Of a stretch of DNA of 64,000 nucleotides, positions 1 through 64,000 are shown in pieces. The stretch is from Lactobacillus gasseri ATCC 33323 = JCM 1131. GTDB lineage: Bacteria > Bacillota > Bacilli > Lactobacillales > Lactobacillaceae. Made by a program: the position numbers and the translations under genes. Under the pieces are notes generated by a model. That model did not search any database. It saw only the letters and a program-made list of their open reading frames with translations, and was not told the origin of the DNA. The stretch lies in NCBI RefSeq assembly GCF_000014425.1, contig NC_008530.1, positions 1,364,001 through 1,428,000 of the forward strand, written 5' to 3'. Position 1 is the stretch's first letter. Each line of letters starts with the position of its first letter.

Positions 1-250
1 TTTCTTGAAAATTATCATTGATATCGACCATAAAGGCATCTGTTCTAGGAACCATTACTTCTCGAGCCATTTTTTCTTCAAACTCAAGAATACCCTCCAT
101 CATTGAAAACTCACGATCACTAATCTCTTTTTGCTCATGTAATTTATTTAAAATTTTATTTAGCTTACGTTGGCCATCAATATCTTCATCGCCGCGAAAT
201 TTAGCTCTTAATTTGCTAAATATATCACCCGCACCGGGATCACTACTCAT
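1..250 (-). CDS. CBS-domain protein, CorC/HlyC type (partial, N-terminal part only)
   Basis: Reading leftward from an ATG at 248-250, the frame stays open to the window edge, so only the first 83 residues are visible. It begins MSSDPGAGDIFSKL and contains a charged helical stretch followed by EEKMAREVMVPRTDAF. That last motif is typical of the segment leading into the paired CBS domains of CorC/hemolysin-C-like proteins. No DUF21 membrane domain precedes it, so it resembles the soluble CorC form rather than the membrane-bound form. In known members the CBS pair binds adenine nucleotides and the protein is linked to divalent cation handling. The CBS and C-terminal domains are off-window, so the assignment rests on the N-terminus only. 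Confidence 0.6.
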   Translation of the reverse strand, partial: MSSDPGAGDIFSKLRAKFRGDEDIDGQRKLNKILNKLHEQKEISDREFSMMEGILEFEEKMAREVMVPRTDAFMVDINDNFQE

Positions 251-363
251 CTTAATTTCTCTCTTTCTATTACTGCCTTAATCCCACTTTAATCATAATT
301 ATCGGTAATTATATCATATGGTAATCTATGATAAAATAAGGAACAAGAAATGGGGTCTTATAG

Positions 364-825
364 ATGAAAAAACAAAATATCTACTTGGTATTTACATTCT
401 TATTATTAATTCCGTATCTTTGCAGTTTAACTTTAATCGGCATCTGCTACAATGCTTTAGTTAGACACTCTAGCGATCTTTTTCGAAGCTTTATTGGCGC
501 CTTGGTTGGAACAATTATCATGTTTGCTATTAAGGCAACCATTCAGAGACCACTTGATTTAGTCTCTGCTAAAGTACCAGATAACTTCTTTAAACAAATT
601 CTACGTTTTTACAGTATTCGCAGACGTAAACTTTTCTTAGTTGGTAACTGCTTAGTTGATTTCGTGCTTTGCTGGCTTGCGATGGATCTCGTGAGAAGAT
701 GCTTCTCATTATCCTTCATTATTGGAAACTCGGTTGGCATTGTCTTATTAATCATGCTGATTTCAACATGTATTGGTGCTTATATCGAATATGACAACCT
801 ATCTATTGACCCCAAACAGAAGTAA
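364..825 (+). CDS. small integral membrane protein, unknown function
   Basis: This 153-residue protein has about four hydrophobic segments (around residues 8-30, 43-58, 92-110 and 115-140) with Arg/Lys-rich loops, notably the RRRK stretch near residue 88. No family was recognised. A GGGG-containing ribosome-binding site lies just before the ATG, and a TATGATAAAAT-like -10 element lies about 30 bases upstream. It stands alone on the plus strand and converges with the next gene with only three bases between stop codons. Its terminator seems to lie inside that neighbour's coding region (847-887). Confidence 0.6.
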   Translation: MKKQNIYLVFTFLLLIPYLCSLTLIGICYNALVRHSSDLFRSFIGALVGTIIMFAIKATIQRPLDLVSAKVPDNFFKQILRFYSIRRRKLFLVGNCLVDFVLCWLAMDLVRRCFSLSFIIGNSVGIVLLIMLISTCIGAYIEYDNLSIDPKQK

Positions 826-828
826 TTA

Positions 829-1326
829 TTATTTAGCATTATCTTCAGAACTGGCATCCAGATATAAAATCTGTGCCAGTTCTTTTGTTTCTAAGTTCAA
901 CTTCGCTAAAACATACGGTTTTTCACTGTCTCCCAGATTTTCATACATTGTAATACCATCTTTTGATAATTTATCTAAAAAAGTTGGAATTACAAAATTT
1001 AAAGGTTGACTAAAGAAAGCTAAATTACTATTAGGAGTATCAATTTCCGCAATTTCTGAAGTAGGCAGTTCAAATTTATTTAATCCAGCAACAGGCATTT
1101 GTTTATCATCAGCTAAAACACCATACCAAAACATAAAGTTCTCCGGTCCAAATACCACCAAACTGGCACGCTCATTCTCATAGCCATTATCTTCAATAAA
1201 CTTTTGAAAAATTGGATCATTTTCCATTTCTTGAATAGCTGCTGTATAAGTTTTATTTTCATCAATTTGGTTTGGCATAAAAACCTTACCAATAAAATTA
1301 TGTGCCGAGTATTTTTCTTTCTTCAT
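829..1326 (-). CDS. hypothetical cytosolic protein, 165 aa
   Basis: A soluble acidic protein with no signal peptide or membrane segment and no motif I recognise. The start at 1326 is preceded by GGGGAGAG. The gene overlaps the 3' end of ntdP by 29 bases, so the two are probably co-transcribed and translationally coupled. The hydrophobic beta-rich middle (around [16 protein letters not shown]) suggests a compact alpha/beta fold. Its last 20 codons also encode the terminator of the convergent plus-strand gene, which constrains sequence there. Confidence 0.6.
847..887 (+). terminator. terminator embedded in a convergent coding sequence
   Basis: AGAACTGGCA (847-856) pairs perfectly with TGCCAGTTCT (874-883). 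An inner CAGAT/ATCTG stem extends the hairpin, and TTTT follows on the plus strand. It would end transcription of the membrane-protein gene that stops at 825, although it lies within the last codons of the opposing gene (829-1326). Confidence 0.65.
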
Positions 1327-1888
1327 TTTCTCTCCCCTTAAAAAAACTACGATCTAAATCAGGGCGTAATTGGTTATATCTTTCATACCAAATTTGCGCG
1401 AATTTTTTGGCAAATGGACCCTTCTTTTGATCAATCCAATCTAACAATTCAAAACTAGCACTACGCAAAATACTATCAATCTCTTCGCTGTAATGCCAGC
1501 GTTTTTTGTTCATTGCATACTCGTCCGCATCTAGTAATCTAGTCTCCCCATCAGGAAACACCTTAATATCTAAATCATAGTCAATATATTTCAGCGCTTC
1601 TCGATCTAATATAAAAGGACTGGCTAAATTAGCATAATATGCGACTCCATCAGGTCTGAGCATTGCAATCACATTAAACCAAAGTTTACGATGAAAATAA
1701 ACAATTGCTGGTTCACGGCTAATCCATTTTCTACCGTCTTCTTCTGTAATCAAAGTTCGATCATTAACGCCGATAATAATATTCTGCTCTGTTTTAACCA
1801 CCATAGTGTCACGCCAATTTCGATGTAACGTGCCATTATGCTTATAACTTTGTATTGCGATATAATCGCCTTCACGAGGCATTTCCAT
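1298..1888 (-). CDS. ntdP: nucleoside tri-/diphosphate phosphatase, DUF402 family
   Basis: The 196-residue protein begins [19 protein letters not shown] and continues [10 protein letters not shown], matching the start of the SAV1843/YgaC DUF402 family, which hydrolyses nucleoside di- and triphosphates. The acidic residues of the [14 protein letters not shown] segment (around residues 100-113) fit the metal-binding site of this fold. An upstream in-frame ATG at 1912 exists, but GAGGAGG lies 8 bases before the ATG at 1888, so I chose 1888. It lies downstream of recX with the same orientation. Confidence 0.8.
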
Positions 1889-1924
1889 AATGTGCGCCTC
1901 CTCACTAAACATTATACCAGCAAA

Positions 1925-2740
1925 TTAATATTCATCTATTTCTTCTAAATCTACTATTTCACCATTTAAGAAACTATCAATTTCACCACTTGAAAAGCCG
2001 TGTTGAAACAAGTATCTTTTAACTTTCTGCTTTCTTTTAAAATCTTCGTCTTTGCGGTAGCGACGCCAAGCCTTGCTTCCTTGCTTTTTTAAAGCTTCTA
2101 TTTGTTCATCTTCATCCTTCTCTAAATCTAATTTTTCAAGAACTAGTTCACTTAGCTCTTGATCAAATCCATGAGCTCTCAGTTTAGTCCACGCCTTTTG
2201 CTTAATCTCCTTATATGAAAGTTTACCCGCTTGATGAATAAGCGAATGTACTACGCGAAGCCCTGCATCGACCCATTCTTCATCTTCAATCTCATAAAGT
2301 GCTTCTTGAATAATATCAGCTGCAAGACCTTTTTGCTTTAATTTTCTATCAACAGTTCTTGGTCCATCTTTTCCAACTCGAAGATTATTTTTAATAAACA
2401 AACGAGCGAAATTATTATCATTTAAATAATTCAACTCAATCAAATTCTGAACGGCAGCTTGACTAGCATCCTGACTAATTTCGTGTTTATTTAAATACTC
2501 TAAAACTTCATACACACTACGTGGTTGATAGCTTAAATAAGACATCGCTAGCTGAATAGCATGACTATCTGCTTCAGCCTTTTTAATTTCTTCAATGTCT
2601 TCATTGCTTAACTCGGTTCCCTTTAGAAGTCTCCTCTCAGCTAGAGTTCTTTCACTTACGCTAAAAGCATACTCATTGTCTATAAAAATGTTATAGCGTC
2701 CCTTACGCTTCTGCGTACTTATCTTAGTTATAATTGGCAT
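1925..2740 (-). CDS. recX: regulatory protein RecX
   Basis: At 271 residues this is the long Firmicute form of RecX, built from tandem three-helix repeats. Characteristic segments include LAMSYLSYQPRSVYEVLEYL (around residues 65-84) and PRTVDRKLKQKGL (around 127-139). RecX binds along RecA filaments and modulates strand exchange in the cytoplasm. The N-terminus MPIITKISTQKRKGRYNIF is typical of Gram-positive members. recA is not in the window. The divergent rlmD-type gene starts 130 bases away, so the gap holds two promoters. Confidence 0.9.
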   Translation of the reverse strand: MPIITKISTQKRKGRYNIFIDNEYAFSVSERTLAERRLLKGTELSNEDIEEIKKAEADSHAIQLAMSYLSYQPRSVYEVLEYLNKHEISQDASQAAVQNLIELNYLNDNNFARLFIKNNLRVGKDGPRTVDRKLKQKGLAADIIQEALYEIEDEEWVDAGLRVVHSLIHQAGKLSYKEIKQKAWTKLRAHGFDQELSELVLEKLDLEKDEDEQIEALKKQGSKAWRRYRKDEDFKRKQKVKRYLFQHGFSSGEIDSFLNGEIVDLEEIDEY

Positions 2741-2870
2741 TATCGCACCTTCTTCATTTTTTGGTTTCTTTTCTATATTATAATAAATTAAATACTTGTA
2801 TCACTTGAACATAACGCTTATGCTTATTGTGACACTTTTTTCATGAATCAATCGAAATGAGGGCCTTATT

Positions 2871-4259
2871 TTGACAAAATTTACTAAAAATAAATCAGAA
2901 AAAGATATTATCATCACTATTAAACGGCTAGGTATTAATGGTGAAGGGATCGGGTACTATAAAAAGAAAATTATTTTTATTCCTGGTGCTCTTCCAGGTG
3001 AGGTTGTTGTTGCAAAGATCATTGATAGGCACCCACATTATTTAGAGGGTGAGTTAGTTCGAATTAAGGAAAAGTCCCCAGATAGAGTGGCTTTTCCGAA
3101 GGGAGTCGATCCTGCAGTTGGCGGCTTAGAGCTTGCCCATCTTTCTTATCCAAAACAACTTGAGTTTAAGCAACATCTAATTCTAGAATCTCTCAGAAAA
3201 TATCATCCAAGAGACTACATTAAATACAAAGTTAAAAAAACTATTCCGGCACCAAATGACTGGCACTATCGCAATAAAGCTCAATACCAAATTGAATTTA
3301 ATAAAGGAAAGAGTAAACTCGGCCTGTATGCTCCTAACTCACGTCGTTTAATTGATCTTCCTGAGATGCCAACCCAAACAAAAGAAACGCAAAAAACAGA
3401 GCGTGAAATTAAAAAGCTAATTGATAAACTTCATATTCGGATTGCTGACTTTAGACGTCATAATGATGGTATTAAAACCATTGTAGTTCGTCAAAGCCAA
3501 GCTACTGGGGAAATCCAAGTAACTTTAATTACAATTGGCAAAAAAATTAGAGACCTTAAGTTATTAGCTAGCCAAATTATGAAACTTCCCAATGTAGTTT
3601 CTGTCTTTCAAAACGAAACTCAATGGCAAAACCCTCAAGTTTGGGGCAACAAAACAATTAAATTACTTGGAAAATCACATATTATCGAAGAAATGTTAGG
3701 TAAGAAATTTAAACTCTCACCCCGTGCATTTTTCCAGTTAAATCCAGAACAAACTAGCACACTCTATTCAGAAGCACTTAAATACTTAGATTTAACTCCA
3801 GATCAAACTTTAATTGATGCTTATGCTGGTGTTGGTACTCTAGGAATCCTAGCTAGTGATCAAGTTCGACAAGTCATTGGAATTGAATCTATTCCTGAAG
3901 CTGTAATTGATGCCCAAGAGAACTGTCACTTGAATCATGTGAGAAATGCAGAATATATTCAAGGAAATGTTGAAAAATTACTTCCTGAATTGAAAAATCA
4001 AGGTGTCCCAATTGATGCTTTAATCGTCGATCCTCCACGAACAGGATTAAGCAAAAAGTTAATTAAGACTCTCCTTGAAGTAAAACCTGAAACCTTCGTT
4101 TACGTTTCTTGTAACCCAGCTACACTTGCAAAAGATTTAGTTCTTTTAAGTGAAGCTTATGACGTTCGCGTTATTCAACCAGTTGATATGATGCCTCAAA
4201 CTCCGCGCTGGGAAGGCGTTACAAAATTAGTTTTAAGGAAAAATAAATATGTAAAATAA
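2871..4259 (+). CDS. rlmD: 23S rRNA (uracil-5-)-methyltransferase, RumA/RlmCD family
   Basis: This 462-residue SAM-dependent m5U methyltransferase has an N-terminal TRAM domain (residues about 8-65, with GINGEGIGYY), a central domain, and a C-terminal Rossmann methyltransferase domain. The latter carries the SAM-binding DAYAGVGTLGI, the catalytic LIVDPPRTG and the nucleophile-containing VSCNPATLAKDL. Gram-positive members (RlmCD) often methylate two 23S rRNA uridines, so one-site versus two-site specificity cannot be told here. The start is TTG at 2871 with GAGGG 7 bases upstream; no in-frame ATG fits better. Two hairpins follow the gene. Confidence 0.88.
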   Translation: MTKFTKNKSEKDIIITIKRLGINGEGIGYYKKKIIFIPGALPGEVVVAKIIDRHPHYLEGELVRIKEKSPDRVAFPKGVDPAVGGLELAHLSYPKQLEFKQHLILESLRKYHPRDYIKYKVKKTIPAPNDWHYRNKAQYQIEFNKGKSKLGLYAPNSRRLIDLPEMPTQTKETQKTEREIKKLIDKLHIRIADFRRHNDGIKTIVVRQSQATGEIQVTLITIGKKIRDLKLLASQIMKLPNVVSVFQNETQWQNPQVWGNKTIKLLGKSHIIEEMLGKKFKLSPRAFFQLNPEQTSTLYSEALKYLDLTPDQTLIDAYAGVGTLGILASDQVRQVIGIESIPEAVIDAQENCHLNHVRNAEYIQGNVEKLLPELKNQGVPIDALIVDPPRTGLSKKLIKTLLEVKPETFVYVSCNPATLAKDLVLLSEAYDVRVIQPVDMMPQTPRWEGVTKLVLRKNKYVK

Positions 4260-4275
4260 TATTAATCTAATTTTT

Positions 4276-4300
4276 AGCAGTCCGACTGACTGCTTTTTTT
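4276..4300 (+). terminator. Rho-independent terminator of the RNA methyltransferase gene
   Basis: AGCAGTC (4276-4282) pairs with GACTGCT (4288-4294) across a five-base loop, followed by a T run, 17 bases after the stop codon. Confidence 0.85.
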
Positions 4301-4302
4301 GC

Positions 4303-4431
4303 TTATAAAAAAGGTTGTAGACTGCCTGGTCTACAACCTTTTTTCAAGTGGATGAGGTAAATACTATCTAGCGCCATAACATCAGTATCTGGGTTCAATA
4401 TTATGACTTGATCAACATCACTTGTTTGCAT
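4303..4431 (-). other. short coding-like ORF, possible gene remnant (42 aa)
   Basis: On the minus strand a frame from ATG at 4431 to TAA at 4303 reads like real protein (DVDQVIILNPDTDVMALD). The same frame is open a further 12 codons upstream, to about 4467. No convincing ribosome-binding site is seen, and its 3' end runs through the perfect hairpin at 4307-4344. It may be the degraded tail of a lost gene downstream of mvaS, or chance. I do not recognise the family. Confidence 0.25.
4307..4344 (-). terminator. strong bidirectional terminator between rlmD and the mevalonate operon
   Basis: Sixteen bases (4307-4322, ending GGTTGTAGAC) pair perfectly with 4329-4344 across a six-base loop, with A and T runs forming the outer stem. 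It can terminate both the plus-strand methyltransferase transcript and the minus-strand thiolase-mvaA-mvaS operon. Confidence 0.85.
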
Positions 4432-4570
4432 CTGTATTGAATAACGACTATTTGATCTTACTAAGAGAATCTTGTCTTTAAAACACTACAATCTGGAGAT
4501 AAAAACTTTTTACAATATTATTCTACCTCTCCACATATCTTATTATAGCAACTATGTAAGCGAATACAAG

Positions 4571-5734
4571 CTATTTAACTCTATATTGACGAATATCGTC
4601 ACAAATTCCAGCAAAATAGTATCTGCCTTTTTTTTCATCGCTAGTAAGTTCAACATTATTTTGAGGATCTACTAAACTTGCTGAAAAGATTTTCTCATAT
4701 TCAGGAACACTTAACTTTCTTCTTTTATCTAATAGTGCCTCGTCAGCCGCCTTATCAAGCTCATTCTCATATCCTTCAACCACATTTGCTGAATAAAATT
4801 CGGCCATAGCCCCTGAGCCATAAGAAAATAATCCAATTAAATCGCCAGCCTTTAAGCCACCATTCTCAAGTAAACTAAGTAAACTTAAGTATAAGGATCC
4901 AGTATAAATATTACCGACATTGGCATTTAATTCTTTAGACGCAGTAAAACTATCCATTAAACGAGCATTTGTTTCTTCATCTACTCCCTCAATAGCTAAA
5001 CGATTAGCCTTCAACCCCATCTTAGTAAAAGGCAAATGATATGCAATAGCAGCAAAGTCTTTTGTCTCAAGTCCTTTTTGTCTCTTATAATCAGAAAAAG
5101 TATGTTTAAAAAAGTCCAAATAAACTTGAGTTGAATATTTTCCATCAACTTTAGCAGTTTTTGAATAGTTGGGGCGCCAAAAATCATTAATATCTTCACT
5201 ATAGGCGCTATGACCTTCATTAAGCTCTAGAATTCTTGGATTGCTAGAAACTAATAAACTAACACTTCCTGCTCCTTGAGTAACTTCACCAGCCGTATTG
5301 ATCCCATAGCGAGCAATATCACTACCGATAACAATTGCAGTTTGATCAGGATGAAGTCGTACAAAGTCTTGAGCAATCATTAATCCTGCTGTTAACCCAA
5401 AGCAAGCTTCTTTAACTTCAAAAGCCCTAACAGCTGGATCAAGTTTTAAAGCTGATTTTACAAATAAAGAACCTGATTTAGATTGGTCAACACTGCTTTC
5501 AGTACCAAAAATTAAAAGACCTACCTTTGATTGGTCAATTTTATCTATATACCGTAGTGTTGCATTAATTCCCATTGAAACTGCATCTTGAGTTGGATCA
5601 GCCACGCTCATCTTTTTTTGACCAATTCCAATTAAAAATTTATTTGGATCTTGGTTTCGTGCATGAGCCAAATCTACCATGTCTACATACTTATTTGGAG
5701 TAAAATATCCGATTTGATCAATTCCAACCTTCAT
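4571..5734 (-). CDS. mvaS: hydroxymethylglutaryl-CoA synthase
   Basis: The 387-residue enzyme condenses acetyl-CoA with acetoacetyl-CoA to HMG-CoA, the second step of the mevalonate pathway. The nucleophilic cysteine is Cys111 in KEACFGLTAG, the general acid is Glu79 in FGTES, and the catalytic histidine lies in AYHLPFTKM near residue 233. The C-terminal YSYGSGAMAEFYS-like segment (LFSYGSGAMAEFYSA) is also diagnostic. The ATG abuts the stop codon of the reductase gene, so it is the last gene of a thiolase-mvaA-mvaS operon. Length is normal for the bacterial family. Confidence 0.96.
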   Translation of the reverse strand: MKVGIDQIGYFTPNKYVDMVDLAHARNQDPNKFLIGIGQKKMSVADPTQDAVSMGINATLRYIDKIDQSKVGLLIFGTESSVDQSKSGSLFVKSALKLDPAVRAFEVKEACFGLTAGLMIAQDFVRLHPDQTAIVIGSDIARYGINTAGEVTQGAGSVSLLVSSNPRILELNEGHSAYSEDINDFWRPNYSKTAKVDGKYSTQVYLDFFKHTFSDYKRQKGLETKDFAAIAYHLPFTKMGLKANRLAIEGVDEETNARLMDSFTASKELNANVGNIYTGSLYLSLLSLLENGGLKAGDLIGLFSYGSGAMAEFYSANVVEGYENELDKAADEALLDKRRKLSVPEYEKIFSASLVDPQNNVELTSDEKKGRYYFAGICDDIRQYRVK

Positions 5735-6970
5735 TTAATTCTTTTCCTTTCTTATTTCATTTAAAAATCTTACGGCGGCTTCTTGAGTGTATTGTCTACT
5801 TTCTTGTAGCTTTTCTAAAACTTTTGCTTTTTCACCTTCATTAGCCCTCAAAGTAGCTACTAAGTTTCTTGCCTGTAATTTCATATGCCCAGCCTGAATT
5901 CCCTTAGTAGAAATTGCTAACAATGCTGAAAAATTATTGGCTAAACCAGTTGCAGCAATAATCTCAGCCAGCTGCTTAGCAGACACCTTACCTAGTAAAC
6001 TAAAACTCTGCTGAATATCTTTACGAGCCTTAATGGAGCCACCCACTACGCCAATTGCTAAAGGAATCGTTACTGTTCCAATTAGTCTATTATTTTTGAT
6101 TTTCCACTTACTAAGTGAAGTATAGCTACCACCTTTATTTGCCCATACAGCAGTTGCTGCTTCTACTCCTCGGTAATCATTACCTGTTGCTACTAAGACA
6201 CTATCAACACCATTCATTATTCCTTTATTGTTCGTTACAGCTCGATAAATATCCATTTGACCAATTTCACTAAGTAAAGCTATTTTTTTAGCTACTTTTG
6301 GTCCGCCAACGCTATTGACCTCCAAACTTACTTTAGCTGTAGTTAATTGGGTCGGATAATTAGACAAAATCGCATACATAGTTTGTTCAACATTTGTCTG
6401 TTTCTCTAACCTATTTCCTAAAAATTCTAAAATGGCATTCGTTTTATTTGCTCCCATTGCTTCTGCGGGATCAACTAATACCTTAAGAAAAACTAAATTA
6501 TCTTTTCTAGAAGCTTCAATTTTTCGGACACCGCCACCATGCTTAACCAAGCTAGCAAATTTTCGGTTAGCTAGGTCAATTAACTTCGGAAATTCTTTAG
6601 TAAATTCAACCAAATCAAAATTCTGAGCCACTTCTAAAACGATTTGTCCGTAGATACCATTTCTAATGCTAACTGCTTCTACTCCACCATTTTGATTAAA
6701 AATTTTACTTGCATGATTAGCTGCTGCAACAACTGATGGCTCTTCCACTGCCATTGGTACACAGTAACTTTTTTCATTAACAATTAACTTCGGTAAAATT
6801 CCCAAAGGAAGGCGAATTTGACCAATTACATTTTCACTAAGTGTATTCAATCTTGTTAAAGTATCAGAATCTATGTTGCTTAATTCGATCCCTTTTTCCT
6901 CAAGAAAGTTTCTTCTCTCTTCCGGCAACCACTGATAAAATTTCTTTTTAGATAATTCTTCTGGTTTCAT
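5735..6970 (-). CDS. mvaA: hydroxymethylglutaryl-CoA reductase, degradative-type (class II) fold
   Basis: This 411-residue enzyme makes mevalonate from HMG-CoA in the cytosol. Motifs are ENVIGQIRLPLG (HMG-CoA site), AEAMGANKTNAILE (cofactor site with the catalytic Asp region DPAEAMG) and the catalytic histidine in GHMKLQARN. It has the soluble bacterial class II architecture without a membrane domain. I place the start at ATG 6970, with AAGGA 7 bases upstream, rather than further upstream inside the thiolase gene. The resulting 23-base overlap with the thiolase stop suggests translational coupling. Confidence 0.95.
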   Translation of the reverse strand: MKPEELSKKKFYQWLPEERRNFLEEKGIELSNIDSDTLTRLNTLSENVIGQIRLPLGILPKLIVNEKSYCVPMAVEEPSVVAAANHASKIFNQNGGVEAVSIRNGIYGQIVLEVAQNFDLVEFTKEFPKLIDLANRKFASLVKHGGGVRKIEASRKDNLVFLKVLVDPAEAMGANKTNAILEFLGNRLEKQTNVEQTMYAILSNYPTQLTTAKVSLEVNSVGGPKVAKKIALLSEIGQMDIYRAVTNNKGIMNGVDSVLVATGNDYRGVEAATAVWANKGGSYTSLSKWKIKNNRLIGTVTIPLAIGVVGGSIKARKDIQQSFSLLGKVSAKQLAEIIAATGLANNFSALLAISTKGIQAGHMKLQARNLVATLRANEGEKAKVLEKLQESRQYTQEAAVRFLNEIRKEKN

Positions 6971-8114
6971 ATGCAATTCCTTGACCGCCACCAATACATA
7001 AAGAAACAATTGCTCTTCGACCATTGATCTTACGCAAACTATTTACTGCACTTATTACTAAACGCGTACCTGTCGCACCTAACGGATGGCCTAAACTGAT
7101 TGCCCCGCCAGCAATATTTAGTTTTTCTTTTGGAATGTCCAAATCACGAGCTACTGCATAAGCTTGCGCCGCAAATGCTTCATTAATTTCGACTAAATCA
7201 TAATCATCAATTGTACTGTTGGTTTCTTTTAGCAATTTTTCAATTGCAAAATATGGTGCATACCCCATATAAGCAGGATCACAGCCAATTTCCGCATAAG
7301 CACCTAAATAAGCTAATGGCGTTAAGTCCAAATCATCTAACTTTTGTTGGTTGGCAAGAAGTACCATGCTTGCTCCGTCAGTTAATGGGGATGAGTTTCC
7401 GGCTGTAACACGGCCATTTTCTTTAAATACAGGTTTGAGTTGTCCCAAAGCATCTAAACTAGTATCTGGTCGAATTGTCTCATCATGGTCAAGAACTTTC
7501 TCGTTTAACTTAACAGGGGTATACTCCTCTTCAAACCAATTATTCTCTTGAGCAGCATAAGCCTTAGCATGAGAATCACGAGCAAATTCGTCCATATCTT
7601 GACGAGTAACTTGGTATTTATCAGCAACGTTTTCAGCAGTAATTCCCATTGGTTTTTCAGAATAGGCATCCCCAATTCCATCTATCATTAAACTATCTCG
7701 ATATACTGGATTTTCATCATGCTTATTACTCTTATTAAGTAAAAGAGGAGCATTTGTCATACTTTCAGCTCCACCAACGACAGCAATTTCAGAATCACCA
7801 AGTAACATTTGCCCTTGTGCCAACCGTAAAGCTTTTAAACTAGACCCACAAACATCATCAACACTTGTAGCAACAACAGATTCAGGTAATCCTGATTTTA
7901 AAGCAATTTGACGTGCAACATTTTGGCCTAAACCAGCACTTAAAACATTTCCAATTAAGATATTATCGATTTTATCTTGCGCTACAATATTCTTTTTCAA
8001 TAAGCCTTTCAGTGCTAAGACACCCAAATCGACAGCATTTTCATCCTTATAAAATCCGCGATATTTGCCAAAAGGAATTCGATTCATTCCCACAATATAA
8101 ACATCTTGTAACAC
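6948..8114 (-). CDS. acetyl-CoA C-acetyltransferase (thiolase)
   Basis: The 388-residue thiolase condenses two acetyl-CoA to acetoacetyl-CoA and feeds HMG-CoA synthase. The acyl-accepting cysteine is Cys89 in VCGSSLKA. Conserved NEAFAAQA, GHPLGATGTR (catalytic His) and CIGGGQG (second Cys) appear in the expected order. The start codon is GTG at 8114, behind GAGGTGG. It is the first gene of the three-gene mevalonate-entry operon; the later kinases and decarboxylase are elsewhere. A candidate promoter lies at 8136-8163. Confidence 0.93.
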   Translation of the reverse strand: MLQDVYIVGMNRIPFGKYRGFYKDENAVDLGVLALKGLLKKNIVAQDKIDNILIGNVLSAGLGQNVARQIALKSGLPESVVATSVDDVCGSSLKALRLAQGQMLLGDSEIAVVGGAESMTNAPLLLNKSNKHDENPVYRDSLMIDGIGDAYSEKPMGITAENVADKYQVTRQDMDEFARDSHAKAYAAQENNWFEEEYTPVKLNEKVLDHDETIRPDTSLDALGQLKPVFKENGRVTAGNSSPLTDGASMVLLANQQKLDDLDLTPLAYLGAYAEIGCDPAYMGYAPYFAIEKLLKETNSTIDDYDLVEINEAFAAQAYAVARDLDIPKEKLNIAGGAISLGHPLGATGTRLVISAVNSLRKINGRRAIVSLCIGGGQGIAYETRRII

Positions 8115-8135
8115 GCTTCCACCTCTTAGTAAAAA

Positions 8136-8163
8136 TTATTACAATACCTATGATAGCTCACAA
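8136..8163 (-). promoter_or_regulatory. candidate promoter of the thiolase-mvaA-mvaS operon
   Basis: Reading leftward, TTGTGA (8158-8163) and TAATAA (8136-8141) are separated by 16 bases and lie about 20 bases upstream of the GTG start. Both hexamers match the sigma-A consensus at four or more positions. Confidence 0.4.
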
Positions 8164-8204
8164 ATCTAAGCAGAAACAAAAAGCGCTATATTTTTAATTA
8201 ATTC

Positions 8205-8238
8205 TAAAAAAAGACTGCTAATCAATCTTAGCAATCTT
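8205..8238 (-). terminator. terminator of the alpha/beta hydrolase gene
   Basis: Immediately after the hydrolase stop, the minus strand reads AAGATTGCTAA, a six-base loop, then TTAGCAGTCTT followed by a run of T. There is one mismatch in the stem. Confidence 0.75.
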
Positions 8239-9183
8239 CTACAAATATCTATTTAAAAAATCTTTGACTTTTTTCTGATACTGAGCAGGCCTGGTTGCAA
8301 ATGATTTTGCATGTTTAGCACCTGGTACAACCCATAGTTCTTTTTTACCTTTAGCTGCTTGGTAATTCTTATATACCATTTGGGTTGGAACAAAGGTATC
8401 TTTTTCTCCATGAATAAAGAATATTGGTCGCCTATTTTTTGCAACTTGTTTGATACTACTACCATCCCCTAAAAAGTATCCAGCTCTCAGTCTAGTAATT
8501 CCGCTTAACACTTCGACTAATGGAAAACGTGGAAAGGCTGGTAAATGGTACAAGTCCACCGCTTCATGTTCAACCTCGTCTTTAACATTAGTATAACCAC
8601 AATCTTCAATATAGGCTTTGACTTGTTTGGGCATTGCCAGTCCACTTGCCATCATGGTTGTTGCTCCTCCCATACTGACACCGAAGATGACGATTTTACT
8701 GTCAGAGCCATTTTTTTGAATAACTTCTTTAGCCCATTTTTTAATGTCTACTTTTTCACGCCAGCCATATCCAATATAGTTTCCTTCACTTTGTCCATGC
8801 CCACGAGCATCAGGTAACAAAGTATTATAGCCCAGCTTATGAAACATGGCTGCATAAGATCCCATTGTGTCTTTATTATTCATAAAGCCATGTAAAATAA
8901 TTACCGTCTTTTTAGAATTTGCTACCGGAATATAATTTGCATCTAGCTTTAAATTATCATCAGCTGATTTCATTACCCATTTTTGTTTATGAGCATTTTG
9001 ATACCATTTTTTCTCCTTGTAAAGCGGATCAGTCTTTACTAACTTTGTATCATTATTAATAAACGACTTATGACCTGGAACAACAGCAACCTGATAAAAA
9101 TATAGACCTGCAATTATAAAAATACTACAAACTGCTAAAATAGAGATAATAATAATTTTTATTTTCTTACTTTTTATCTTCAT
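8239..9183 (-). CDS. membrane-anchored alpha/beta hydrolase (serine hydrolase, YqkD-like)
   Basis: A 314-residue protein with an N-terminal Lys-rich stretch and one hydrophobic segment (residues about 9-30), so the catalytic domain is probably extracytoplasmic. The alpha/beta-hydrolase core shows oxyanion-region LHGFMNN, the DARGHGQSEG strand, nucleophile Ser170 in GVSMGG, an Asp in HGEKDTFVP and the His in GAKHAKSF. This fits the S33-like/YqkD group annotated as putative hydrolases; the substrate is unknown. It is monocistronic, with its own terminator. Confidence 0.85.
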   Translation of the reverse strand: MKIKSKKIKIIIISILAVCSIFIIAGLYFYQVAVVPGHKSFINNDTKLVKTDPLYKEKKWYQNAHKQKWVMKSADDNLKLDANYIPVANSKKTVIILHGFMNNKDTMGSYAAMFHKLGYNTLLPDARGHGQSEGNYIGYGWREKVDIKKWAKEVIQKNGSDSKIVIFGVSMGGATTMMASGLAMPKQVKAYIEDCGYTNVKDEVEHEAVDLYHLPAFPRFPLVEVLSGITRLRAGYFLGDGSSIKQVAKNRRPIFFIHGEKDTFVPTQMVYKNYQAAKGKKELWVVPGAKHAKSFATRPAQYQKKVKDFLNRYL

Positions 9184-9258
9184 TGGGAGACCTCTGTTTC
9201 AAAAATATAATCTATATTATCTCTAGTAAATATAGAAATCAAGAGTTGGTGAAATATT

Positions 9259-9555
9259 ATGTATCTAGATGATCTTTTAACTATAATTTCTGATCTTCAT
9301 CCAAGCTTGGAGTTTTTTTATCAAACCAGTAAATCTGGTCCCTCATACCCTATCAGTAAAATTCAAGTCGAAGGCGATCAATGTTTATTATTTACCGGAA
9401 AAAAGGCCAAAACAATTGCCCAAATCATGCAACTGCTCGGTAAATTGAAGTCTGCTCATATTCCCGTATATGTTTATTTAAATAATTCAAATAAAAAAGC
9501 CAAAGTTTTTGGTGTGCAAATTAATTTAGAAAAGGGACAAGCATATACACTATAA
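9259..9555 (+). CDS. small hypothetical protein, 98 aa
   Basis: A soluble 98-residue protein with no motif I recognise. It reads as alternating beta strands and one helix (TIAQIMQLLGKLKSA). It is divergent from the hydrolase gene and ends just before a strong terminator shared with the convergent HAD gene. The start ATG follows GTTGGTGAA. Its separate promoter space and terminator argue that it is a real gene despite its size. Confidence 0.6.
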   Translation: MYLDDLLTIISDLHPSLEFFYQTSKSGPSYPISKIQVEGDQCLLFTGKKAKTIAQIMQLLGKLKSAHIPVYVYLNNSNKKAKVFGVQINLEKGQAYTL

Positions 9556-9564
9556 GGCTATGAA

Positions 9565-9597
9565 AAAAGAATGAGGCCACCATGACCTCATTCTTTT
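9565..9597. terminator. bidirectional terminator between convergent genes
   Basis: AAAAGAATGAGG (9565-9576) pairs with CCTCATTCTTTT (9586-9597). The A and T flanks work in both directions. The right arm overlaps the stop codon of the HAD phosphatase gene at 9596. Confidence 0.85.
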
Positions 9598-10408
9598 AAT
9601 TTTTATCCAGATATTTATTTAAGACCTGCAATACACCATTATCGTTATTGCTAGGAGCAAGATATCTGGCATGTTCTTTCGCAATTTCCATGCCATTTTC
9701 CATCGCATAACTATACTTAGCAAAATCAAGCATTGCAATATCATTACCACTATCACCAAAAGCAATCAAATCTTCACTGGTCAAATTAAAACGAGCAAGC
9801 AGATTTTTTAATCCAGTAGCCTTATTAATTCCATATTTAACTGCATCTATGGCTACTGGATTAGAAGCAAACGTAGTGACAAGATTTCCATATTGCTCAT
9901 TAAAATCTCGCTCAATAGTTTTTGCAATTTTACTATCATAGTGAAAAGTTAACTCAATAAAAACGTCATCGGGTAAATCCTGCCAGTCACTGATTTCAGT
10001 ACTTTTTTTAGCAAAATATTGCAAAAACTCTTTATCCTTTGCAGGCGCTTCAGTTCCAATATAGGCTTTTTTTCTACCGTAAGCCATTGTTGCCATACTG
10101 CCATATTTATCATGGACAAAATTAATTAAATCGATAGCTTGTTGTTTACTTAATCCTTCAACAGCAACTTCTTTTCCTTCGACAATTAATCTAGAACCAT
10201 TAGCAGTTACAAAATCCATTCGATCAATAAATTCTGGAAAATCATTTTTTAGACGAGCAAATGGTCTTCCACTAGCTACAATAAACCTAATATCATGTTT
10301 TTCGAGTTTAGTTAAAACTTGATCAAATAATTGATGATCATAACTTCTCTGATCATTCAAAAAAGTTCCATCCATATCAACAGCAACAGCTTTAAAAGGA
10401 ATTTTCAT
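9596..10408 (-). CDS. Cof-type HAD-superfamily phosphatase
   Basis: The 270-residue protein has HAD motif I at the N-terminus (AVDMDGTFLND, with nucleophile Asp and acid/base Asp), motif II in FIVASGRP, the Lys of motif III in DAVKYGINKATGL, and motif IV in IAFGDSGNDIAML. The large C2B cap between motifs II and III places it in the Cof/YidA group of sugar-phosphate or FMN phosphatases. The substrate cannot be predicted. It follows the MFS gene by 12 bases and is probably co-transcribed with it. Confidence 0.9.
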   Translation of the reverse strand: MKIPFKAVAVDMDGTFLNDQRSYDHQLFDQVLTKLEKHDIRFIVASGRPFARLKNDFPEFIDRMDFVTANGSRLIVEGKEVAVEGLSKQQAIDLINFVHDKYGSMATMAYGRKKAYIGTEAPAKDKEFLQYFAKKSTEISDWQDLPDDVFIELTFHYDSKIAKTIERDFNEQYGNLVTTFASNPVAIDAVKYGINKATGLKNLLARFNLTSEDLIAFGDSGNDIAMLDFAKYSYAMENGMEIAKEHARYLAPSNNDNGVLQVLNKYLDKN

Positions 10409-10420
10409 TTTTTCTCCTTA

Positions 10421-11590
10421 CTAACGACGGCTCAGGGCACTATTCAATTTCTTACGATAGACAAAATAAATAATTAAAATTATTGGCACAATCACTAATA
10501 AGACAGGATAAAAGTAATCTGGAGCTAAATTTTGAGCGGTCACGCCTCCGATCATTGGACCAGTTGCCATTCCAATATCAAGTCCAAGATAAAATGTCGA
10601 ACTAGCTAAGCCTTGTTCTTCAATTGGGGCTAACATCAAAGCCGTTGATTGATTAACCGAATAAATAACTCCATAACCAATTGAAAGCATGATAGCAGCT
10701 AAGCCCATTAACCAGTTATTAACCATAAAACTAGCAATAATTAAAAATAAAATCATTGCTATTAGGCTTAGCCAAAACCAAAATCCAAAGCGAATTAAAT
10801 CGAAATATTTTTTCAAACCAATTCTAATCAAGAGTAAAGCAATTGCATAAATAACAAAAAAATAACCTACCGCAATTGAAAAATGTTGTCTTTCAACATA
10901 AACGACAATATCAGCTTGAGTAATAAAATATGGAATTGCAAAGAAAGTAGTTAACAAAGCAATAGGAATAGCATCTTTTTGAATAATCTTAATTTTTCTT
11001 TTCTTACTACTATTAACCTTAGGCTTAGCATGGTTTCCAACAAATTGGATAGAAATAATCATTAAGATTGCAGCAACTACAGCAAGCCAAAGGGCAGACT
11101 TATAACCAATAACTTTATATAGATTAATCGCTAAAGCAGGCGCAAGAGCCATCGCTAAAGCATTCATCAAACCATAAAAGCCCATTGCTTCCCCAACATG
11201 ACTACGCGGAACTAGAAATGCTAGCCAAGTTGTCATACAAACAGTTGCTAAAACAAAGCCAGTACCGTTAATTAATCTAAAAATTAGCAACCAATTACCT
11301 GAAGGTGAGAAGCAATAACCTGCAACCCCAATCAAAATTAATACTCCGCCAATAAACGATAAGCTATACTTTGAAAAGCGATCAGTTAAGTTACCAGCTA
11401 CTGGACGTAAAAACATTGACACTACACTCATAATTCCGGTTATAATGCCAGCAAATACTGCACTGGCACCTAAACTGATTGCATAGCCATTAATTAGCGG
11501 CGTTACAAACATTACTGAAAACATAAAAAAGAAAGACGCTGCCATAACTAAAATAACGTCTTTAGTATAAATCGATTGCTTCTTTTCCAA
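10421..11590 (-). CDS. MFS transporter, 12 transmembrane segments
   Basis: The 389-residue membrane protein has about 12 hydrophobic helices. A DRFSKYS loop after helix 2 corresponds to the GxxxDRxGRR motif of the major facilitator superfamily, and the two halves are joined by a basic loop (SSKKRKIKIIQK, around residue 195). Drug:H+ antiporter-like members look similar, but no substrate-specific residues were recognised. It lies upstream of the HAD phosphatase gene in the same orientation. Confidence 0.85.
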   Translation of the reverse strand: MEKKQSIYTKDVILVMAASFFFMFSVMFVTPLINGYAISLGASAVFAGIITGIMSVVSMFLRPVAGNLTDRFSKYSLSFIGGVLILIGVAGYCFSPSGNWLLIFRLINGTGFVLATVCMTTWLAFLVPRSHVGEAMGFYGLMNALAMALAPALAINLYKVIGYKSALWLAVVAAILMIISIQFVGNHAKPKVNSSKKRKIKIIQKDAIPIALLTTFFAIPYFITQADIVVYVERQHFSIAVGYFFVIYAIALLLIRIGLKKYFDLIRFGFWFWLSLIAMILFLIIASFMVNNWLMGLAAIMLSIGYGVIYSVNQSTALMLAPIEEQGLASSTFYLGLDIGMATGPMIGGVTAQNLAPDYFYPVLLVIVPIILIIYFVYRKKLNSALSRR

Positions 11591-11645
11591 TCGCTTAACC
11601 CCTCTCTAACATACCTCTTAACTTTATCACATTTTTCATCCAATC

Positions 11646-11676
11646 AAAAAAGCCAGTTGAAATTACTCAACTGGCT
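11646..11676 (-). terminator. glnA terminator
   Basis: On the minus strand AGCCAGTTGA pairs with TCAACTGGCT across a six-base loop (11651-11660 with 11667-11676), followed by a T run. It lies 20 bases after the glnA stop. Confidence 0.88.
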
Positions 11677-11696
11677 CAATTATCTTTTTTAGTTAA

Positions 11697-13034
11697 TTAA
11701 TATCCCATGTAACGGTCTCTTTCCCAATCAGAAACTGATTGATTATATTTAGACCATTCAAGATTCTTAGAATCAATAAAACTTTGAGTTAAATGTTCAC
11801 CTAAAGCTTTTTGAATTAGTGGATCAGCTTTAAATGCCTTAACAGCATTATGCAAAGTAGATGGAAGTGGCTTAATACCACGTTCAGCTCTTTCTTCTTC
11901 AGACATTTCAAAGACGTTAGAAGTAATAGGTGCCATTGGTTTCTTTGCTTCCTTAATACCATTTAAACCAGCACTTAAGCATGCTGCTAGCAAAAGATAT
12001 GGGTTAGCTGTTGGGTCAGCTGAACGCATTTCAAGACGAGTATTAATTTCTTCAGCATCCGGAATTCTAACAAGTGGCGAACGGTTCTTTGAAGCCCATG
12101 AAATATAAACAGGTGCTTCAAAGCCAGGAATAAGACGCTTATATGAGTTAACAGTTGGATTACCAATTGCTGTAATTGCGCGAGCATGTTCCAAAATACC
12201 GTTTAAGAAGTAAAGAGCAGTATCTGATAAGTGGAATTCACCATCTTTATCATAGAAGACATTCTTACCGTCCTTAAACAAAGACATGTTAGTGTGCATT
12301 CCGTTTCCTGCTTGACCTTCTACTGGCTTAGCCATAAATGTGGCATATAAACCATGCTTTCTTGCTACTTCACGTACAACCATCTTGAAAGTTTGAACAC
12401 GGTCAGCAGTAGTCAAGGCATCATCAAATCTGAAGTCAATTTCTTGTTGACCGTCTCCTACTTCATGGTGAGCTGCTTCAACTTCAAAACCAATGCTCTC
12501 TAATGTTTCAACAATATCACGACGGCATCTTGCACCCTCATCATCAGAAGTCATATCAAAGTATGAAGCATGATCAGGAACTTCAGTAGTCCAATTACCA
12601 TCTTCACCTAACTTAAATAAATGGAATTCTGCTTCAAAACCAATATCAAAATCAGTAAAGCCCATGTCATTCATTTCTTTAAGGATACGCTTCAAGTTAT
12701 TTCTTGGATCGCCTTCAAATGGTTCACCATTAGTCTTATGAACAGAACATACTAAACGACCAATCTTTCCTCCCTTTTCATCTCCCCAAGGCAAAACTGC
12801 CCAAGTTGAAAAGTCAGGGTATAAAACCATGTCACTTTCTTCTAGACGAACAAAGCCATCAATTGAAGAGCCATCAAAACGGATATCGTTAGTTAAAACT
12901 TTATCTAATTGACTAGTTGGAACTTCAACAGCCTTAGAAGTTCCATTAATATCAGTAAAAGCTAATCTTAAGAAACGAACATCGTTATCTTTAACACTCT
13001 TTTTAATATCTTCTGCAGTAATAGTTTTACTCAT
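11697..13034 (-). CDS. glnA: glutamine synthetase, type I
   Basis: This 445-residue class I-alpha glutamine synthetase makes glutamine from glutamate, ammonia and ATP as a dodecamer. Diagnostic segments are [16 protein letters not shown] near residue 55, the GFEAEFHLF glutamate-binding strand, [23 protein letters not shown] (ATP site), and NRSPLVRIP. The short form without the adenylylation-loop insertion is typical of Firmicutes and usually feedback-inhibited. ATG at 13034 is chosen; an in-frame GTG three codons upstream overlaps the AGGTG ribosome-binding site. Lactobacilli commonly have glnR next to glnA, but here the upstream neighbour is miaA. Confidence 0.96.
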
Positions 13035-13238
13035 TGTACACACCTATTCTAAAGGATTACACCTGTTCCAAGCGATTGGTATAGTCCTTAAAAATCTATT
13101 AACTACTTGTGCTAATGCACACTGAAAACAATAACAAACTAGATTGGTCTCGTCAATCAGTATTAATATTTTTTTAGATATATTTTAAACTGTTTGTTAT
13201 GAATATACCAGTAATATCCTATCATAACCATAACTTTT
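13035..13238 (-). promoter_or_regulatory. glnA 5' region with small hairpins, regulator site not resolved
   Basis: A 195-base non-coding stretch between miaA and glnA. On the minus strand it contains TGTGC-atta-GCACA and GATTG-acgagac-CAATC inverted repeats. I looked for a GlnR/TnrA box (TGTNA-N7-TNACA) and found none that fits. Confidence 0.35.
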
Positions 13239-14159
13239 TTATTTATTTAAAAAACTTTTTATTTCATTTAAAGCTCTCTCTGACACCTCTTTATCTTGTA
13301 AAGGATCTAACCAGACAACAGATAATTGATGCTTAAAATATGTCAGCTGACGTTTAGCATACTTTCGTGATGCTTGTTTTAGTTTATTTACACATTCATC
13401 AAGCGTTTTTTCACCCGAGAAATATGGAAAAAACTCTTTATAGCCGATCGCTTGAATTGCTTGATGCTCACGAGCACGGTTGTCATAAACAAATTTTGCT
13501 TCTTTAAGTAAGCCAGCATTCATCATTTTATCGACACGTTTATTGATTCGCTGATAGACTTCTTCTCGATTACTATTTAAACCAATAATCAAGGCATCGT
13601 ATCTAGGAGAAATTTGGGCTTGCTGCTGACTAAATAACTTACCTGTTCGACTAATTACAGTTAATGCTCTAAGAGTTCGACGACTATTTTGTGGAGCTAT
13701 TTTTTTAGCAGCAACAGGATCCTTTTCATCAAGAAGTTGCCATAATTTTTCTGCACCATTGTCTTTTAAATATTTTTCCCACTTAGAATCCACACTTGTT
13801 TGATAATCACCAGGCTCACCTAATTGAAGCTTGTTTACCAAGGCATTAATATAAAAACCAGTTCCGCCAACGACTAGTGGAATAGATCCCTTAGCTGCAA
13901 TTTGATTAACAGCTTTTTTACCTTCAGCAACAAAATCTTTAACAGAATATTCATCAAAAATAGAGCGCTGATTAACCAAATAATGTTTTACTTGTCTAAG
14001 TTCTTCAGCCGTCGGCTTAGCAGTACCGATACTTACTTCTTGATAAATCTGCATTGAATCTCCAGAAATGATTTCTGCATTAATTTTCGGAGCAAGTTTC
14101 AATGCTAATTCAGTTTTTCCAATTCCAGTAGGTCCAATCAGGACAATAATTTTTTGCAT
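13239..14159 (-). CDS. miaA: tRNA dimethylallyltransferase
   Basis: The 306-residue enzyme isopentenylates A37 of tRNAs reading UNN codons, using DMAPP from the mevalonate pathway. It shows the P-loop GPTGIGKT near the N-terminus, then SGDSMQIYQEVSIGTAKP and VVGGTGFYINAL. The downstream QAIGYKEFFPY and RKYAKRQLTYFK motifs are also diagnostic. ATG at 14159 sits 8 bases after GAGG; an upstream in-frame TTG lacks this spacing. It precedes glnA, a gene order common in Firmicutes. Confidence 0.94.
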   Translation of the reverse strand: MQKIIVLIGPTGIGKTELALKLAPKINAEIISGDSMQIYQEVSIGTAKPTAEELRQVKHYLVNQRSIFDEYSVKDFVAEGKKAVNQIAAKGSIPLVVGGTGFYINALVNKLQLGEPGDYQTSVDSKWEKYLKDNGAEKLWQLLDEKDPVAAKKIAPQNSRRTLRALTVISRTGKLFSQQQAQISPRYDALIIGLNSNREEVYQRINKRVDKMMNAGLLKEAKFVYDNRAREHQAIQAIGYKEFFPYFSGEKTLDECVNKLKQASRKYAKRQLTYFKHQLSVVWLDPLQDKEVSERALNEIKSFLNK

Positions 14160-14302
14160 AAACAATTCCTCTTATTTCTTGGTATCCATTCTAACAAAAA
14201 ACGACTATTTCTTCAGACTTAATATAGCAAAAGGCTTTATCGAAATAAGAATTATTGCTAAAATTTGAGTTGATAAAATATTTTTTTAGGGAGGCATTAA
14301 CC

Positions 14303-14482
14303 ATGGCAAAGAAATTTGGTGCTGGTGTCGTAACTGGCGTTTTAGCAACTGTTGGCGCACTTGCTGCAGGACTTGCTACTTATAAGAAAAAGATAGTAGA
14401 ACCTGAACAAAAAGAAGCTGATAGAATCGAACAAAACAGAATTAAAGCCAACAGAAAGAGTTACTCAGCTCATCAAGGTTAA
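14303..14482 (+). CDS. small single-pass membrane protein, DUF3042 family
   Basis: The 59-residue protein begins MAKKFGAGVVTGVLATVGAL, one glycine/alanine-rich transmembrane helix, followed by a charged tail (IVEPEQKEADRIEQNR). This matches the DUF3042 family of lactobacilli; its function is unknown. AGGGAGG lies 8 bases before the ATG at 14303, so I reject a longer reading from an upstream TTG. It is monocistronic with a terminator shared with the convergent rhodanese gene. Confidence 0.8.
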   Translation: MAKKFGAGVVTGVLATVGALAAGLATYKKKIVEPEQKEADRIEQNRIKANRKSYSAHQG

Positions 14483-14486
14483 ATAA

Positions 14487-14529
14487 AAAAGAGAGATTAA
14501 TCCCTATAACAGAGGTTGATCTCTCTTTT
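14487..14529. terminator. bidirectional terminator after the DUF3042 gene
   Basis: AAAAGAGAGAT (14487-14497) pairs with ATCTCTCTTTT (14519-14529) across a 21-base loop. The right arm touches the stop codon of the convergent gene. Confidence 0.75.
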
Positions 14530-14926
14530 AGTATTTAGAAGACTTAGTTTGGCCATCCCATTTTTCAAAGCCATCTTTTAACCAATATACTTTTTTATAG
14601 CCTTTTTTCTGCAAAAAGCGTGCTGCTCTGACAGTTAGAGCACTTGAATCAGAATAAAGATATACTGGTAAATCTGGGCGAATTTCTTGATATTGATATT
14701 TAAACATCGTATAAGGAATGTTACGTGCTCCTAGAATATGTTCTTTCTTAAAGGGGCCTTTTTCACGTACATCAATGATTTGTGCTTTTCTCTTACCTTT
14801 TTCAAACTCTTCATTAGTTAATGCACCACCGACACGCTTGGATTGAATCCATGTCCAAAGCCAACTTAAAGCGAAAGCCAAAATGATGATGATTAAGACA
14901 ATATTGATGATCCCAAAAATATTCAT
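14528..14926 (-). CDS. membrane-anchored rhodanese-like protein lacking the catalytic cysteine
   Basis: A 132-residue protein with one N-terminal transmembrane segment (residues about 5-27) and a rhodanese domain containing QIIDVREKGPFKKEHILGARNIP. In active members the loop after the central strand carries Cys (YCQSG-type). Here it reads YLYSDSSALTVRAA, with no cysteine, so sulfurtransferase activity is unlikely. It resembles the YqhL/YibN group. It is the last gene of a run with yqgQ, the rhomboid gene and the cycloligase gene. Confidence 0.82.
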   Translation of the reverse strand: MNIFGIINIVLIIIILAFALSWLWTWIQSKRVGGALTNEEFEKGKRKAQIIDVREKGPFKKEHILGARNIPYTMFKYQYQEIRPDLPVYLYSDSSALTVRAARFLQKKGYKKVYWLKDGFEKWDGQTKSSKY

Positions 14927-14962
14927 TAATTACTTACTCCTAATATAAGAATTTCTATAGTA

Positions 14963-15193
14963 CTATAATAATCTATTACTATCTTTTGTGCTAGTTTCCT
15001 TTTCTTCTTCAATTTCATGCTCATGACTTAAAATCAACTTAGCATTCATGTATTCTTTTTTAGAAACTACGCCAGCATGATACAAATTATCTAATTCTAT
15101 TCCCATTAATTCAATATCCCATTTACGTTTACCAACATAAACAATGATATTAAACTTTTTTAGAAGTTTTTGAACATCGTGTAAATTTTTCAT
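14963..15193 (-). CDS. yqgQ: YqgQ-like protein, DUF910 family
   Basis: The 76-residue protein contains LHDVQKLLKKFNIIVYVGKR and GIELDNLYHAGVVSKKEY, the signature arrangement of the small helical YqgQ/DUF910 family. A single-stranded nucleic-acid-binding role has been suggested from the B. subtilis structure; function is otherwise unknown. It starts two bases before the rhomboid stop and lies upstream of the rhodanese-like gene, mirroring the B. subtilis yqgP-yqgQ order. Confidence 0.8.
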   Translation of the reverse strand: MKNLHDVQKLLKKFNIIVYVGKRKWDIELMGIELDNLYHAGVVSKKEYMNAKLILSHEHEIEEEKETSTKDSNRLL

Positions 15194-15195
15194 TA

Positions 15196-15882
15196 TTAAT
15201 TATTAATCACTATTCCCTGATGTAAGCAAAATACGACATAAATAATTGTAATAACTGCTGCAATAACTCTTAATTTATGATGATATTGTCTTAAATGTGC
15301 ACTACCAAAAATTATTCCCAATAGAAAACCAGATATTAAACCACCTAAATGACCTAAAATATCAATATGACTTGCAAATAAATCAAGTGCCAAATTGATA
15401 ATAGCTAAGGCTAAAGCCTGCTTTCCTAAATAATTAATTGCAGGAATTGCACGGTTAGCTAAATAAAGCGCGATAACTACTCCAAAAAGTCCAAATAACG
15501 CCGTTGAAGCACCAGCACTAACTACAGAATCACTGCCATACGCATAACTTAATAAATTGCCACCAATTCCTGACAGCAAATAGACACTTAAAAATCGCCA
15601 GTGCCCTAACAAAGGCTCCATAAATTGCCCAACGTAATAAATCATCACAGCATTAGAAGCGATATGTAGCCACCCAATGTGTAAAAATTGAGCAGTAAAC
15701 AGCCTCCACCATTGATGTTCAACAGTAACAAGCTGATTATTCATTGCACCTAAGCGAAGCAAAGTATTAATATTAGTCGATCCACCCATTATTGTTTCAA
15801 GGATAAACACAATAAAGAGCACTACTAAAATAGTATTTGTAATAAATGTGCTAGAAAATCGACCAAATTTTAATTTTTGCAT
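15196..15882 (-). CDS. gluP: rhomboid family intramembrane serine protease
   Basis: The 228-residue membrane protein has six or seven transmembrane segments. The catalytic serine lies in GASTALFGLFG (GxSxxxFG) and the catalytic histidine in DILGHLGGLISGFLLG. The conserved HIGWLHIASNAVMIYYVG segment is the rhomboid L1/TM2 region. B. subtilis YqgP/GluP is the closest named relative but has a larger N-terminal domain that is absent here. The protein would cut membrane proteins within the bilayer; targets are unknown. Confidence 0.92.
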   Translation of the reverse strand: MQKLKFGRFSSTFITNTILVVLFIVFILETIMGGSTNINTLLRLGAMNNQLVTVEHQWWRLFTAQFLHIGWLHIASNAVMIYYVGQFMEPLLGHWRFLSVYLLSGIGGNLLSYAYGSDSVVSAGASTALFGLFGVVIALYLANRAIPAINYLGKQALALAIINLALDLFASHIDILGHLGGLISGFLLGIIFGSAHLRQYHHKLRVIAAVITIIYVVFCLHQGIVINN

Positions 15883-15897
15883 CTCGTCTCCTCTTTC

Positions 15898-16455
15898 TTA
15901 TTTAACTAAAATTAACTTCTCAATCGGAATATCATGTTCTTCAACCCGCCATGTAGTTTGCTTAAAGAATTGGGCCGAATTGGCTAAGCTAAGCGTTTGA
16001 GTTGGATACTTTTCTAAAAAGCGATCGTAATAGCCACCACCAAAACCAAGACGACTATTTCTATCTAAACCGTAAGCTAGACCGGGAACAATTATTAAAT
16101 CTAAGTTATTATTCACAATAGCTTCTGAATCATGATTTTCTAAAACACCAAACTTAGTTTTAACTAATATCGTATTTTTATCATAAAGTGTAAATTCCAT
16201 CTTCCTCTTTGGCAAGCAGCGTGGGATATATACTCTTTTCCCCATCTTCCATAAAGAAGCAATAATAGGCGCTGTATTGACTTCTATCGGCATTGAAACA
16301 GAAATACCGATAGACTCTGCTTTAGTTAAAAGCGAGCTTCTAAGTAACTTTTCCTTTAAGATTTTATCTTCTGATAATTTTTGCTTACTATTCGCAAATT
16401 CAGTTAATTTCTTTATTTGTAATTTTCGTAATTCTTTTTTACTAATTAAATGCAT
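15898..16455 (-). CDS. yqgN: 5-formyltetrahydrofolate cyclo-ligase
   Basis: The 185-residue enzyme converts 5-formyl-THF to 5,10-methenyl-THF with ATP. It shows KKELRKLQIKKL at the start, VYIPRCLPKRKMEF in the middle, and the diagnostic LIIVPGLAYGLDRNSRLGFGGGYYDRFL. I place the start at ATG 16455. An in-frame position further upstream would fall inside the rpmG terminator hairpin. It is followed by the rhomboid gene after 15 bases. Confidence 0.92.
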   Translation of the reverse strand: MHLISKKELRKLQIKKLTEFANSKQKLSEDKILKEKLLRSSLLTKAESIGISVSMPIEVNTAPIIASLWKMGKRVYIPRCLPKRKMEFTLYDKNTILVKTKFGVLENHDSEAIVNNNLDLIIVPGLAYGLDRNSRLGFGGGYYDRFLEKYPTQTLSLANSAQFFKQTTWRVEEHDIPIEKLILVK

Positions 16456-16475
16456 TAAATAATATCTCTGGATAC

Positions 16476-16501
16476 AAAAAAACAACAGGAATTGCCTGTT
16501 G
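16476..16501 (-). terminator. rpmG terminator
   Basis: On the minus strand CAACAGG pairs with CCTGTTG across a five-base loop (16483-16489 with 16495-16501), followed by a run of T just after the rpmG stop. Confidence 0.82.
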
Positions 16502-16507
16502 CTTTGA

Positions 16508-16657
16508 TTACTTAGTTTCGCGGTGAAGTGTTACCTTTCTTTCAACTGGGCAATACTTCTTTAAAGCTAAACGTTCCGGATGCTTACGCTTATTCTTTTC
16601 AGATAAGTAACTTCTATCGCCACATTCGGTGCATTCAAGGATAATATGTTCTGCCAT
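16508..16657 (-). CDS. rpmG: 50S ribosomal protein L33
   Basis: A 49-residue protein beginning [20 protein letters not shown] and ending VTLHRETK, the standard bL33 pattern. CTEC supplies one cysteine pair, but the second pair is reduced to a single Cys in KYCPVERK. It is therefore probably the zinc-free (C-) type or a partial form. Firmicutes often carry two L33 paralogues exchanged under zinc limitation. GGTGG precedes the ATG. Confidence 0.93.
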
Positions 16658-16729
16658 CTTTTCCACCACCTACTTATTTAGTTAACTGTTAAACTATACC
16701 ATGTTTTGCATACTTTTACCAGTACTTTT

Positions 16730-18829
16730 CTATTTATTAAGCTTGAAGTAGTCTTGAACCATTGCTTTAGCAACTTCAAGAGTGTACTTACCTTCCTTAT
16801 CAGGATCAAGTCCTGGGAAAACAACTGCAACTGCAAGTTTAGGATCTTTTGATGGTGCATAACCAACAAAAGTAGCGTTAATAACTTCTGGAGCTTTAGG
16901 ATTTCCCGGGTTATCTTCATCATAATAGAAAGTCTGAGCAGTACCAGTCTTACCGGAAATTGAAGGCTTAACATCCTTCAATGAGTGAGCTGTTCCCCAT
17001 GAGTTAGTACCATGAACAACACGATAAAATCCTTGATGAATAACATCAAGTTGATCTTGCGTCCAAGGAATACGCATTTGAACCTGTGGCTTATTGTTAT
17101 AGAGAATAGAAACTTTGTTTCCTTGAGCGTTAGTTTCACCAACCGATTGAACTAAATATGGACGCATACGATATCCACCATTAGCAATAGTTGAAACATA
17201 TTGAACTAACTGAATTGGAGTATAAGCATCATAGTTTCCATAAGCTAAGTCAAGCACAGAACCACTAAGTAGTTGCCCCGCCGAATTATATGAGCGACCT
17301 TGAATACCAGATACTTCACCTGGAAGATCAACTCCTGTCTTCTGTCCTAAACCAAACATTGCAAAGTTACGTCTTAACTTTGTAAATGCATCTGAAGGCA
17401 TAGAGATAAAGCTATGTGGTGTATATTTTGCATTAACCCATCTTAGAGCAAGCTGCATCATATAGATGTTACTTGATACTTCAAGCGCCGTTGGAGCATC
17501 TAAGCTACTAAACGTACCAACTGGATAAACAGATTTTTTAATTGGTGACCCTGGTAAGTAAATTGGCGTATCAGGCATCACACTGTTAGTCGGCGAAATA
17601 ATACCATTCATTAATCCACCTGCAACAGTAGCACCCTTGATTGCAGATCCCATAACAAATGATTTATTAATTACACCTAACGCATCATCTGTATTCTTAC
17701 CAGTTTTCGCATTATGATCAATACCTGCAATTGCTAAAAGCGCACCAGTTTTAGGGTTCATTGCCACAGCATATGCACCGTTAGAGTACTGAGTAGCGCC
17801 AGCAGCTTGAGCAGAAGCATATACTTTTTTCAGAGTCTTTTCAACTTCTTGCTGGTACTTGGCATTCATTGTCAAAATTAGGCTTGCGCCGCTTTGGCCC
17901 TTATATACAGTCTTAGTTTGTTCAACCCCATCTTTAGCCTTAGTTACTACTTGTGACTTAGATTTTGTACCCTTCAAAAGTGGTTCATACTTTTCTTCAA
18001 GGTAACTAGTACCAACTCGGTCGTTACGTGAATAACCTTGAGTTAAATAGTATTGTAAGTTATCGCTTGGTAGACCTGCTTTTTCTGAAGAAACTGAACC
18101 AATAATACTCTTAATCGATTTTCCGTTTGGATAGCTTCTTGACCAGTCTGTTCCAATACCTACACCAGGTAATTCAGACAAGTGTTCTCCAACCAACGCC
18201 ATTTCACGATCAGTTAAGCCCTTGTTTTTAATATAAATAGTTGAAAGTGTATATGCACCAGAAATCTTATTAAAAATTAAAGCGGCTGTTTTTTGACGCT
18301 TAGTAAAATGAATATTCTGTTTTTCTACACGCTTTAAGACATTATTATATATTTGACTTGAACTTAGTGCGTCTCCGTTACTGTCATAGCGTTCAGATTT
18401 GGGTAATTTTGCTGTTTCCTTTTCTGAAATTTTACTATTAGCTAAGTAATAATCATATAGCTGTCTTTTTGTAGGTTTTTCATCATCAAGTGTTATATAT
18501 TGACTTAAACGATTAGAAACTTTATATATTTGACTAGACGTAATGCTAGAATTTTTGGTATAAGTAATTGCGTTATTGGCTTTATTACCTACCAAAATCT
18601 TACCGCTACTGTCATACATCACACCACGTGGTACGTTATTAGATACAATTTTTTGGTCGGTTTGTTGTACTTCTGCTTGAAAACGACCACCATAAAAGAG
18701 TTGCAAGTAAGCTAATTGACCAATTAATAATAAAAATAAAACTAAAATGACGCCCAAAATAATTTTCATTCTTAGGGGCGTCGAAGTGGAATTTCTATTC
18801 GAACCTTTACTTTGTTTTAAATAATTCAA
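16730..18829 (-). CDS. class B penicillin-binding protein (elongation-type transpeptidase, PBP2b/PbpH-like)
   Basis: This 699-residue protein has a short cytoplasmic tail, one transmembrane anchor (residues about 23-45), a dimerisation/pedestal domain (RGVMYDSSGKIL) and a C-terminal transpeptidase domain. The active-site triad is S395-A-I-K398, S452-S-N454 and K626-T-G628, all intact. No C-terminal PASTA repeats are present, which argues for the rod/elongation PBP rather than the divisome PBP2x. It cross-links peptidoglycan outside the membrane. It is divergent from the YfhO gene and sits upstream of rpmG. Confidence 0.92.
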   Translation of the reverse strand: MNYLKQSKGSNRNSTSTPLRMKIILGVILVLFLLLIGQLAYLQLFYGGRFQAEVQQTDQKIVSNNVPRGVMYDSSGKILVGNKANNAITYTKNSSITSSQIYKVSNRLSQYITLDDEKPTKRQLYDYYLANSKISEKETAKLPKSERYDSNGDALSSSQIYNNVLKRVEKQNIHFTKRQKTAALIFNKISGAYTLSTIYIKNKGLTDREMALVGEHLSELPGVGIGTDWSRSYPNGKSIKSIIGSVSSEKAGLPSDNLQYYLTQGYSRNDRVGTSYLEEKYEPLLKGTKSKSQVVTKAKDGVEQTKTVYKGQSGASLILTMNAKYQQEVEKTLKKVYASAQAAGATQYSNGAYAVAMNPKTGALLAIAGIDHNAKTGKNTDDALGVINKSFVMGSAIKGATVAGGLMNGIISPTNSVMPDTPIYLPGSPIKKSVYPVGTFSSLDAPTALEVSSNIYMMQLALRWVNAKYTPHSFISMPSDAFTKLRRNFAMFGLGQKTGVDLPGEVSGIQGRSYNSAGQLLSGSVLDLAYGNYDAYTPIQLVQYVSTIANGGYRMRPYLVQSVGETNAQGNKVSILYNNKPQVQMRIPWTQDQLDVIHQGFYRVVHGTNSWGTAHSLKDVKPSISGKTGTAQTFYYDEDNPGNPKAPEVINATFVGYAPSKDPKLAVAVVFPGLDPDKEGKYTLEVAKAMVQDYFKLNK

Positions 18830-18944
18830 AATTCTAACCTCACTAAACTAGAATTGATTTTAGCAAAAAACGGATCTAAATTCTATTTTTCTATCAATGA
18901 AAATCGCAATAATTATATATTCTTAAGAAGTAGGGACACTATCA

Positions 18945-21524
18945 ATGTTTATCACCAAAATTAAAATACATTTTAAAAATAAATATCTATATTGGCTTTC
19001 TTTTTTACTACCTGCTTGTATTTTCGCAAGCTACTTTATATATCGCAATCATGAGATTCTTACCGTTGATTTAGGTCAGCAATATATTGATTTTTTAGCT
19101 TTTTATAAAAACAACTTATTTTCTAATCCGCTAAATTTTATTTTTACGTTTAGTAGCGGATTAGGCAATTCTTTTATTGGAACCTGGGCTTATTACTTAA
19201 CTAGTCCCTTTAACTTTTTATTATTAATTTTTCCCAAGTCGCAGTTACCTGAAGCAATACTTTTAATTATTAGTTTAAAAATTGGAAGTATCGGATTAAG
19301 CGGTTTTTATTATTTTCAAAAGTTTTTTAACGGCGATAATAAGATCTTTGCTCTTGCAGCTAGCCTAGCTTTCTCATTAAGCGGATTTGTTGTTAGTTAT
19401 AACTTAAACTTAATGTGGCTTGACAGCCTAATTTTGCTACCTCTATTACTTGACGCGATTGATAAATTAGAAGACAAACGCCGACACTACTTCTATCTTA
19501 CCATGATCACTTTTCTATTATGGCTTACCAATTTTTATACCGGCTTCATGGTGCTTTTTTTCGGCTTACTTTACTTTATTAATACGCTACTCAATTCTTC
19601 TTTTTCTAAAAAACAAATTATCCTTCAATATGTTACTAAAAGTTTTTTTGGTACTAGTTTAGCTGCACTCATATTACTACCATCATTCTTTGAAATATTA
19701 AATGGAAAAATTCATTCAGATACTACCTTATCAATGGGATTTCAATTTCCTCCATATCAAACATTTTACAAATTAACTATTGGCGCCTTTAATTTTACTG
19801 AAATGGAAAAAGGATTACCCAATATCTTTTTAACTAGTATCTTTACTCTTCTGTGTATTCTCTACTTCATTAATCAACATTTTTCTATTAAAGAAAAGCT
19901 ATTATCTGCGCTATTACTAACATTCTTATTTTTTTCCTTTAGTTTTAACCCTCTTATCTTACTTTGGCATTTAGGACAATACCCAGTTTGGTATCCAGCT
20001 CGCTTTAGCTTTATCTTTTCTTTTTATGCAATTTATCTCGGAGTTCAAGTTCTTGCCCATACACAGGAATTTAGTCCTAGCAGCAAAATAATTTCTTTAC
20101 TTTTGGTAATTAGCTTAAGCTCTTTTCTTTTCTTAAATCTTCATCAAAAAGAATTTTTAAATCAAACAAATATTATTTTAACTATTCTCTTTTTATTATG
20201 TAGTTTGTTAATTCTTTTATTTTTCAACTATAAATGGATTCCGGTAATCTTCTTTGGCATTGTTGGTCTTGAAGTAAGTATCAATTTGATAGCTAGTCTT
20301 GATAATATTTCTTATCAAAAAAACTTTGACTATACTAATTTCACTAAAAACATCTCTGAAAGTACGGCATATTTACATAAATATGACTCTGGCTTATATC
20401 GAACAGAAAAGACTTTTACACGTTCAGATGACGATCCTTTAAGCAATGACTATTATGGCATTAGTAATTTCAACTCTATTTCTGACCGTTCAACTATTAA
20501 TTTAATTGACTATTTAGGTCTTGAAAACAATGACAACTCTTTTACTAATAATTTTGCTACTCCCTTATCTGATAGTATTTTAGGCATTAAATATAATATC
20601 GTTCCGATCAAGAATCGAAGAAAACTCCCCGCAGAACAACAAATAGTTTTTACTAGTGCGTTTTATCGACCTGATTTGATTAGGAATAAAGTTGTCAAAA
20701 GTTTTAAACAGGTACAAATTAGGAAAAATTCTTCAGCTTTACCACTTATTTTTATCTCCCCATCACATAAAAAAATAAACTTTTATACCAGCATGCCATC
20801 TGCTAATCAAAATACTCTTTTTAATAGCATTGTTGGTAAAAAAATTAATCTTTTTAATAGCTTATATTTAACCAATCCTAATAAGATAGAAAATATTAAA
20901 TCCACTAAAAACGTTAATGAATATCAAAAAATTAACAAAAGCAGAATTGCAACACTTTCTTTTAAAATATCTTCTTTTCAAAAGGGACCTTATTATTTAG
21001 AACTCCCTTCAAATCTAGATGCAGAATCTGTTTCTATTACTGTTAATGGTCATCATCTTAATAATCAAGATTTGGGAATTTCAAACAAATTATTAAATAT
21101 TGGTTATTACTCACCAAATACTCCAATTAAAGTCACTTTCAAGTTAAATAATGAAAAAACTAATTTGAGCGGAATTCGAGTACTACAATTTAGAGAGCAT
21201 GAATTTAACCAAATTATTCGTCAATTCAACGAAAAACAGCCTATAACTCAACAAACTAGTCCTATTTCTTTAAAGCTTAATTACACTGCTAGAAGAGATA
21301 AAATTCTTAATTCTACTATTCCTTATTCAAAAAACTGGCTAATTTTAGATAACGGCAAACTTCTTAAAACGGAAAAATTTGCTCATACTTTTTTGAGTGC
21401 CAGACTAAGCAAAGGAAAACATCATTTAACTTTGATTTATATTCCCTTTGCCTTCCTAATTGGACTTATAATTTCAATCGTTTCACTTATAATTATATTT
21501 ATTCTCAAGCCAAAAAAGACTTAA
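18945..21524 (+). CDS. yfhO: YfhO family polytopic membrane protein
   Basis: An 859-residue protein with about a dozen N-terminal transmembrane helices, a roughly 350-residue extracytoplasmic C-terminal region and a last transmembrane helix. The start region contains LTVDLGQQYIDFLAFYKN and SSGLGNSFIGTWAYYL, signatures of YfhO. In B. subtilis YfhO is a GT-C-type enzyme acting on lipoteichoic acid glycosylation. The Asp in LTVDLGQQ is a likely catalytic or donor-binding residue by analogy with other GT-C enzymes. It is monocistronic, transcribed away from the PBP gene. Confidence 0.88.
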   Translation: MFITKIKIHFKNKYLYWLSFLLPACIFASYFIYRNHEILTVDLGQQYIDFLAFYKNNLFSNPLNFIFTFSSGLGNSFIGTWAYYLTSPFNFLLLIFPKSQLPEAILLIISLKIGSIGLSGFYYFQKFFNGDNKIFALAASLAFSLSGFVVSYNLNLMWLDSLILLPLLLDAIDKLEDKRRHYFYLTMITFLLWLTNFYTGFMVLFFGLLYFINTLLNSSFSKKQIILQYVTKSFFGTSLAALILLPSFFEILNGKIHSDTTLSMGFQFPPYQTFYKLTIGAFNFTEMEKGLPNIFLTSIFTLLCILYFINQHFSIKEKLLSALLLTFLFFSFSFNPLILLWHLGQYPVWYPARFSFIFSFYAIYLGVQVLAHTQEFSPSSKIISLLLVISLSSFLFLNLHQKEFLNQTNIILTILFLLCSLLILLFFNYKWIPVIFFGIVGLEVSINLIASLDNISYQKNFDYTNFTKNISESTAYLHKYDSGLYRTEKTFTRSDDDPLSNDYYGISNFNSISDRSTINLIDYLGLENNDNSFTNNFATPLSDSILGIKYNIVPIKNRRKLPAEQQIVFTSAFYRPDLIRNKVVKSFKQVQIRKNSSALPLIFISPSHKKINFYTSMPSANQNTLFNSIVGKKINLFNSLYLTNPNKIENIKSTKNVNEYQKINKSRIATLSFKISSFQKGPYYLELPSNLDAESVSITVNGHHLNNQDLGISNKLLNIGYYSPNTPIKVTFKLNNEKTNLSGIRVLQFREHEFNQIIRQFNEKQPITQQTSPISLKLNYTARRDKILNSTIPYSKNWLILDNGKLLKTEKFAHTFLSARLSKGKHHLTLIYIPFAFLIGLIISIVSLIIIFILKPKKT

Positions 21525-21553
21525 CGTGCAAGTAAGCAAGTTAAGCCTTTTTT
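21512..21553. terminator. bidirectional terminator between yfhO and greA
   Basis: CTTAAC (21520-21525) pairs with GTTAAG (21540-21545), extended by flanking A-run/T-run pairing. The left arm overlaps the end of the yfhO coding sequence. Confidence 0.7.
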
Positions 21554-21568
21554 ATAAACGAGTAATAA

Positions 21569-22051
21569 TTAGTTCAATGTTTTAACATCGTTGATAGTAA
21601 CATCAAATGTTCCACCAGGAGTGTTAATAGTTACTTTTTCACCCTTTTTCTTGCCAAGTAAAGCTTGGGCAATTGGTGAATCGTTAGAAATTTTTCCGTT
21701 AAGCGGATCAGATTCATCAGATCCAACGATAGTATAGGTTTCTGGATCATCAGTACCTACTTCTGTGTAAGTAACAGTCTTACCGATAGAAACTTCGTTA
21801 GGATCAACGCTATCTGCATCAACAACTTGTGCATACTTAAGCATTTGTTCAATTTGAACAATACGTTGTTCTACAGCACTTTGCTCATCTTTTGCAGCAT
21901 CGTATTCAGAGTTTTCGGATAAGTCACCGAATGATCTAGCAACCTTAATTCTCTCAATAACTTCTGGACGTTTTACTAATTTTAAGTTCTTTAATTCCTT
22001 CTGAAGTTTTTCCTTACCTTCAGCGGTCATTGGATAAACTTTTTCTGCCAT
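21569..22051 (-). CDS. greA: transcription elongation factor GreA
   Basis: The 160-residue protein has an N-terminal coiled coil with the acidic tip ([19 protein letters not shown]) that enters the RNA polymerase secondary channel, and a C-terminal FKBP-like domain with [16 protein letters not shown]. It stimulates cleavage of backtracked transcripts. The start and length (about 157-160) match the family exactly. It lies 80 bases downstream of mltG, the common Firmicute order. Confidence 0.97.
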
Positions 22052-22131
22052 ACTAAAAATTCTCCTTACCTATACCTATTATTCTTTGCACCAACCAGCT
22101 TATGTTTTCTACTTAAAAAAGTCAACCATTT

Positions 22132-23226
22132 TTACTGGCCTAAACTACTATTACGTTTCAAGTGCTCGTCATAATTTTCATTGTAGTAAACCTTACCAGT
22201 CTTAAGATTTGCAACAAAGTAGAGATAGTTAGACTTGATTGGGGTTAATACAGCGCTAATTGAATCTAAACTTGGATTATTAAATGGTCCTGGACCATAT
22301 CCCTTGTGAACATACAAGTTATATGGAGATTCTACCTTAATATCCTTTAGGGTCAAAGAATGTTTATGCTTATTCAGTGCATACATGACTGAAATATCAG
22401 ATTGAAGCGGCATATTTGCTTTAATTCGGTTAAAGAATACCCCAGCAATCATTCGACGATCCTTAGACTTAACACCTTCACGCTCAACTAAGGAAGCTAA
22501 AGTTAAAACTTCCTGCACAGTCAAATGCTTTTTCTTGATGGAACTATAGTATGGTTGTAAAACTTGATCAGTCTTATCAACCATTTGGTTAACTAGTTCT
22601 TTCAAAGAAGCTCCTTGATAGACATCATACTTAGCCGGGAAGAGATATCCTTCTAAGTGATAACGAACACCTTTACTGTTCATTGAACTAGTTAAAAGTT
22701 TAGGATATTGCTTTTCCAAACTCTTCATAAAGCTTTGATCTTTCATTAGCTTTAAGAAGTCTTGACGGCTATATTTCGTATTCTTACCAACTGTTGTAGC
22801 AATACTATCAATCGTTTGCCCTTCTTTTATCAAAACGTGACCGACAACTGGACGGCCACCTCCACCTTGCAATTGACTAACGATTTCTTTGTTATGCATC
22901 GAGGGTGAGAGATAGAAATTACCTGCCTGAAAATTGGTTGCACTATGGCTCTTTAACCAAAAGTTAAAGATAGTCGCATTTCTAATAATCTTTTTCTCTT
23001 GTAAAATCTGAGCAATCTGACTATTAGTTGCACCTGCAGGAATATGAACACTGACCACATCTTCATCATGACGATTGGCAGGCTGCAGAGCATAACCAAC
23101 ATAACAGCCCCCAATTAAGATAAACAAGACTAAAATGGCACCTAATCCGCTAAGAATCCAGCGGGTAACCTTTTTTGATGCTTGTTCTTCTAACTCATGA
23201 TTTTTCTTTTTGTCCTGATTTAGCAA
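22132..23226 (-). CDS. mltG: endolytic peptidoglycan transglycosylase MltG
   Basis: The 364-residue protein has a cytoplasmic N-terminus, one transmembrane helix (residues about 26-48) and a YceG domain. The catalytic glutamate is in LTLASLVEREGVKSKDR, and downstream SDISVMYAL, SPYNLYVHKGYGPGPFNNPS and YFVANLKTGKVYY are conserved. It cleaves nascent glycan strands, probably to release them from the synthase. It is followed by greA. Confidence 0.95.
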   Translation of the reverse strand: MLNQDKKKNHELEEQASKKVTRWILSGLGAILVLFILIGGCYVGYALQPANRHDEDVVSVHIPAGATNSQIAQILQEKKIIRNATIFNFWLKSHSATNFQAGNFYLSPSMHNKEIVSQLQGGGGRPVVGHVLIKEGQTIDSIATTVGKNTKYSRQDFLKLMKDQSFMKSLEKQYPKLLTSSMNSKGVRYHLEGYLFPAKYDVYQGASLKELVNQMVDKTDQVLQPYYSSIKKKHLTVQEVLTLASLVEREGVKSKDRRMIAGVFFNRIKANMPLQSDISVMYALNKHKHSLTLKDIKVESPYNLYVHKGYGPGPFNNPSLDSISAVLTPIKSNYLYFVANLKTGKVYYNENYDEHLKRNSSLGQ

Positions 23227-23289
23227 ACGCTTTTCCTCCGAAAATCACAAAAATCTAAGACAATTATAGCAAAGCTCCCTGGAAAAGAA

Positions 23290-25704
23290 TTAACGAACTT
23301 TAATCTTTAAACTTTCTTTCAGATCTGTTTCAATTTTTTCCATTGCTTTAGTAACTACTTCATCAGTCAATGTATCTTTTTCATTCAAGAAAGTTAACGA
23401 ATATGAAATTGATTTATGTCCTGATTCAATTTGACTACCAGCATAAACGTCAATGACTTGAATATCATGAAGATACTTACCACCATTTAATTTAATTTGA
23501 GCTTCAATTTGGGCATTAGTTACTGCATTTGGCACTAATAATGATAAATCACGTTCAATTGCTGGGAACTTAGGAGCAGCTTTAGCTTTCATTCCCTTAT
23601 TAAGCATTGAAACGATTGTGTCTAAATCAATTTCGTAGCCATAAATTTCACTTCCACGTAATGCCTTATCAAGGGTAGTAACAGTATGAGCAAGCATCCC
23701 AATTAAACCAACATATTGATCCTTAATGTAAATACCAGCAGTTCTAGTTGGGTGCATACCAACAATAACTTCTGCACGATATTCAACATCTGCATCCTTA
23801 ATCCCGATTGCCCTAAATAAGTTAGTTAATTGACCTTTTACAAAGTAGAAATCAATCTTTTGATCTAAATGTTGCCAATTTGCTGACACAGTATGTCCTG
23901 AATAAAGAGCAGCTAAATGTTCATGTTCATTAAAAGTATTATTTTCATGATCATAAACTCTACCTTGTTCAAATAAAGCTAATTCCTTTTGCTTACGAGC
24001 CATATTATAGCTTGCAGCATCAACTAAACCAGTTAACAAGTTTTCTCTCATAGTTGAACGACTTGAATTCAATGGCCATTGAACTTCTACAACCGGCTTA
24101 GGATCTTTAGTAAATGAAATTGCTTTTTCTGGAGAAGTCAATGAATAAGAAATGGCTTCCATCATGCCTTGTCCTTGAACAATATCCTTAATTCTACGCA
24201 TAGCAGTTTCTTTTTCTGAATAGCCACCATGTGTCTCAGCTAAAAGAGGTTGAGTAGACTTTAAGTTATCATAGCCATAAATTCTACCTACTTCTTCTAC
24301 TAAATCTGCTGGAATAGAAATATCCCATCTTCTATTTGGAACTGTAACAACTAATTCATCTTCCGACCCATCAACAGTAAAGCCTAAGCGATCAAAAATC
24401 TTTTCCATTTCTGATCTGCTTAATTCTGTTCCTAATACCTTGTTAATGTATGAAACTGTAGTCTTAACTACTGAAGGATTTCTTTGCACATCAGTTGCCT
24501 TAATTTCACCCTCATTAACAGTACCATTTGCATCATTACGTAATAACAGAGCAGCAATATCTAAGGCTTTTTGAGTATTATCCCAGTTAACCCCTTTTTC
24601 AAAACGACTTGAAGCTTCAGTACGATTGGCATGACGTAAAGCAGATTTTCTAACGCTAGTTCCATCAAAAATAGCAGATTCTAAAATCACATCAGTCGTA
24701 TCATCTTCTACTTCTGAATTTTTACCGCCCATTACACCAGCCATCATTACTGGCTTTTGACCATCGGTAATAATAATATCGTTTGGATCTAGTTCAACTT
24801 CTTTATCGTTTAATAAAGTAAGCTTTTCACCCTTGTTAGCTTTTCTAACCTCTAATTTACCATCTTTAAAAGTACGAGCATCGTAAGCATGCATTGGTTG
24901 TCCAGTTAGGAGCATTACATAGTTAGTTACGTCAACTACATTATTAATTGGTCGCAATCCTGCATTCCAAAGACGTCTTTGCATCCATAAGGGACTCTCG
25001 CCAATCTTAACATTTGAAACTTTTCTTAAGTAAAACTTAGGTGCTAATTTTTCATCAACTTTAGCATCTAATTCATTAGTCCATTCAGGACCATCTGCTT
25101 TAAGAACTACTGGCTCAATCTTAGGCTTTTTATCAACAATTGCGCCAACCTCATATGCTGCACCTTCCATTGATAAAGTATCAGCACGGTTTGGTGTAAT
25201 ATCAAAGTCTAAAATGTAGTCATCCATACCAAGTGCTTCATAAACTTCTTCACCTGGCTTTACATCAGAATCTTTAGGAAAGACAAAGATTCCATCCACA
25301 TATTTTTGAGGAACATTTTTATCTGCAAAACCAATTTCTTGAAGACCACAAATCATTCCATTTGATTTAATTCCGCGAATTTTACCACGCTTAATCTTCT
25401 CATTACCTGCAATTCTGGCACCGTGCAAAGCAACAATCACATCTTCACCAGCTGCAACATTTGGAGCTCCACAAACAATTTGAATTGGTTCGTCTTCACC
25501 TACATCAACTTGACACTTATGTAAGTGAGTTCCTTCAATATCTTCACATTCTAAAATGTGACCAACTACTAACTTTTTTAAGCCTTCTGCTGGATGGTCT
25601 ACTGATGCAATTTCGACACCAGTTCTAGTAATTTTTTCTCCTAAATCTTTAGGATCTTCGTCTAAATCAAGAAAATCTTTCAACCAGTTATATGAAACAA
25701 GCAT
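23290..25704 (-). CDS. pheT: phenylalanyl-tRNA synthetase beta subunit
   Basis: The 804-residue subunit has the N-terminal tRNA-binding OB fold (around residues 40-150, with CGAPNVAAGEDVIVALHGA), then B3/B4 editing and B5 domains. The catalytic-like domain and a C-terminal ferredoxin-fold anticodon-binding domain (FPAIERDLSLLVP) follow. It forms an alpha2-beta2 enzyme with PheS. The ATG overlaps the pheS stop by one base (TAATG), so translation is coupled. Both genes are governed by the T-box leader upstream of pheS. Confidence 0.97.
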   Translation of the reverse strand: MLVSYNWLKDFLDLDEDPKDLGEKITRTGVEIASVDHPAEGLKKLVVGHILECEDIEGTHLHKCQVDVGEDEPIQIVCGAPNVAAGEDVIVALHGARIAGNEKIKRGKIRGIKSNGMICGLQEIGFADKNVPQKYVDGIFVFPKDSDVKPGEEVYEALGMDDYILDFDITPNRADTLSMEGAAYEVGAIVDKKPKIEPVVLKADGPEWTNELDAKVDEKLAPKFYLRKVSNVKIGESPLWMQRRLWNAGLRPINNVVDVTNYVMLLTGQPMHAYDARTFKDGKLEVRKANKGEKLTLLNDKEVELDPNDIIITDGQKPVMMAGVMGGKNSEVEDDTTDVILESAIFDGTSVRKSALRHANRTEASSRFEKGVNWDNTQKALDIAALLLRNDANGTVNEGEIKATDVQRNPSVVKTTVSYINKVLGTELSRSEMEKIFDRLGFTVDGSEDELVVTVPNRRWDISIPADLVEEVGRIYGYDNLKSTQPLLAETHGGYSEKETAMRRIKDIVQGQGMMEAISYSLTSPEKAISFTKDPKPVVEVQWPLNSSRSTMRENLLTGLVDAASYNMARKQKELALFEQGRVYDHENNTFNEHEHLAALYSGHTVSANWQHLDQKIDFYFVKGQLTNLFRAIGIKDADVEYRAEVIVGMHPTRTAGIYIKDQYVGLIGMLAHTVTTLDKALRGSEIYGYEIDLDTIVSMLNKGMKAKAAPKFPAIERDLSLLVPNAVTNAQIEAQIKLNGGKYLHDIQVIDVYAGSQIESGHKSISYSLTFLNEKDTLTDEVVTKAMEKIETDLKESLKIKVR

Positions 25705-26753
25705 TAATCTTCCTCCTTACGGAATTGTGCTAAGAAACGAACATCATTAGTGTAGAAATCACGAATATCAGAAATACCGTATTTCAAAATTGCAAAACGG
25801 TCCAAGCCTAAACCGAATGCAAAACCACCATAAACAGTTGAATCAACACCTGCGTTTTCTAAAACGTTAGGGTGAACCATTCCAGCACCAAGTACTTCAA
25901 TCCAACCAGTATACTTACAAATTGGACATCCCTTACCATCACAGTTGAAACAAGAAACATCCATTTCTACAGATGGTTCAGTAAATGGAAAGTATGATGG
26001 ACGAAGACGAGTTTTGCGATCTTGACCAAAGACATGCTTGGCAATCATTTCTAAAGTACCTTTAAGGTCTGACATAGTAACATTTTTATCAACTACTAAG
26101 CCTTCCATTTGTTGGAATTGGTGAGAGTGAGTCGCATCATCATCATCACGACGATATACCTTACCAGGACCAACCATCTTTAATGGCCCTTTAGAAAAAT
26201 CATGCTTTTCTAAGACTCTTGCTTGATCCCCCGAAGTTTGAGTTCTAAGCAAATCTTCATTATCAATATAGAAAGTAGCTTGCATATCACGTGCAGGGTG
26301 GTCTTTAGGTAAGTTCATCATCTCGAAACAGTAGTGATCTGTTTCAATTTCTGGACCTTGTACTACCTTATATCCCATACCAATGAAGTAACTTTCCAAA
26401 TCATCCAAAATAATATTGATTGGGTGCTTTGAACCTAAATGTCCTTCACGTCCTGGTAAAGTCACGTCAATCTTTTCTTCTTCTAATTTCTGAGCAATTA
26501 TTGCCTGTAAGAAATGATCTTTTGCTTCATCTAATTGCTTTTGAAGAATATCACGAACTTGATTTACTTCTTGACCTACTTTTGGTCTATTTTCTGGAGC
26601 GATGTCTTTCATTGAGTGCAAAATCTGAGTTAATTCACCCTTGCGCCCCATTAATTCTACTCTAATCTTATCAAGCATTTTTTGATTTTCAGCTTGCTTG
26701 ATTTGATCTAATCCTTCTTCTTTTAACTTATTTATTCTATCGAATAAGTCCAT
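25704..26753 (-). CDS. pheS: phenylalanyl-tRNA synthetase alpha subunit
   Basis: The 349-residue catalytic subunit has an N-terminal coiled-coil arm. Its class II core has motif 2 GPGKVYRRDDDDATHSHQF and motif 3 GGFAFGLGLDRFAILKYG. A CFNCDGKGCPICKYTGW segment is typical of PheS. It charges tRNA-Phe in the cytosol. It is the first gene of pheST, directly after a T-box. Confidence 0.97.
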   Translation of the reverse strand: MDLFDRINKLKEEGLDQIKQAENQKMLDKIRVELMGRKGELTQILHSMKDIAPENRPKVGQEVNQVRDILQKQLDEAKDHFLQAIIAQKLEEEKIDVTLPGREGHLGSKHPINIILDDLESYFIGMGYKVVQGPEIETDHYCFEMMNLPKDHPARDMQATFYIDNEDLLRTQTSGDQARVLEKHDFSKGPLKMVGPGKVYRRDDDDATHSHQFQQMEGLVVDKNVTMSDLKGTLEMIAKHVFGQDRKTRLRPSYFPFTEPSVEMDVSCFNCDGKGCPICKYTGWIEVLGAGMVHPNVLENAGVDSTVYGGFAFGLGLDRFAILKYGISDIRDFYTNDVRFLAQFRKEED

Positions 26754-26771
26754 CTCATTTTCCTTTCCAAC

Positions 26772-26990
26772 AAAAAAAGCTCCGTCCCAAAAGGGACGAA
26801 GCTTCGCGGTACCACCCTAGTTTGAACTAGCACAAAAAAGTGCGTGTTCACACTCTTTTCATATAACGGTGAAATACCGGAATTGATTAGATTCTGCTCC
26901 TAAGATGAAATTCATGCTTTTATCTTAAGTTTTTTCCACCAATAAAACTCTCTCTAAAAAGATATCTGCATTACTAATCTTAATCATTGC
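26772..26990 (-). promoter_or_regulatory. T-box riboswitch of pheST
   Basis: On the minus strand the conserved T-box sequence AGGGTGGTACCGCG lies at 26805-26818. It is followed by a terminator hairpin (26772-26802, GCTTCGTCCC pairing with GGGACGGAGC) and a T run. Upstream lies a Stem I-like region with GGTGGAAAA. A TTC triplet at 26907-26909 is the best candidate specifier for phenylalanine; its exact register was not folded. Uncharged tRNA-Phe would favour antitermination. Confidence 0.88.
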
Positions 26991-27041
26991 ATTTAAGTAT
27001 AATAGTATCTTAAATCTTTTTACTTAACTTTGCAATCATCT

Positions 27042-27398
27042 TCAGGCCCATTTATCAGCCCAATTATGAACTTGTTCAAAAACAGGCTGTAAGTCTGCGC
27101 CTTTCTGGGTCAAAGTATAGCTAATAATACCGCTCTTTTCATCAACTGTACGATTAACAATACCGTCCTTTTCTAGTTCTTTCAAACGTTCCACTAAAAC
27201 TCGATCAGAACACTTACTAATACAACGTGCTAAATCCTTAAAACGCATTGCATTAGTATCGCACAAAGAGCTGATAATTAAACCATTCCATTTTTTACCA
27301 ATAATTGCAAAAGCATCAATAAAATGCGAACACAGTGAGTAATCTTCTGGATCTGGACAGTCACCCATTTTAGTTTTGCTTTCAATTTCTTGGGACAT
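27042..27398 (-). CDS. HxlR-family transcriptional regulator
   Basis: A 118-residue winged-helix protein with the HxlR pattern: CSHFIDAFAIIGKKWNGLII, then MRFKDLARCISKCSDRVLVERLKELEKDGIVNR and YTLTQKGADLQPV. AGGAGG precedes the ATG. Several cysteines (near residues 14, 23, 46, 59 and 63) could permit redox or thiol sensing as in some HxlR proteins, but this is an inference. No obvious target gene is adjacent: its neighbours are the pheS T-box and an rRNA methyltransferase, both on the same strand. Confidence 0.88.
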   Translation of the reverse strand: MSQEIESKTKMGDCPDPEDYSLCSHFIDAFAIIGKKWNGLIISSLCDTNAMRFKDLARCISKCSDRVLVERLKELEKDGIVNRTVDEKSGIISYTLTQKGADLQPVFEQVHNWADKWA

Positions 27399-27487
27399 CT
27401 ATAATTCCTCCTAAAAAATCAAAATATTTTAGATCAATCTATACTAAAGATTATAGTAATATTACTTACTTAAAACAAGCTGTAAGC

Positions 27488-28249
27488 TTATGAAAAATGA
27501 TAAATCATAATTCCTGCTGCTACAGCTGCATTTAATGACTCCGCCTTGCCTTTTATTGGAATATAAATCTTTTTATCTGCTGTCTCAATCACATCTTTAC
27601 TTGCCCCATGGGCTTCATTTCCAATTACTAAAGCTAATTGAGGAACAGGAATGCAATTATTCAACGATTTTGCTGTCTTATCGAGAATACTTACATAAAC
27701 TGGAATTCCATTTTCTTTAAAGCTACTAATTGCTTCTAAGATAGGATTTTGAACAATCTGAATATGGAATTGACTGCCTTGCATACTACGCTGAACTTTT
27801 GGATTATACAAGTCCACACTTTCTTCAGAAAGAACAACTCCATCAAATCCGGCTGCATCAGCTGTACGAATAATAGTACCAACATTTCCTGGATCAGTTA
27901 AATTATCCAAAACAACCCATTTTCCATATTCAAAACTAAATGATTTAGGTTGATTAATTGGTAAAACCATAAAAATATCTTGACTATTCTTAGTACTGCT
28001 CAAATGCTCTGCAATTGCATCAGTAATTTTAATTACCTTATCATCCTTCAGTCTATAACTAGTGGTAAGTTTTTCTAAAGCTTCTGATGTTCCTAAAATA
28101 TAAAGATAATTTTCGTGATTCTTGAGTGCCTCTTCAACTAAATGAAAGCCTTCAATTAAATAAGTTTGAGTCTTTTTACGATACTTTTTCTGTTCTAACT
28201 TTCTAAGGTTCTTAATCGTGGGATTATTTACTGAATTAATTTCTATCAT
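27488..28249 (-). CDS. TrmH/SpoU-family RNA 2'-O-methyltransferase
   Basis: The 253-residue protein has an N-terminal substrate-binding domain and a SPOUT methyltransferase domain. The three SPOUT motifs appear as LDNLTDPGNVGTIIRTADAAG, LALVIGNEAHG and IPIKGKAESLNAAVAAGI. Such enzymes methylate ribose in 23S rRNA or tRNA; the YsgA-like group is closest, but the target nucleotide cannot be inferred. It is divergent from acyP, which starts 97 bases away, as in several Firmicutes. Confidence 0.9.
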   Translation of the reverse strand: MIEINSVNNPTIKNLRKLEQKKYRKKTQTYLIEGFHLVEEALKNHENYLYILGTSEALEKLTTSYRLKDDKVIKITDAIAEHLSSTKNSQDIFMVLPINQPKSFSFEYGKWVVLDNLTDPGNVGTIIRTADAAGFDGVVLSEESVDLYNPKVQRSMQGSQFHIQIVQNPILEAISSFKENGIPVYVSILDKTAKSLNNCIPVPQLALVIGNEAHGASKDVIETADKKIYIPIKGKAESLNAAVAAGIMIYHFS

Positions 28250-28345
28250 AATTTCTACTTCCTTCTAATCTAATATTTTAAATTACCTCGCTCAAAATTA
28301 ACATGTTAAAATTTAAGTTAGAAGATAAAGAAAAGAGCGATATTT

Positions 28346-28621
28346 ATGAAAACTGTCACAATGAAAGTTACCGGCCTTGTCCAAGGTGTTGGCTTTAGAT
28401 GGACCACGCAAATGATTGCACAAGATTTAGGAATTACCGGAACTGTTAAAAATAATCCTGATGGATCAGTTTCTATTGTAGCTCAAGGGGAGGAGCTTCC
28501 TTTAGAACATTTTATTAAAAAAATTAAAGCTTCTCCTTCAGTAGCTGGACATGTAGATCATGTTGATTTAAATACAGTCTCTGATGCAGAAAAATTTACT
28601 CGCTTTAGTGTGGTTTATTGA
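28346..28621 (+). CDS. acyP: acylphosphatase
   Basis: A 91-residue protein with the full acylphosphatase signature: LVQGVGFRWTTQ with the phosphate-binding Arg18, and GTVKNNPDGSV with the catalytic Asn. It hydrolyses acyl phosphates such as acetyl phosphate in the cytosol. It is followed by yidC after 63 bases on the same strand. Confidence 0.95.
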   Translation: MKTVTMKVTGLVQGVGFRWTTQMIAQDLGITGTVKNNPDGSVSIVAQGEELPLEHFIKKIKASPSVAGHVDHVDLNTVSDAEKFTRFSVVY

Positions 28622-28684
28622 TACTTTAACAAATAACTAGTAAACTTTATTCCAGTAACAATAAAGTAGGAAAGGTTATAGTTA

Positions 28685-29668
28685 ATGAAATCAAAAACTA
28701 AATATTTTAGTCTATTTGCCATGCTAACTATCTTGGCATTGATCCTAACTGGTTGTGCTAATAATAGTCAAAGTATCTATCAGGCACCTACCAGCGGACC
28801 ATATGCCTGGGTTTTTAGTCTTTTTGGTAAGCCAATTCAAAATATCATGTTAGCTGTTGAGCATCAAATCGGTGGCTCAAACGGTGCTGGCTGGGCAATT
28901 ATTATCATTACTTTCGTTGTTCAGTTAATTGTTATGCCGCTTCGTCTTGCATCTCAGCGCAAAATGACTACGCAACAAGAAAAGACTCAAAAACTTCAAC
29001 CACAAATGAAGTTGATTCAAGAAGCACTTAAAAAACCCGGCTTAACTCAGCCGCAACAAATGCAAATTAGCCAACTTCAAATGCGAGTTTATAAAGATAA
29101 TAATATGTCCATGATGGGTGGAATGGGATGTCTACCATTACTTATCCAACTGCCGATTATGATTGGGATCTATCAAGCAGTCGCTTATTCTAAAGAATTA
29201 GCCGCTTCAAGTTTCTTTGGTATTTCTTTGGGGCAACGCTCAATTGTCTTAACTATCATTGCTACCTTGCTTTATGTAATTCAAGGTTATCTATCAATGG
29301 TTGGAATACCTGAAGAACAGAAAAAAGCCATGCAGATGACTCTAATTTTGAGTCCAGCAATGACCTTCTTCATCAGTATTTCAGCTCCGGGTGCCTTAGC
29401 GCTTTACTTCTTAGTTGGTGGTTTAATTGCTATTTTGCAACAAGTAATTACTACTTTCATCATCATGCCAAAAGTAAAAAAAGACGTTGCAGCTGAATTG
29501 AATGAACGTCCCCTTAAGGTGGTAGTCACGCAAGAAACAATCGATAGTATTCTTAATACTACTACTTCATCAAATACTGGTAACGAGGCAGAAAAAGATC
29601 TTCATCAAGATTTGCGTGCACGAAATGCTGGTAAACAAAAACGTCCTCATAACTCTGATAAAGATTAA
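28685..29668 (+). CDS. yidC: membrane protein insertase YidC/OxaA (lipoprotein form)
   Basis: The 327-residue protein begins with a lipoprotein signal (lipobox LTGC, Cys near residue 24) and then has five transmembrane segments. It contains MPLRLASQRKMTTQQEK, with the conserved Arg of the hydrophilic groove, and LPLLIQLPIMIGIYQAV. The C-terminal tail is basic (RNAGKQKRPHNSDKD). It inserts membrane proteins alone or with SecYEG. B. subtilis has two paralogues, SpoIIIJ and YidC2; which one this matches cannot be settled here. Confidence 0.94.
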   Translation: MKSKTKYFSLFAMLTILALILTGCANNSQSIYQAPTSGPYAWVFSLFGKPIQNIMLAVEHQIGGSNGAGWAIIIITFVVQLIVMPLRLASQRKMTTQQEKTQKLQPQMKLIQEALKKPGLTQPQQMQISQLQMRVYKDNNMSMMGGMGCLPLLIQLPIMIGIYQAVAYSKELAASSFFGISLGQRSIVLTIIATLLYVIQGYLSMVGIPEEQKKAMQMTLILSPAMTFFISISAPGALALYFLVGGLIAILQQVITTFIIMPKVKKDVAAELNERPLKVVVTQETIDSILNTTTSSNTGNEAEKDLHQDLRARNAGKQKRPHNSDKD

Positions 29669-29675
29669 TAATCAA

Positions 29676-29708
29676 ATAAAAAGGAATCTACATAGATTCC
29701 TTTTTATT
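29676..29708. terminator. bidirectional terminator between yidC and the histidine kinase gene
   Basis: AAAAAGGAATCT pairs with AGATTCCTTTTT across ACAT (29678-29689 with 29694-29705). It serves both convergent transcripts. Confidence 0.88.
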
Positions 29709-29710
29709 TA

Positions 29711-31252
29711 TCATTTATTTTCTGATTTAGACTTCAACAAGGGAAATTCAATCATAAACTTACTACCTGAACCAAGTGTTGAACTAACACTAATTTTTCC
29801 ATGGTAGCTTTCAACTAATTTTTGAGCAATAGCTAAACCTAGACCATTACCACCTTTTTCACGGGTTCGAGCTTTATCTACGCGATAGAAGCGATTGAAG
29901 ATTTTATCCTGCTCATCAGGTGCAATTCCTTCGCCAAAATCTTGGACAGAAATTTTAACCTTATCTTTTTCAGTAGCAGCATCTACCAAAATTTCTTTGC
30001 GATCCGTGGAATACTTAATTGCGTTATCAATCAAAATAATCAAAATCTGCTCTAAATGGTTACGATAAATCTTGATAATTGTATCTGGTGCTAAGTCGCT
30101 GTCATCATATGTAATTGTAAAATCTTGATGAATCATTCTCATATCATTAACTGTTCGATTGAGAACTTCGTTAACATCAGCCGTTTTATCAGGATACTGT
30201 AAATCAACTTGCTCAGCTCTAGTTAAATCAAGCATCTCTTGAATCAAATGTTTCATTCGTTTGCTTTCTTGAAGAGAAGCTTGAATTGATTCTTCTAGGA
30301 CTTGCGGATCATCTTTTCCCCATCGTTCTAGCAAATTCAAGTGTCCCTCAATAACAGCTACCGGCGTACGTAACTCATGAGATACATCCCCCACGAATTG
30401 CTTCTGTTGCTGCATATACGCCTGCATTCGATCTAGCATCTCATTAAATGAAATAGCTAATTCACCTAACTCATCATTTCGATGGAGATCTGGAACTCTT
30501 CGTTTATTAGTCGGATCTTCATTAATATCATGAGAAATCTGTGACATTTTTTTGATCGGCTGTACAACACTATTAACAATCAAATAGGATAAACCAACAA
30601 AAACAATAATTGCAATAATCGATAGACCAATCATCCAATTACGAATTGATTTTAAAACATGATTTTGTTGATCCATCGAATTATCAACAATTAAGTATCC
30701 TGTTAATCGGCGTGTTTTATCAGAAAAAATCTTCTGATAAATTTTCATATGGATTTTTCCTTTTGTGGTTTCTACCTTTAAAACATGATTCTCTGTCTTG
30801 CTAAAATGAGGCATTCCATTATCAGGAACATTTCCATTACTAAAAACCACATCTCCACTTGGGTTATAAATAGTAATACTTGTATCTCGATTCGACAAAG
30901 TCGCTAGCACATCATCATTAAAGACATTTCCCCCATCATTTGAAGTAATAGGGGTTTGACCTTCCAAAATTCGATTAGTATTAGGCGAAAGCTGAGGAAC
31001 TACATTTGAAATCTGGAGACTTGTCGGGATTTCCACCAATCTTCTCTGAAAGGTGGTAGCGACACTTTCAGTCAAATTTCTTTCCTGCGAAACAATTTGC
31101 TGTTTCACCAAAGAATAAATTGCAATTGAAAATATAACAAAAGAGACCGTAATTGTCGCTGCAACTAAGCTTACCCACTTAAAGGTTAGCGAGGACTTGA
31201 GGGTCTCTTTGGTAGATTTATTTTGCTTCTTCACGTGCTTCATCATTTTCAT
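29711..31252 (-). CDS. two-component sensor histidine kinase (ArlS/YkoH-like)
   Basis: A 513-residue membrane kinase with transmembrane helices near residues 26-48 and 208-232 flanking an extracellular sensor of about 155 residues, then a HAMP domain. The phosphoacceptor His lies in FVGDVSHELRTPVAVIEGH, followed by an HATPase domain with LIDNAIKYS, FGEGIAPDEQDKIFNRFYR and GNGLGLAIAQKLVESYHG. It overlaps the end of the response regulator gene by 35 bases. The signal is unknown; ArlRS-type systems in relatives control surface proteins and autolysis. Confidence 0.9.
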   Translation of the reverse strand: MKMMKHVKKQNKSTKETLKSSLTFKWVSLVAATITVSFVIFSIAIYSLVKQQIVSQERNLTESVATTFQRRLVEIPTSLQISNVVPQLSPNTNRILEGQTPITSNDGGNVFNDDVLATLSNRDTSITIYNPSGDVVFSNGNVPDNGMPHFSKTENHVLKVETTKGKIHMKIYQKIFSDKTRRLTGYLIVDNSMDQQNHVLKSIRNWMIGLSIIAIIVFVGLSYLIVNSVVQPIKKMSQISHDINEDPTNKRRVPDLHRNDELGELAISFNEMLDRMQAYMQQQKQFVGDVSHELRTPVAVIEGHLNLLERWGKDDPQVLEESIQASLQESKRMKHLIQEMLDLTRAEQVDLQYPDKTADVNEVLNRTVNDMRMIHQDFTITYDDSDLAPDTIIKIYRNHLEQILIILIDNAIKYSTDRKEILVDAATEKDKVKISVQDFGEGIAPDEQDKIFNRFYRVDKARTREKGGNGLGLAIAQKLVESYHGKISVSSTLGSGSKFMIEFPLLKSKSENK

Positions 31253-31946
31253 CCGTTCTTACCATATAACCGGTACCACGGACAGTCTTGATGTATGAAG
31301 GACGGCCCGGTACATCGATTTTATTACGTAAATAACGTACATATACTTCGACAACATTAGTTTCAATTTTAGATTCAGGTCCCCAAATCTTATTTAAAAG
31401 TTGCTCTCTAGTAACAACATTATTTTTATTTTCAATTAATGTCATTAACAAGTTGTACTCACGCTTAGTCAAATCGACTGTACTATCTCCGCGATGAACG
31501 ATGCGGTTAGCTGTTTCAATGGTTAGATCATTAAAATGAACAACTTTTTGAACCCCCATCGTATCGCCCATAGCTCTCTTTTCAATTTGTACTCTTCTTA
31601 AGACTGCACGTAAACGAGCCAACAATTCTTCGATTGCAAAAGGCTTAACAATATAGTCATCAGCCCCGTGATCTAAGCCAGAAACTCGATCAATTACTGA
31701 ATCTCTTGCAGTCATCATAATAATTGGAGTAGTTTTTTCTTGGCGAACGCGACGAGCAATTTCTAATCCGTTAAGATCCGGCAACATTAAATCAAGTAAG
31801 ATTGCATCGAAGTCTTCGTTTAATGCTAAATCTAATCCTTTTCGACCGTTTCCTTCAACTTGAGTTTCATATTTTTCATGTCTTAATTCTAGTTCTACAA
31901 AACGGGCAAGATTTTTTTCATCTTCAATAATCAGAATTTTACTCAT
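31218..31946 (-). CDS. OmpR-family response regulator (ArlR/YkoG-like)
   Basis: The 242-residue protein has a receiver domain with acidic pocket IIEDE, phosphoacceptor Asp52 in AILLDLMLPD, conserved Thr in MMTARDS and Lys in IVKPFAIEELLAR. A C-terminal winged-helix DNA-binding domain follows (LTKREYNLLMTLIE, VVEVYVRYLRNKID, VRGTGYMV). I chose ATG 31946, behind GGAG; an in-frame GTG four codons upstream overlaps that site. It forms an operon with the kinase gene. Confidence 0.93.
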   Translation of the reverse strand: MSKILIIEDEKNLARFVELELRHEKYETQVEGNGRKGLDLALNEDFDAILLDLMLPDLNGLEIARRVRQEKTTPIIMMTARDSVIDRVSGLDHGADDYIVKPFAIEELLARLRAVLRRVQIEKRAMGDTMGVQKVVHFNDLTIETANRIVHRGDSTVDLTKREYNLLMTLIENKNNVVTREQLLNKIWGPESKIETNVVEVYVRYLRNKIDVPGRPSYIKTVRGTGYMVRTDENDEAREEAK

Positions 31947-32030
31947 TATTTTCTCCACTACTATATTAATCTGGTTAAAAATTTTATTAATAAATTAATA
32001 TTAAATTTAAAAATACATTAATGCAAGAGG

Positions 32031-32579
32031 TTATTCCTTGTTTTTTTCATCTTTGAATAAATCTTTAAGCTTAGCAAAGGCTGGATTTTCTTTATTTGAT
32101 TGTTCTTCTTGATAAGCCGCTTGAGAAATAACCTTCCATCCTTTTCCTTCAGGGAAATCACCTTCATTTTTTTCCTGAGGAGTCAGGATCACTGATGGCA
32201 AACTTAATAATAAGTTATCTTCTACAGCTTTTTGAAGATCAATTTTATCATCTTTAACAGTTACGATAGTATCTTCTTCATCAAGTTGTTCTTGAGTTGG
32301 CTCAACTTCACTATAATTTTCAGTAAAATTAAACTTTTGATGCAATTTTACTGGTTTTAAGCTTCTAGTAGATGGGGCAACTACATCTGCTTCTACAGTG
32401 AAATTACCAGTTACAAAGGGTTCATCATAGAAGAAATCGCCACTAACATGCACGTTTTTGGCATCTTCAAGTAATTCTTTACTTCTATCAAAAAAATCTT
32501 TGCTTAACTCCACATCTTCATCAGCGTGAGTCAAGGGATTACGGCTATTTTTAATTTGTGAATATGAAAAATTTAACAT
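32031..32579 (-). CDS. YceD-like protein, DUF177 family
   Basis: The 182-residue acidic protein matches the YceD/DUF177 family, linked to 23S rRNA metabolism or large-subunit assembly. It shows SGDFFYDEPFVTGNFTVEADVVAPSTRSLKPV and VILTPQEKN. The usual family partner rpmF (L32) does not follow here. The ATG overlaps the last base of tmcAL's stop, so it is the final gene of the yqeG-to-yceD operon. Confidence 0.82.
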   Translation of the reverse strand: MLNFSYSQIKNSRNPLTHADEDVELSKDFFDRSKELLEDAKNVHVSGDFFYDEPFVTGNFTVEADVVAPSTRSLKPVKLHQKFNFTENYSEVEPTQEQLDEEDTIVTVKDDKIDLQKAVEDNLLLSLPSVILTPQEKNEGDFPEGKGWKVISQAAYQEEQSNKENPAFAKLKDLFKDEKNKE

Positions 32580-33736
32580 TATTTTACCTCGATTGGTCTT
32601 CGACCAAAGTTTTGATCTTCACCCATAATTTGTTCAAAAAGTCGATCTACTCTTACTTGCAGGCCTAAAGTTCCACTCGCTGCATTTTTCTTATCGACCT
32701 TAGAAATAATTGGAAGTTCAACATCTTTCCGAATTTTTTTAAGATAATTTCTCCCGCGGCTGTTATAGCCAAGTAATAACGTTGAAACATCTTGATATGA
32801 AGCCTGCATTTCCTTTTCAGTTACATTTAAAAGAGTGTAAAGACAAAGTCTTCTAAGGCGCGCATAAGTATAGCGTTTAGACTTAATTTGGCGTAAAAAT
32901 GAAGTAAAATCTTCCGCATTATGAATCTCTTCCTTCATTTTGTACTCTAAGCCTTCACTCATTTGGTAGATTGAGCGTAATTCTTCTAAACTAGCACTTT
33001 CAATTCGATATTTTAAAAAGTTAAATAAAAGATTCCAATTTGGGTAGACTTTTTGTTTTTCTAGTGCTGCTAGTTCACCTTTAGGAAGATATTTTTTTAA
33101 TTCAATTAAATCATTTGGATGATGTAGACAATAATTTCTAATTGCTGTAGCAGAAGAAATAATTTTGTCTTGCAGAAGTTGATCATCATGTCCACTCCCT
33201 AGTCTTGTCACGGGATGCAAATGAAGCGGAGTATCTAGCTGTTCACTAGCTACAGCATAAGCAACAGCTAACATCATGTTAGGCTGATTTACTTCATGAC
33301 CTACTTCTCTAGCAACCATTTCATTATATTGCGTAGCATAAGTTTGAGTATAATCTCTAAAATCCATTCGATTTTTAGGAATTTGATTTATTTTTTGTCC
33401 TAGATAAGAAAAATTTAAATTAGCATCTTCTACGCCAAAAAATAATTCTGATACTCCTAAATTGCTTAACATTCTAATGCTACCATTAGCAAAAATATCA
33501 GCTGGTTGAACTGCAAAAGAAAAAGGTAGTTCAAATACTAAATCGGCACCTGAATTTAAAGCTGCTTTGGCTCTTTGCCACTTATCCATAATCGCCATTT
33601 GTCCACGCTGAACATAATTGCCTGACATCATAACAATTATTGGATCATTTTCGGAAACTAAGCGTGCTTGATTTAATAAAAATTCGTGTCCACTATGAAA
33701 AGGATTATATTCAGCTACAATGCCAATTACACTCAT
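32579..33736 (-). CDS. tmcAL: tRNA(Met) cytidine acetate ligase
   Basis: The 385-residue protein has the nucleotidyltransferase HxGH motif in [16 protein letters not shown]. It then shows [26 protein letters not shown] and the second conserved pair in ISSATAIR (from [12 protein letters not shown]). B. subtilis TmcAL (YlbM) activates acetate with ATP to make N4-acetylcytidine at the wobble base of elongator tRNA-Met. It follows rsfS by 10 bases. Confidence 0.92.
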
Positions 33737-33746
33737 ATGTCTTCCT

Positions 33747-34112
33747 TTAATCTAAGTTTAATTCTAACTTCTTACCGTTGCTCCAGAGCTTTTCTAAGCC
33801 ATAAAAGTCTCTTGCATCTTCCGTAAACACATTTACGACTACGTCTCCCATATCTACTAAAAGCCAGTTAGAGTCTCGAGTTCCTTCAATACGGTAATCT
33901 TCTTTTCCTTGCTCATGAATTTTATCAATAATGCTATTAACAATTGCATGGAGTTGACGATTTGAACCTGCAGTAGTTACAACATAGTAATCTGCTAGGA
34001 TACTAATTCCTTGCATATCATATGCTTCAGTATCTTCACCATGTCTCTCATCAATTGCTTCTACAGTTAAATCTAATAATTTCTTGCTATCCAATTTTAT
34101 TTTTCCTTTCAA
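33747..34112 (-). CDS. rsfS: ribosomal silencing factor RsfS
   Basis: A 121-residue protein with the DUF143/Iojap core: [18 protein letters not shown]-like ([20 protein letters not shown]), [24 protein letters not shown] and [14 protein letters not shown]. It binds L14 on the 50S subunit and blocks subunit joining during starvation. It sits directly downstream of yqeK, the standard Firmicute order. Confidence 0.94.
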
Positions 34113-34116
34113 AATT

Positions 34117-34713
34117 CTAATCCTTTACAGCCCATTTATTATATGCAGCAAAAGTCTTAGGATATATCTTTTTTCTATTAGTTATTAAAAAGTCAAGCGT
34201 ATGGGCTAACTCAAAACCTACCCCATCATCTAAATTGTCATAAGCCACCTTTCTTGCCTCTTCTACACCAGGAAAATCACGTCCTGGTTCTATAAAATCA
34301 GCAACAAAGACAATTTTATCTAAAATAGTCATTTCAACATCAGCTGTTGTATGACGTCTAATTGCAGTTAAAATTTCAGGGTCAGTTATCTTTAACTCTT
34401 TCTCAATGAAATATGCTCCTACAATGCCATGCCAAATAGCACGATTATAGTTAAGTAAGTCTTGATCAAAGTGTTGCTCCTTAATTACCTTAATAAATCG
34501 TTCTGGAGATACTTGCTTTGCATAATCATGAATAAATCCAGCTAAAGCTGCTTTGTCTGGATCATAGTTATTAAGTTCAGCCAACTTGCGACTTGTTTTG
34601 CTTACACCAATACAATGCTTAAATCTTTTTTCATCCATATTGCTTTTTTCTTTAGCAACAATTTCAGCAGAAGTTAACGGGGAATATGTTTTCGTAAAAT
34701 TAATTTCAGTCAC
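34117..34713 (-). CDS. yqeK: HD-domain hydrolase YqeK
   Basis: The 198-residue protein has HD-domain motifs: KRFKHCIGVSKTSRKLAEL (His), AGFIHDYAKQ (HD), YNRAIWHGIVGAYF and DPEILTAIRRHTTA. Characterised YqeK proteins are symmetrical Ap4A hydrolases giving two ADP. I chose GTG 34713 as the start, with AGAGG 8 bases upstream; the ATG at 34749 would extend further into nadD. The GTG start overlaps the end of nadD by 8 bases. Confidence 0.9.
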   Translation of the reverse strand: MTEINFTKTYSPLTSAEIVAKEKSNMDEKRFKHCIGVSKTSRKLAELNNYDPDKAALAGFIHDYAKQVSPERFIKVIKEQHFDQDLLNYNRAIWHGIVGAYFIEKELKITDPEILTAIRRHTTADVEMTILDKIVFVADFIEPGRDFPGVEEARKVAYDNLDDGVGFELAHTLDFLITNRKKIYPKTFAAYNKWAVKD

Positions 34714-35332
34714 GATATAAGCCTCTTGATTCAATATATAAGCGGACACTCTCAGGCACTAAATACCGAATAGAATTACCAGTAGCTACATTCTTACGAA
34801 TTAGAGAAGACGAAATATCTAAATTTGGAGCATCCACCCAAATCATTGGAAATCTCGGGTTTTGCGGATAGTTTGGTCTTCTAACTCCAACTAATGTCGA
34901 TAAAAGTGCAATTGTTTCCGGTTCACGCCAATTTTCAAAATCATTTACTTCGTCACTGCCCATAATCAAATAATATTGATTACGCGGTGCTCTTTTTTTC
35001 AGATAACGCAAGGTATCAACTGTATATGAAGTGCCGCCCCGCATTACCTCAAAAAGCTTAACATGAAAATATGGATTATCATGCGTAGCTAATTCAAGCA
35101 TCGCACAGCGATCTTTAGCACTAACGTTACCTGCTAGTTGCTTGTGAGGTGGAGTGTTATTGGGGATAAACCATATTTCGTCTAAATGAAGTTGTTTTCT
35201 AACTTGCTCTGCCATTACTAAATGAGCAAGATGAACTGGATTAAAAGTTCCTCCCATAATTCCAATTTGCTGGGCAGAACTTGTAGCTGGTTCAAATTTT
35301 ACTTGTGGCTTTTCTTTTACAACACACTGCAT
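34706..35332 (-). CDS. nadD: nicotinate-nucleotide adenylyltransferase
   Basis: The 208-residue enzyme adenylates nicotinate mononucleotide in NAD synthesis. It has GIMGGTFNPVHLAHLVMAEQ with the HxGH-like motif HLAH, WFIPNNTPPHK, and the C-terminal DISSSLIRK motif. About 20 extra residues precede the core, but the ATG at 35332 is the only start overlapping the yqeH stop (TAATG). It is coupled to yqeH upstream and yqeK downstream. Confidence 0.95.
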   Translation of the reverse strand: MQCVVKEKPQVKFEPATSSAQQIGIMGGTFNPVHLAHLVMAEQVRKQLHLDEIWFIPNNTPPHKQLAGNVSAKDRCAMLELATHDNPYFHVKLFEVMRGGTSYTVDTLRYLKKRAPRNQYYLIMGSDEVNDFENWREPETIALLSTLVGVRRPNYPQNPRFPMIWVDAPNLDISSSLIRKNVATGNSIRYLVPESVRLYIESRGLYRD

Positions 35333-36441
35333 TATATCAACGCTCTTCTAATTCCTAAACCAATGCCTTCAGGCGTATAAGCCTTTACTACAACATTAGC
35401 TGGCGTTGTAATAAATCCTACACCCCCAAACAAAATATCGCTTTTTTCTTTTGGTGAAAATGTTTGTCCTTTTAATGGTCCTAAACAGTCATCCTTACTT
35501 GGTGGAAGTAATAAGTCATCTTTATGCTTTTCATAAAATGTATCAGCATTCTCAGTCTTTGTTCTGTGAACATAAAGGTCTCGTGCAACATAAATTGTAA
35601 AACCAGATGATGGTCCATCAACATAATCAAAGCGCCCCAGTCCAGCTAAGAAAATTGTTTGTCCCGGCAATAACTGATAAGTTGCTGGCTTTAATGGTTT
35701 CTTTGGTTCAACAACTTCTAGTTCTTTGCCACTTAAGTGACTAGCCAACTGATTAGCATTCAAGATTCCTGGGGTATCAATTAAATAATGACCATTAGAA
35801 AGAGGTATTTTAATTTCATCTAAAGTTGTTCCAGGAAACTTAGACGTAGTAATGACATCTTTTAAGTCACTATTCATATTGATAATTGCATTGATTAAAG
35901 TCGATTTTCCAACATTAGTAGTCCCGACAAAATAAATGTCTTTCTTTTCACCTTTTTTTGCTAGAAAAGCCATTAAATCAGCTAAATTTTTCTTTTTAGC
36001 AGCTGAAACTAAAAAGATTTTTTCTGGCTTTAAGCCATTTCGATTAGCTTCTTGCCGCATCCAATCTTTGATTTTTGACTCTTTAGAGTTTTTAGGAAAT
36101 AAATCTACCTTGTTAACGACTAAAATATATTCATTACCGCCAATAAAACGTTTAATTGAAGAAATTAATGAGTTGCTAAAATCAAACAAATCAACTACGT
36201 TAACAACCAAAGCCTTTTTTTGACTAATTGAATTGAGTAAGGCTAGAAAATCATCGTTATTTTCTTCAACTGGCATAATTTCGTTATAGTGTCTTAATCT
36301 AAAGCAGCGTTGGCAATATACCTCATTGTCGTCACTTGTTAAAGCTTTTTTTAAGGCAGAAGTTGGTAAATACCCCGACTTTTTAGGATCTTGATCCTGC
36401 AATATACTTCCACAACCAATACAACGCAATTCTTCACTCAT
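35332..36441 (-). CDS. yqeH: ribosome-biogenesis GTPase YqeH
   Basis: The 369-residue circularly permuted GTPase has an N-terminal zinc finger (CIGCGSILQ and CQRCFRLRHY). Its G motifs are permuted: NKVDLFPK (G4) and SAAK (G5) come before GTTNVGKSTL (G1) and DTPG (G3). B. subtilis YqeH is needed for 30S subunit assembly. A C-terminal domain of about 150 residues follows the G domain. The start overlaps yqeG by four bases (ATGA). Confidence 0.95.
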   Translation of the reverse strand: MSEELRCIGCGSILQDQDPKKSGYLPTSALKKALTSDDNEVYCQRCFRLRHYNEIMPVEENNDDFLALLNSISQKKALVVNVVDLFDFSNSLISSIKRFIGGNEYILVVNKVDLFPKNSKESKIKDWMRQEANRNGLKPEKIFLVSAAKKKNLADLMAFLAKKGEKKDIYFVGTTNVGKSTLINAIINMNSDLKDVITTSKFPGTTLDEIKIPLSNGHYLIDTPGILNANQLASHLSGKELEVVEPKKPLKPATYQLLPGQTIFLAGLGRFDYVDGPSSGFTIYVARDLYVHRTKTENADTFYEKHKDDLLLPPSKDDCLGPLKGQTFSPKEKSDILFGGVGFITTPANVVVKAYTPEGIGLGIRRALI

Positions 36442-36956
36442 TCTAATTTCTCCTTAAAAACTACTGGCTTTCTTAAATTCAAAAAGAAGAAGATAAATTT
36501 TTCAAAAAAACGATTAATTCTAGTATTCCACTTATCGGTTTCAACTAATGGTTTCACCAAAACTGTAGCCACACCAGCTAAATTACCAGCCTGCATATCA
36601 GTAATCAACTGATCTCCTACCATTAGGACTTGATCTTTTTGTAAATTCAGTTCTTTTAATTCCTTATTAATTCCAATGGGAAGAGGCTTTCTAGCCTTGG
36701 CAATAAAAGAAATATGATATGGATTCAAAACTTTTCCAATTCGTTCAGCGTTATTATTCGAGATAACAACTAACTGAATCCCAGATTTAGCTAAACGCTG
36801 ATTAAGTTGATCCATCTCAACTGCCGTATCAGCTTTATTCCAGGCAAGCAAGGTATTGTCTAAATCGCTAAAAACAGCCTTAATTCCCATCTTCTTCAAC
36901 TGTTTTGGATCTAAATGATAGATGGTATCTATTGTATAACGAGGTCTAAATAACAT
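36438..36956 (-). CDS. yqeG: HAD-superfamily phosphatase YqeG
   Basis: The 172-residue HAD IIIA protein has motif I in AVFSDLDNTLLAWNK, motif II in LVVISNNN and motif IV in LMVGDQLITDMQAGN. YqeG is the usual first gene of the yqeG-yqeH-nadD-yqeK-rsfS cluster; its substrate is uncertain. The basic C-terminal tail (RINRFFEKFIFFFLNLRK) may contact membrane or RNA; this is an inference. Confidence 0.92.
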   Translation of the reverse strand: MLFRPRYTIDTIYHLDPKQLKKMGIKAVFSDLDNTLLAWNKADTAVEMDQLNQRLAKSGIQLVVISNNNAERIGKVLNPYHISFIAKARKPLPIGINKELKELNLQKDQVLMVGDQLITDMQAGNLAGVATVLVKPLVETDKWNTRINRFFEKFIFFFLNLRKPVVFKEKLE

Positions 36957-37120
36957 TAAAAAATCTCCACTTTTTTCTCATATCTATAGTATCAGAAATC
37001 TTTAATCTTTAGAAACATTTGCTGATTGAAAAATTAAAATTTTACTTTTCTTTAGCACAAAAGATGGTAAAATAAGAACAATTTAAACTTTTTCCACCGT
37101 ATTACACAAAGGAGTTAAAA

Positions 37121-38122
37121 ATGAGGAATTTTATTGATCTCCATCTTCATTTAGATGGTTCTTTGCCATACACTACTGTTAAAAAATTAATAAGAGTACA
37201 CAATTTTCCTACTTTAACTGATTCACAATTAAAAGAAAAGCTATCTGTTTCTGAAAGATGTGCTAATTTACAAGAATATTTAACTAAATTTGACTTTCCC
37301 TTATTGTTATTACAAACAAAAAAAGATCTAGAAATAGCAATTTTTGATCTTTTACAACAGCTTCGCTCCCAAGGGTTAGTTTACACAGAGATTCGTTTTG
37401 CACCGCAGCTTCATACACAAAAAGATCTTACTCAAGAAGATGCAATTAAAGCCTGTATTTTAGGATTAAAAAAATTCTACAGCTGGCAAGATAACCACGA
37501 AGACAACGTTTATCCCCTTCATGCCAATTTAATCCTCTGTCTCATGCGTCTCCCCAATCGAGAGCAGGAAAACAATTTAACTGTTAAATTAGCCGCTAAA
37601 TATGCTAATAAATATGTTGTTGGTATTGACCTAGCAGGTCCAGAAGGTCCAATTCCAAATAAAAAATTTAAGCCCTACTTTGACGATGCAAAAGAAATGC
37701 ATATTCCATTTACGATTCACGCTGGAGAAGCTGCGGGTCCTGAATCCATGCAAGAAGCTCTGGATCTAGGTACTAAAAGAATTGGACATGGAGTACGTTG
37801 CTTAGAAAGTGATCAACTAGTTCACGAATTAGTTGACCAAAATATTACTTTAGAATGTTGCGCCACTTCTAATCTCAATACTAAAGTATTTAAAAACATT
37901 GACTCTTATCCAATCAGAAAACTACTTTCAAGAAAAATAAAGGCAACACTGAATTGTGACAATATGACTGTTTCAAATACTAACTTACCTAAAGAATTTA
38001 AATTACTTGAAGCTAAAACTAATCTTACAAATACAGATGAACATCAATTATTATTAAATTCCATTAATGCTGCCTTTGCTTCTAACCAAGAAAAAAATCG
38101 CTTATTACATATCTTCAACTAA
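37121..38122 (+). CDS. add: adenosine deaminase
   Basis: The 333-residue TIM-barrel deaminase converts adenosine to inosine. Metal ligands and catalytic residues are in DLHLHLDGSLP (HxH), TIHAGEAAGP (HAGE), IGHGVRCL, and NCDNMTVSN near residue 286. The last motif keeps the zinc-binding Asp but has Asn where many enzymes have a second Asp, a variation seen in other adenosine deaminases. AAGGAG precedes the ATG. It is monocistronic with a strong terminator. Confidence 0.9.
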   Translation: MRNFIDLHLHLDGSLPYTTVKKLIRVHNFPTLTDSQLKEKLSVSERCANLQEYLTKFDFPLLLLQTKKDLEIAIFDLLQQLRSQGLVYTEIRFAPQLHTQKDLTQEDAIKACILGLKKFYSWQDNHEDNVYPLHANLILCLMRLPNREQENNLTVKLAAKYANKYVVGIDLAGPEGPIPNKKFKPYFDDAKEMHIPFTIHAGEAAGPESMQEALDLGTKRIGHGVRCLESDQLVHELVDQNITLECCATSNLNTKVFKNIDSYPIRKLLSRKIKATLNCDNMTVSNTNLPKEFKLLEAKTNLTNTDEHQLLLNSINAAFASNQEKNRLLHIFN

Positions 38123-38128
38123 ATTTGA

Positions 38129-38162
38129 GAAAAAAATGCTCCGCACAAGCGGAGCATTTTTA
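38129..38162. terminator. bidirectional terminator between add and rplT
   Basis: AAAATGCTCCGC (38133-38144) pairs perfectly with GCGGAGCATTTT (38149-38160) across ACAA. A and T flanks allow action on both convergent transcripts. Confidence 0.92.
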
Positions 38163-38169
38163 ATATTTA

Positions 38170-38526
38170 TTAGTTCAAAGCTTTCTTAGCAGCATCTGCT
38201 AAATCAGCAAAAGCCTTTTCGTCGTTGTAAGCAATATCAGCTAACATCTTACGGTTCATGTCAATACCAGCTACCTTTAAGCCGTGCATTAACTTAGAGT
38301 ATGAAAGACCATTTTGTCTTGCAGCAGCGTTGATACGAGCAATCCATAATTTTCTGAATTCACTCTTACGCTTCTTACGGTCACGGAAAGCATATTTACG
38401 AGAAACAAATACTTGAGTACTTGCAGCTTTAAATTGTAAGTGTTTTGAGCCACGGTAACCCTTGGCTAACTTCATGATCTTCTTACGACGAGCGCGTGTT
38501 ACGGTTCCACCTTTAGTTCTTGGCAT
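38170..38526 (-). CDS. rplT: 50S ribosomal protein L20
   Basis: A 118-residue protein beginning [20 protein letters not shown] with the conserved [13 protein letters not shown] and the [20 protein letters not shown] block. It binds 23S rRNA early in 50S assembly. In Firmicutes it also represses its own infC-rpmI-rplT operon through the leader RNA. It is the last gene of that operon. Confidence 0.98.
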
Positions 38527-38558
38527 CTAAAATTCCTCCTCAAAAAGTCTTCTAATAA

Positions 38559-38759
38559 TTAACGCATTTGGGAAAGCATCTGTTTGATGCGCTTTAAGTC
38601 ACTTGCTGAAACCATAGCAGCTTTTCTCAAATGACGACGTTGTTTCTTAGTCTTACCGTGGAAACGGTGTCCAGTGTAAGCATGGTGACGCTTTAAACCA
38701 CCATTAGCAGTTCTCTTGAAACGCTTTGCTGAAGCGCGGTGTGTTTTTTGCTTTGGCAT
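38559..38759 (-). CDS. rpmI: 50S ribosomal protein L35
   Basis: The 66-residue protein begins [20 protein letters not shown] and ends with a basic helix, the standard bL35 pattern. It is the middle gene of infC-rpmI-rplT, 18 bases after infC. Confidence 0.97.
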
Positions 38760-38777
38760 ATCTATTCCTCCAATTAA

Positions 38778-39308
38778 CTACTTTTTCTTTTTATCTTTCT
38801 CACTTAATGGAGCAAGCATTAAGAACATTGAACGGCCTTCCATCTTAGGCTTAGTAACTACATTAGATAAGTCACTAGCTTCATCAGCCATCTTCTCTAA
38901 GACCTGTTTACCTAACTCCTTGTGAGTAATTGCCCGGCCTCTAAAGCGAATAGAAACTCTAACTTTAGCGCCCTTGGTCAAGAATTTACGAACATGCTTT
39001 AACTTAGTGTCAAAGTCATTGCCTTCGATTGTTGGACTTAAACGAATTTCTTTGACAGCCATAACCTTTTGATTCTTACGGTTTTCTTTGGCTTTCTTTT
39101 GTTGTTCAAAACGGAATTTACCGTAGTCCATAATTCTAGCAACAGGTGGCTTAGCATTAGGAGAAAGCAAAACCAAATCAAGGTCAGCGTCAGCTGCTTT
39201 ACGTAAAGCTTCATTCTTAGAAACGACACCAATTTGTTGGCCATCAACTCCAATTAAACGAACTTCACGAGCACGAATATCTTCGTTTAAGATCATATTT
39301 CTTGGTAT
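38778..39308 (-). CDS. infC: translation initiation factor IF-3, probable ATA start codon
   Basis: The protein has the N-terminal domain with NEDIRAREVRLIGVDGQQIG and the C-terminal domain with IRLSPTIEGNDFDTKLKHVRKFL. The first ATG (39296) is 19 bases from the only good ribosome-binding site, GGAGGTG. An in-frame ATA at 39306-39308 lies 7 bases from it, and a TGA stop three codons upstream rules out a longer form. I therefore start at ATA, giving 176 residues (MPRNMILNED). Rare AUU/AUA/AUC starts are known for infC, where IF-3 discriminates against its own mRNA. Confidence 0.93.
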   Translation of the reverse strand: MPRNMILNEDIRAREVRLIGVDGQQIGVVSKNEALRKAADADLDLVLLSPNAKPPVARIMDYGKFRFEQQKKAKENRKNQKVMAVKEIRLSPTIEGNDFDTKLKHVRKFLTKGAKVRVSIRFRGRAITHKELGKQVLEKMADEASDLSNVVTKPKMEGRSMFLMLAPLSEKDKKKK

Positions 39309-39456
39309 GAGTATTCACCTCCACGTTAATTTCGAGGACAAGAAAAAAGCGGGCAAAGTTAACGCCCGCTTTTAATCAACAGATATTATCGATCAGCCCA
39401 GAGGTAATATTAACTTAGGCGAGAAGCGGGAGCTTCTTCTTGTTCTCAACTTCTAA
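39309..39456 (-). promoter_or_regulatory. infC leader with L20-type attenuator
   Basis: In the transcript the arms AAAGCGGGC and GCCCGCTTT form a terminator (39343-39373 on the map) followed by a T run. An upstream leader segment, CCCGCTT (minus strand of 39424-39430), can pair instead with AAGCGGG of the terminator 5' arm (39365-39371). That is a mutually exclusive antiterminator. This matches the known Firmicute leader in which L20 promotes premature termination. Confidence 0.8.
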
Positions 39457-39484
39457 ATTATACCATCTAATTAATCTACGTCAA
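39457..39484 (-). promoter_or_regulatory. promoter of infC-rpmI-rplT
   Basis: On the minus strand TTGACG (39479-39484), a 16-base spacer and TATAAT (39457-39462) give a near-consensus sigma-A promoter about 150 bases upstream of infC. Confidence 0.8.
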
Positions 39485-39519
39485 GAACTAATTAAATACA
39501 ACTGCTAATTTTAATAAAA

Positions 39520-40290
39520 CTAATAGAAAGAAAGAGAGCCTTGCTTCTTCACAGCTTTATTAACTTTTTCAAAAATAAATAGTCCAAGCAACAACCAAAA
39601 TATCGAATTAAAGGCTGAAAAAGATAAATAATATTTAAAATTATAAGCTGATCCACTAATAATCATTCTCATCCAACTCACCATTGGTACAAGCGGTAAA
39701 AGATTGGCCATATCCTTTATTAACACTCCCGCTTTTTCAAATTGCGTTAGTAAAATTCCCAAATACAAATATTGACAAATTGCTAAAAAACTTCCTATTC
39801 GTTTAAATTTTAAAACTAAACTAATTATCAGATACCCCAGGCCAAAGAGAGTGACTAAAGAAAAAATAATCGGCCAAATAATCCTAATTGTAAAATTTAT
39901 CCATTGTCCTGTAAAAAGCATAAGCGCTAAACACACAATGATAGACTGTCCAAGTGAAATGGTAATATTTACCATGCTTCTATTAAAGAATAATTTTTCA
40001 CTTGAAATTGGCATCAAATATAATTGCTGTAAAATCCCACTTTTCGCATTATTCATAGTGTTACTGCCTAACATTGATACTGTATTCTGAATTGTTGTCC
40101 ACAATGTAAAGCCAATAATTAAAGCTGAAAGTGATTGTCCGATAATACCCTTACTAATTGAGTTACTCCCCCAAAAGATACCCATAAACATTAAAATAGT
40201 TAAAGCTAAATCTGAGAGAGAGCTAAATAAATAGCGTCGGTATATGATTAATTCACGCTGAAATTCCGCTTTTAATGCTACCATCTTCAT
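39520..40290 (-). CDS. ABC transporter permease, ABC-2 type
   Basis: A 256-residue membrane protein with six hydrophobic segments and the ABC-2-like opening ALKAEFQRELIIYRRYLFS. It pairs with the ATP-binding protein encoded immediately upstream, whose stop it overlaps by 38 bases. AAAGGA precedes two possible ATG codons (40290 and 40284). The likely role is export of a peptide, lipid or drug; the substrate is unknown. It is the last gene of the LytTR-DUF3021-ABC operon. Confidence 0.85.
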   Translation of the reverse strand: MKMVALKAEFQRELIIYRRYLFSSLSDLALTILMFMGIFWGSNSISKGIIGQSLSALIIGFTLWTTIQNTVSMLGSNTMNNAKSGILQQLYLMPISSEKLFFNRSMVNITISLGQSIIVCLALMLFTGQWINFTIRIIWPIIFSLVTLFGLGYLIISLVLKFKRIGSFLAICQYLYLGILLTQFEKAGVLIKDMANLLPLVPMVSWMRMIISGSAYNFKYYLSFSAFNSIFWLLLGLFIFEKVNKAVKKQGSLSFY

Positions 40291-41206
40291 TCTTTCCTTT
40301 CATATAAAAATCAACCACTTCATTTAAACCTTTATTTTTAGTTTTTAGATCCATCAATTTAAATTGAGTTAAAAATTTCAATAAATGCGATAAATTTTTT
40401 CGATTAGATAAAACCAATTGATAAGTAGTATTATTAATCGAAATAATCTTAGCAATACTTTCTAAAACTGCTCGTTGATTGTTTGAAAGAGCTTGTGAAA
40501 ATTGAACTGTGATAAATTTTTCTTGATTGAATTTATCTAAACAATCAGCTTTACTACCGCTATAAATTAACCGTCCTTTCTTTATTAGGAGAATCTGATC
40601 TGCAATTCTTTGAGCAAATGCCAATTCATGCGTAGTTAATAAAATTGCAACTCCTTCAGAAGCTAATGTTTTTAATATTCGTTCCACAGTTTCTACCGCT
40701 TCAATATCTAAACCAAGAGTCGGTTCATCTAAAACCAAAAATTTAGGCTTAGAGATTAACGCACAGCAAATAGCAATAATCTGCTGCATCCCTCGACTTA
40801 ATTCAAAAATAACCGTATCCTTTTTAGACAAGAGATCAAATTTCTCTAATAGTTCTAAGCCATTTTTCTGTGCTACTTTTTTATTTAGTCCACGTTGAGC
40901 TCCCCAATAGATAAAATTTTCCATTGGTGTCAAAGCATAAAACATATTACGTGCACTCTCTAAAACTACCCCGGTTTGTTTTAATAAAGGTGTAAAATCA
41001 TTTTTTAGCAATTTATTTTCAAAATATATTTTTCCTTCATCAGGAAGCAATAAGTTCAAAATTATTTTTAAACTAGTCGTTTTTCCCGCTCCATTAAATC
41101 CTAAAAAAGCAGTTATTTTTCCAGCGGGAATATCAAATGATAAATCTTCAATTGCCCTTGTTCCATTTTGAAAACTTTTGCTTAAGTTTCTTACTTTAAG
41201 TAACAT
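40253..41206 (-). CDS. ABC transporter ATP-binding protein
   Basis: The 317-residue ATPase shows Walker A FLGFNGAGKTTS, a Q-loop region, the signature LSRGMQQ (variant of LSGGQ), Walker B PKFLVLDEPTLGLD and the switch His in LLTTHEL. A C-terminal extension of about 90 residues resembles the DUF4162-like domain of ABC-2 exporters (BcrA/NatA group). It works with the permease encoded downstream. Confidence 0.92.
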   Translation of the reverse strand: MLLKVRNLSKSFQNGTRAIEDLSFDIPAGKITAFLGFNGAGKTTSLKIILNLLLPDEGKIYFENKLLKNDFTPLLKQTGVVLESARNMFYALTPMENFIYWGAQRGLNKKVAQKNGLELLEKFDLLSKKDTVIFELSRGMQQIIAICCALISKPKFLVLDEPTLGLDIEAVETVERILKTLASEGVAILLTTHELAFAQRIADQILLIKKGRLIYSGSKADCLDKFNQEKFITVQFSQALSNNQRAVLESIAKIISINNTTYQLVLSNRKNLSHLLKFLTQFKLMDLKTKNKGLNEVVDFYMKGKNEDGSIKSGISA

Positions 41207-41217
41207 TTTAAGTCCTC

Positions 41218-41643
41218 TTAAATTTCTTTCAGTTTCTTATTAATTCGCTTAACCTCATGCCATAAATGATAAAAATAAATTCCGTATGCTAAAGCATACA
41301 TAATAATAAAATCAACAATCGCTTTTAGTAATGCTGATCCAGAATAATTAACCTTATTTAAAAAGAAGCAAAAGCTTAACCATGCACTAAGACAAATGAA
41401 AAAGTTAATAAAGATTTGTTTTTTTAAAGACCAATTATCATGCTCAAAAACCAAACTGGCAAAATAAAAGAAAATCCCAATCAAAAACGAAGACCCTAAC
41501 CAGAAAAGAAAATATTTTACCGAAATAGTTGTCTCTAATCCATTCTTGAAAAACTGATTTTGTAAAATATCAATTCCCAGCCAAGTCATCCCAATTCCTA
41601 TTCCTACTAATCCACTATTAATTAAACGTACAATATGTTTCAT
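41218..41643 (-). CDS. DUF3021 family membrane protein
   Basis: The 141-residue protein has four transmembrane helices and ends with a charged helix (HLWHEVKRINKKLKEI). This is the pattern of DUF3021 proteins that pair with small LytTR regulators. In known LytTR regulatory systems the membrane partner inhibits the regulator. The ATG overlaps the regulator's stop (ATGA), implying coupled translation and a direct partnership. Confidence 0.8.
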   Translation of the reverse strand: MKHIVRLINSGLVGIGIGMTWLGIDILQNQFFKNGLETTISVKYFLFWLGSSFLIGIFFYFASLVFEHDNWSLKKQIFINFFICLSAWLSFCFFLNKVNYSGSALLKAIVDFIIMYALAYGIYFYHLWHEVKRINKKLKEI

Positions 41644-42074
41644 AATCCCAGTCTCTCCTTTAATTTTTTTATTTTTCGACGGGCAATTTGCACACGTAAT
41701 CCGTTTTTCATCAAGGCATCGATATTACCATTACTGATAATTTCTAAATGATCGATAAAACGATAATTTAGAATTGCACTTCGGGATGCTTCAATAAAAT
41801 CAGTTGGTAAGTTAATGCTGGCCTGATAAAGTCTACCTTTAAAAAGATATGTTTTATCCTGCGTATAAATTATTGTCTTTTCATTTTCTACTTGAATTAA
41901 ATATATTTTTGAAACTTCAATCGCATATGCTGTTTCTTTTCGATATCCCCATAAAATTTGAGGATCAGACTGCAATTCTTGAGTGATTCTTCTTATCTTG
42001 TCCGTCATCTTCTTTAGCCAAAATTCAGCTTTTTCTTTTTGTAAATCTTTATCGATATTAAACTTTATTTCCAT
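41640..42074 (-). CDS. LytTR-domain transcriptional regulator
   Basis: A 144-residue protein with a short N-terminal helix region and a LytTR DNA-binding domain: AIEVSKIYLIQVENEKTIIYT, LYQASINLPTDFIEASRSAILN, then LEIISNGNIDALMKNGLRVQIARRKI. No receiver domain is present, so it is not a classical response regulator. ATG 42074 is 7 bases after AAGGAG; a longer frame upstream would run through the promoter and operator. A phased direct repeat lies upstream (42138-42167). Confidence 0.88.
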   Translation of the reverse strand: MEIKFNIDKDLQKEKAEFWLKKMTDKIRRITQELQSDPQILWGYRKETAYAIEVSKIYLIQVENEKTIIYTQDKTYLFKGRLYQASINLPTDFIEASRSAILNYRFIDHLEIISNGNIDALMKNGLRVQIARRKIKKLKERLGL

Positions 42075-42099
42075 ATGCTCACTCCTTATATTGCCTATA

Positions 42100-42167
42100 A
42101 GTATACTCATTGCATTTTCTAAAACCAGTAATTTTCGGTAAACGGTTAAAAACTTAGGGTGAATGGT
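42100..42167 (-). promoter_or_regulatory. LytTR-type direct-repeat operator and promoter
   Basis: On the minus strand ACCATTCAC (42159-42167) and ACCGTTTAC (42138-42146) are separated by exactly 12 bases, the 21-bp phasing known for LytTR operators. A TATACT -10 (42100-42105) lies downstream with a poor -35 (CTGGTT, 42123-42128, 17-base spacer), as expected for an activator-dependent promoter. Confidence 0.7.
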
Positions 42168-42203
42168 CATATCTCAAATAAATTCGAAGTTTTTGATAAT
42201 ATA

Positions 42204-42350
42204 ATGATTACTAATTGGACTAACTGGGAATATTTAGTACCTACTATTCTTAAAGAATATACTGACAACGAATCAGCAGACTTTATCTATCAACGCACTC
42301 ATTCATTAACCGAACAAATTCTTGATAACATTATTAAAATCATCAAGTAA
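42204..42350 (+). CDS. possible small protein, 48 aa
   Basis: A plus-strand frame reads MITNWTNWEYLVPTILKEYT and ends LTEQILDNIIKIIK, with amino-acid composition like a real helical protein. The frame is open upstream to a GTG at 42159, but that overlaps the LytTR operator and has no good ribosome-binding site. The terminator at 42353-42393 follows the stop directly, which supports transcription. It may be the remnant of a larger gene. No family was recognised. Confidence 0.35.
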   Translation: MITNWTNWEYLVPTILKEYTDNESADFIYQRTHSLTEQILDNIIKIIK

Positions 42351-42352
42351 AC

Positions 42353-42393
42353 AAAAAAGCGAGAAAACCTTATTATCAGTCTTCTCGCTTTTT
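42353..42393. terminator. terminator shared by thrS and the small plus-strand ORF
   Basis: AAAAAGCGAGAA pairs with TTCTCGCTTTTT (42354-42365 with 42382-42393) across a 16-base loop. Confidence 0.8.
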
Positions 42394-42415
42394 ATATTAA
42401 AAACTATTATTTTAA

Positions 42416-44347
42416 TTATTTTTCTCTTGAGTATGACTTAACATCTGCGTCAATTTCAGCAATAAAGTCATCTAAACTCTTAGAAATTTGTTCTTCAGTA
42501 CCATAACGACGAACATTAACACCATTGGCATTCATTTCATCGTCACCCAAAACTAAAGTATAAGGAACTTTTTGAGTTTGTGATTCACGAATCTTGTAAC
42601 CAAGTTTTTCGTTTCTGTGGTCTACTTCTGCTCTAAATCCGCGCTTAGCTAATTCTTCACGAACCTTATCAGCATATGCGCCGTGAGCTTCCTCGTTAAC
42701 TGGGATAATTTCAGCTTGAACTGGAGCAAGCCAAGTTGGGAAGGCACCCTTGTAAATTTCAGTTAAGTAAGCAATGAATCTTTCCATAGTACCAACAATA
42801 CCACGGTGGATCATAACTGGACGGTGTTCTTCACCATCTTGACCTACATAAGTTAAGCCAAATCTTTCTGGAAGCATAAAGTCAAGTTGGATAGTTGACA
42901 TAGTTTCATCGTTACCCAAAGCAGTCTTAGTTTGAATATCAAGCTTAGGACCATAGAATGCTGCTTCACCTTCTGCTTCAACATAATCAAGGCCAAGATC
43001 ATCCATAGCTGCCTTAAGCATTGATTGAGATTTCTCCCACATTTCATCATTTGCGTAGTACTTATCAGTGTTCTTTGGATCACGGTATGAAAGTCTGAAG
43101 TAGTAATCAGTAATATCGAAGTCTTTGTAAACATCCATGATCAACTTCAAAACTTTAGCAAATTCTTCACGAATTTGATCAAGTGCAACAAAAGTGTGAC
43201 CATCATTCAAAGTCATTTCACGTACACGTTGTAAACCTGATAAAGCACCTGACTTTTCATATCTGTGCATCATACCTAATTCAGCGATACGGATTGGCAA
43301 TTCACGGTATGAACGAATGTGATGCTTATAGATTTGAATATGTGAAGGACAGTTCATTGGGCGAAGTTCAAGCATTTCACCATCACCCATGTCCATTGGT
43401 GGAAACATGTCATCACGATAGTGTGCCCAGTGACCAGAAGTCTTGTATGCATCTACGTTCATTAAAACTGGAGTATAAACATGTTCATAGCCATCAGCAA
43501 CTTCTTTATCGACAATGTATCTCTCAACAACGCGACGAATAGTAGCACCCTTTGGCATCCAGTACGGAAGACCTGCACCAACTTTAGGATCAACAAAGAA
43601 TAAGTCTAAGTCTCTACCAATAGTTCTATGATCTCTTTCCTTAATTTCAGCGCGACGCTTTAAATCTTCATCTAAAGCTGCCTTCTTAAAGAATGCAGTA
43701 CCAAAAATTCTTTGAAGCATTGGGTTAGAAGATTTACCTAACCAGTATGCACCAGCAACTGATAAAAGCTTAAAGTTCTTAATCTTACCAGTATTTGGTA
43801 ATAAAGCTTCAAAACCAAAGTCAACAAAGTCACCTAATTTGTAAACTGCAACTTCGTCTTTTTCGTCCTTTAAAAGATCTAATTTGAATTGATCATCTTT
43901 AAAGATATCTTCCAATTCACTCTTTTTCATTGAAGTATATTCGATCTTTTCGCCATTCTTGATTGCCTTTTGCATTTCTTTTTCAAGTTCTGGCAATTCA
44001 GTAATTTTAATTTGATCTTCCTTATCAGTATCTACAAAGAAGCCGCCCTCATCTGCTTCATGCATACCCAAGCGTAATTCTGGATACTTACGCTTAGCGA
44101 TAGCTTCAAGCAAAAATGCAGCAGTAGCACGTAAAATATTTAAACCTTCTTCATCCTTATCAGTGATGATAGCTGCTTCTACATCTTCATCAACAACGTA
44201 ATCTAAAGGCTTCATTTCGCCGTTAATTTTTGCACCAACAGCAGCTTTTCCTAGAGAAGTAGCAATTGAAGATGCTAGTTCTTTAACAGAAACTGCCTTG
44301 TCAAAATCTTTCTTTGAGCCGTCTGGCAAAGTTACAGAAAAACTCAT
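42416..44347 (-). CDS. thrS: threonyl-tRNA synthetase
   Basis: The 643-residue enzyme has the TGS domain ([15 protein letters not shown]), an SAD editing domain and a class II catalytic core. It carries [12 protein letters not shown] (zinc Cys), [26 protein letters not shown] and [17 protein letters not shown]-terminal anticodon-binding domain completes it. The editing-site His appears in [13 protein letters not shown] in place of the usual HxxxH. Regulation is by the T-box upstream. Confidence 0.97.
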
Positions 44348-44364
44348 AAAATTTTACCTCCAAA

Positions 44365-44588
44365 TAAAAAATCCCAGCACTAAAAATAGCGCTGGGACGT
44401 TAAAATACGTGGTTCCACCCGAAATTCGAATTAATTACCAAAAATTAATTCCTCTAAAGGTCGTTAATGGTACCTAACCAAATTATAAAAATTTCAGGAA
44501 TGAAATTGGGGTTTTCTTCTAATCAGGAGCTTCCAGAACTAGGCTCCTGTCTCTGAGTTGAAGAAAATCATGTCTTTCATTGACTTTC
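44365..44588 (-). promoter_or_regulatory. T-box riboswitch of thrS
   Basis: On the minus strand GGGTGGAACCACG lies at 44408-44420. It is followed by a terminator hairpin (44372-44398, TCCCAGCGC pairing with GTGCTGGGA) and a T run. An ACC triplet (minus strand of 44469-44471) is one candidate threonine specifier; the leader was not folded, so this is tentative. Confidence 0.87.
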
Positions 44589-44616
44589 ATTATACTAGCT
44601 CATCAAATAGATGCAA
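44589..44616 (-). promoter_or_regulatory. promoter of the thrS T-box transcript
   Basis: On the minus strand TTGCAT (44611-44616) and TATAAT (44589-44594) are separated by 16 bases. They lie just upstream of the T-box leader and just after the dnaI stop. Confidence 0.65.
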
Positions 44617-44629
44617 GCAAAATTTGGAA

Positions 44630-45529
44630 TTAATTTCTACGATTTTTACCGCCAACAAAAACCTCTTTACTCAAGAAACGAACCCGCTCCATTAAGCGTC
44701 TTGCCTTAACCTCATCAACATTATTTCTTGTTTCAGCAAAATGTTCAGCCAAATCATCCATTGTCATATTTGAACTAAAAAATGTTGGTAAAACATTATC
44801 CATGCGTTTTTGCAAAATAACGCCTAACACGTCATCACGTGACCATTCACTTAGAGTCTCTGCTCCAATATCATCAAAAACTAAAACAGGAGCTGACGCA
44901 ATACGATCAATCTCGTCACTTAAGCTATTATCTTGAAAATGGCTTCCCAAGCTGGCAATAAAAGAAGGTACATGTAAAAAGACTACTCGACTTCCTTGAC
45001 GCGCAATAGCGTTAGCTAACCCAGCTAAGATATACGTTTTTCCTACACCAAAATCACCAGTTAGGTACAAACCTTTGATATGTTTGTTCTTCTTAAAACT
45101 GGCTAAAAACATAGCTACTTCATTTAATGCAGCATCCCGTTCAGGAGTTGAATCAACATTTTCTAGTTCAACATGACGTAGTTTTCCTGGTAGATCAATC
45201 AATTCAATCCTGCGTTCTGCCCGCATTTTAGCTTCTGAGTTTAACTTTGCCTCAGTTGGAACATAGGTAATATCAATTACCTTTCCATTAAGAAAAAGCT
45301 TTGGCGTATATCCTTCCATCACAGGGTTTGGCGCCTCAATTTGCTCAACATAGTTAAAAATCGTAGGAAGAGAGGCCTGGACAATTTCTTTATTTAATTT
45401 GTCTTTATTTTGTGTGAGAAAGGCTTGAACACTGGGATGCTTTATTGCTGTTTTAGCAATCTTTTTTCCATCTTCGCTTAATTTTCTTTTCTTGATAATA
45501 CGTGTGATTACTTCAGAAATATCTTCCAC
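44630..45529 (-). CDS. dnaI: primosomal protein DnaI (helicase loader)
   Basis: A 299-residue AAA+ protein with Walker A LTGDFGVGKTYILAGLA, Walker B VLVFDDIGAET and a sensor segment TFFSSNMTMDDLAEHF. An N-terminal helicase-interacting region of about 130 residues precedes them. It loads the replicative helicase during initiation and restart. It follows dnaB by 14 bases, the standard Firmicute dnaB-dnaI pair. Confidence 0.94.
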   Translation of the reverse strand: MEDISEVITRIIKKRKLSEDGKKIAKTAIKHPSVQAFLTQNKDKLNKEIVQASLPTIFNYVEQIEAPNPVMEGYTPKLFLNGKVIDITYVPTEAKLNSEAKMRAERRIELIDLPGKLRHVELENVDSTPERDAALNEVAMFLASFKKNKHIKGLYLTGDFGVGKTYILAGLANAIARQGSRVVFLHVPSFIASLGSHFQDNSLSDEIDRIASAPVLVFDDIGAETLSEWSRDDVLGVILQKRMDNVLPTFFSSNMTMDDLAEHFAETRNNVDEVKARRLMERVRFLSKEVFVGGKNRRN

Positions 45530-45543
45530 CAGTACAACACTTC

Positions 45544-46884
45544 CTATTCATTTTTACCAAATTCACGAAAGATTCGATTTCTTTCCTCAGCTGACATGGT
45601 TGTTTTCTTAGTTTGATGCTGTTTTTCATACTTCGACCAATCAGTTGTCTTACGAATATTCTTTTTGGGAGTACGATAATATTGATGATTACGTTTATTC
45701 TTTCGCTCCTTAAGATATGCGATAGCTTCAGTTGGCGTGGTTATTCCTTGCTGAAGCCAATCATTAGCAATTCGATCAGCTAAATTATTAGTTAATACAG
45801 CATCATATTCAAAACAAGTATGAACAATCAAATTAATTAAAGGTGGTGTTAACCCCATTTGATCTTGCAAACGAAAGATAACTTTCTTTTCATTTGCAGT
45901 TACATAGCCACCTTTTTTCTCTTTTAATTCGTATAAATAATCAGTTGGCACCTTACTATCTACTGCACGAATTAGATCTGCATCTGCTTTTGATAATTTT
46001 TTAATTGCATGATCAGCATCTTTAGGAGTTTGACGTAACTGCTTTTTAACCATTTCTTTATTACGGTTAAGTCCAAAGTTTTCATTAACTGCATTTTGAA
46101 TTGCATACATATTCAATTTATCTGCCCCAGCTGACATCGTAATCAGCGCAGTTTCGACAAATTCTTGCTCAGTTAAATGGTAAAAATCAATAATCTGTTT
46201 AATTTCTACCTGGTGCTTTAAAACTTCTTCTTTCTTAATATGATAGCTCTCAAACAAATCAACCAAAAAGCTCCAGTCAACTTTTACTGGCTCATTACCT
46301 AACTTAATTTCACCTTTGGCATCTTTAGGAACTTCACCAGCTGCTTCTTTAACTTCAACTGGTGCATCAATTGCATTTTCAGCACTCAAGTGAAAAACAT
46401 CAAAAAAGCCACTTGTAACTTCTTTAGCATCTTTTAAACCGACAAAAGTTCGCGGAGTAAATTTTTTTACCAAACGATCAAAAGCTACATTTCCTACTCG
46501 TTCAAGCAACAAACTTGAAAGTAAAAAGGTGTGAAAGAACTCGCCTGCTGAAGGAACTTTTTCTACTTCAAAAATCAAAACCTCGCCTAAAACAGGATTT
46601 GAACCTAAAAATGTCTTAATTAAGCCTGTTGCCTCTAAATGATGCAAAGTTTTAAATAAGTCCTCTAATTTTAAGTTTGTTTGATCTTGAAGTTGATATA
46701 AAGTTTTATAATCTTTGGCAAAAGGTACTTCATCAAATTCTTTTGTCAATGTTATGTATAATCCTACTCCACGAATACCCACAAGAGGCTCAAAAAGAGT
46801 AGTTAAAACTTTTATATTTTCTTCACTAACAGCTACTTGATTAGCCACATAAAAAGGCTGCTTAGGGTCAGCACTTTCAAACAC
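45544..46884 (-). CDS. dnaB: replication initiation and membrane attachment protein DnaB
   Basis: The 446-residue Firmicute-type DnaB is a helicase co-loader, not the helicase. It has an N-terminal winged-helix region and a C-terminal DnaB/DnaD domain (NLADRIANDWLQQGITTPTEAIAYL). The linker around residues 185-200 is Lys/Asp-rich. It lies between nrdR and dnaI in the typical order. Confidence 0.9.
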   Translation of the reverse strand: MFESADPKQPFYVANQVAVSEENIKVLTTLFEPLVGIRGVGLYITLTKEFDEVPFAKDYKTLYQLQDQTNLKLEDLFKTLHHLEATGLIKTFLGSNPVLGEVLIFEVEKVPSAGEFFHTFLLSSLLLERVGNVAFDRLVKKFTPRTFVGLKDAKEVTSGFFDVFHLSAENAIDAPVEVKEAAGEVPKDAKGEIKLGNEPVKVDWSFLVDLFESYHIKKEEVLKHQVEIKQIIDFYHLTEQEFVETALITMSAGADKLNMYAIQNAVNENFGLNRNKEMVKKQLRQTPKDADHAIKKLSKADADLIRAVDSKVPTDYLYELKEKKGGYVTANEKKVIFRLQDQMGLTPPLINLIVHTCFEYDAVLTNNLADRIANDWLQQGITTPTEAIAYLKERKNKRNHQYYRTPKKNIRKTTDWSKYEKQHQTKKTTMSAEERNRIFREFGKNE

Positions 46885-46891
46885 AGGCTAC

Positions 46892-47356
46892 CTACTCCTT
46901 ATCATGTTTAGCCATCATATCTTCCATGGCTTCCATAAATCCTGAAACATCTTTAAATTGGCGATAAATACTTGCAAATCGAATGTAAGCTACATCATCT
47001 AAATTAGCCAATTCCTTCATCACCAAATTACCGATATCTTTAGATGAAATTTCATTAAGACCTTGCTTTCTAATTTCATTTTCTACATGATCTACTAAAG
47101 TATCTAGTTGTTCGCTTGAAATTGGTCTCTTTTGCGCAGCCATCATTACGCCATGCAAAATTTTATCGCGGTTAAAGGCCTCACGAGTCCCATCATTTTT
47201 GATTACCAATAGAGGCGATCGCTCTACTCTTTCAAAAGTAGTAAAGCGAAAACCACAATTTTCACATTCTCTGCGTCGTCTAATTGCTCTATTTTCATCG
47301 CTTGGACGAGAATCAATTACTCTTGAAGCATTCTTGTGACAGTTTGGACATTCCAA
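46892..47356 (-). CDS. nrdR: transcriptional repressor NrdR
   Basis: The 154-residue protein has an N-terminal zinc ribbon (CPNCHKNASRVIDSR and CENCGFRFTTFERVE) and an ATP-cone domain (VIKNDGTREAFNRDKILHGV). It senses dATP/ATP and represses ribonucleotide reductase genes. It starts 6 bases after the coaE stop. Confidence 0.97.
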   Translation of the reverse strand: MECPNCHKNASRVIDSRPSDENRAIRRRRECENCGFRFTTFERVERSPLLVIKNDGTREAFNRDKILHGVMMAAQKRPISSEQLDTLVDHVENEIRKQGLNEISSKDIGNLVMKELANLDDVAYIRFASIYRQFKDVSGFMEAMEDMMAKHDKE

Positions 47357-47362
47357 TTTTCT

Positions 47363-47959
47363 CTACCTGCCTATCTTTTGTAATAAATCAGATAATCTTT
47401 TCTCTAAGTCATCTATTGTACCAGTATTAGCTACTACATAGGTAGCTCTTTTTTCTTTTTCGCTTAGTGGCATTTGATTATTTATTCTAACCAAAGCTTC
47501 TTCTTTAGTGAAATTATTTCGTTTCATCAGACGTTTAACCTGCAGTTTTGGTGAAATAGAAATAACCAAAACGCCATCGCATAAGCTTTCAAAACCAGAT
47601 TCAAATAGTAAAGGCACATCAACTACAACTAATTTTTCTTGATTTAAACGGTATCGCTCCATTTGTTGTTTAATTTTCTGATGAACAAGTGGATGAGTTA
47701 TCTCATTTAATTTTTTCAGCTTAGTTTTATCATTAAAAACTATTCCACCTAATTTATGACGATTAATTGTTTGATCATCATTAAGAATATTGCTGCCAAA
47801 ATAATTAACTATTGCCTGATAACCCTTTTGGCCTACTTCCATTATCTGATGAGCAATCAAATCGGAGTCGATAATCGGAATATTTTGCTTTTCAAAAAAT
47901 TCATCAGCTGTACTTTTGCCACTGGCTATTCCGCCAGTTAATCCTAAAAAATATGTCAT
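47363..47959 (-). CDS. coaE: dephospho-CoA kinase
   Basis: The 198-residue kinase performs the last step of CoA synthesis. It has P-loop GLTGGIASGKST, DSDLIAHQIME and VVDVPLLFESGFE. The ATG overlaps the mutM stop by four bases (ATGA). Confidence 0.96.
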   Translation of the reverse strand: MTYFLGLTGGIASGKSTADEFFEKQNIPIIDSDLIAHQIMEVGQKGYQAIVNYFGSNILNDDQTINRHKLGGIVFNDKTKLKKLNEITHPLVHQKIKQQMERYRLNQEKLVVVDVPLLFESGFESLCDGVLVISISPKLQVKRLMKRNNFTKEEALVRINNQMPLSEKEKRATYVVANTGTIDDLEKRLSDLLQKIGR

Positions 47960-48786
47960 TTATATAGTACCTGACAATGCGGACAGAAAGTAGTTCCGCG
48001 TCCATTTACTTTGATCTTCTCTAAAATAGTGCCGCAACTACTGCACTCTTCACCAGCATGTCCATAAACTTGCAGCATTTTTTGATAGCCACCAATCTCA
48101 CCATTAGCATCTAAATAAGTATGAACAGTAGTTCCACGTTCCTTAGTTGCTATAGCGATAGTATGGTTAATATTTTGATATAAATTCTTCACCTTATCAG
48201 CAGGAATAGCTTTAGCACTACTTAGGGGATGAATTTTACTCTTCCAGAGCACTTCATCTACATAAATATTTCCTAAACCACACACAATTGTCTGATCTAA
48301 TAAAGTGTTCTTGATATTCTTTTTCTTCTGGCTCAAGGCATCAACAAAATACTTTAAGTTAAATTCAGCAGTATTAGGTTCAGGTCCAAGATGGCGAATT
48401 CCAGTCGTTTTTCTTTCAGTCCCCGTTTCAACTAAATGCATCCTACCGAATTTTCGCACATCATCATAACGTAAGGCAGTTCCATCAGTAAAAATAAATT
48501 CTACATGTTCATGCTTTCCCTTAGGTGTATCAGGACTAACTAAATGATATTTTCCTTCCATGCGCAAATGCGAAACCATTGTTAAGTCATCATTGAATCT
48601 AAAGAGTAAATACTTGCCATAACGATCAATTTTTAAGATCCTTTTATTTGTCAATTTTTTAACAAATTCAGCTGGATCATTAACTATAATTTTAGGATAC
48701 CAAATATTAATCTTGGCAATTGTCTTTCCCTTTACTAGAGGAGTTAAAGTGCGTCTAACCGTCTCAACTTCTGGCATCTCTGGCAT
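47956..48786 (-). CDS. mutM: formamidopyrimidine-DNA glycosylase (Fpg)
   Basis: The 276-residue DNA glycosylase/AP lyase removes 8-oxoguanine. It begins MPEMPEVETVRR. That reads as a two-codon extension before the canonical MPE start: the mature N-terminal Pro nucleophile is followed by Glu3 in PEVETV-type enzymes, so initiation may be at the second Met (MPEVETV). It has the H2TH motif region (LLDQTIVCGLGNIYVDEVLW) and a C-terminal zinc finger (CSSCGTILEKI and CPHCQ). It lies between polA and coaE. Confidence 0.94.
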   Translation of the reverse strand: MPEMPEVETVRRTLTPLVKGKTIAKINIWYPKIIVNDPAEFVKKLTNKRILKIDRYGKYLLFRFNDDLTMVSHLRMEGKYHLVSPDTPKGKHEHVEFIFTDGTALRYDDVRKFGRMHLVETGTERKTTGIRHLGPEPNTAEFNLKYFVDALSQKKKNIKNTLLDQTIVCGLGNIYVDEVLWKSKIHPLSSAKAIPADKVKNLYQNINHTIAIATKERGTTVHTYLDANGEIGGYQKMLQVYGHAGEECSSCGTILEKIKVNGRGTTFCPHCQVLYK

Positions 48787-48801
48787 TAAATCACCTACTT
48801 T

Positions 48802-51462
48802 TTACTTAGCATCATACCAATTATGGCCCCAGTTAGAGTCAGCAATTAGTGGAACATCTAGTTTTACAGCTGACTGCATAACTTCTGGCACAATCTTTTT
48901 AATTGTATCTAATTCATCCTTTGGTACATCAAAAATAAGTTCATCGTGTACTTGTAGAACCATTTTAGTCTTTAAATGTAATTCATCAAGTTTCTTTTGC
49001 ATATTAATCATAGCAATCTTAATAATATCAGCAGCTGAACCTTGAATAGGAGAATTAATTGCAGTTCTTTCCGCAAAGCTTCTAACATTAAAGTTCTTTG
49101 AATGAATATCTGGCAAGTAGCGTCTTCTATGCATAATAGTTTCTGCATAGCCGTTTTCTCGAGCTTTCTTAATTGCCTTATCCATATAATCTTTAATTTG
49201 CGGATATTGCTCAAAGTAATTATCAATAAATGTCTTTGCTTGCTTACGACTAATGCCTAAGTTCTTAGACAAACCATAATCAGAAATACCGTAAACTATT
49301 CCGAAGTTGACTGCCTTAGCATGCCGACGCATTAATGGCGTTACTTCATCAGGTGAATCCAAATGGAAAATCTTCATTGCAGTGTGAGCGTGAATATCAT
49401 AACCAGACTTAAATGCTTCCTGCATATGTTCATCCCCAGAAACGTGTGCCAAAACTCTTAATTCAACTTGTGAGTAGTCACAAGAAAAGATATAGCCGTC
49501 TTTAGTTGAAGGCACGAAAGCTTTTCTAATCTGTTTTCCCTCATCAGTTCTAGTTGGAATATTTTGTAAATTAGGATCAACCGATGAAAGACGCCCCGTT
49601 GCAGTTAATGTTTGTAAATAACGGGTATGGATTCTGCTATCAGGCTGAATACACTCAAGTAATCCTTTAACATAAGTATTTTGAATTTTAGCAATTTGAC
49701 GATAATCCAAAATTTCTGAAACAATCGGGCTCTTCATCTTCAATTGCTCTAATACTTCAACAGAAGTTGAATAGCCAGTTTTGGTCTTTTTAATTGGCGG
49801 TAAGTTTAATTTTTCGAAAAGAATATGTCCTAACTGTTTTGGTGAATTTAAATTAAATTCTTCGCCGGCTTGTTGATAAATCTTATGTTCTAATTCTTGT
49901 AATTTAACTGCAAAATCATTGCCTAATTGATTTAAAACCGATGCTTCAACCTTAATCCCAGTAATTTCCATTTTAGCTAAGACAAAAGCAACTGGAATTT
50001 CAATTGTTTCATACAAGTCATCTTGCTCGTGATCTTTTAATTTCTCTAAAAGTGGCTGCTTTAACTTCTCAATTACAGCAACTTTAGCTGCTAAATGTTC
50101 AAAGAACTCATCATCTTCAGGTACAGCTTGCTTTTTACCTTTACCATAAACTTCCAAGTCAGTTTTTACTGAATAATCATCATACAAATGCGCTACTTCG
50201 CCAAGATCATTCGAATTATTTTCATTATTAACTAAATAAGAAGCCAGGAGCATGTCATAATCTAGACCTTCTGCATCAATATCTAGTCGATGTAAACCTA
50301 CATAGGTTCTTTTAATGTCGAAAACATTTTTCTTAATCTTCTTATCTTCTAGCATTTGACGAAGTGGAGCTTCTTGCAGTAAGACTACATCTTTAGAAAC
50401 ATAGATTTTATCACTAACCTTTAGTGAAAATCCTTCAAGCGGAGCTAGATGGTAGTTATCACCCAACATTGCCAGATAAAATGTCACTTCTTTTTCATTA
50501 ATTTTATCTAAGTCAGCGATATTTTCTCTTGTTAATTCTAGATACTCGTACTTCTCACTTTCTTGCTTACCGGCACTCACTCCACTTGCACCTAACTCAG
50601 CTAAGAATTTTTTAAATCCTAATCTTTCATATAAATTACGTAAGTCCTCAATATTAGGCTCTTCTAGCTTAGTATCAGCAAGTGTCACTTCTACTGGAGA
50701 ATCACGATCAATTGTTGCTAACTTTTTAGCTAAAATTGCCTTATCTTTATCATTAATTAGGTTCTCTTTTAACTTGGATTTTTTCATTTCATCCACATGT
50801 TCATAAAGTTTTTCAACAGAGCCATATTTTTGAATTAAACGTGAAGCTGTTTTCGGACCAACTTTAGTTACACCTGGATAGTTATCTGAATTGTCTCCCA
50901 TCAGCGCTTTCATATCAATAAATTCAGTTGGCGTTACGCCATTAACTTCTTTCATATGTTCTGGCGTATATGCTTCAGTATCACCAACTCCATTTTTAGT
51001 TATTAAAACCGTGGTTTTATCAGAAGCAAGCTGAGTTAAATCACGATCCCCAGTTACAATATCAACAGTGTAGCCTGCTTCTTCCCCCATTTTAGAAAGT
51101 GTGCCAATAATATCGTCTGCTTCATAATTTTTTAGCTCATAGCTCTTTATTCCTAAATCTTTAAGCATTTCACGAATTACAGGCAATTGTTCTGATAATT
51201 CACTTGGAGTTTTTTGTCGACCGCCTTTATAATCCTGATACATCTTAGTTCTAAAAGTTACTTTTCCTGCATCAAACGCAACTAATACATTGCTTGGATC
51301 AGTCTGCTTCATAATCGCATCAAGCATATTCTTAAAAGTAAAAATTGCATTTGTATGTAACCCATCTGGACTAGTAAAGCGATCAAGCTGACGGTATAAA
51401 GCATAAAAGGCACGAAAGGCCACAGAGTTACCGTCAATTAAAAGTAATTTCTTTTGTGCCAT
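48802..51462 (-). CDS. polA: DNA polymerase I
   Basis: The 886-residue polymerase has an N-terminal 5'-3' exonuclease domain (LLLIDGNSVAFRAFYAL, YEADDIIGTL, VTGDRDLTQL). The middle domain in 3'-5' exonuclease position appears degenerate, as in other Firmicutes. The C-terminal polymerase has motif A DYSQVELRVLAH, motif B RRHAKAVNFGIVYGIS and motif C VLQVHDELIFD. ATG 51462 is preceded by AAGGAG. It heads the polA-mutM-coaE-nrdR-dnaB-dnaI run. Confidence 0.97.
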   Translation of the reverse strand: MAQKKLLLIDGNSVAFRAFYALYRQLDRFTSPDGLHTNAIFTFKNMLDAIMKQTDPSNVLVAFDAGKVTFRTKMYQDYKGGRQKTPSELSEQLPVIREMLKDLGIKSYELKNYEADDIIGTLSKMGEEAGYTVDIVTGDRDLTQLASDKTTVLITKNGVGDTEAYTPEHMKEVNGVTPTEFIDMKALMGDNSDNYPGVTKVGPKTASRLIQKYGSVEKLYEHVDEMKKSKLKENLINDKDKAILAKKLATIDRDSPVEVTLADTKLEEPNIEDLRNLYERLGFKKFLAELGASGVSAGKQESEKYEYLELTRENIADLDKINEKEVTFYLAMLGDNYHLAPLEGFSLKVSDKIYVSKDVVLLQEAPLRQMLEDKKIKKNVFDIKRTYVGLHRLDIDAEGLDYDMLLASYLVNNENNSNDLGEVAHLYDDYSVKTDLEVYGKGKKQAVPEDDEFFEHLAAKVAVIEKLKQPLLEKLKDHEQDDLYETIEIPVAFVLAKMEITGIKVEASVLNQLGNDFAVKLQELEHKIYQQAGEEFNLNSPKQLGHILFEKLNLPPIKKTKTGYSTSVEVLEQLKMKSPIVSEILDYRQIAKIQNTYVKGLLECIQPDSRIHTRYLQTLTATGRLSSVDPNLQNIPTRTDEGKQIRKAFVPSTKDGYIFSCDYSQVELRVLAHVSGDEHMQEAFKSGYDIHAHTAMKIFHLDSPDEVTPLMRRHAKAVNFGIVYGISDYGLSKNLGISRKQAKTFIDNYFEQYPQIKDYMDKAIKKARENGYAETIMHRRRYLPDIHSKNFNVRSFAERTAINSPIQGSAADIIKIAMINMQKKLDELHLKTKMVLQVHDELIFDVPKDELDTIKKIVPEVMQSAVKLDVPLIADSNWGHNWYDAK

Positions 51463-51478
51463 CTTTTTCTCCTTAAAT

Positions 51479-51523
51479 AAAAAAACTGTCAAATAGTCTC
51501 TTACCTATTTTAACAGTTTTTCT
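51479..51523 (-). terminator. terminator of the diaminopropionate ammonia-lyase gene
   Basis: On the minus strand a long imperfect stem (AAAACTGT and CTATTT elements pairing with ACAGTTTT and AAATAG) ends in a T run, between the lyase gene and polA. Confidence 0.65.
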
Positions 51524-51564
51524 TACATGATTTAATTATCTACATTTGTTTTGAACCTTAAATC

Positions 51565-52746
51565 CTAAAATGGATTATTTTCATCAACAATTCTATGGTA
51601 ATTATCAGGATCAGTATCGCCTTCTGTACTTAATACTACAATGCTTGAATTTTGATCAAGACCTAATTCAGTACGTTCTTTACCTAAATCTGGATTAGAT
51701 AAAATTTCATAAACATAAGCAAAACCAGCAGCACCCGATTCACCAGAAACTACCTTAGGATCACCATCAAGTGGGTGACCTAAACGTGCCATTCCTTCTG
51801 CATCAACGTCTTCACTTAATGTTCCATAAAACTTGGCGCTATCACGAATTATTGGCCACGCAGTAATACTTGGCGTTTGACAGTTTAAACCAGCCATCAT
51901 TGTTTTAGTCAACCCTTCTAAATGGTGACGCTTACCATCACCCTTTTGAGCTGATAAATAGTAGCAAGCTACTGTTTCAGGCTCAACAATTGTAATTACG
52001 GGCAATTCTTCAGGTTTCATTCTTTCTTCTAAACCTAAAATAATCCCAGCTGCAAGAGAACCCACACCAGCTTGTAAAAAGATATGAGTTGGCTTTTCTT
52101 TTATTTGATGTAAAAATTCGTCAACAATTAAACCATATCCCTTGATAATCCAGCCTGGGATCTTCTCATAACCTTCCCAGGCAGTATCTTGAATCATAAT
52201 TCCATTAGGGTCTTTTTCACAGAGTTCCTTAACTTCTTTAACGGTATTGTCATAATTTTTATCAGTAATTTCAACTTCTGTATTTTGAATCTTGCGGATG
52301 TGATCAGCACGAATTTCTTTTGAGCCTTTAGGCATCTTGATTACTGCATGAGTTCCAAGCTTACTTGCTGCCCAAGCAATTCCGCGTCCGTGATTACCAT
52401 CAGTAGCAGTATAGAAAGTAATTTCTTCTGCTAACTTTTTAACCTCAGGTTTCATTAATTCATCATAGGTAAGCTTTTCCACATCAAGGCCAGCTTTTTC
52501 AGCAATACAACAAGCCATGGCATAAAGACCGCCTGCGCCTTTAAAAGAATTAATACCAAAGCGACTACTTTCATCTTTAACAGCAATTTCTGCAACATTT
52601 AATTGCTTAGCCAAATTAGTCAATTCTTTAAGTTCAGTTGGCTTGTAATAAGGAACTGAGTTAAAGAAAGTTTCTACTTCATGGTCATCTTTTAACTCTG
52701 GAGCTTTAAAGGAAAAAGGTGACTTTAATAACTGAATATTTTTCAT
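51565..52746 (-). CDS. dpaL: diaminopropionate ammonia-lyase
   Basis: The 393-residue fold-type II PLP enzyme converts 2,3-diaminopropionate to pyruvate and ammonia. The PLP lysine is Lys69 in FGINSFKGAGG. Other signatures are YTATDGNHGRGIAWAA, AGVGSLAAGI (phosphate-binding Gly loop) and SGESGAAGF. The similar YgeX proteins of enterobacteria have this length and motif set. It is monocistronic here; some relatives act on D-serine or related amino acids, so the substrate is by family only. Confidence 0.88.
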   Translation of the reverse strand: MKNIQLLKSPFSFKAPELKDDHEVETFFNSVPYYKPTELKELTNLAKQLNVAEIAVKDESSRFGINSFKGAGGLYAMACCIAEKAGLDVEKLTYDELMKPEVKKLAEEITFYTATDGNHGRGIAWAASKLGTHAVIKMPKGSKEIRADHIRKIQNTEVEITDKNYDNTVKEVKELCEKDPNGIMIQDTAWEGYEKIPGWIIKGYGLIVDEFLHQIKEKPTHIFLQAGVGSLAAGIILGLEERMKPEELPVITIVEPETVACYYLSAQKGDGKRHHLEGLTKTMMAGLNCQTPSITAWPIIRDSAKFYGTLSEDVDAEGMARLGHPLDGDPKVVSGESGAAGFAYVYEILSNPDLGKERTELGLDQNSSIVVLSTEGDTDPDNYHRIVDENNPF

Positions 52747-52808
52747 AATTATACCTCATAAACGTTAACTAATGACTTTAAGTCCAGTTTATCATTCTTT
52801 ATTTACGC

Positions 52809-54203
52809 TTAATCATTTTTATTACGTACTTGAGTATATTTCATAAAAATAGCGATGATAATTAACACGAGAACTAATAAGAAAATATAAGCTAAATGAG
52901 TACCATGAGCAGTTGGAATTGCGCCTTTTGATCCAGCCTTTCTTTGCGCAAACGCCACAAAAGCAGCAGTTGTTGATGTACCAACCGCACCAGCAAATTC
53001 TTGTAAAGTATTCAAAATTGCATTGCCTTGGGTTACTTCACTTTTTTCAAGATGATCAAGCGCATCAGTCATAACGCATCCCATCATCATTCCCATTCCA
53101 CCCATATAGAAAATATAAATAAATAGAATAAGAAGATTACTTAAATTACTTGTAAAAATGGTAAAAATAAGCAGTTCTAGCAACATAAAACTAGACCCAA
53201 TTAAAATCGGTTTTCTTGCACCATATCGATCAAGCAAACTTCCACCAAATGGAGCTAAAAATGCACCAGCAAAACCAGCTGGTAAAACAACTAATCCAGC
53301 AATTAAAGCAGAATCTCCATTAACTAATTGAATATAGTTTGGTAATAAAAAGGCATTGCCTAATGAAATAATTTGGATTAAGAAAAATCCTATAGCGTGA
53401 GCAGCAAAAAATTTGTTTTTAAATAAATTTAAGTCTAAAACTGGATCGTTAATTCTATTTGAACGATAGACTAACAACCCTAAAGAAACTAAGGCAATTA
53501 AAATAGCTCCTAAACAATTAAAGGCAAAATAATTTCCAGTGCTCAAATTGCTAAAGCCCAAAATCATTCCAATAAAAAAGATTGCGATTAATAGCATACT
53601 TAAAAGATCAAACTTAACTTCTCTCAGTTGCGATTTTTGTCTAATTCCTCCAATTCCAAGTACCAATGAAATCAAGATAAAGGGAATCATAATATAAAAG
53701 ATCCAGCGCCAACCTAAGTGAGTTACAACAAGACCACCAAACGTTGGCCCTAGAGCTGGTGCAATACCAGTAATCATATTTCCAATCCCCATCATTACTC
53801 CAACTCGACTTTTTGGTACCTGTTCCATAATGATATTAAACATTAAAGGAAGGGCGATCCCAGTCCCTAGCCCTTCAACAATTCGACCAAGTAATAAAAA
53901 TTCAAAATTAGGCGCACATGCACCAATAATTAAGCCACTTAAATATAATAAATTCGCTGTGATAAATAACTTTTTTGTTTTAAAGTGAGCCTTCAAATTT
54001 GCTGATAAAGGTACAATAATCGAAATAGTTAACAAATAAATTGATGTCAGCCATTGAACTGTATTAGTAGCTAAATTAAACTCTTTCATTAAAGTTGGAA
54101 AGGCAATATTCATTGAAGTCTCAATAATTACCCCACTAAATGAGAGAATGCCTGTCGCAAAAATTGCTGCAAGTACGTGCTTAGGAATTTTTTCCTTAGT
54201 CAT
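52809..54203 (-). CDS. MFS multidrug transporter, DHA2 (EmrB/QacA) type
   Basis: A 464-residue membrane protein with about 14 helices. Motif C of the DHA2 subfamily appears as GIGNMITGIAPALGPTFGG. The opening FATGILSFSGVIIETSMNIAFPTL, with an acidic residue in helix 1, and QWLTSIYLLT are also typical. It probably exports toxic organic compounds by proton antiport. Its start overlaps the marR stop by 8 bases, so the regulator likely controls it. Confidence 0.9.
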   Translation of the reverse strand: MTKEKIPKHVLAAIFATGILSFSGVIIETSMNIAFPTLMKEFNLATNTVQWLTSIYLLTISIIVPLSANLKAHFKTKKLFITANLLYLSGLIIGACAPNFEFLLLGRIVEGLGTGIALPLMFNIIMEQVPKSRVGVMMGIGNMITGIAPALGPTFGGLVVTHLGWRWIFYIMIPFILISLVLGIGGIRQKSQLREVKFDLLSMLLIAIFFIGMILGFSNLSTGNYFAFNCLGAILIALVSLGLLVYRSNRINDPVLDLNLFKNKFFAAHAIGFFLIQIISLGNAFLLPNYIQLVNGDSALIAGLVVLPAGFAGAFLAPFGGSLLDRYGARKPILIGSSFMLLELLIFTIFTSNLSNLLILFIYIFYMGGMGMMMGCVMTDALDHLEKSEVTQGNAILNTLQEFAGAVGTSTTAAFVAFAQRKAGSKGAIPTAHGTHLAYIFLLVLVLIIIAIFMKYTQVRNKND

Positions 54204-54618
54204 TTGCTTTTCCTTCCTTAATATTCTTTAGAAAAGCCGTAATAATATTTACATCTTTCATTGATAAATTACCTAAAACTTCTTCATTATCTTGTTTCAT
54301 ATACTGCCTAATTTTAGGCACTATCCTTAAGGCAGATTCAGTTAATTGTGCCTGCTTTTTTCTTTTGTCTTTAGGATCATTAACTCTAATAATTAATCCA
54401 TGTTTCTCCATCCGTTGCAGCATGATTGTAGTTGTTGATCGCTTAATATTAAATTCATGCTCGATTTCATTTTGCGAAGCAAGACTGTTTTCATGATTAG
54501 ATAAAAAATCGATCACTGACATTTGCACGCCTGTCACGCCTAAACTATTAGCAAAAATTTCACGTTCACGATCAATTTGAGTAGCTGCTTGTTTAATCAA
54601 CTTTTTCAGTGTCTCCAT
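54196..54618 (-). CDS. MarR-family transcriptional regulator
   Basis: A 140-residue winged-helix repressor: QMSVIDFLSNHENS, ASQNEIEHEFNIKRSTTTIMLQRMEKHGLI and the wing NDPKDKRKKQAQLTESA. ATG 54618 is preceded by GGGGGAG; an upstream frame start at 54672 falls inside the promoter. It forms an operon with the MFS exporter gene. Inverted and repeated TTAGACA elements in the promoter (54641-54688) are the likely autoregulatory operator. Confidence 0.9.
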   Translation of the reverse strand: METLKKLIKQAATQIDREREIFANSLGVTGVQMSVIDFLSNHENSLASQNEIEHEFNIKRSTTTIMLQRMEKHGLIIRVNDPKDKRKKQAQLTESALRIVPKIRQYMKQDNEEVLGNLSMKDVNIITAFLKNIKEGKAND

Positions 54619-54640
54619 TTTATCTCCCCCTTCTATTTTT

Positions 54641-54688
54641 GTTAGCTGTCTAACTAATATATTATAAAGCAAAATTGTTAGACATCAA
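54641..54688 (-). promoter_or_regulatory. marR promoter with inverted-repeat operator
   Basis: On the minus strand TTGATG (54683-54688) and TATAAT (54661-54666) are 16 bases apart. The inverted repeat GTTAG-ctgt-CTAAC lies at 54641-54654. A further GTCTAAC half-site lies between -35 and -10, so repressor binding would cover the promoter. Confidence 0.7.
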
Positions 54689-54703
54689 ACGTTTTTCAAG
54701 AAT

Positions 54704-54746
54704 AAAAAAAGAATCACATTGTCCGCTATCAATGTGATTCTTTTAT
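54704..54746. terminator. terminator hairpin downstream of the 36-aa ORF
   Basis: AAAAGAATCACATTG (54707-54721) pairs with CAATGTGATTCTTTT (54730-54744) across eight bases. It ends the minus-strand transcript of the small ORF at 54788-54898 and separates it from the marR promoter. Confidence 0.8.
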
Positions 54747-54787
54747 ATAAGTATCTAAGTAAAAATTTTATGTGGGGGAAAAGGTTT

Positions 54788-54898
54788 TTATTTAGATTCT
54801 AATTTTTTCGTGAAAAAAGTTACTTTTTGTTGATAATCATCTATCAATAAGTTTAAATTCTGTCGACCCTTCCATTGTCCATAGCCAAAGATCGACAT
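54788..54898 (-). CDS. small ORF, 36 aa, intact translation signals
   Basis: From ATG 54898, with AGGAG 8 bases upstream, the minus strand encodes MSIFGYGQWKGRQNLNLL and ends FFTKKLESK before TAA. A terminator follows 40 bases later. The adjacent plus-strand gntR gene has lost its 5' end at this point, so the small ORF may be a survivor or product of the same deletion. I do not recognise the family. Confidence 0.5.
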   Translation of the reverse strand: MSIFGYGQWKGRQNLNLLIDDYQQKVTFFTKKLESK

Positions 54899-54918
54899 AC
54901 CCAAGGCTCCTAAAATAA

Positions 54919-55583
54919 AGAATTATTGATCAAACCTATCCCCTTAATAATTTATTGCCTACGGAACTAGAGCTAGCACAAGAGTTTAATACAAGTCGTC
55001 CAACAATTAATCATGCTATCCATAATCTCGTCCAAGAAGGTTTACTAGAACAGCGCAAGAGATTAGGTCCCTTGTTAAGAGAAATAAAATTCAACAAGAA
55101 TTTACTCACCTTATACAAAGCTACAATCAAGAAATGAGTACCAAAGGACTAAAAACAAAAACAAAAGTACTCTATTTTCAAAGAGTCGTTCCTAATTCAG
55201 AGGTGCAAACAGAATTTAACCTATCTACATCTGATTCCGTATTTAAATTAATTAGATTACGATACGTTGATAATCACCCAATTGTTAAAGTACCTACTTA
55301 TGTCCCCGTTTCACTTGTTCCTGATTTAGAAAAAATCAATTTTTCAACTGCATCTTTATATCTTGAACTTAAGAAAAGAAATTTAGCTGTTACCCATGTT
55401 GTAAGAAAACTAGAAGTTAAAAAAGCCTCTTCTGAAATTGCTCAAAAATTAGCCGTTAAAGAAAATGATCCTGTATTTTATTTTCGCACTTGCGGATACA
55501 CAGATAAGGATCAAAAAATAGAATATTCAATTGCTACTTACCGCGGTGATATGAACTCTTTTATCATTGATCTCAAACGTTAA
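54919..55583 (+). pseudogene. GntR/UTRA-family regulator, 5'-truncated and frameshifted
   Basis: The winged-helix half starts abruptly at IIDQTYPLNNLLPTELE (from 54922), directly after a TAA and without the usual first dozen residues or a start codon. It runs in one frame to about 55070 (QRKRLG). The continuation, KIQQEFTHLIQSYNQEMSTK, and the UTRA effector domain are in another frame up to 55583. A one-base deletion near 55070 explains this. The apparent start at 55134 (MSTKGLK) is internal. Both lesions make a functional repressor unlikely. Confidence 0.82.
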
Positions 55584-55587
55584 ATAG

Positions 55588-55636
55588 CAAAAGGGATTGA
55601 TATCTTGTTACGACAAGAATAATCAATCCCTTTTTT
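55588..55636. terminator. bidirectional terminator between the broken gntR and murC
   Basis: AAAAGGGATTGAT pairs with ATCAATCCCTTTT (outer stem 55589-55601 with 55620-55632) with an inner CTTGT-tacg-ACAAG stem. Confidence 0.82.
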
Positions 55637-55654
55637 CGACCTTAAAGTTTTTAA

Positions 55655-56968
55655 TTAAAGTAATTTTTCATATGCGTCTTCATACTTAGGAATATCACCA
55701 GCACCCATAAATACGACAACTGCATTTTTATGCTTAGTTAAATCAGCAATATTATCTAAATCAATCACTTCTGAACCAGGAATATTATTAACTAAGTCCT
55801 CACTTGAAATATCACCGCTTGCTTCACGAGCAGAAGCATAAATTGGAGTGACATAAGCTTTATCTACATCACGTAAGATCTCTTCAAAATCTTTTTGATA
55901 TTTCTTAGTTCTTGAGAAAGTATGTGGTTGGAAGACTACGACTAATTCTTTATCTGGGAACTTTTGACGAGCAGCTTGAATAGTTGCACGCATTTCTGTT
56001 GGATGGTGAGCATAATCATCAATTACTGAAACATCCCCAAAGTCTTTTTCAGCAAATCTTCTCTTAGCACCCTTGAAAGTAAGTAAACCTTCCTTAATGT
56101 CTTCCATTGGAACTTTTTCAGTATAGGCAACTGCAATTACAGCAGTAGTATTCAAAATACTGTGGTCACCAAACAAGTGAATTTCAAAACGTCCTAAATC
56201 CTTACCATGAGCTAAAACATTGAATTTAGAACCAGTAGTAGTCTTTTCAATATTTACTGCTTGAAAGTCATCAGTATCTTTAAAACCATAAGTATACTTA
56301 GGAATATCAGTCTTTAAGCTTTGAAGACGCTTGTCATCTCCCCATACAAAGAGAGCCTTCTTAGTTTGATCAGCAGCAGTTTGAAAAGCACTAGTATAGT
56401 CGTCTTGATCCTTAAAGTAATCTGGGTGATCAAAATCTATGTTAGTCATAATTTGGTAATCTGGGTGATATGCCAAGAAATGGCGCCGGTATTCATCTGC
56501 TTCATAAACAAAGAAGCGGGAATCAGCAACACCCTTGCCTCGGCCATCTCCAATTAAGTATGAAGTAGGCGCTACTTCACCTAATACGTGAGCTAAAAGA
56601 CTAGTAGTTGAGGTCTTTCCGTGAGTACCAGATACCCCAATTGAAGTATGCATTTGTACAATCTCTTCAACAGTATCAGGGTAGCTTTGCCATTCAACAT
56701 TTTTATCTAAGCAAGCTGCTACTTCTGGGTTATCTTGTTTAAATGCATTTCCCTTAACAATTACTTGTTCATCATTGCTTTTAATATTTGCTGGATCAAA
56801 ATCTTTTACTTCAATACCAGCTTTTTCAAGTGGAACTTGTGTGAAAGTATACTTTTCAATATCTGAACCAGCAACATTATAGCCTAAATCATGTAAAACT
56901 AAAGCTAATGAAGCCATGCCAGTTCCTTTAATACCAATGAACCAAATTTGTTTGTTTTTATCTAACAT
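55655..56968 (-). CDS. murC: UDP-N-acetylmuramate--L-alanine ligase
   Basis: The 437-residue Mur ligase adds L-Ala to UDP-MurNAc. It has the N-terminal GIKGTGMASLALVLHDLGY, the ATP-binding GVSGTHGKTSTTSLLAHVLGE, and DDYAHHPTEMRATIQAARQ with the catalytic His region. Length is normal. It is transcribed alone, with a terminator downstream at 55588-55636. Confidence 0.97.
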   Translation of the reverse strand: MLDKNKQIWFIGIKGTGMASLALVLHDLGYNVAGSDIEKYTFTQVPLEKAGIEVKDFDPANIKSNDEQVIVKGNAFKQDNPEVAACLDKNVEWQSYPDTVEEIVQMHTSIGVSGTHGKTSTTSLLAHVLGEVAPTSYLIGDGRGKGVADSRFFVYEADEYRRHFLAYHPDYQIMTNIDFDHPDYFKDQDDYTSAFQTAADQTKKALFVWGDDKRLQSLKTDIPKYTYGFKDTDDFQAVNIEKTTTGSKFNVLAHGKDLGRFEIHLFGDHSILNTTAVIAVAYTEKVPMEDIKEGLLTFKGAKRRFAEKDFGDVSVIDDYAHHPTEMRATIQAARQKFPDKELVVVFQPHTFSRTKKYQKDFEEILRDVDKAYVTPIYASAREASGDISSEDLVNNIPGSEVIDLDNIADLTKHKNAVVVFMGAGDIPKYEDAYEKLL

Positions 56969-57029
56969 ATTATTAATATCTCCATTGTTTATGCCAAAAT
57001 ATTCGCTTTAATTCTACCATTTTTAACAC

Positions 57030-57060
57030 AAAAAAAGAACATAACACAGCGTTATGTTCT
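57030..57060 (-). terminator. terminator upstream of murC
   Basis: AGAACATAAC (57036-57045) pairs perfectly with GTTATGTTCT (57051-57060), with a T run on the minus strand (57030-57036). It ends transcription arriving from the right, before the murC promoter. Confidence 0.8.
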
Positions 57061-57063
57061 AAT

Positions 57064-57180
57064 TCAGAAAGTAGTAAACTCATCCATGCTTCCTACTCTC
57101 TTTATTTTTTTAATTTCAACCAAATTAATTGTATTGGACCCTAAAAATATTAAGTAACTTTGATCATCAATTCGCGCCAA
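57064..57180 (-). other. short coding-like ORF or gene remnant in the murC-cutC gap
   Basis: In the 384-base gap between murC and cutC, a minus-strand frame from TTG 57180 to TGA 57064 reads like protein (ARIDDQSYLIFLGSNTINLV, then MDEFTTF). It ends 4 bases before the terminator at 57030-57060. A stop lies just upstream of the frame and the ribosome-binding site is weak. It could be a 38-residue protein or the C-terminal remnant of a lost gene. The rest of the gap holds an inverted repeat (57248-57267) and otherwise nothing I can support. Confidence 0.3.
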
Positions 57181-57247
57181 AACCGTTTCTTACATTCTCA
57201 CTATAACACTTTTTCTAATTAAATAACATGATAAAAATGTCGAATAC

Positions 57248-57267
57248 ATATGAATTTTGATTCATAT
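57248..57267. repeat. 20-bp inverted repeat
   Basis: ATATGAAT and ATTCATAT are separated by TTTG. There is no T run, so it is more like an operator than a terminator. It lies between cutC and the short ORF. Confidence 0.45.
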
Positions 57268-57352
57268 ATTCATAGTTCTACTATTGCGCAAGACTATTAA
57301 CAAATAAAAGCTGACATGTAATTCATCAGAAGAAGTTTAAAATTACACTAGC

Positions 57353-57997
57353 CTAAATTTTACCTAATATTTTAGTACCATGAGCTTGAGTGACCCCGAT
57401 TGTTTCTATAACAGAATTTACATTCTCATCTGTTATACCACCACCAGGTAAGATCTCAATTTTATCCTTAGCTTGTTTATTTAATTCTTTTAAATTCTCA
57501 AAACAATCAGTAATTGGACGATCTAATGATCCACCATGAGTAAGAATACGCACAACTTTGTTTTTAGATAGCCATTCTAAGGCCTCTTTCTGCTTTGAAG
57601 CTATTAATTCATCAAAAGCCATATGCATTACAACTTCTATATTTCCAGCATGGGCAGTTGCGATAAGCTGCTTCATTGCGGTTTTATCTAGCTGTTTATT
57701 ATTAGTCAAACAACCAAATGCTATACCGTCTGCATTGAGTAAACTACACATTTGAATATCATTATTCATTATTTCTAATTCATCAGCAGTGTAAACAAAA
57801 TTTCCACTACGTGGTCTAATCATTACGATTACTGGCACCTTATACCTATGGGCAAACTCCACCGTCTTTTTAATCACACCAAATGATGGCGTTGTTCCCC
57901 CAGCAGCTAAATCATTATTTAATTCTATTCGATTAGCACCACGCTTGATCATCAAAGGCACATTAGTAAAATTTTCCACACATACTTCCTTGATCAT
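57353..57997 (-). CDS. cutC: CutC family TIM-barrel protein
   Basis: A 214-residue CutC protein: EVCVENFTNVPLMIKRGANRIELNNDLAAGGTTPS, VPVIVMIRPRSGNFVYT, ILTHGGSLDRPI and the C-terminal AHGTKI. CutC was named for copper homeostasis, but in several bacteria it shows no copper phenotype. The fold suggests a metal-dependent enzyme. Here it is the last gene of the glycosylasparaginase/PTS operon, three bases after the permease gene. That suggests a metabolic role with those genes; this is an inference. Confidence 0.88.
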   Translation of the reverse strand: MIKEVCVENFTNVPLMIKRGANRIELNNDLAAGGTTPSFGVIKKTVEFAHRYKVPVIVMIRPRSGNFVYTADELEIMNNDIQMCSLLNADGIAFGCLTNNKQLDKTAMKQLIATAHAGNIEVVMHMAFDELIASKQKEALEWLSKNKVVRILTHGGSLDRPITDCFENLKELNKQAKDKIEILPGGGITDENVNSVIETIGVTQAHGTKILGKI

Positions 57998-58000
57998 TTG

Positions 58001-59314
58001 TTATACCTCGCTAAAGTCAATATCTAGATCTTTCTCAGCAGCAGCTTTTTCTTCTTTAAGATATTGCTTATCTAGCATTTTCACAAATGGATAGTAAATT
58101 AAAATATTTAAAATAATCTCCACAATTTGTAATGCAGATCCTGTCCAACTTCCTGTTGCTAACCACCCAGAAATAATTGGTGGAGTAGTCCAAGGTAATT
58201 GAACACCATTTGTCCAAGCTACCCATCCCAAGTTCATTATAATTCCCGAAATTAATGTATTTAAAACTGGGCATAAAATAAATGGAATAACTATAACAGG
58301 GTTTAAGACTACCGGTAAACCAAAAATAACAGGTTCATTAATACCAAAAATTCCAGGCAAAATTGCCAATTTACCTAACTCAAGCAATCTTTTTGATTTA
58401 CAAATTGCAAATACAACAATTAATAAAGCAAGTGTACTACCACCACCGCCATATGTTGTAAATAAATCAATGAAAGGTTGAGTATAGATATGTGGCAATG
58501 GAGCATGGTTCTGAAATGCCTTTAAGTTGTCTTGCGTTGAAACAAAGAATATAGGTTGCCATACTGAATTTGTAATTGAAGGTCCATTAATACCAAAGAA
58601 CCAAAAGAAACTTGCTAAGAAGTTGTATAGCAAAACTGATGGTAAAGAAATACCCACATGTTTCAATGGTGTCTGTAAAATCGTGTAAATAAAGTTATAC
58701 GCTGTATGAAAACTAGTTAAAGAGAATAGAATTCTTATTAGAAAGAAGAAAACAACGACTAATGCACTTGGAATCAAAGCATCAAATGATTTAGTAACTG
58801 CCGGCGGAACACCATCTGGCATCTTAATAGTCCAATTACGCTTTATCGCAAATCTATAAATTTCGACAGATATTAAGGCAATAATAATTCCTAAAAAAAT
58901 ACCATTAGGCCCTAAGAACTGAGTTTCAACTGCAGAAACAGTTTTCTTCCCCAAGACAATAGAAGTAGGAGTCAAAATTAAAAATGATATAAATGAAACC
59001 ATCCCTGATTGAATGGGATCTAGTCCTCTATTCTTACCATATGCATATGCAATCGCAATTGCTGATAATATTCCCGTAAAGCTAAAGACAGAATTAGATA
59101 CAGCACTAAACCAATCAGGAAATTGCGGTCCACATACTTTAATCCAAAATTCAGACCAGCCTGGAATTGGAAAATTACCAATAAGTAAAAATATAGAAGT
59201 AACTATGATCAGAGGTGTAATAATTAAAAAGCCATCACGCAATGACATTAAAACAACATTATTCCCTAGCTTCGAGGCAACTGGCATCAGCACCTTCTCA
59301 AATTTCTTTTGCAT
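58001..59314 (-). CDS. PTS transporter subunit IIC, lactose/cellobiose family
   Basis: The 437-residue membrane permease has about ten transmembrane segments and family signatures: SLRDGFLIITPLIIVTSIFLL at the N-terminus, FFWFFGINGPSI, and the GIFGINEPVIFGLPVVLNP loop that binds the phosphorylatable substrate. Cellobiose/chitobiose-type IIC proteins usually take up beta-glucosides or GlcNAc oligosaccharides. No IIA or IIB gene is in the window, so it must borrow them. GGAGG precedes the ATG. Confidence 0.92.
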   Translation of the reverse strand: MQKKFEKVLMPVASKLGNNVVLMSLRDGFLIITPLIIVTSIFLLIGNFPIPGWSEFWIKVCGPQFPDWFSAVSNSVFSFTGILSAIAIAYAYGKNRGLDPIQSGMVSFISFLILTPTSIVLGKKTVSAVETQFLGPNGIFLGIIIALISVEIYRFAIKRNWTIKMPDGVPPAVTKSFDALIPSALVVVFFFLIRILFSLTSFHTAYNFIYTILQTPLKHVGISLPSVLLYNFLASFFWFFGINGPSITNSVWQPIFFVSTQDNLKAFQNHAPLPHIYTQPFIDLFTTYGGGGSTLALLIVVFAICKSKRLLELGKLAILPGIFGINEPVIFGLPVVLNPVIVIPFILCPVLNTLISGIIMNLGWVAWTNGVQLPWTTPPIISGWLATGSWTGSALQIVEIILNILIYYPFVKMLDKQYLKEEKAAAEKDLDIDFSEV

Positions 59315-59338
59315 TTTAGAACCTCCAACTGAAAAAAA

Positions 59339-59863
59339 CTAATAGCAGTAACTTCCCTTAAATTTTGCAATATCTCCTTTATTTGTTAAAATTTGACACC
59401 CCTTAGCCAAATTATCTAAGGATTCAGCAAGACCGGTACCACCTTTTTTAGGCATCTTAACAATTGGAAATTTGTCTTTATATTTTTCAATAAGTTCTTG
59501 ATTCTTTTCTTTTGCTATAGCTCCGATTACAGGAATGCTAGTGTTTTCTGTAATTGCAGTTCCAATTTCTACCGCCATTTCGGCGAAATCATGATAATCA
59601 AATGTTGGCCCAACGATAACTACATCAGCCTCCATTTTTTCAGCCATTTTTGAAAATTTTCTCTGTACGATTTCTTTATTTTGTTGATAATATTTCGGTC
59701 CACAGTAAAATGTACCAATGATCTCTCCGTTTACAGCCTCTAAAGCCTTCTCGACATTATCAGCACTTCCCATTGCAATCTTTTTACCGCCTAACGGTGT
59801 GTCGCTTCTCTCATCCCCACCTAAACCAGCTTGAATCTGGTCAAGAATAATAATGGTTTTCAT
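59339..59863 (-). CDS. GrdB-related protein lacking selenocysteine
   Basis: The 174-residue protein resembles the N-terminal portion of glycine/betaine reductase component B (GrdB). It has a LGGKKIAMGSAD-like start, a strand with GTFYCGPKYYQQNKE, then VVIVGPTFDYHDFAEMAVEIGTAI and PVIGAIAKEKNQEL. The usual selenocysteine domain is absent: the gene ends in an ordinary TAG, not an in-frame TGA. Its function is unknown; a redox or C-N bond-cleaving role is an inference from the family. It lies between the Ntn hydrolase and PTS genes, with gaps of 14 and 24 bases. Confidence 0.7.
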   Translation of the reverse strand: MKTIIILDQIQAGLGGDERSDTPLGGKKIAMGSADNVEKALEAVNGEIIGTFYCGPKYYQQNKEIVQRKFSKMAEKMEADVVIVGPTFDYHDFAEMAVEIGTAITENTSIPVIGAIAKEKNQELIEKYKDKFPIVKMPKKGGTGLAESLDNLAKGCQILTNKGDIAKFKGSYCY

Positions 59864-59877
59864 AATATGTCACCTTC

Positions 59878-60831
59878 CTACACTATAGGTGCGTGAATCC
59901 TTTTTTCGTACGCATCAAGCCATTCTTGGCTAACAGGCTCAATTTTAGTCTTCATATTATCTATTGGGTTAGCCATCAAAATCACAGATTTTTGCTTATC
60001 AGTTGCAACACAAAATGTAAACTCAACGTTAGTAGCTACTCCCCATTCTCCTTTATTATTCATTGCAACTAATGAAAACTCTCCAGCTTTGCCATAGCGC
60101 TTTTTTAAATCTTTTATAAATGGATAAACTGCATGATTGCAAGCATCTTGTGGCAATTCACCTTCCTGCATTCTCCTAACAATTTCATATGATAAGCAGC
60201 CTTTCATAATGTCTTCTCCAAGACCTGTTGCCGCAGCACCACCAACTTTACTATCAACATAAAAGCCTGAACCAGATAATGGCGAATCGCCTACACGACC
60301 ATCTTTTTTCATAAATAACCCCGATGTTGAAGTTGCAGCTGCCATTGAGTTATTTTTATCTAAAGTAATAGCACCTACAGTGTCATGCCCATCATATGGG
60401 TTCAAATTCTGCTGTTCAATTTCTTTACAACGCTTTTGCCAGCGTTTTTTAGCACGTTCTGTTAACATATTTGTCATTTCAAAACCATGTAAACTAGCAA
60501 ACTTGGTTGCTCCTTCGCCAACTCTAAAGCTATTATAATGTTCACGACTCAAGGCCCGCGCAACAGATACAGCATGCATTACATTTTCAATCGCCCCAAC
60601 AGCTCCTTGAGCTAGCGTATCTCCATTCATGAAAGCTGCATCCATTTGTACAACGCCTTCTTCGTTTGGAAGACCTCCATAGCCAACTGACTTATAATAC
60701 GGATATGCTTCAACTGTATTAATTAATTTTTCAACTGCATCTCCCGCAGTACCATTTTCTTTCAAAATTGTACTAGCCTTTTCGACTCCTTCATTTGCCA
60801 TTCGCCAAGTTGCAATTGTTCCCCATGACAT
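59878..60831 (-). CDS. N4-(beta-N-acetylglucosaminyl)-L-asparaginase-type Ntn hydrolase
   Basis: The 317-residue precursor belongs to the glycosylasparaginase/isoaspartyl peptidase family. Self-cleavage is expected between Asp150 and Thr151 in DGHDTVGAI, freeing Thr151 as nucleophile. The RVGDSPLSGSGFYVD segment and GGAAATGLGED are typical of glycosylasparaginases rather than plant-type asparaginases. No signal peptide is present, so it acts in the cytosol on an imported compound. The substrate (GlcNAc-Asn, another N4-substituted Asn, or isoAsp peptide) cannot be fixed. It is in an operon with a PTS permease. Confidence 0.87.
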   Translation of the reverse strand: MSWGTIATWRMANEGVEKASTILKENGTAGDAVEKLINTVEAYPYYKSVGYGGLPNEEGVVQMDAAFMNGDTLAQGAVGAIENVMHAVSVARALSREHYNSFRVGEGATKFASLHGFEMTNMLTERAKKRWQKRCKEIEQQNLNPYDGHDTVGAITLDKNNSMAAATSTSGLFMKKDGRVGDSPLSGSGFYVDSKVGGAAATGLGEDIMKGCLSYEIVRRMQEGELPQDACNHAVYPFIKDLKKRYGKAGEFSLVAMNNKGEWGVATNVEFTFCVATDKQKSVILMANPIDNMKTKIEPVSQEWLDAYEKRIHAPIV

Positions 60832-60847
60832 AGAAAAAACTTCCTCT

Positions 60848-62164
60848 CTATTCTAAAGAACCTAATCTTTCCAAGCTTCTCATATATATTTTGATACTTA
60901 ATAAAAGGTCTTTTAAATTCATCCATTCATTTTCTTTGTGAGCTATTCCTTTTTGTCCTGGAAAAGATGGTCCAAAGGCAATGATATTTTGCATTACTCG
61001 AGCATAAGTGGCTCCGGTTGTTGTAACTGGCGTCCCATCAAGTCCAGTCACTTCTTCATATACTTCAGATAAAATTTGTATAAATTTAGAATTTTTATTA
61101 TGCATTACACTAGGAATACTACGTATAACTTTAATATTACTGTTCACTGGGATATTATTTTTGATTCCTTCTGTAATTTGCTCCTCTTGATATGACACTG
61201 GATAACGAATAGCTATTTCTATTTGCATACCATTATTTTCAATACTTAAACCAGTAGGAGTCATAATTAATTTTCCAGAATCATTATCATGAAACTCAAT
61301 TCCTAGTCCTTCTCCATAATGCTTTCGATGGAGAGCTTTAACAATCCATTTAAAATAACTATTTAATTGCCCTGAAACTAACTTTTCATCAACTATTTTC
61401 TTAGCTAAGTATGTTATGGCATTCTTTCCCATTTCTGGAGCATTACTTGGAACTCTTATACCATGACTCTCAATTCTTCTATTTTTAATTTCTACACTTA
61501 ATTCATCAGGCACATGATCTTTTGCCATATCCCCTTGCAGATTCTTCACTTGATTTAGACTTCCATCTGAAATTGGTGTAAAAATAGAATAATTTACGAT
61601 TCCGCGTTCCCCATATACTACTGGATATTTACAATCAGCTGTCCAACCAAAGATTGGTGGTTTTTCCTTCTTTAAATATAAAGGCACATCATTAGAGCCA
61701 CTTTCTTCATCTGATCCAAAAACTAATCTAATCGTCTTTTTAGGCTTATAACCAAGATCCTTAAGCATTTTCATTGCCCATAATGTTGCTAGTGCAGGAC
61801 CTTTATTATCTAGTATTCCTCTACCATACAATCGACCATTCTCAACGGATAAATCCCACGGATTAAACTTCCACTTATCACCTACTGGCACTACATCTAA
61901 ATGATCAATAATACCAATATAATTCTCATCGTCATCTCCCCATTGCGCATATACCATCGCATTATTAACAATTTTTGCTTTAAATCCACATTTTTCAATA
62001 ATTGGAACTATAGTTTCTAATGCTTTTTTAGGTCCTTTACCAAATGGAGCGTCTTTTTCTGAACTGCCTTTAACGCTTGGAATTTGCATAATTGTGCGTA
62101 AATTTTCTAAAAATACTTTTTCATTTGTACTTATAGCTTTGTTAATTTTCTCTTCTGATATCAT
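60848..62164 (-). CDS. M20-family dipeptidase (Sapep/PepV-like)
   Basis: The 438-residue metallopeptidase has zinc ligands in IIDHLDVVP (His88), GILDNKGP (Asp119), GSDEESG (Glu153-Glu154), TADCKYP (Asp177) and a C-terminal His in GIAHKENEW. The central lid domain is as in PepV/Sapep dipeptidases. It would cleave small peptides in the cytosol, probably with Mn or Zn. It is the second gene of the operon, 22 bases after gntR. Confidence 0.9.
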   Translation of the reverse strand: MISEEKINKAISTNEKVFLENLRTIMQIPSVKGSSEKDAPFGKGPKKALETIVPIIEKCGFKAKIVNNAMVYAQWGDDDENYIGIIDHLDVVPVGDKWKFNPWDLSVENGRLYGRGILDNKGPALATLWAMKMLKDLGYKPKKTIRLVFGSDEESGSNDVPLYLKKEKPPIFGWTADCKYPVVYGERGIVNYSIFTPISDGSLNQVKNLQGDMAKDHVPDELSVEIKNRRIESHGIRVPSNAPEMGKNAITYLAKKIVDEKLVSGQLNSYFKWIVKALHRKHYGEGLGIEFHDNDSGKLIMTPTGLSIENNGMQIEIAIRYPVSYQEEQITEGIKNNIPVNSNIKVIRSIPSVMHNKNSKFIQILSEVYEEVTGLDGTPVTTTGATYARVMQNIIAFGPSFPGQKGIAHKENEWMNLKDLLLSIKIYMRSLERLGSLE

Positions 62165-62186
62165 TGTCTTAATCCTTAAAACTAAA

Positions 62187-62915
62187 CTATCTCAACCTAG
62201 TTAGTGTTGACTTGAATGAATATTTATCAGCTCGATAAAATGATGTATCAAAGAAAATAGGGATTGCATCTGGCGTATAGGTTATAGTCTTAACTTTAAA
62301 TATTGGCTGTTGTCCCTTAATGTTCAAATATTTAGAAATTTCATCAGTAACCATAATTGCTTCAATCTCTTGATGTGCATAACCAATTTCGATATTTTCA
62401 TTTAAGATTTTAAATAAAGATTGTTCAAAATCAGCTAATGTCTTATTTTTTATATATTCACCACAAATAAGAATTTTTTCGAGAGTCATCGGGTCATTAT
62501 CCCAATAACGTATTCTTTTTAACTCAAAAACCTTTTTATCTAATCTATCGTCTAGTGCCAATATTTCACTAATTTTTCTACTCGGATTTCTAATAGGTGC
62601 GAATTTTAATACTTTAGTGTGCACCGTTTTTCCATGTTCTTTAGCAACTTCAGTAAAACTTTGCAATCCTCCTCTACCAGATTCAATTTTTGAATTTCTT
62701 TCAGCACCTAACATTACATATGTGCCTTTACCCGGATCTTTTACTAATATTTTGGCGTTTATCAAACGACTAATTGCTTTTCTAATCGTCAAACGTGAAA
62801 CATCAAATTCTTGCGCTAATTGATATTCAGAAGGCAGTCGCTGACGGCTGGTATATGTTTCATTTCTAATTCTTTCTCTGATTATCTTTACTATCTCTTC
62901 AACTTTTGTCATCAT
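62187..62915 (-). CDS. GntR-family regulator, HutC/UTRA subfamily
   Basis: A 243-residue (approximately) repressor with an N-terminal winged helix (RLPSEYQLAQEFDVSRLTIRKAISRLI, DPGKGTYV) and a C-terminal UTRA effector domain (KRIRYWDNDPMTLEK, FFDTSFYRADKY). Such regulators bind sugar phosphates or small metabolites. The start is placed at the first ATG, 62915; a GTG at 62921 is an alternative. It heads the operon and probably binds the palindrome in its own promoter (62950-62965). Confidence 0.92.
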   Translation of the reverse strand: MMTKVEEIVKIIRERIRNETYTSRQRLPSEYQLAQEFDVSRLTIRKAISRLINAKILVKDPGKGTYVMLGAERNSKIESGRGGLQSFTEVAKEHGKTVHTKVLKFAPIRNPSRKISEILALDDRLDKKVFELKRIRYWDNDPMTLEKILICGEYIKNKTLADFEQSLFKILNENIEIGYAHQEIEAIMVTDEISKYLNIKGQQPIFKVKTITYTPDAIPIFFDTSFYRADKYSFKSTLTRLR

Positions 62916-62949
62916 TTTCACCAGCTTCCACTTAATTCAAGCGTCTTTT

Positions 62950-62965
62950 CATAGTATATACTATG
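62950..62965. promoter_or_regulatory. 16-bp perfect palindrome, probable GntR operator
   Basis: CATAGTATATACTATG is a perfect palindrome overlapping the -10 region (TAGTAT, minus strand 62958-62963). Its core resembles operators of HutC-type GntR repressors. Confidence 0.75.
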
Positions 62966-62986
62966 CTGTATGCTCCTAAATGTAAA
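62958..62986 (-). promoter_or_regulatory. promoter of the gntR-cutC operon
   Basis: On the minus strand TTTACA (62981-62986) and TAGTAT (62958-62963) are separated by 17 bases. Both hexamers overlap regulatory sites: the GntR palindrome covers the -10, and the cre-like site covers the -35. Confidence 0.6.
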
Positions 62987-62994
62987 CGCTTTAG
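62981..62994 (-). promoter_or_regulatory. cre-like site for CcpA
   Basis: On the minus strand CTAAAGCGTTTACA matches the ideal cre (TGAAAGCGTTTACA) at 12 of 14 positions and overlaps the -35. CcpA binding there would repress the operon when preferred sugars are present. Confidence 0.65.
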
Positions 62995-63036
62995 TAAAAA
63001 TCCCACTAAAAATATTAATTAATTCTTAGTGAGATC

Positions 63037-63067
63037 AAAAAAAGAGCCCATTACCATCAATGAGCTC
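63037..63067 (-). terminator. terminator of ytpR
   Basis: On the minus strand GAGCTCATT pairs with AATGGGCTC (one G-T wobble) across a six-base loop, followed by a T run, 26 bases after the ytpR stop. Confidence 0.82.
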
Positions 63068-63092
63068 CCTTATATAAATATATTAAAATGTA

Positions 63093-63740
63093 TTACAAAC
63101 TAATTTGGCCACTAGCTAATAATTCATCGCACTTAGTTGGCTCAAACTCGTCTCCAGCATTAAAGTCATCAGGAACAACCATAATACCACGCTTTTGAGG
63201 AGCATGAGCTAATCCTAATTCACGTGCCGAACAAATCATACCGTATGAATCAACACCACGAAGTTCGCCTGGCCAAATTTGTTGACCATTTGGCATCAAA
63301 GTACCAGGAAGTGCAACGACTACCTTTTGACCTTGAGCAATATTTGGTGCACCACAAACAATTTGGTGTTCTTCACCATTTCCTACGTCAACAGTAGTTA
63401 CATGCAAGTGGTCAGAATCTGGATGTGGTTCACAAGTCTTAACATAGCCATAAACCAGAGTTGGCTTGCCAATTTCTAGTTTAGTATCAAAACCAGCTTC
63501 AGCTATTTTTTTATTCAAAGCATCAACTAAATCTTGTGTTGGTTTAACTTCACCGTTTGGTAACTTATCATAATCTAAAAAGCTACTTACGTTAAAGAAA
63601 TTAAATCCAATAACTTCACCGTCTTCATTTTCAACTCGCGTAACTTGATCCTTTTCTGTGAACTTACTACGACCCTTATCTTGGTCAAGAATCACAATTA
63701 AAGTATCAGGGTAACTTGTTTTATTGGTAGAAACAATCAT
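63093..63740 (-). CDS. ytpR: YtpR family tRNA-binding-domain protein
   Basis: The 215-residue protein has an N-terminal DUF4479-like region and a C-terminal tRNA-binding OB fold (residues about 95-200). The latter contains YVKTCEPHPDSDHLHVTTVDVG, IVCGAPNIAQGQKVVVALPGT and SYGMICSARELGL. That domain is homologous to the N-terminal domain of PheT. Function is unknown; it may bind tRNA or structured RNA. It is 24 bases downstream of the thioredoxin-like gene and terminates at 63037-63067. Confidence 0.9.
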   Translation of the reverse strand: MIVSTNKTSYPDTLIVILDQDKGRSKFTEKDQVTRVENEDGEVIGFNFFNVSSFLDYDKLPNGEVKPTQDLVDALNKKIAEAGFDTKLEIGKPTLVYGYVKTCEPHPDSDHLHVTTVDVGNGEEHQIVCGAPNIAQGQKVVVALPGTLMPNGQQIWPGELRGVDSYGMICSARELGLAHAPQKRGIMVVPDDFNAGDEFEPTKCDELLASGQISL

Positions 63741-63764
63741 TTCTAGTAAATTTCCTTTCCTAGG

Positions 63765-64000
63765 CTATTTGAGAGAGTTAAGGAAGTTTTCTACTTCTTC
63801 TTTAGTCTTTCTGTCCTTATTTACTAGTCTACCAATTTCTTTGCCATCTTGGTAGACAACAAAGCTAGGAATTCCAAAGATATTTAATTCTTTTGCTACA
63901 TCAATTGAACCATCACGATCAATCTTATAGAATTTTGCATCAGAATTATCTTTTTCAATTTGTGGTAAAAATGGATCTAAAAAGCGGCAATCTGGGCACC
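63765..64000 (-). CDS. thioredoxin family protein, YtpP-like (partial at its N-terminus)
   Basis: The visible C-terminal 78 residues begin within the active site CPDCRFLDPFLPQ and continue with FGIPSFVVYQDGKEIGRL, which carries the cis-Pro of the thioredoxin fold. The protein ends FLNSLK. The N-terminus lies off-window. YtpP lies next to ytpR in B. subtilis, which supports the assignment. The active site CPDC is the variant seen in YtpP proteins; it probably acts as a thiol reductase. Confidence 0.85.
   Translation of the reverse strand, partial: CPDCRFLDPFLPQIEKDNSDAKFYKIDRDGSIDVAKELNIFGIPSFVVYQDGKEIGRLVNKDRKTKEEVENFLNSLK

Follow-up and report, generated by a model that had tools for sequence, protein, structure and literature searches.

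GrdB belongs, with GrdF and GrdH, to the selenoprotein B components of glycine, sarcosine and betaine reductase, and it breaks a C-N bond. A second described system close to the locus analysed here is the alf-2 operon of Lactobacillus casei, which serves the use of 6'FN-Asn and GlcNAc-Asn (PMC6960285). In the passages of that paper on the pathway, GlcNAc-Asn is cleaved by L. casei AsnA2, and the 1-amino-GlcNAc that this yields is said to break down without an enzyme; strains with alf-2-type clusters include, according to the Fig 7 legend, L. johnsonii ATCC 33200, L. gasseri ATCC 33323 and L. sakei LS25, and the word 'reductase' is absent from the main text (PMC6960285). In L. sakei, LSA1689 (M20), LSA1690 (EIIC), LSA1692 (GntR) and LSA1693 (asnA2) belong to the genes listed as changed on ribose; their values in some strains are positive, between 0.7 and 1.1 (PMC3146418). 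Our literature search listed no paper on enzymatic breakdown of glycosylamines.

Here we analysed a window, that is, a whole stretch of 64,000 nucleotides of L. gasseri ATCC 33323 DNA (NC_008530.1, positions 1,364,001 to 1,428,000), in which a preliminary description had singled out a partial match to GrdB, ending in an ordinary TAG and lacking selenocysteine (Sec), within a sugar operon. We refer to this protein as mini-GrdB.

Gene content and regulation of the operon

Six genes follow one another on the minus strand, separated by 3 to 24 bases, in the order GntR, M20 dipeptidase, type-2 asparaginase, mini-GrdB, PTS EIIC and CutC. They encode a GntR/UTRA regulator of the LSA1692 subfamily (62187-62921; NF041547, 330 bits, cut-off 275), an M20 dipeptidase of the Sapep/PepV type with 438 aa (60848-62164; TIGR01887, 418.3 bits, cut-off 207.95), an AsnA2-like type-2 asparaginase of 317 aa (59878-60831; PF01112), mini-GrdB itself (59339-59863), a PTS EIIC of the lactose/cellobiose family with 437 aa (58001-59314; TIGR00410, 401.7 bits, cut-off 236) and a CutC-family protein of 214 aa (57353-57997; PF03932, 185.7 bits). 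A terminator-like stem-loop lies after cutC on the same strand (57036-57060); it is a consensus match, of which five were found against 2.5 expected.

The asparaginase is, by score, a glycosylasparaginase, as it reaches 182.6 bits to the glycosylasparaginase 9gaa/1p4k and 123.5 bits to the best isoaspartyl peptidase. In this comparison GRVGDSP is shared and HDT occupies the position of the nucleophile, both being catalytic motifs. With glycosylasparaginase, PepV and GntR together, the operon is by its gene content of the alf-2 (GlcNAc-Asn) type, with a PTS in place of the MFS permease, and AlfH, AlfC and SugK are not among the six genes of 57353-62921. In this interval the lactose-family EIIC is accompanied by neither EIIB nor EIIA; matches to PF02302 and PF02255 are found at other places in the genome, for example as an EIIA/EIIB pair (G000:C1:226086-227047).

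A 16-bp perfect palindrome with AGTATATACT at its centre (62950-62965) is the likely operator of the GntR regulator, judging from its recurrence in related loci. The window site alone is not significant (one site, 0.49 expected at up to 3 mismatches). Of 90 upstream stretches (130 bp) taken from the AsnA, M20 and GntR genes of the window and loci L061-L098, 22 contain AGTATATACT, and among 160 palindromes of like composition used as comparison none besides it occurred in over 4 stretches. It was present in 15 of 25 loci with a GntR gene and in 0 of 14 loci without one. It also precedes the MFS gene of L103 and the GntR gene of L104, two alf-2-type loci with MFS permease and fucosidase genes that belong to the control set described below. 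AGTATATACT is probably the operator of the AlfR2/LSA1692-type GntR regulators. The whole genome has 3 sites against 3 for the reversed control, and since the other two are inside ORFs, no further regulon member was found. A promoter-like TTTACA-17-TAGTAT on the minus strand (62958-62986), a consensus match with 36 in the region against 27.7 expected, overlaps the palindrome with its -10. A cre-like site at 62981-62994 was dropped, as it has 2 mismatches and the window contains 66 such matches against 74 expected; at one mismatch or fewer, such a site appeared in 0 of 26 GntR upstream stretches.

On the plus strand at 54955-55583, a second GntR/UTRA-like gene is split into frames of 60 aa and 149 aa that overlap at ATGA. 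Its counterpart in locus L001 is likewise short (139 aa), and the gene is possibly a decayed regulator.

Relationship of mini-GrdB to GrdB

The mini-GrdB gene runs from an ATG start to a TAG stop and encodes 174 aa that comprise the N-terminal GrdB domain only. Homology to the N-terminal part of GrdB is found with the Pfam profile GRDB (PF07355), where residues 2-165 match profile positions 3-162 of 347 at 70.2 bits (cut-off 22), and the NCBIfam model NF041545 is matched over its whole length (residues 2-173 to model positions 1-171 of 171) at 238.7 bits (cut-off 175). The subfamily cut-off of TIGR01918 is not reached (49.3 versus 65.45 bits). Mini-GrdB is a genuine member of the already modelled NF041545 family, which is itself uncharacterised; in our literature search no paper was recognised by its title as dealing with this family. 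These searches bear out the partial GrdB match and the GrdB relationship and assigned no different superfamily; the view of mini-GrdB as a singular oddity has to be given up, given that an NCBI family already exists.

NF041545 scores over its cut-off in 35 of 395 Lactobacillales genomes (any match in 56) and in 3 of 398 genomes of a phylum sample that includes the genome of the window (any match in 113). The latter genome, of 1.89 Mb, has one NF041545 match, and a 99% identical copy is found in L. johnsonii ATCC 33200. Most matches that stay below the cut-off fall in frames of about 350 residues; 22 such loci, from other Bacillota, were inspected and 20 proved to be GrdB with a Sec motif. In these 20, on either strand, the Sec segment TST-stop-GTCTRC follows after about 345 residues; in the 14 GrdB loci read in frame its stop codon is TGA, and 85 to 89 residues then follow. 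The mini-GrdB product ends at residue 174, leaving profile positions 163-347 unmatched, and the Sec half is absent.

A further form of the protein, group f76, is found in five genomes of another Bacillota family, in the order EIIA-mini-EIIB-EIIC next to GH1 (one of the five was typed). The f76 form of L088 scores between GrdB and the lactobacillar mini-GrdB, with 165.9 bits to Pfam GRDB, 163.6 to NF041545 and 155.2 to TIGR01918, whose cut-off it passes. The f76 operons (L085-L089) also include a 169-aa protein that matches no Pfam or NCBIfam model. In a quick tree of the domain, to be read with a warning about long branches, mini-GrdBs, f76 forms and GrdBs each fall on one side of a branch, and the stand-alone mini-GrdBs form one group spanning several families; the tree is silent on direction, that is, on GrdB cut down versus mini-GrdB extended.

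Profile searches found no match to PF09338 (GrdE), PF04723 (GrdA) or SelA in the whole genome of the window, which extends to the genome the earlier statement that the window has no other grd gene. Among the 43 genomes with a mini-GrdB or f76 form, full-length GrdE was found in 5, GrdA in 5 and SelA over its cut-off in 10, and both GrdA and full-length GrdE are absent from 38. Any PF09338 match was seen in 9 of the 43; most of the weaker matches fall in frames of some 630-650 residues, possibly subunits of proline reductase. Just downstream of one mini-GrdB operon (L071 in genome G217, 5254-6410) lie a GrdA gene with one in-frame TGA, an N-terminal fragment of GrdE and a transporter read as BCCT type. 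We set aside this GrdE fragment as a lost partner of mini-GrdB, as it sits with GrdA and a transporter in 1 of 43 genomes.

Gene neighbourhood of mini-GrdB

We compared 39 mini-GrdB loci, near-copies and two broken copies (L093, L094) included, counting genes as one operon when on the same strand with gaps under 250 bases. An EIIC gene is in the mini-GrdB operon at 38 of the 39 loci and directly adjacent at 33. The sugar-operon setting first described for the window, where the PTS EIIC gene adjoins mini-GrdB, is supported. The exception, L092, is a locus without a recognised EIIC. Other genes of the operons are asparaginase (31 loci), EIIB (30), M20 (27), GntR (20), EIIA (14), M42 peptidases (9) and CutC (6). 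Mini-GrdB as a stand-in for a missing EIIB was rejected, because EIIB accompanies it in 30 of the 39 operons.

One or two M42 aminopeptidase genes are present in the operons of nine loci (L061-L066, L068, L069 and L078; two members typed), an indication that small peptides make up part of the substrate. In the group f5 loci L069, L078 and L096, the operons end, after AsnA and M20, with CutC and a member of a gene group that was typed in L096 as DUF7916; CutC is last in the window operon too, a position that hints at a catabolic rather than a copper role.

Co-inheritance with the PTS EIIC

Sequence distances were correlated across the loci, which are related to one another, leaving out L093, L094, L098, the five f76 rows and the window, for which L001 stands in. 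Distances between mini-GrdBs follow those between EIICs closely (r = 0.949, 29 loci), as do EIIC and EIIB (0.937, 23 loci) and mini-GrdB and EIIB (0.906, 23 loci); values are lower for mini-GrdB with AsnA (0.605, 28 loci), M20 (0.633, 27 loci) and GntR (0.482, 21 loci). Within the 21 loci where all five genes are present, the correlations are 0.968 for mini-GrdB and EIIC, 0.937 for EIIC and EIIB, 0.769 for mini-GrdB and AsnA and 0.81 for mini-GrdB and M20. There, the partial correlation of mini-GrdB and EIIC given AsnA and M20 is 0.903, and those of mini-GrdB with AsnA and with M20 given EIIC are 0.088 and 0.139, respectively. AsnA, M20 and GntR correlate with one another at 0.84 to 0.87. The small PTS parts split less cleanly, with 0.808 for EIIB and M20, and for EIIA (10 loci) 0.899 with AsnA and 0.837 with mini-GrdB. 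By these distances mini-GrdB goes with EIIC and, less cleanly, with EIIB, in the sense of co-inheritance and not of contact or catalysis. The preliminary description had seen no precedent for a partner; by co-inheritance EIIC is one. The correlations suggest that such operons combine two parts with partly separate histories, one for uptake (EIIC, EIIB, mini-GrdB) and one for cleavage (AsnA, M20, GntR).

As a control we turned to asparaginase loci that lack mini-GrdB. Asparaginase is found in 79 of the 395 Lactobacillales genomes, 44 of which have no mini-GrdB, intact or broken, and the control comprises 40 AsnA loci from 39 of these 44, with 5 genomes and two second copies left out. Thirty of the 40 have no such EIIC nearby; of the 39 genomes, 29 lack EIIC beside AsnA, as if the PTS, and not AsnA, required mini-GrdB. 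Thirteen of the 30 loci carry a gene from a group in which the single member examined is a ROK sugar kinase. The remaining 10 have an EIIC without mini-GrdB, such as L136, whose gene content otherwise matches that of L096; the PTS can therefore do without mini-GrdB. Asparaginase with mini-GrdB and without EIIC was not found in any examined locus.

A quick EIIC tree of 49 rows, 38 with and 11 without mini-GrdB (the broken copies of L093 and L094 scored as with, L095 as without), requires at least six gains or losses, between which the tree cannot separate. Broken mini-GrdB copies in three genomes (G163, G345 and G362) show that losses occur.

Because mini-GrdB appears to be inherited together with a sugar transporter, its role is probably the handling of what the transporter imports. 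Our leading reading, held tentatively and at just short of an even chance, is that mini-GrdB is an accessory of this PTS, independent of Sec and GrdE, that binds or converts its 6-phosphorylated product. Two other explanations draw on the same data. Mini-GrdB could regulate or stabilise EIIC/EIIB at the protein level and perform no chemistry on small molecules, since it fits EIIC as tightly as EIIB does in both sets of loci and its gene usually adjoins that of EIIC; we consider this unlikely, as the polar residues it has in common with GrdB (E18, C54, Y58, D80 and E119) look like a kept ligand pocket and 11 of the 49 EIICs have no intact mini-GrdB beside them.

The other explanation takes up the C-N chemistry that the preliminary description had drawn from the family context: a C-N hydrolase would speed the breakdown of a 6-phosphorylated 1-amino-sugar after cleavage of GlcNAc(6P)-Asn, with release of ammonia. 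The setting agrees with it, as asparaginase shares the operon in 31 of 39 loci and that of the window, typed as a glycosylasparaginase, is the next gene. The non-enzymatic decay of 1-amino-GlcNAc described for L. casei (PMC6960285) would make such an enzyme dispensable, in keeping with the patchy presence of mini-GrdB on the EIIC tree. Yet, with EIIC taken into account, mini-GrdB no longer follows AsnA, none of the five f76 genomes has an asparaginase match, and most of the 39 control genomes also lack EIIC beside AsnA. The hydrolase is thus chemically attractive but disfavoured because the data separate mini-GrdB from the asparaginase; a C-N role of this kind is possible, weaker than that of a PTS accessory, and in the hydrolase form quite unlikely.

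Conserved residues

Residues were counted in 32 mini-GrdBs and 5 f76 forms (37 of the 39 loci; L093 and L094, under 158 aa, were left out) and compared with 20 of the 22 GrdB loci, the other two having no motif in the stretch examined. Common to mini-GrdBs and GrdB are G15, G32, T51, C54, G55, Y58, D80, G85, P86, E119 and G144, and E18 is present in every mini-GrdB and in 16 of 20 GrdBs. Cys54 of TFYCGPKY (codon at 59702-59704, minus strand) occurs in 31 of 32 mini-GrdBs, all five f76 forms and all 20 GrdBs, and by this distribution it is ancestral. Cys173, in the C-terminal SYCY, occurs in 18 of 32 mini-GrdBs and in no f76 form or GrdB. Of the two cysteines that the preliminary description had proposed to align, the first is thus conserved, and the two-cysteine idea fails on the second.

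Other positions set the mini-GrdBs and f76 forms apart. K69 is present in all 37 (E or D stands there in 16 of 20 GrdBs), and position 140 is K or R in all 37 and in none of the 20 GrdBs; G141 (37 of 37), G142 (35 of 37) and Y90 (36 of 37) are likewise new. In the window, K140 is part of KMPKKGGTGL (residues 136-145; 59429-59458, minus strand). A basic residue ahead of Gly-Gly-x-Gly suggests phosphate binding, in keeping with a PTS product, and the [KR]-G-G-x-G loop is a putative phosphate site.

The conservation of Cys54 in all three forms, together with the NCBIfam name, would also fit a thiol oxidoreductase using this residue. We regard this as highly unlikely: Sec and the UGTCTRC segment belong to the missing half, apart from Cys54 no cysteine is conserved in more than 85% of mini-GrdBs, and the ten neighbour groups counted across the 39 loci include no redox gene. 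In addition, the one mini-GrdB with Ser in place of Cys54 (L061, genome G309) is the best-scoring NF041545 member in the Lactobacillales sample, at 250.7 bits.

That mini-GrdB is a drifting, functionless remnant of GrdB, as the three broken copies and a 160-aa copy in L092 might suggest, is very improbable, given that the gene is intact in most loci, that the stand-alone forms make up one group over several families and a curated family, and that comparison with the gene of another species in the genus gives 26 synonymous and 11 non-synonymous codon differences, which suggests purifying selection.

Structure searches

A single-sequence AlphaFold model of mini-GrdB was weak (pLDDT 64.2, pTM 0.69) and gave generic Rossmann-like matches, which we did not use for function. 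With this model Foldseek returned no PDB match at E below 0.001, and the best VIA-align match was a de novo design (Z 8.2, rmsd 3.5, 112 aligned). Sequence searches of the PDB with the mini-GrdB protein, the mini-GrdB alignment and the GrdB alignment found no GrdB relative, the profile matches being designed repeat proteins, a HEAT-repeat protein, fusions of these and transferrin-binding proteins. Among viral contigs, no relative of either alignment was found.

Discussion

To the NF041545 family, whose name carries no tested function, our analysis adds the link with a PTS. Under the accessory reading, the lactose-family PTS would import a glycosyl-asparagine or small glycopeptide and phosphorylate its sugar. 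Mini-GrdB would then bind the 6-phosphorylated product via K69 and the [KR]-G-G-x-G loop and hold or convert it, after which glycosylasparaginase and peptidases in the Lactobacillales, or a GH1 glycosidase in the f76 group, would act. The step would be helpful but dispensable.

A more specific and more doubtful version is that the substrate-side half of GrdB has been re-used, free of selenium and of GrdE, as a PTS-dedicated enzyme breaking the C-N (or other anomeric) bond of a 6-phosphorylated glycoconjugate. If true, a GrdB N-domain standing alone would for the first time have a catalytic function, and the same reading would locate the substrate within GrdB. Mini-GrdB offers a small, selenium-free protein for finding the ligand of the N-terminal half of GrdB.

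Compared with known systems, mini-GrdB is a full-length, Sec-free member of NF041545 ('GrdB_like_no_Se', 'GrdB-related putative oxidoreductase'), from which we saw no difference, and the regulator of its operon likewise has an NCBIfam model of its own, NF041547. With respect to GrdB, GrdF and GrdH, it corresponds to their N-terminal ~162 residues and differs in having no C-terminal Sec domain, in scoring below the TIGR01918 cut-off, and in K69 and [KR]140-G-G, which are new. The EIIC is over the cut-off of the lactose/cellobiose family (TIGR00410) and differs from such systems in having no EIIB or EIIA in its operon and an extra mini-GrdB gene. Finally, as far as the alf-2 operon of L. casei is set out in the passages on its gene content, GntR, M20 PepV and glycosylasparaginase are common to both operons, whereas L. 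casei has the MFS permease AlfH, the fucosidase AlfC and the kinase SugK where the window operon instead has EIIC, mini-GrdB and CutC (PMC6960285). In the PTS-type counterparts of the GlcNAc-Asn pathway of L. casei, mini-GrdB would be an additional step.
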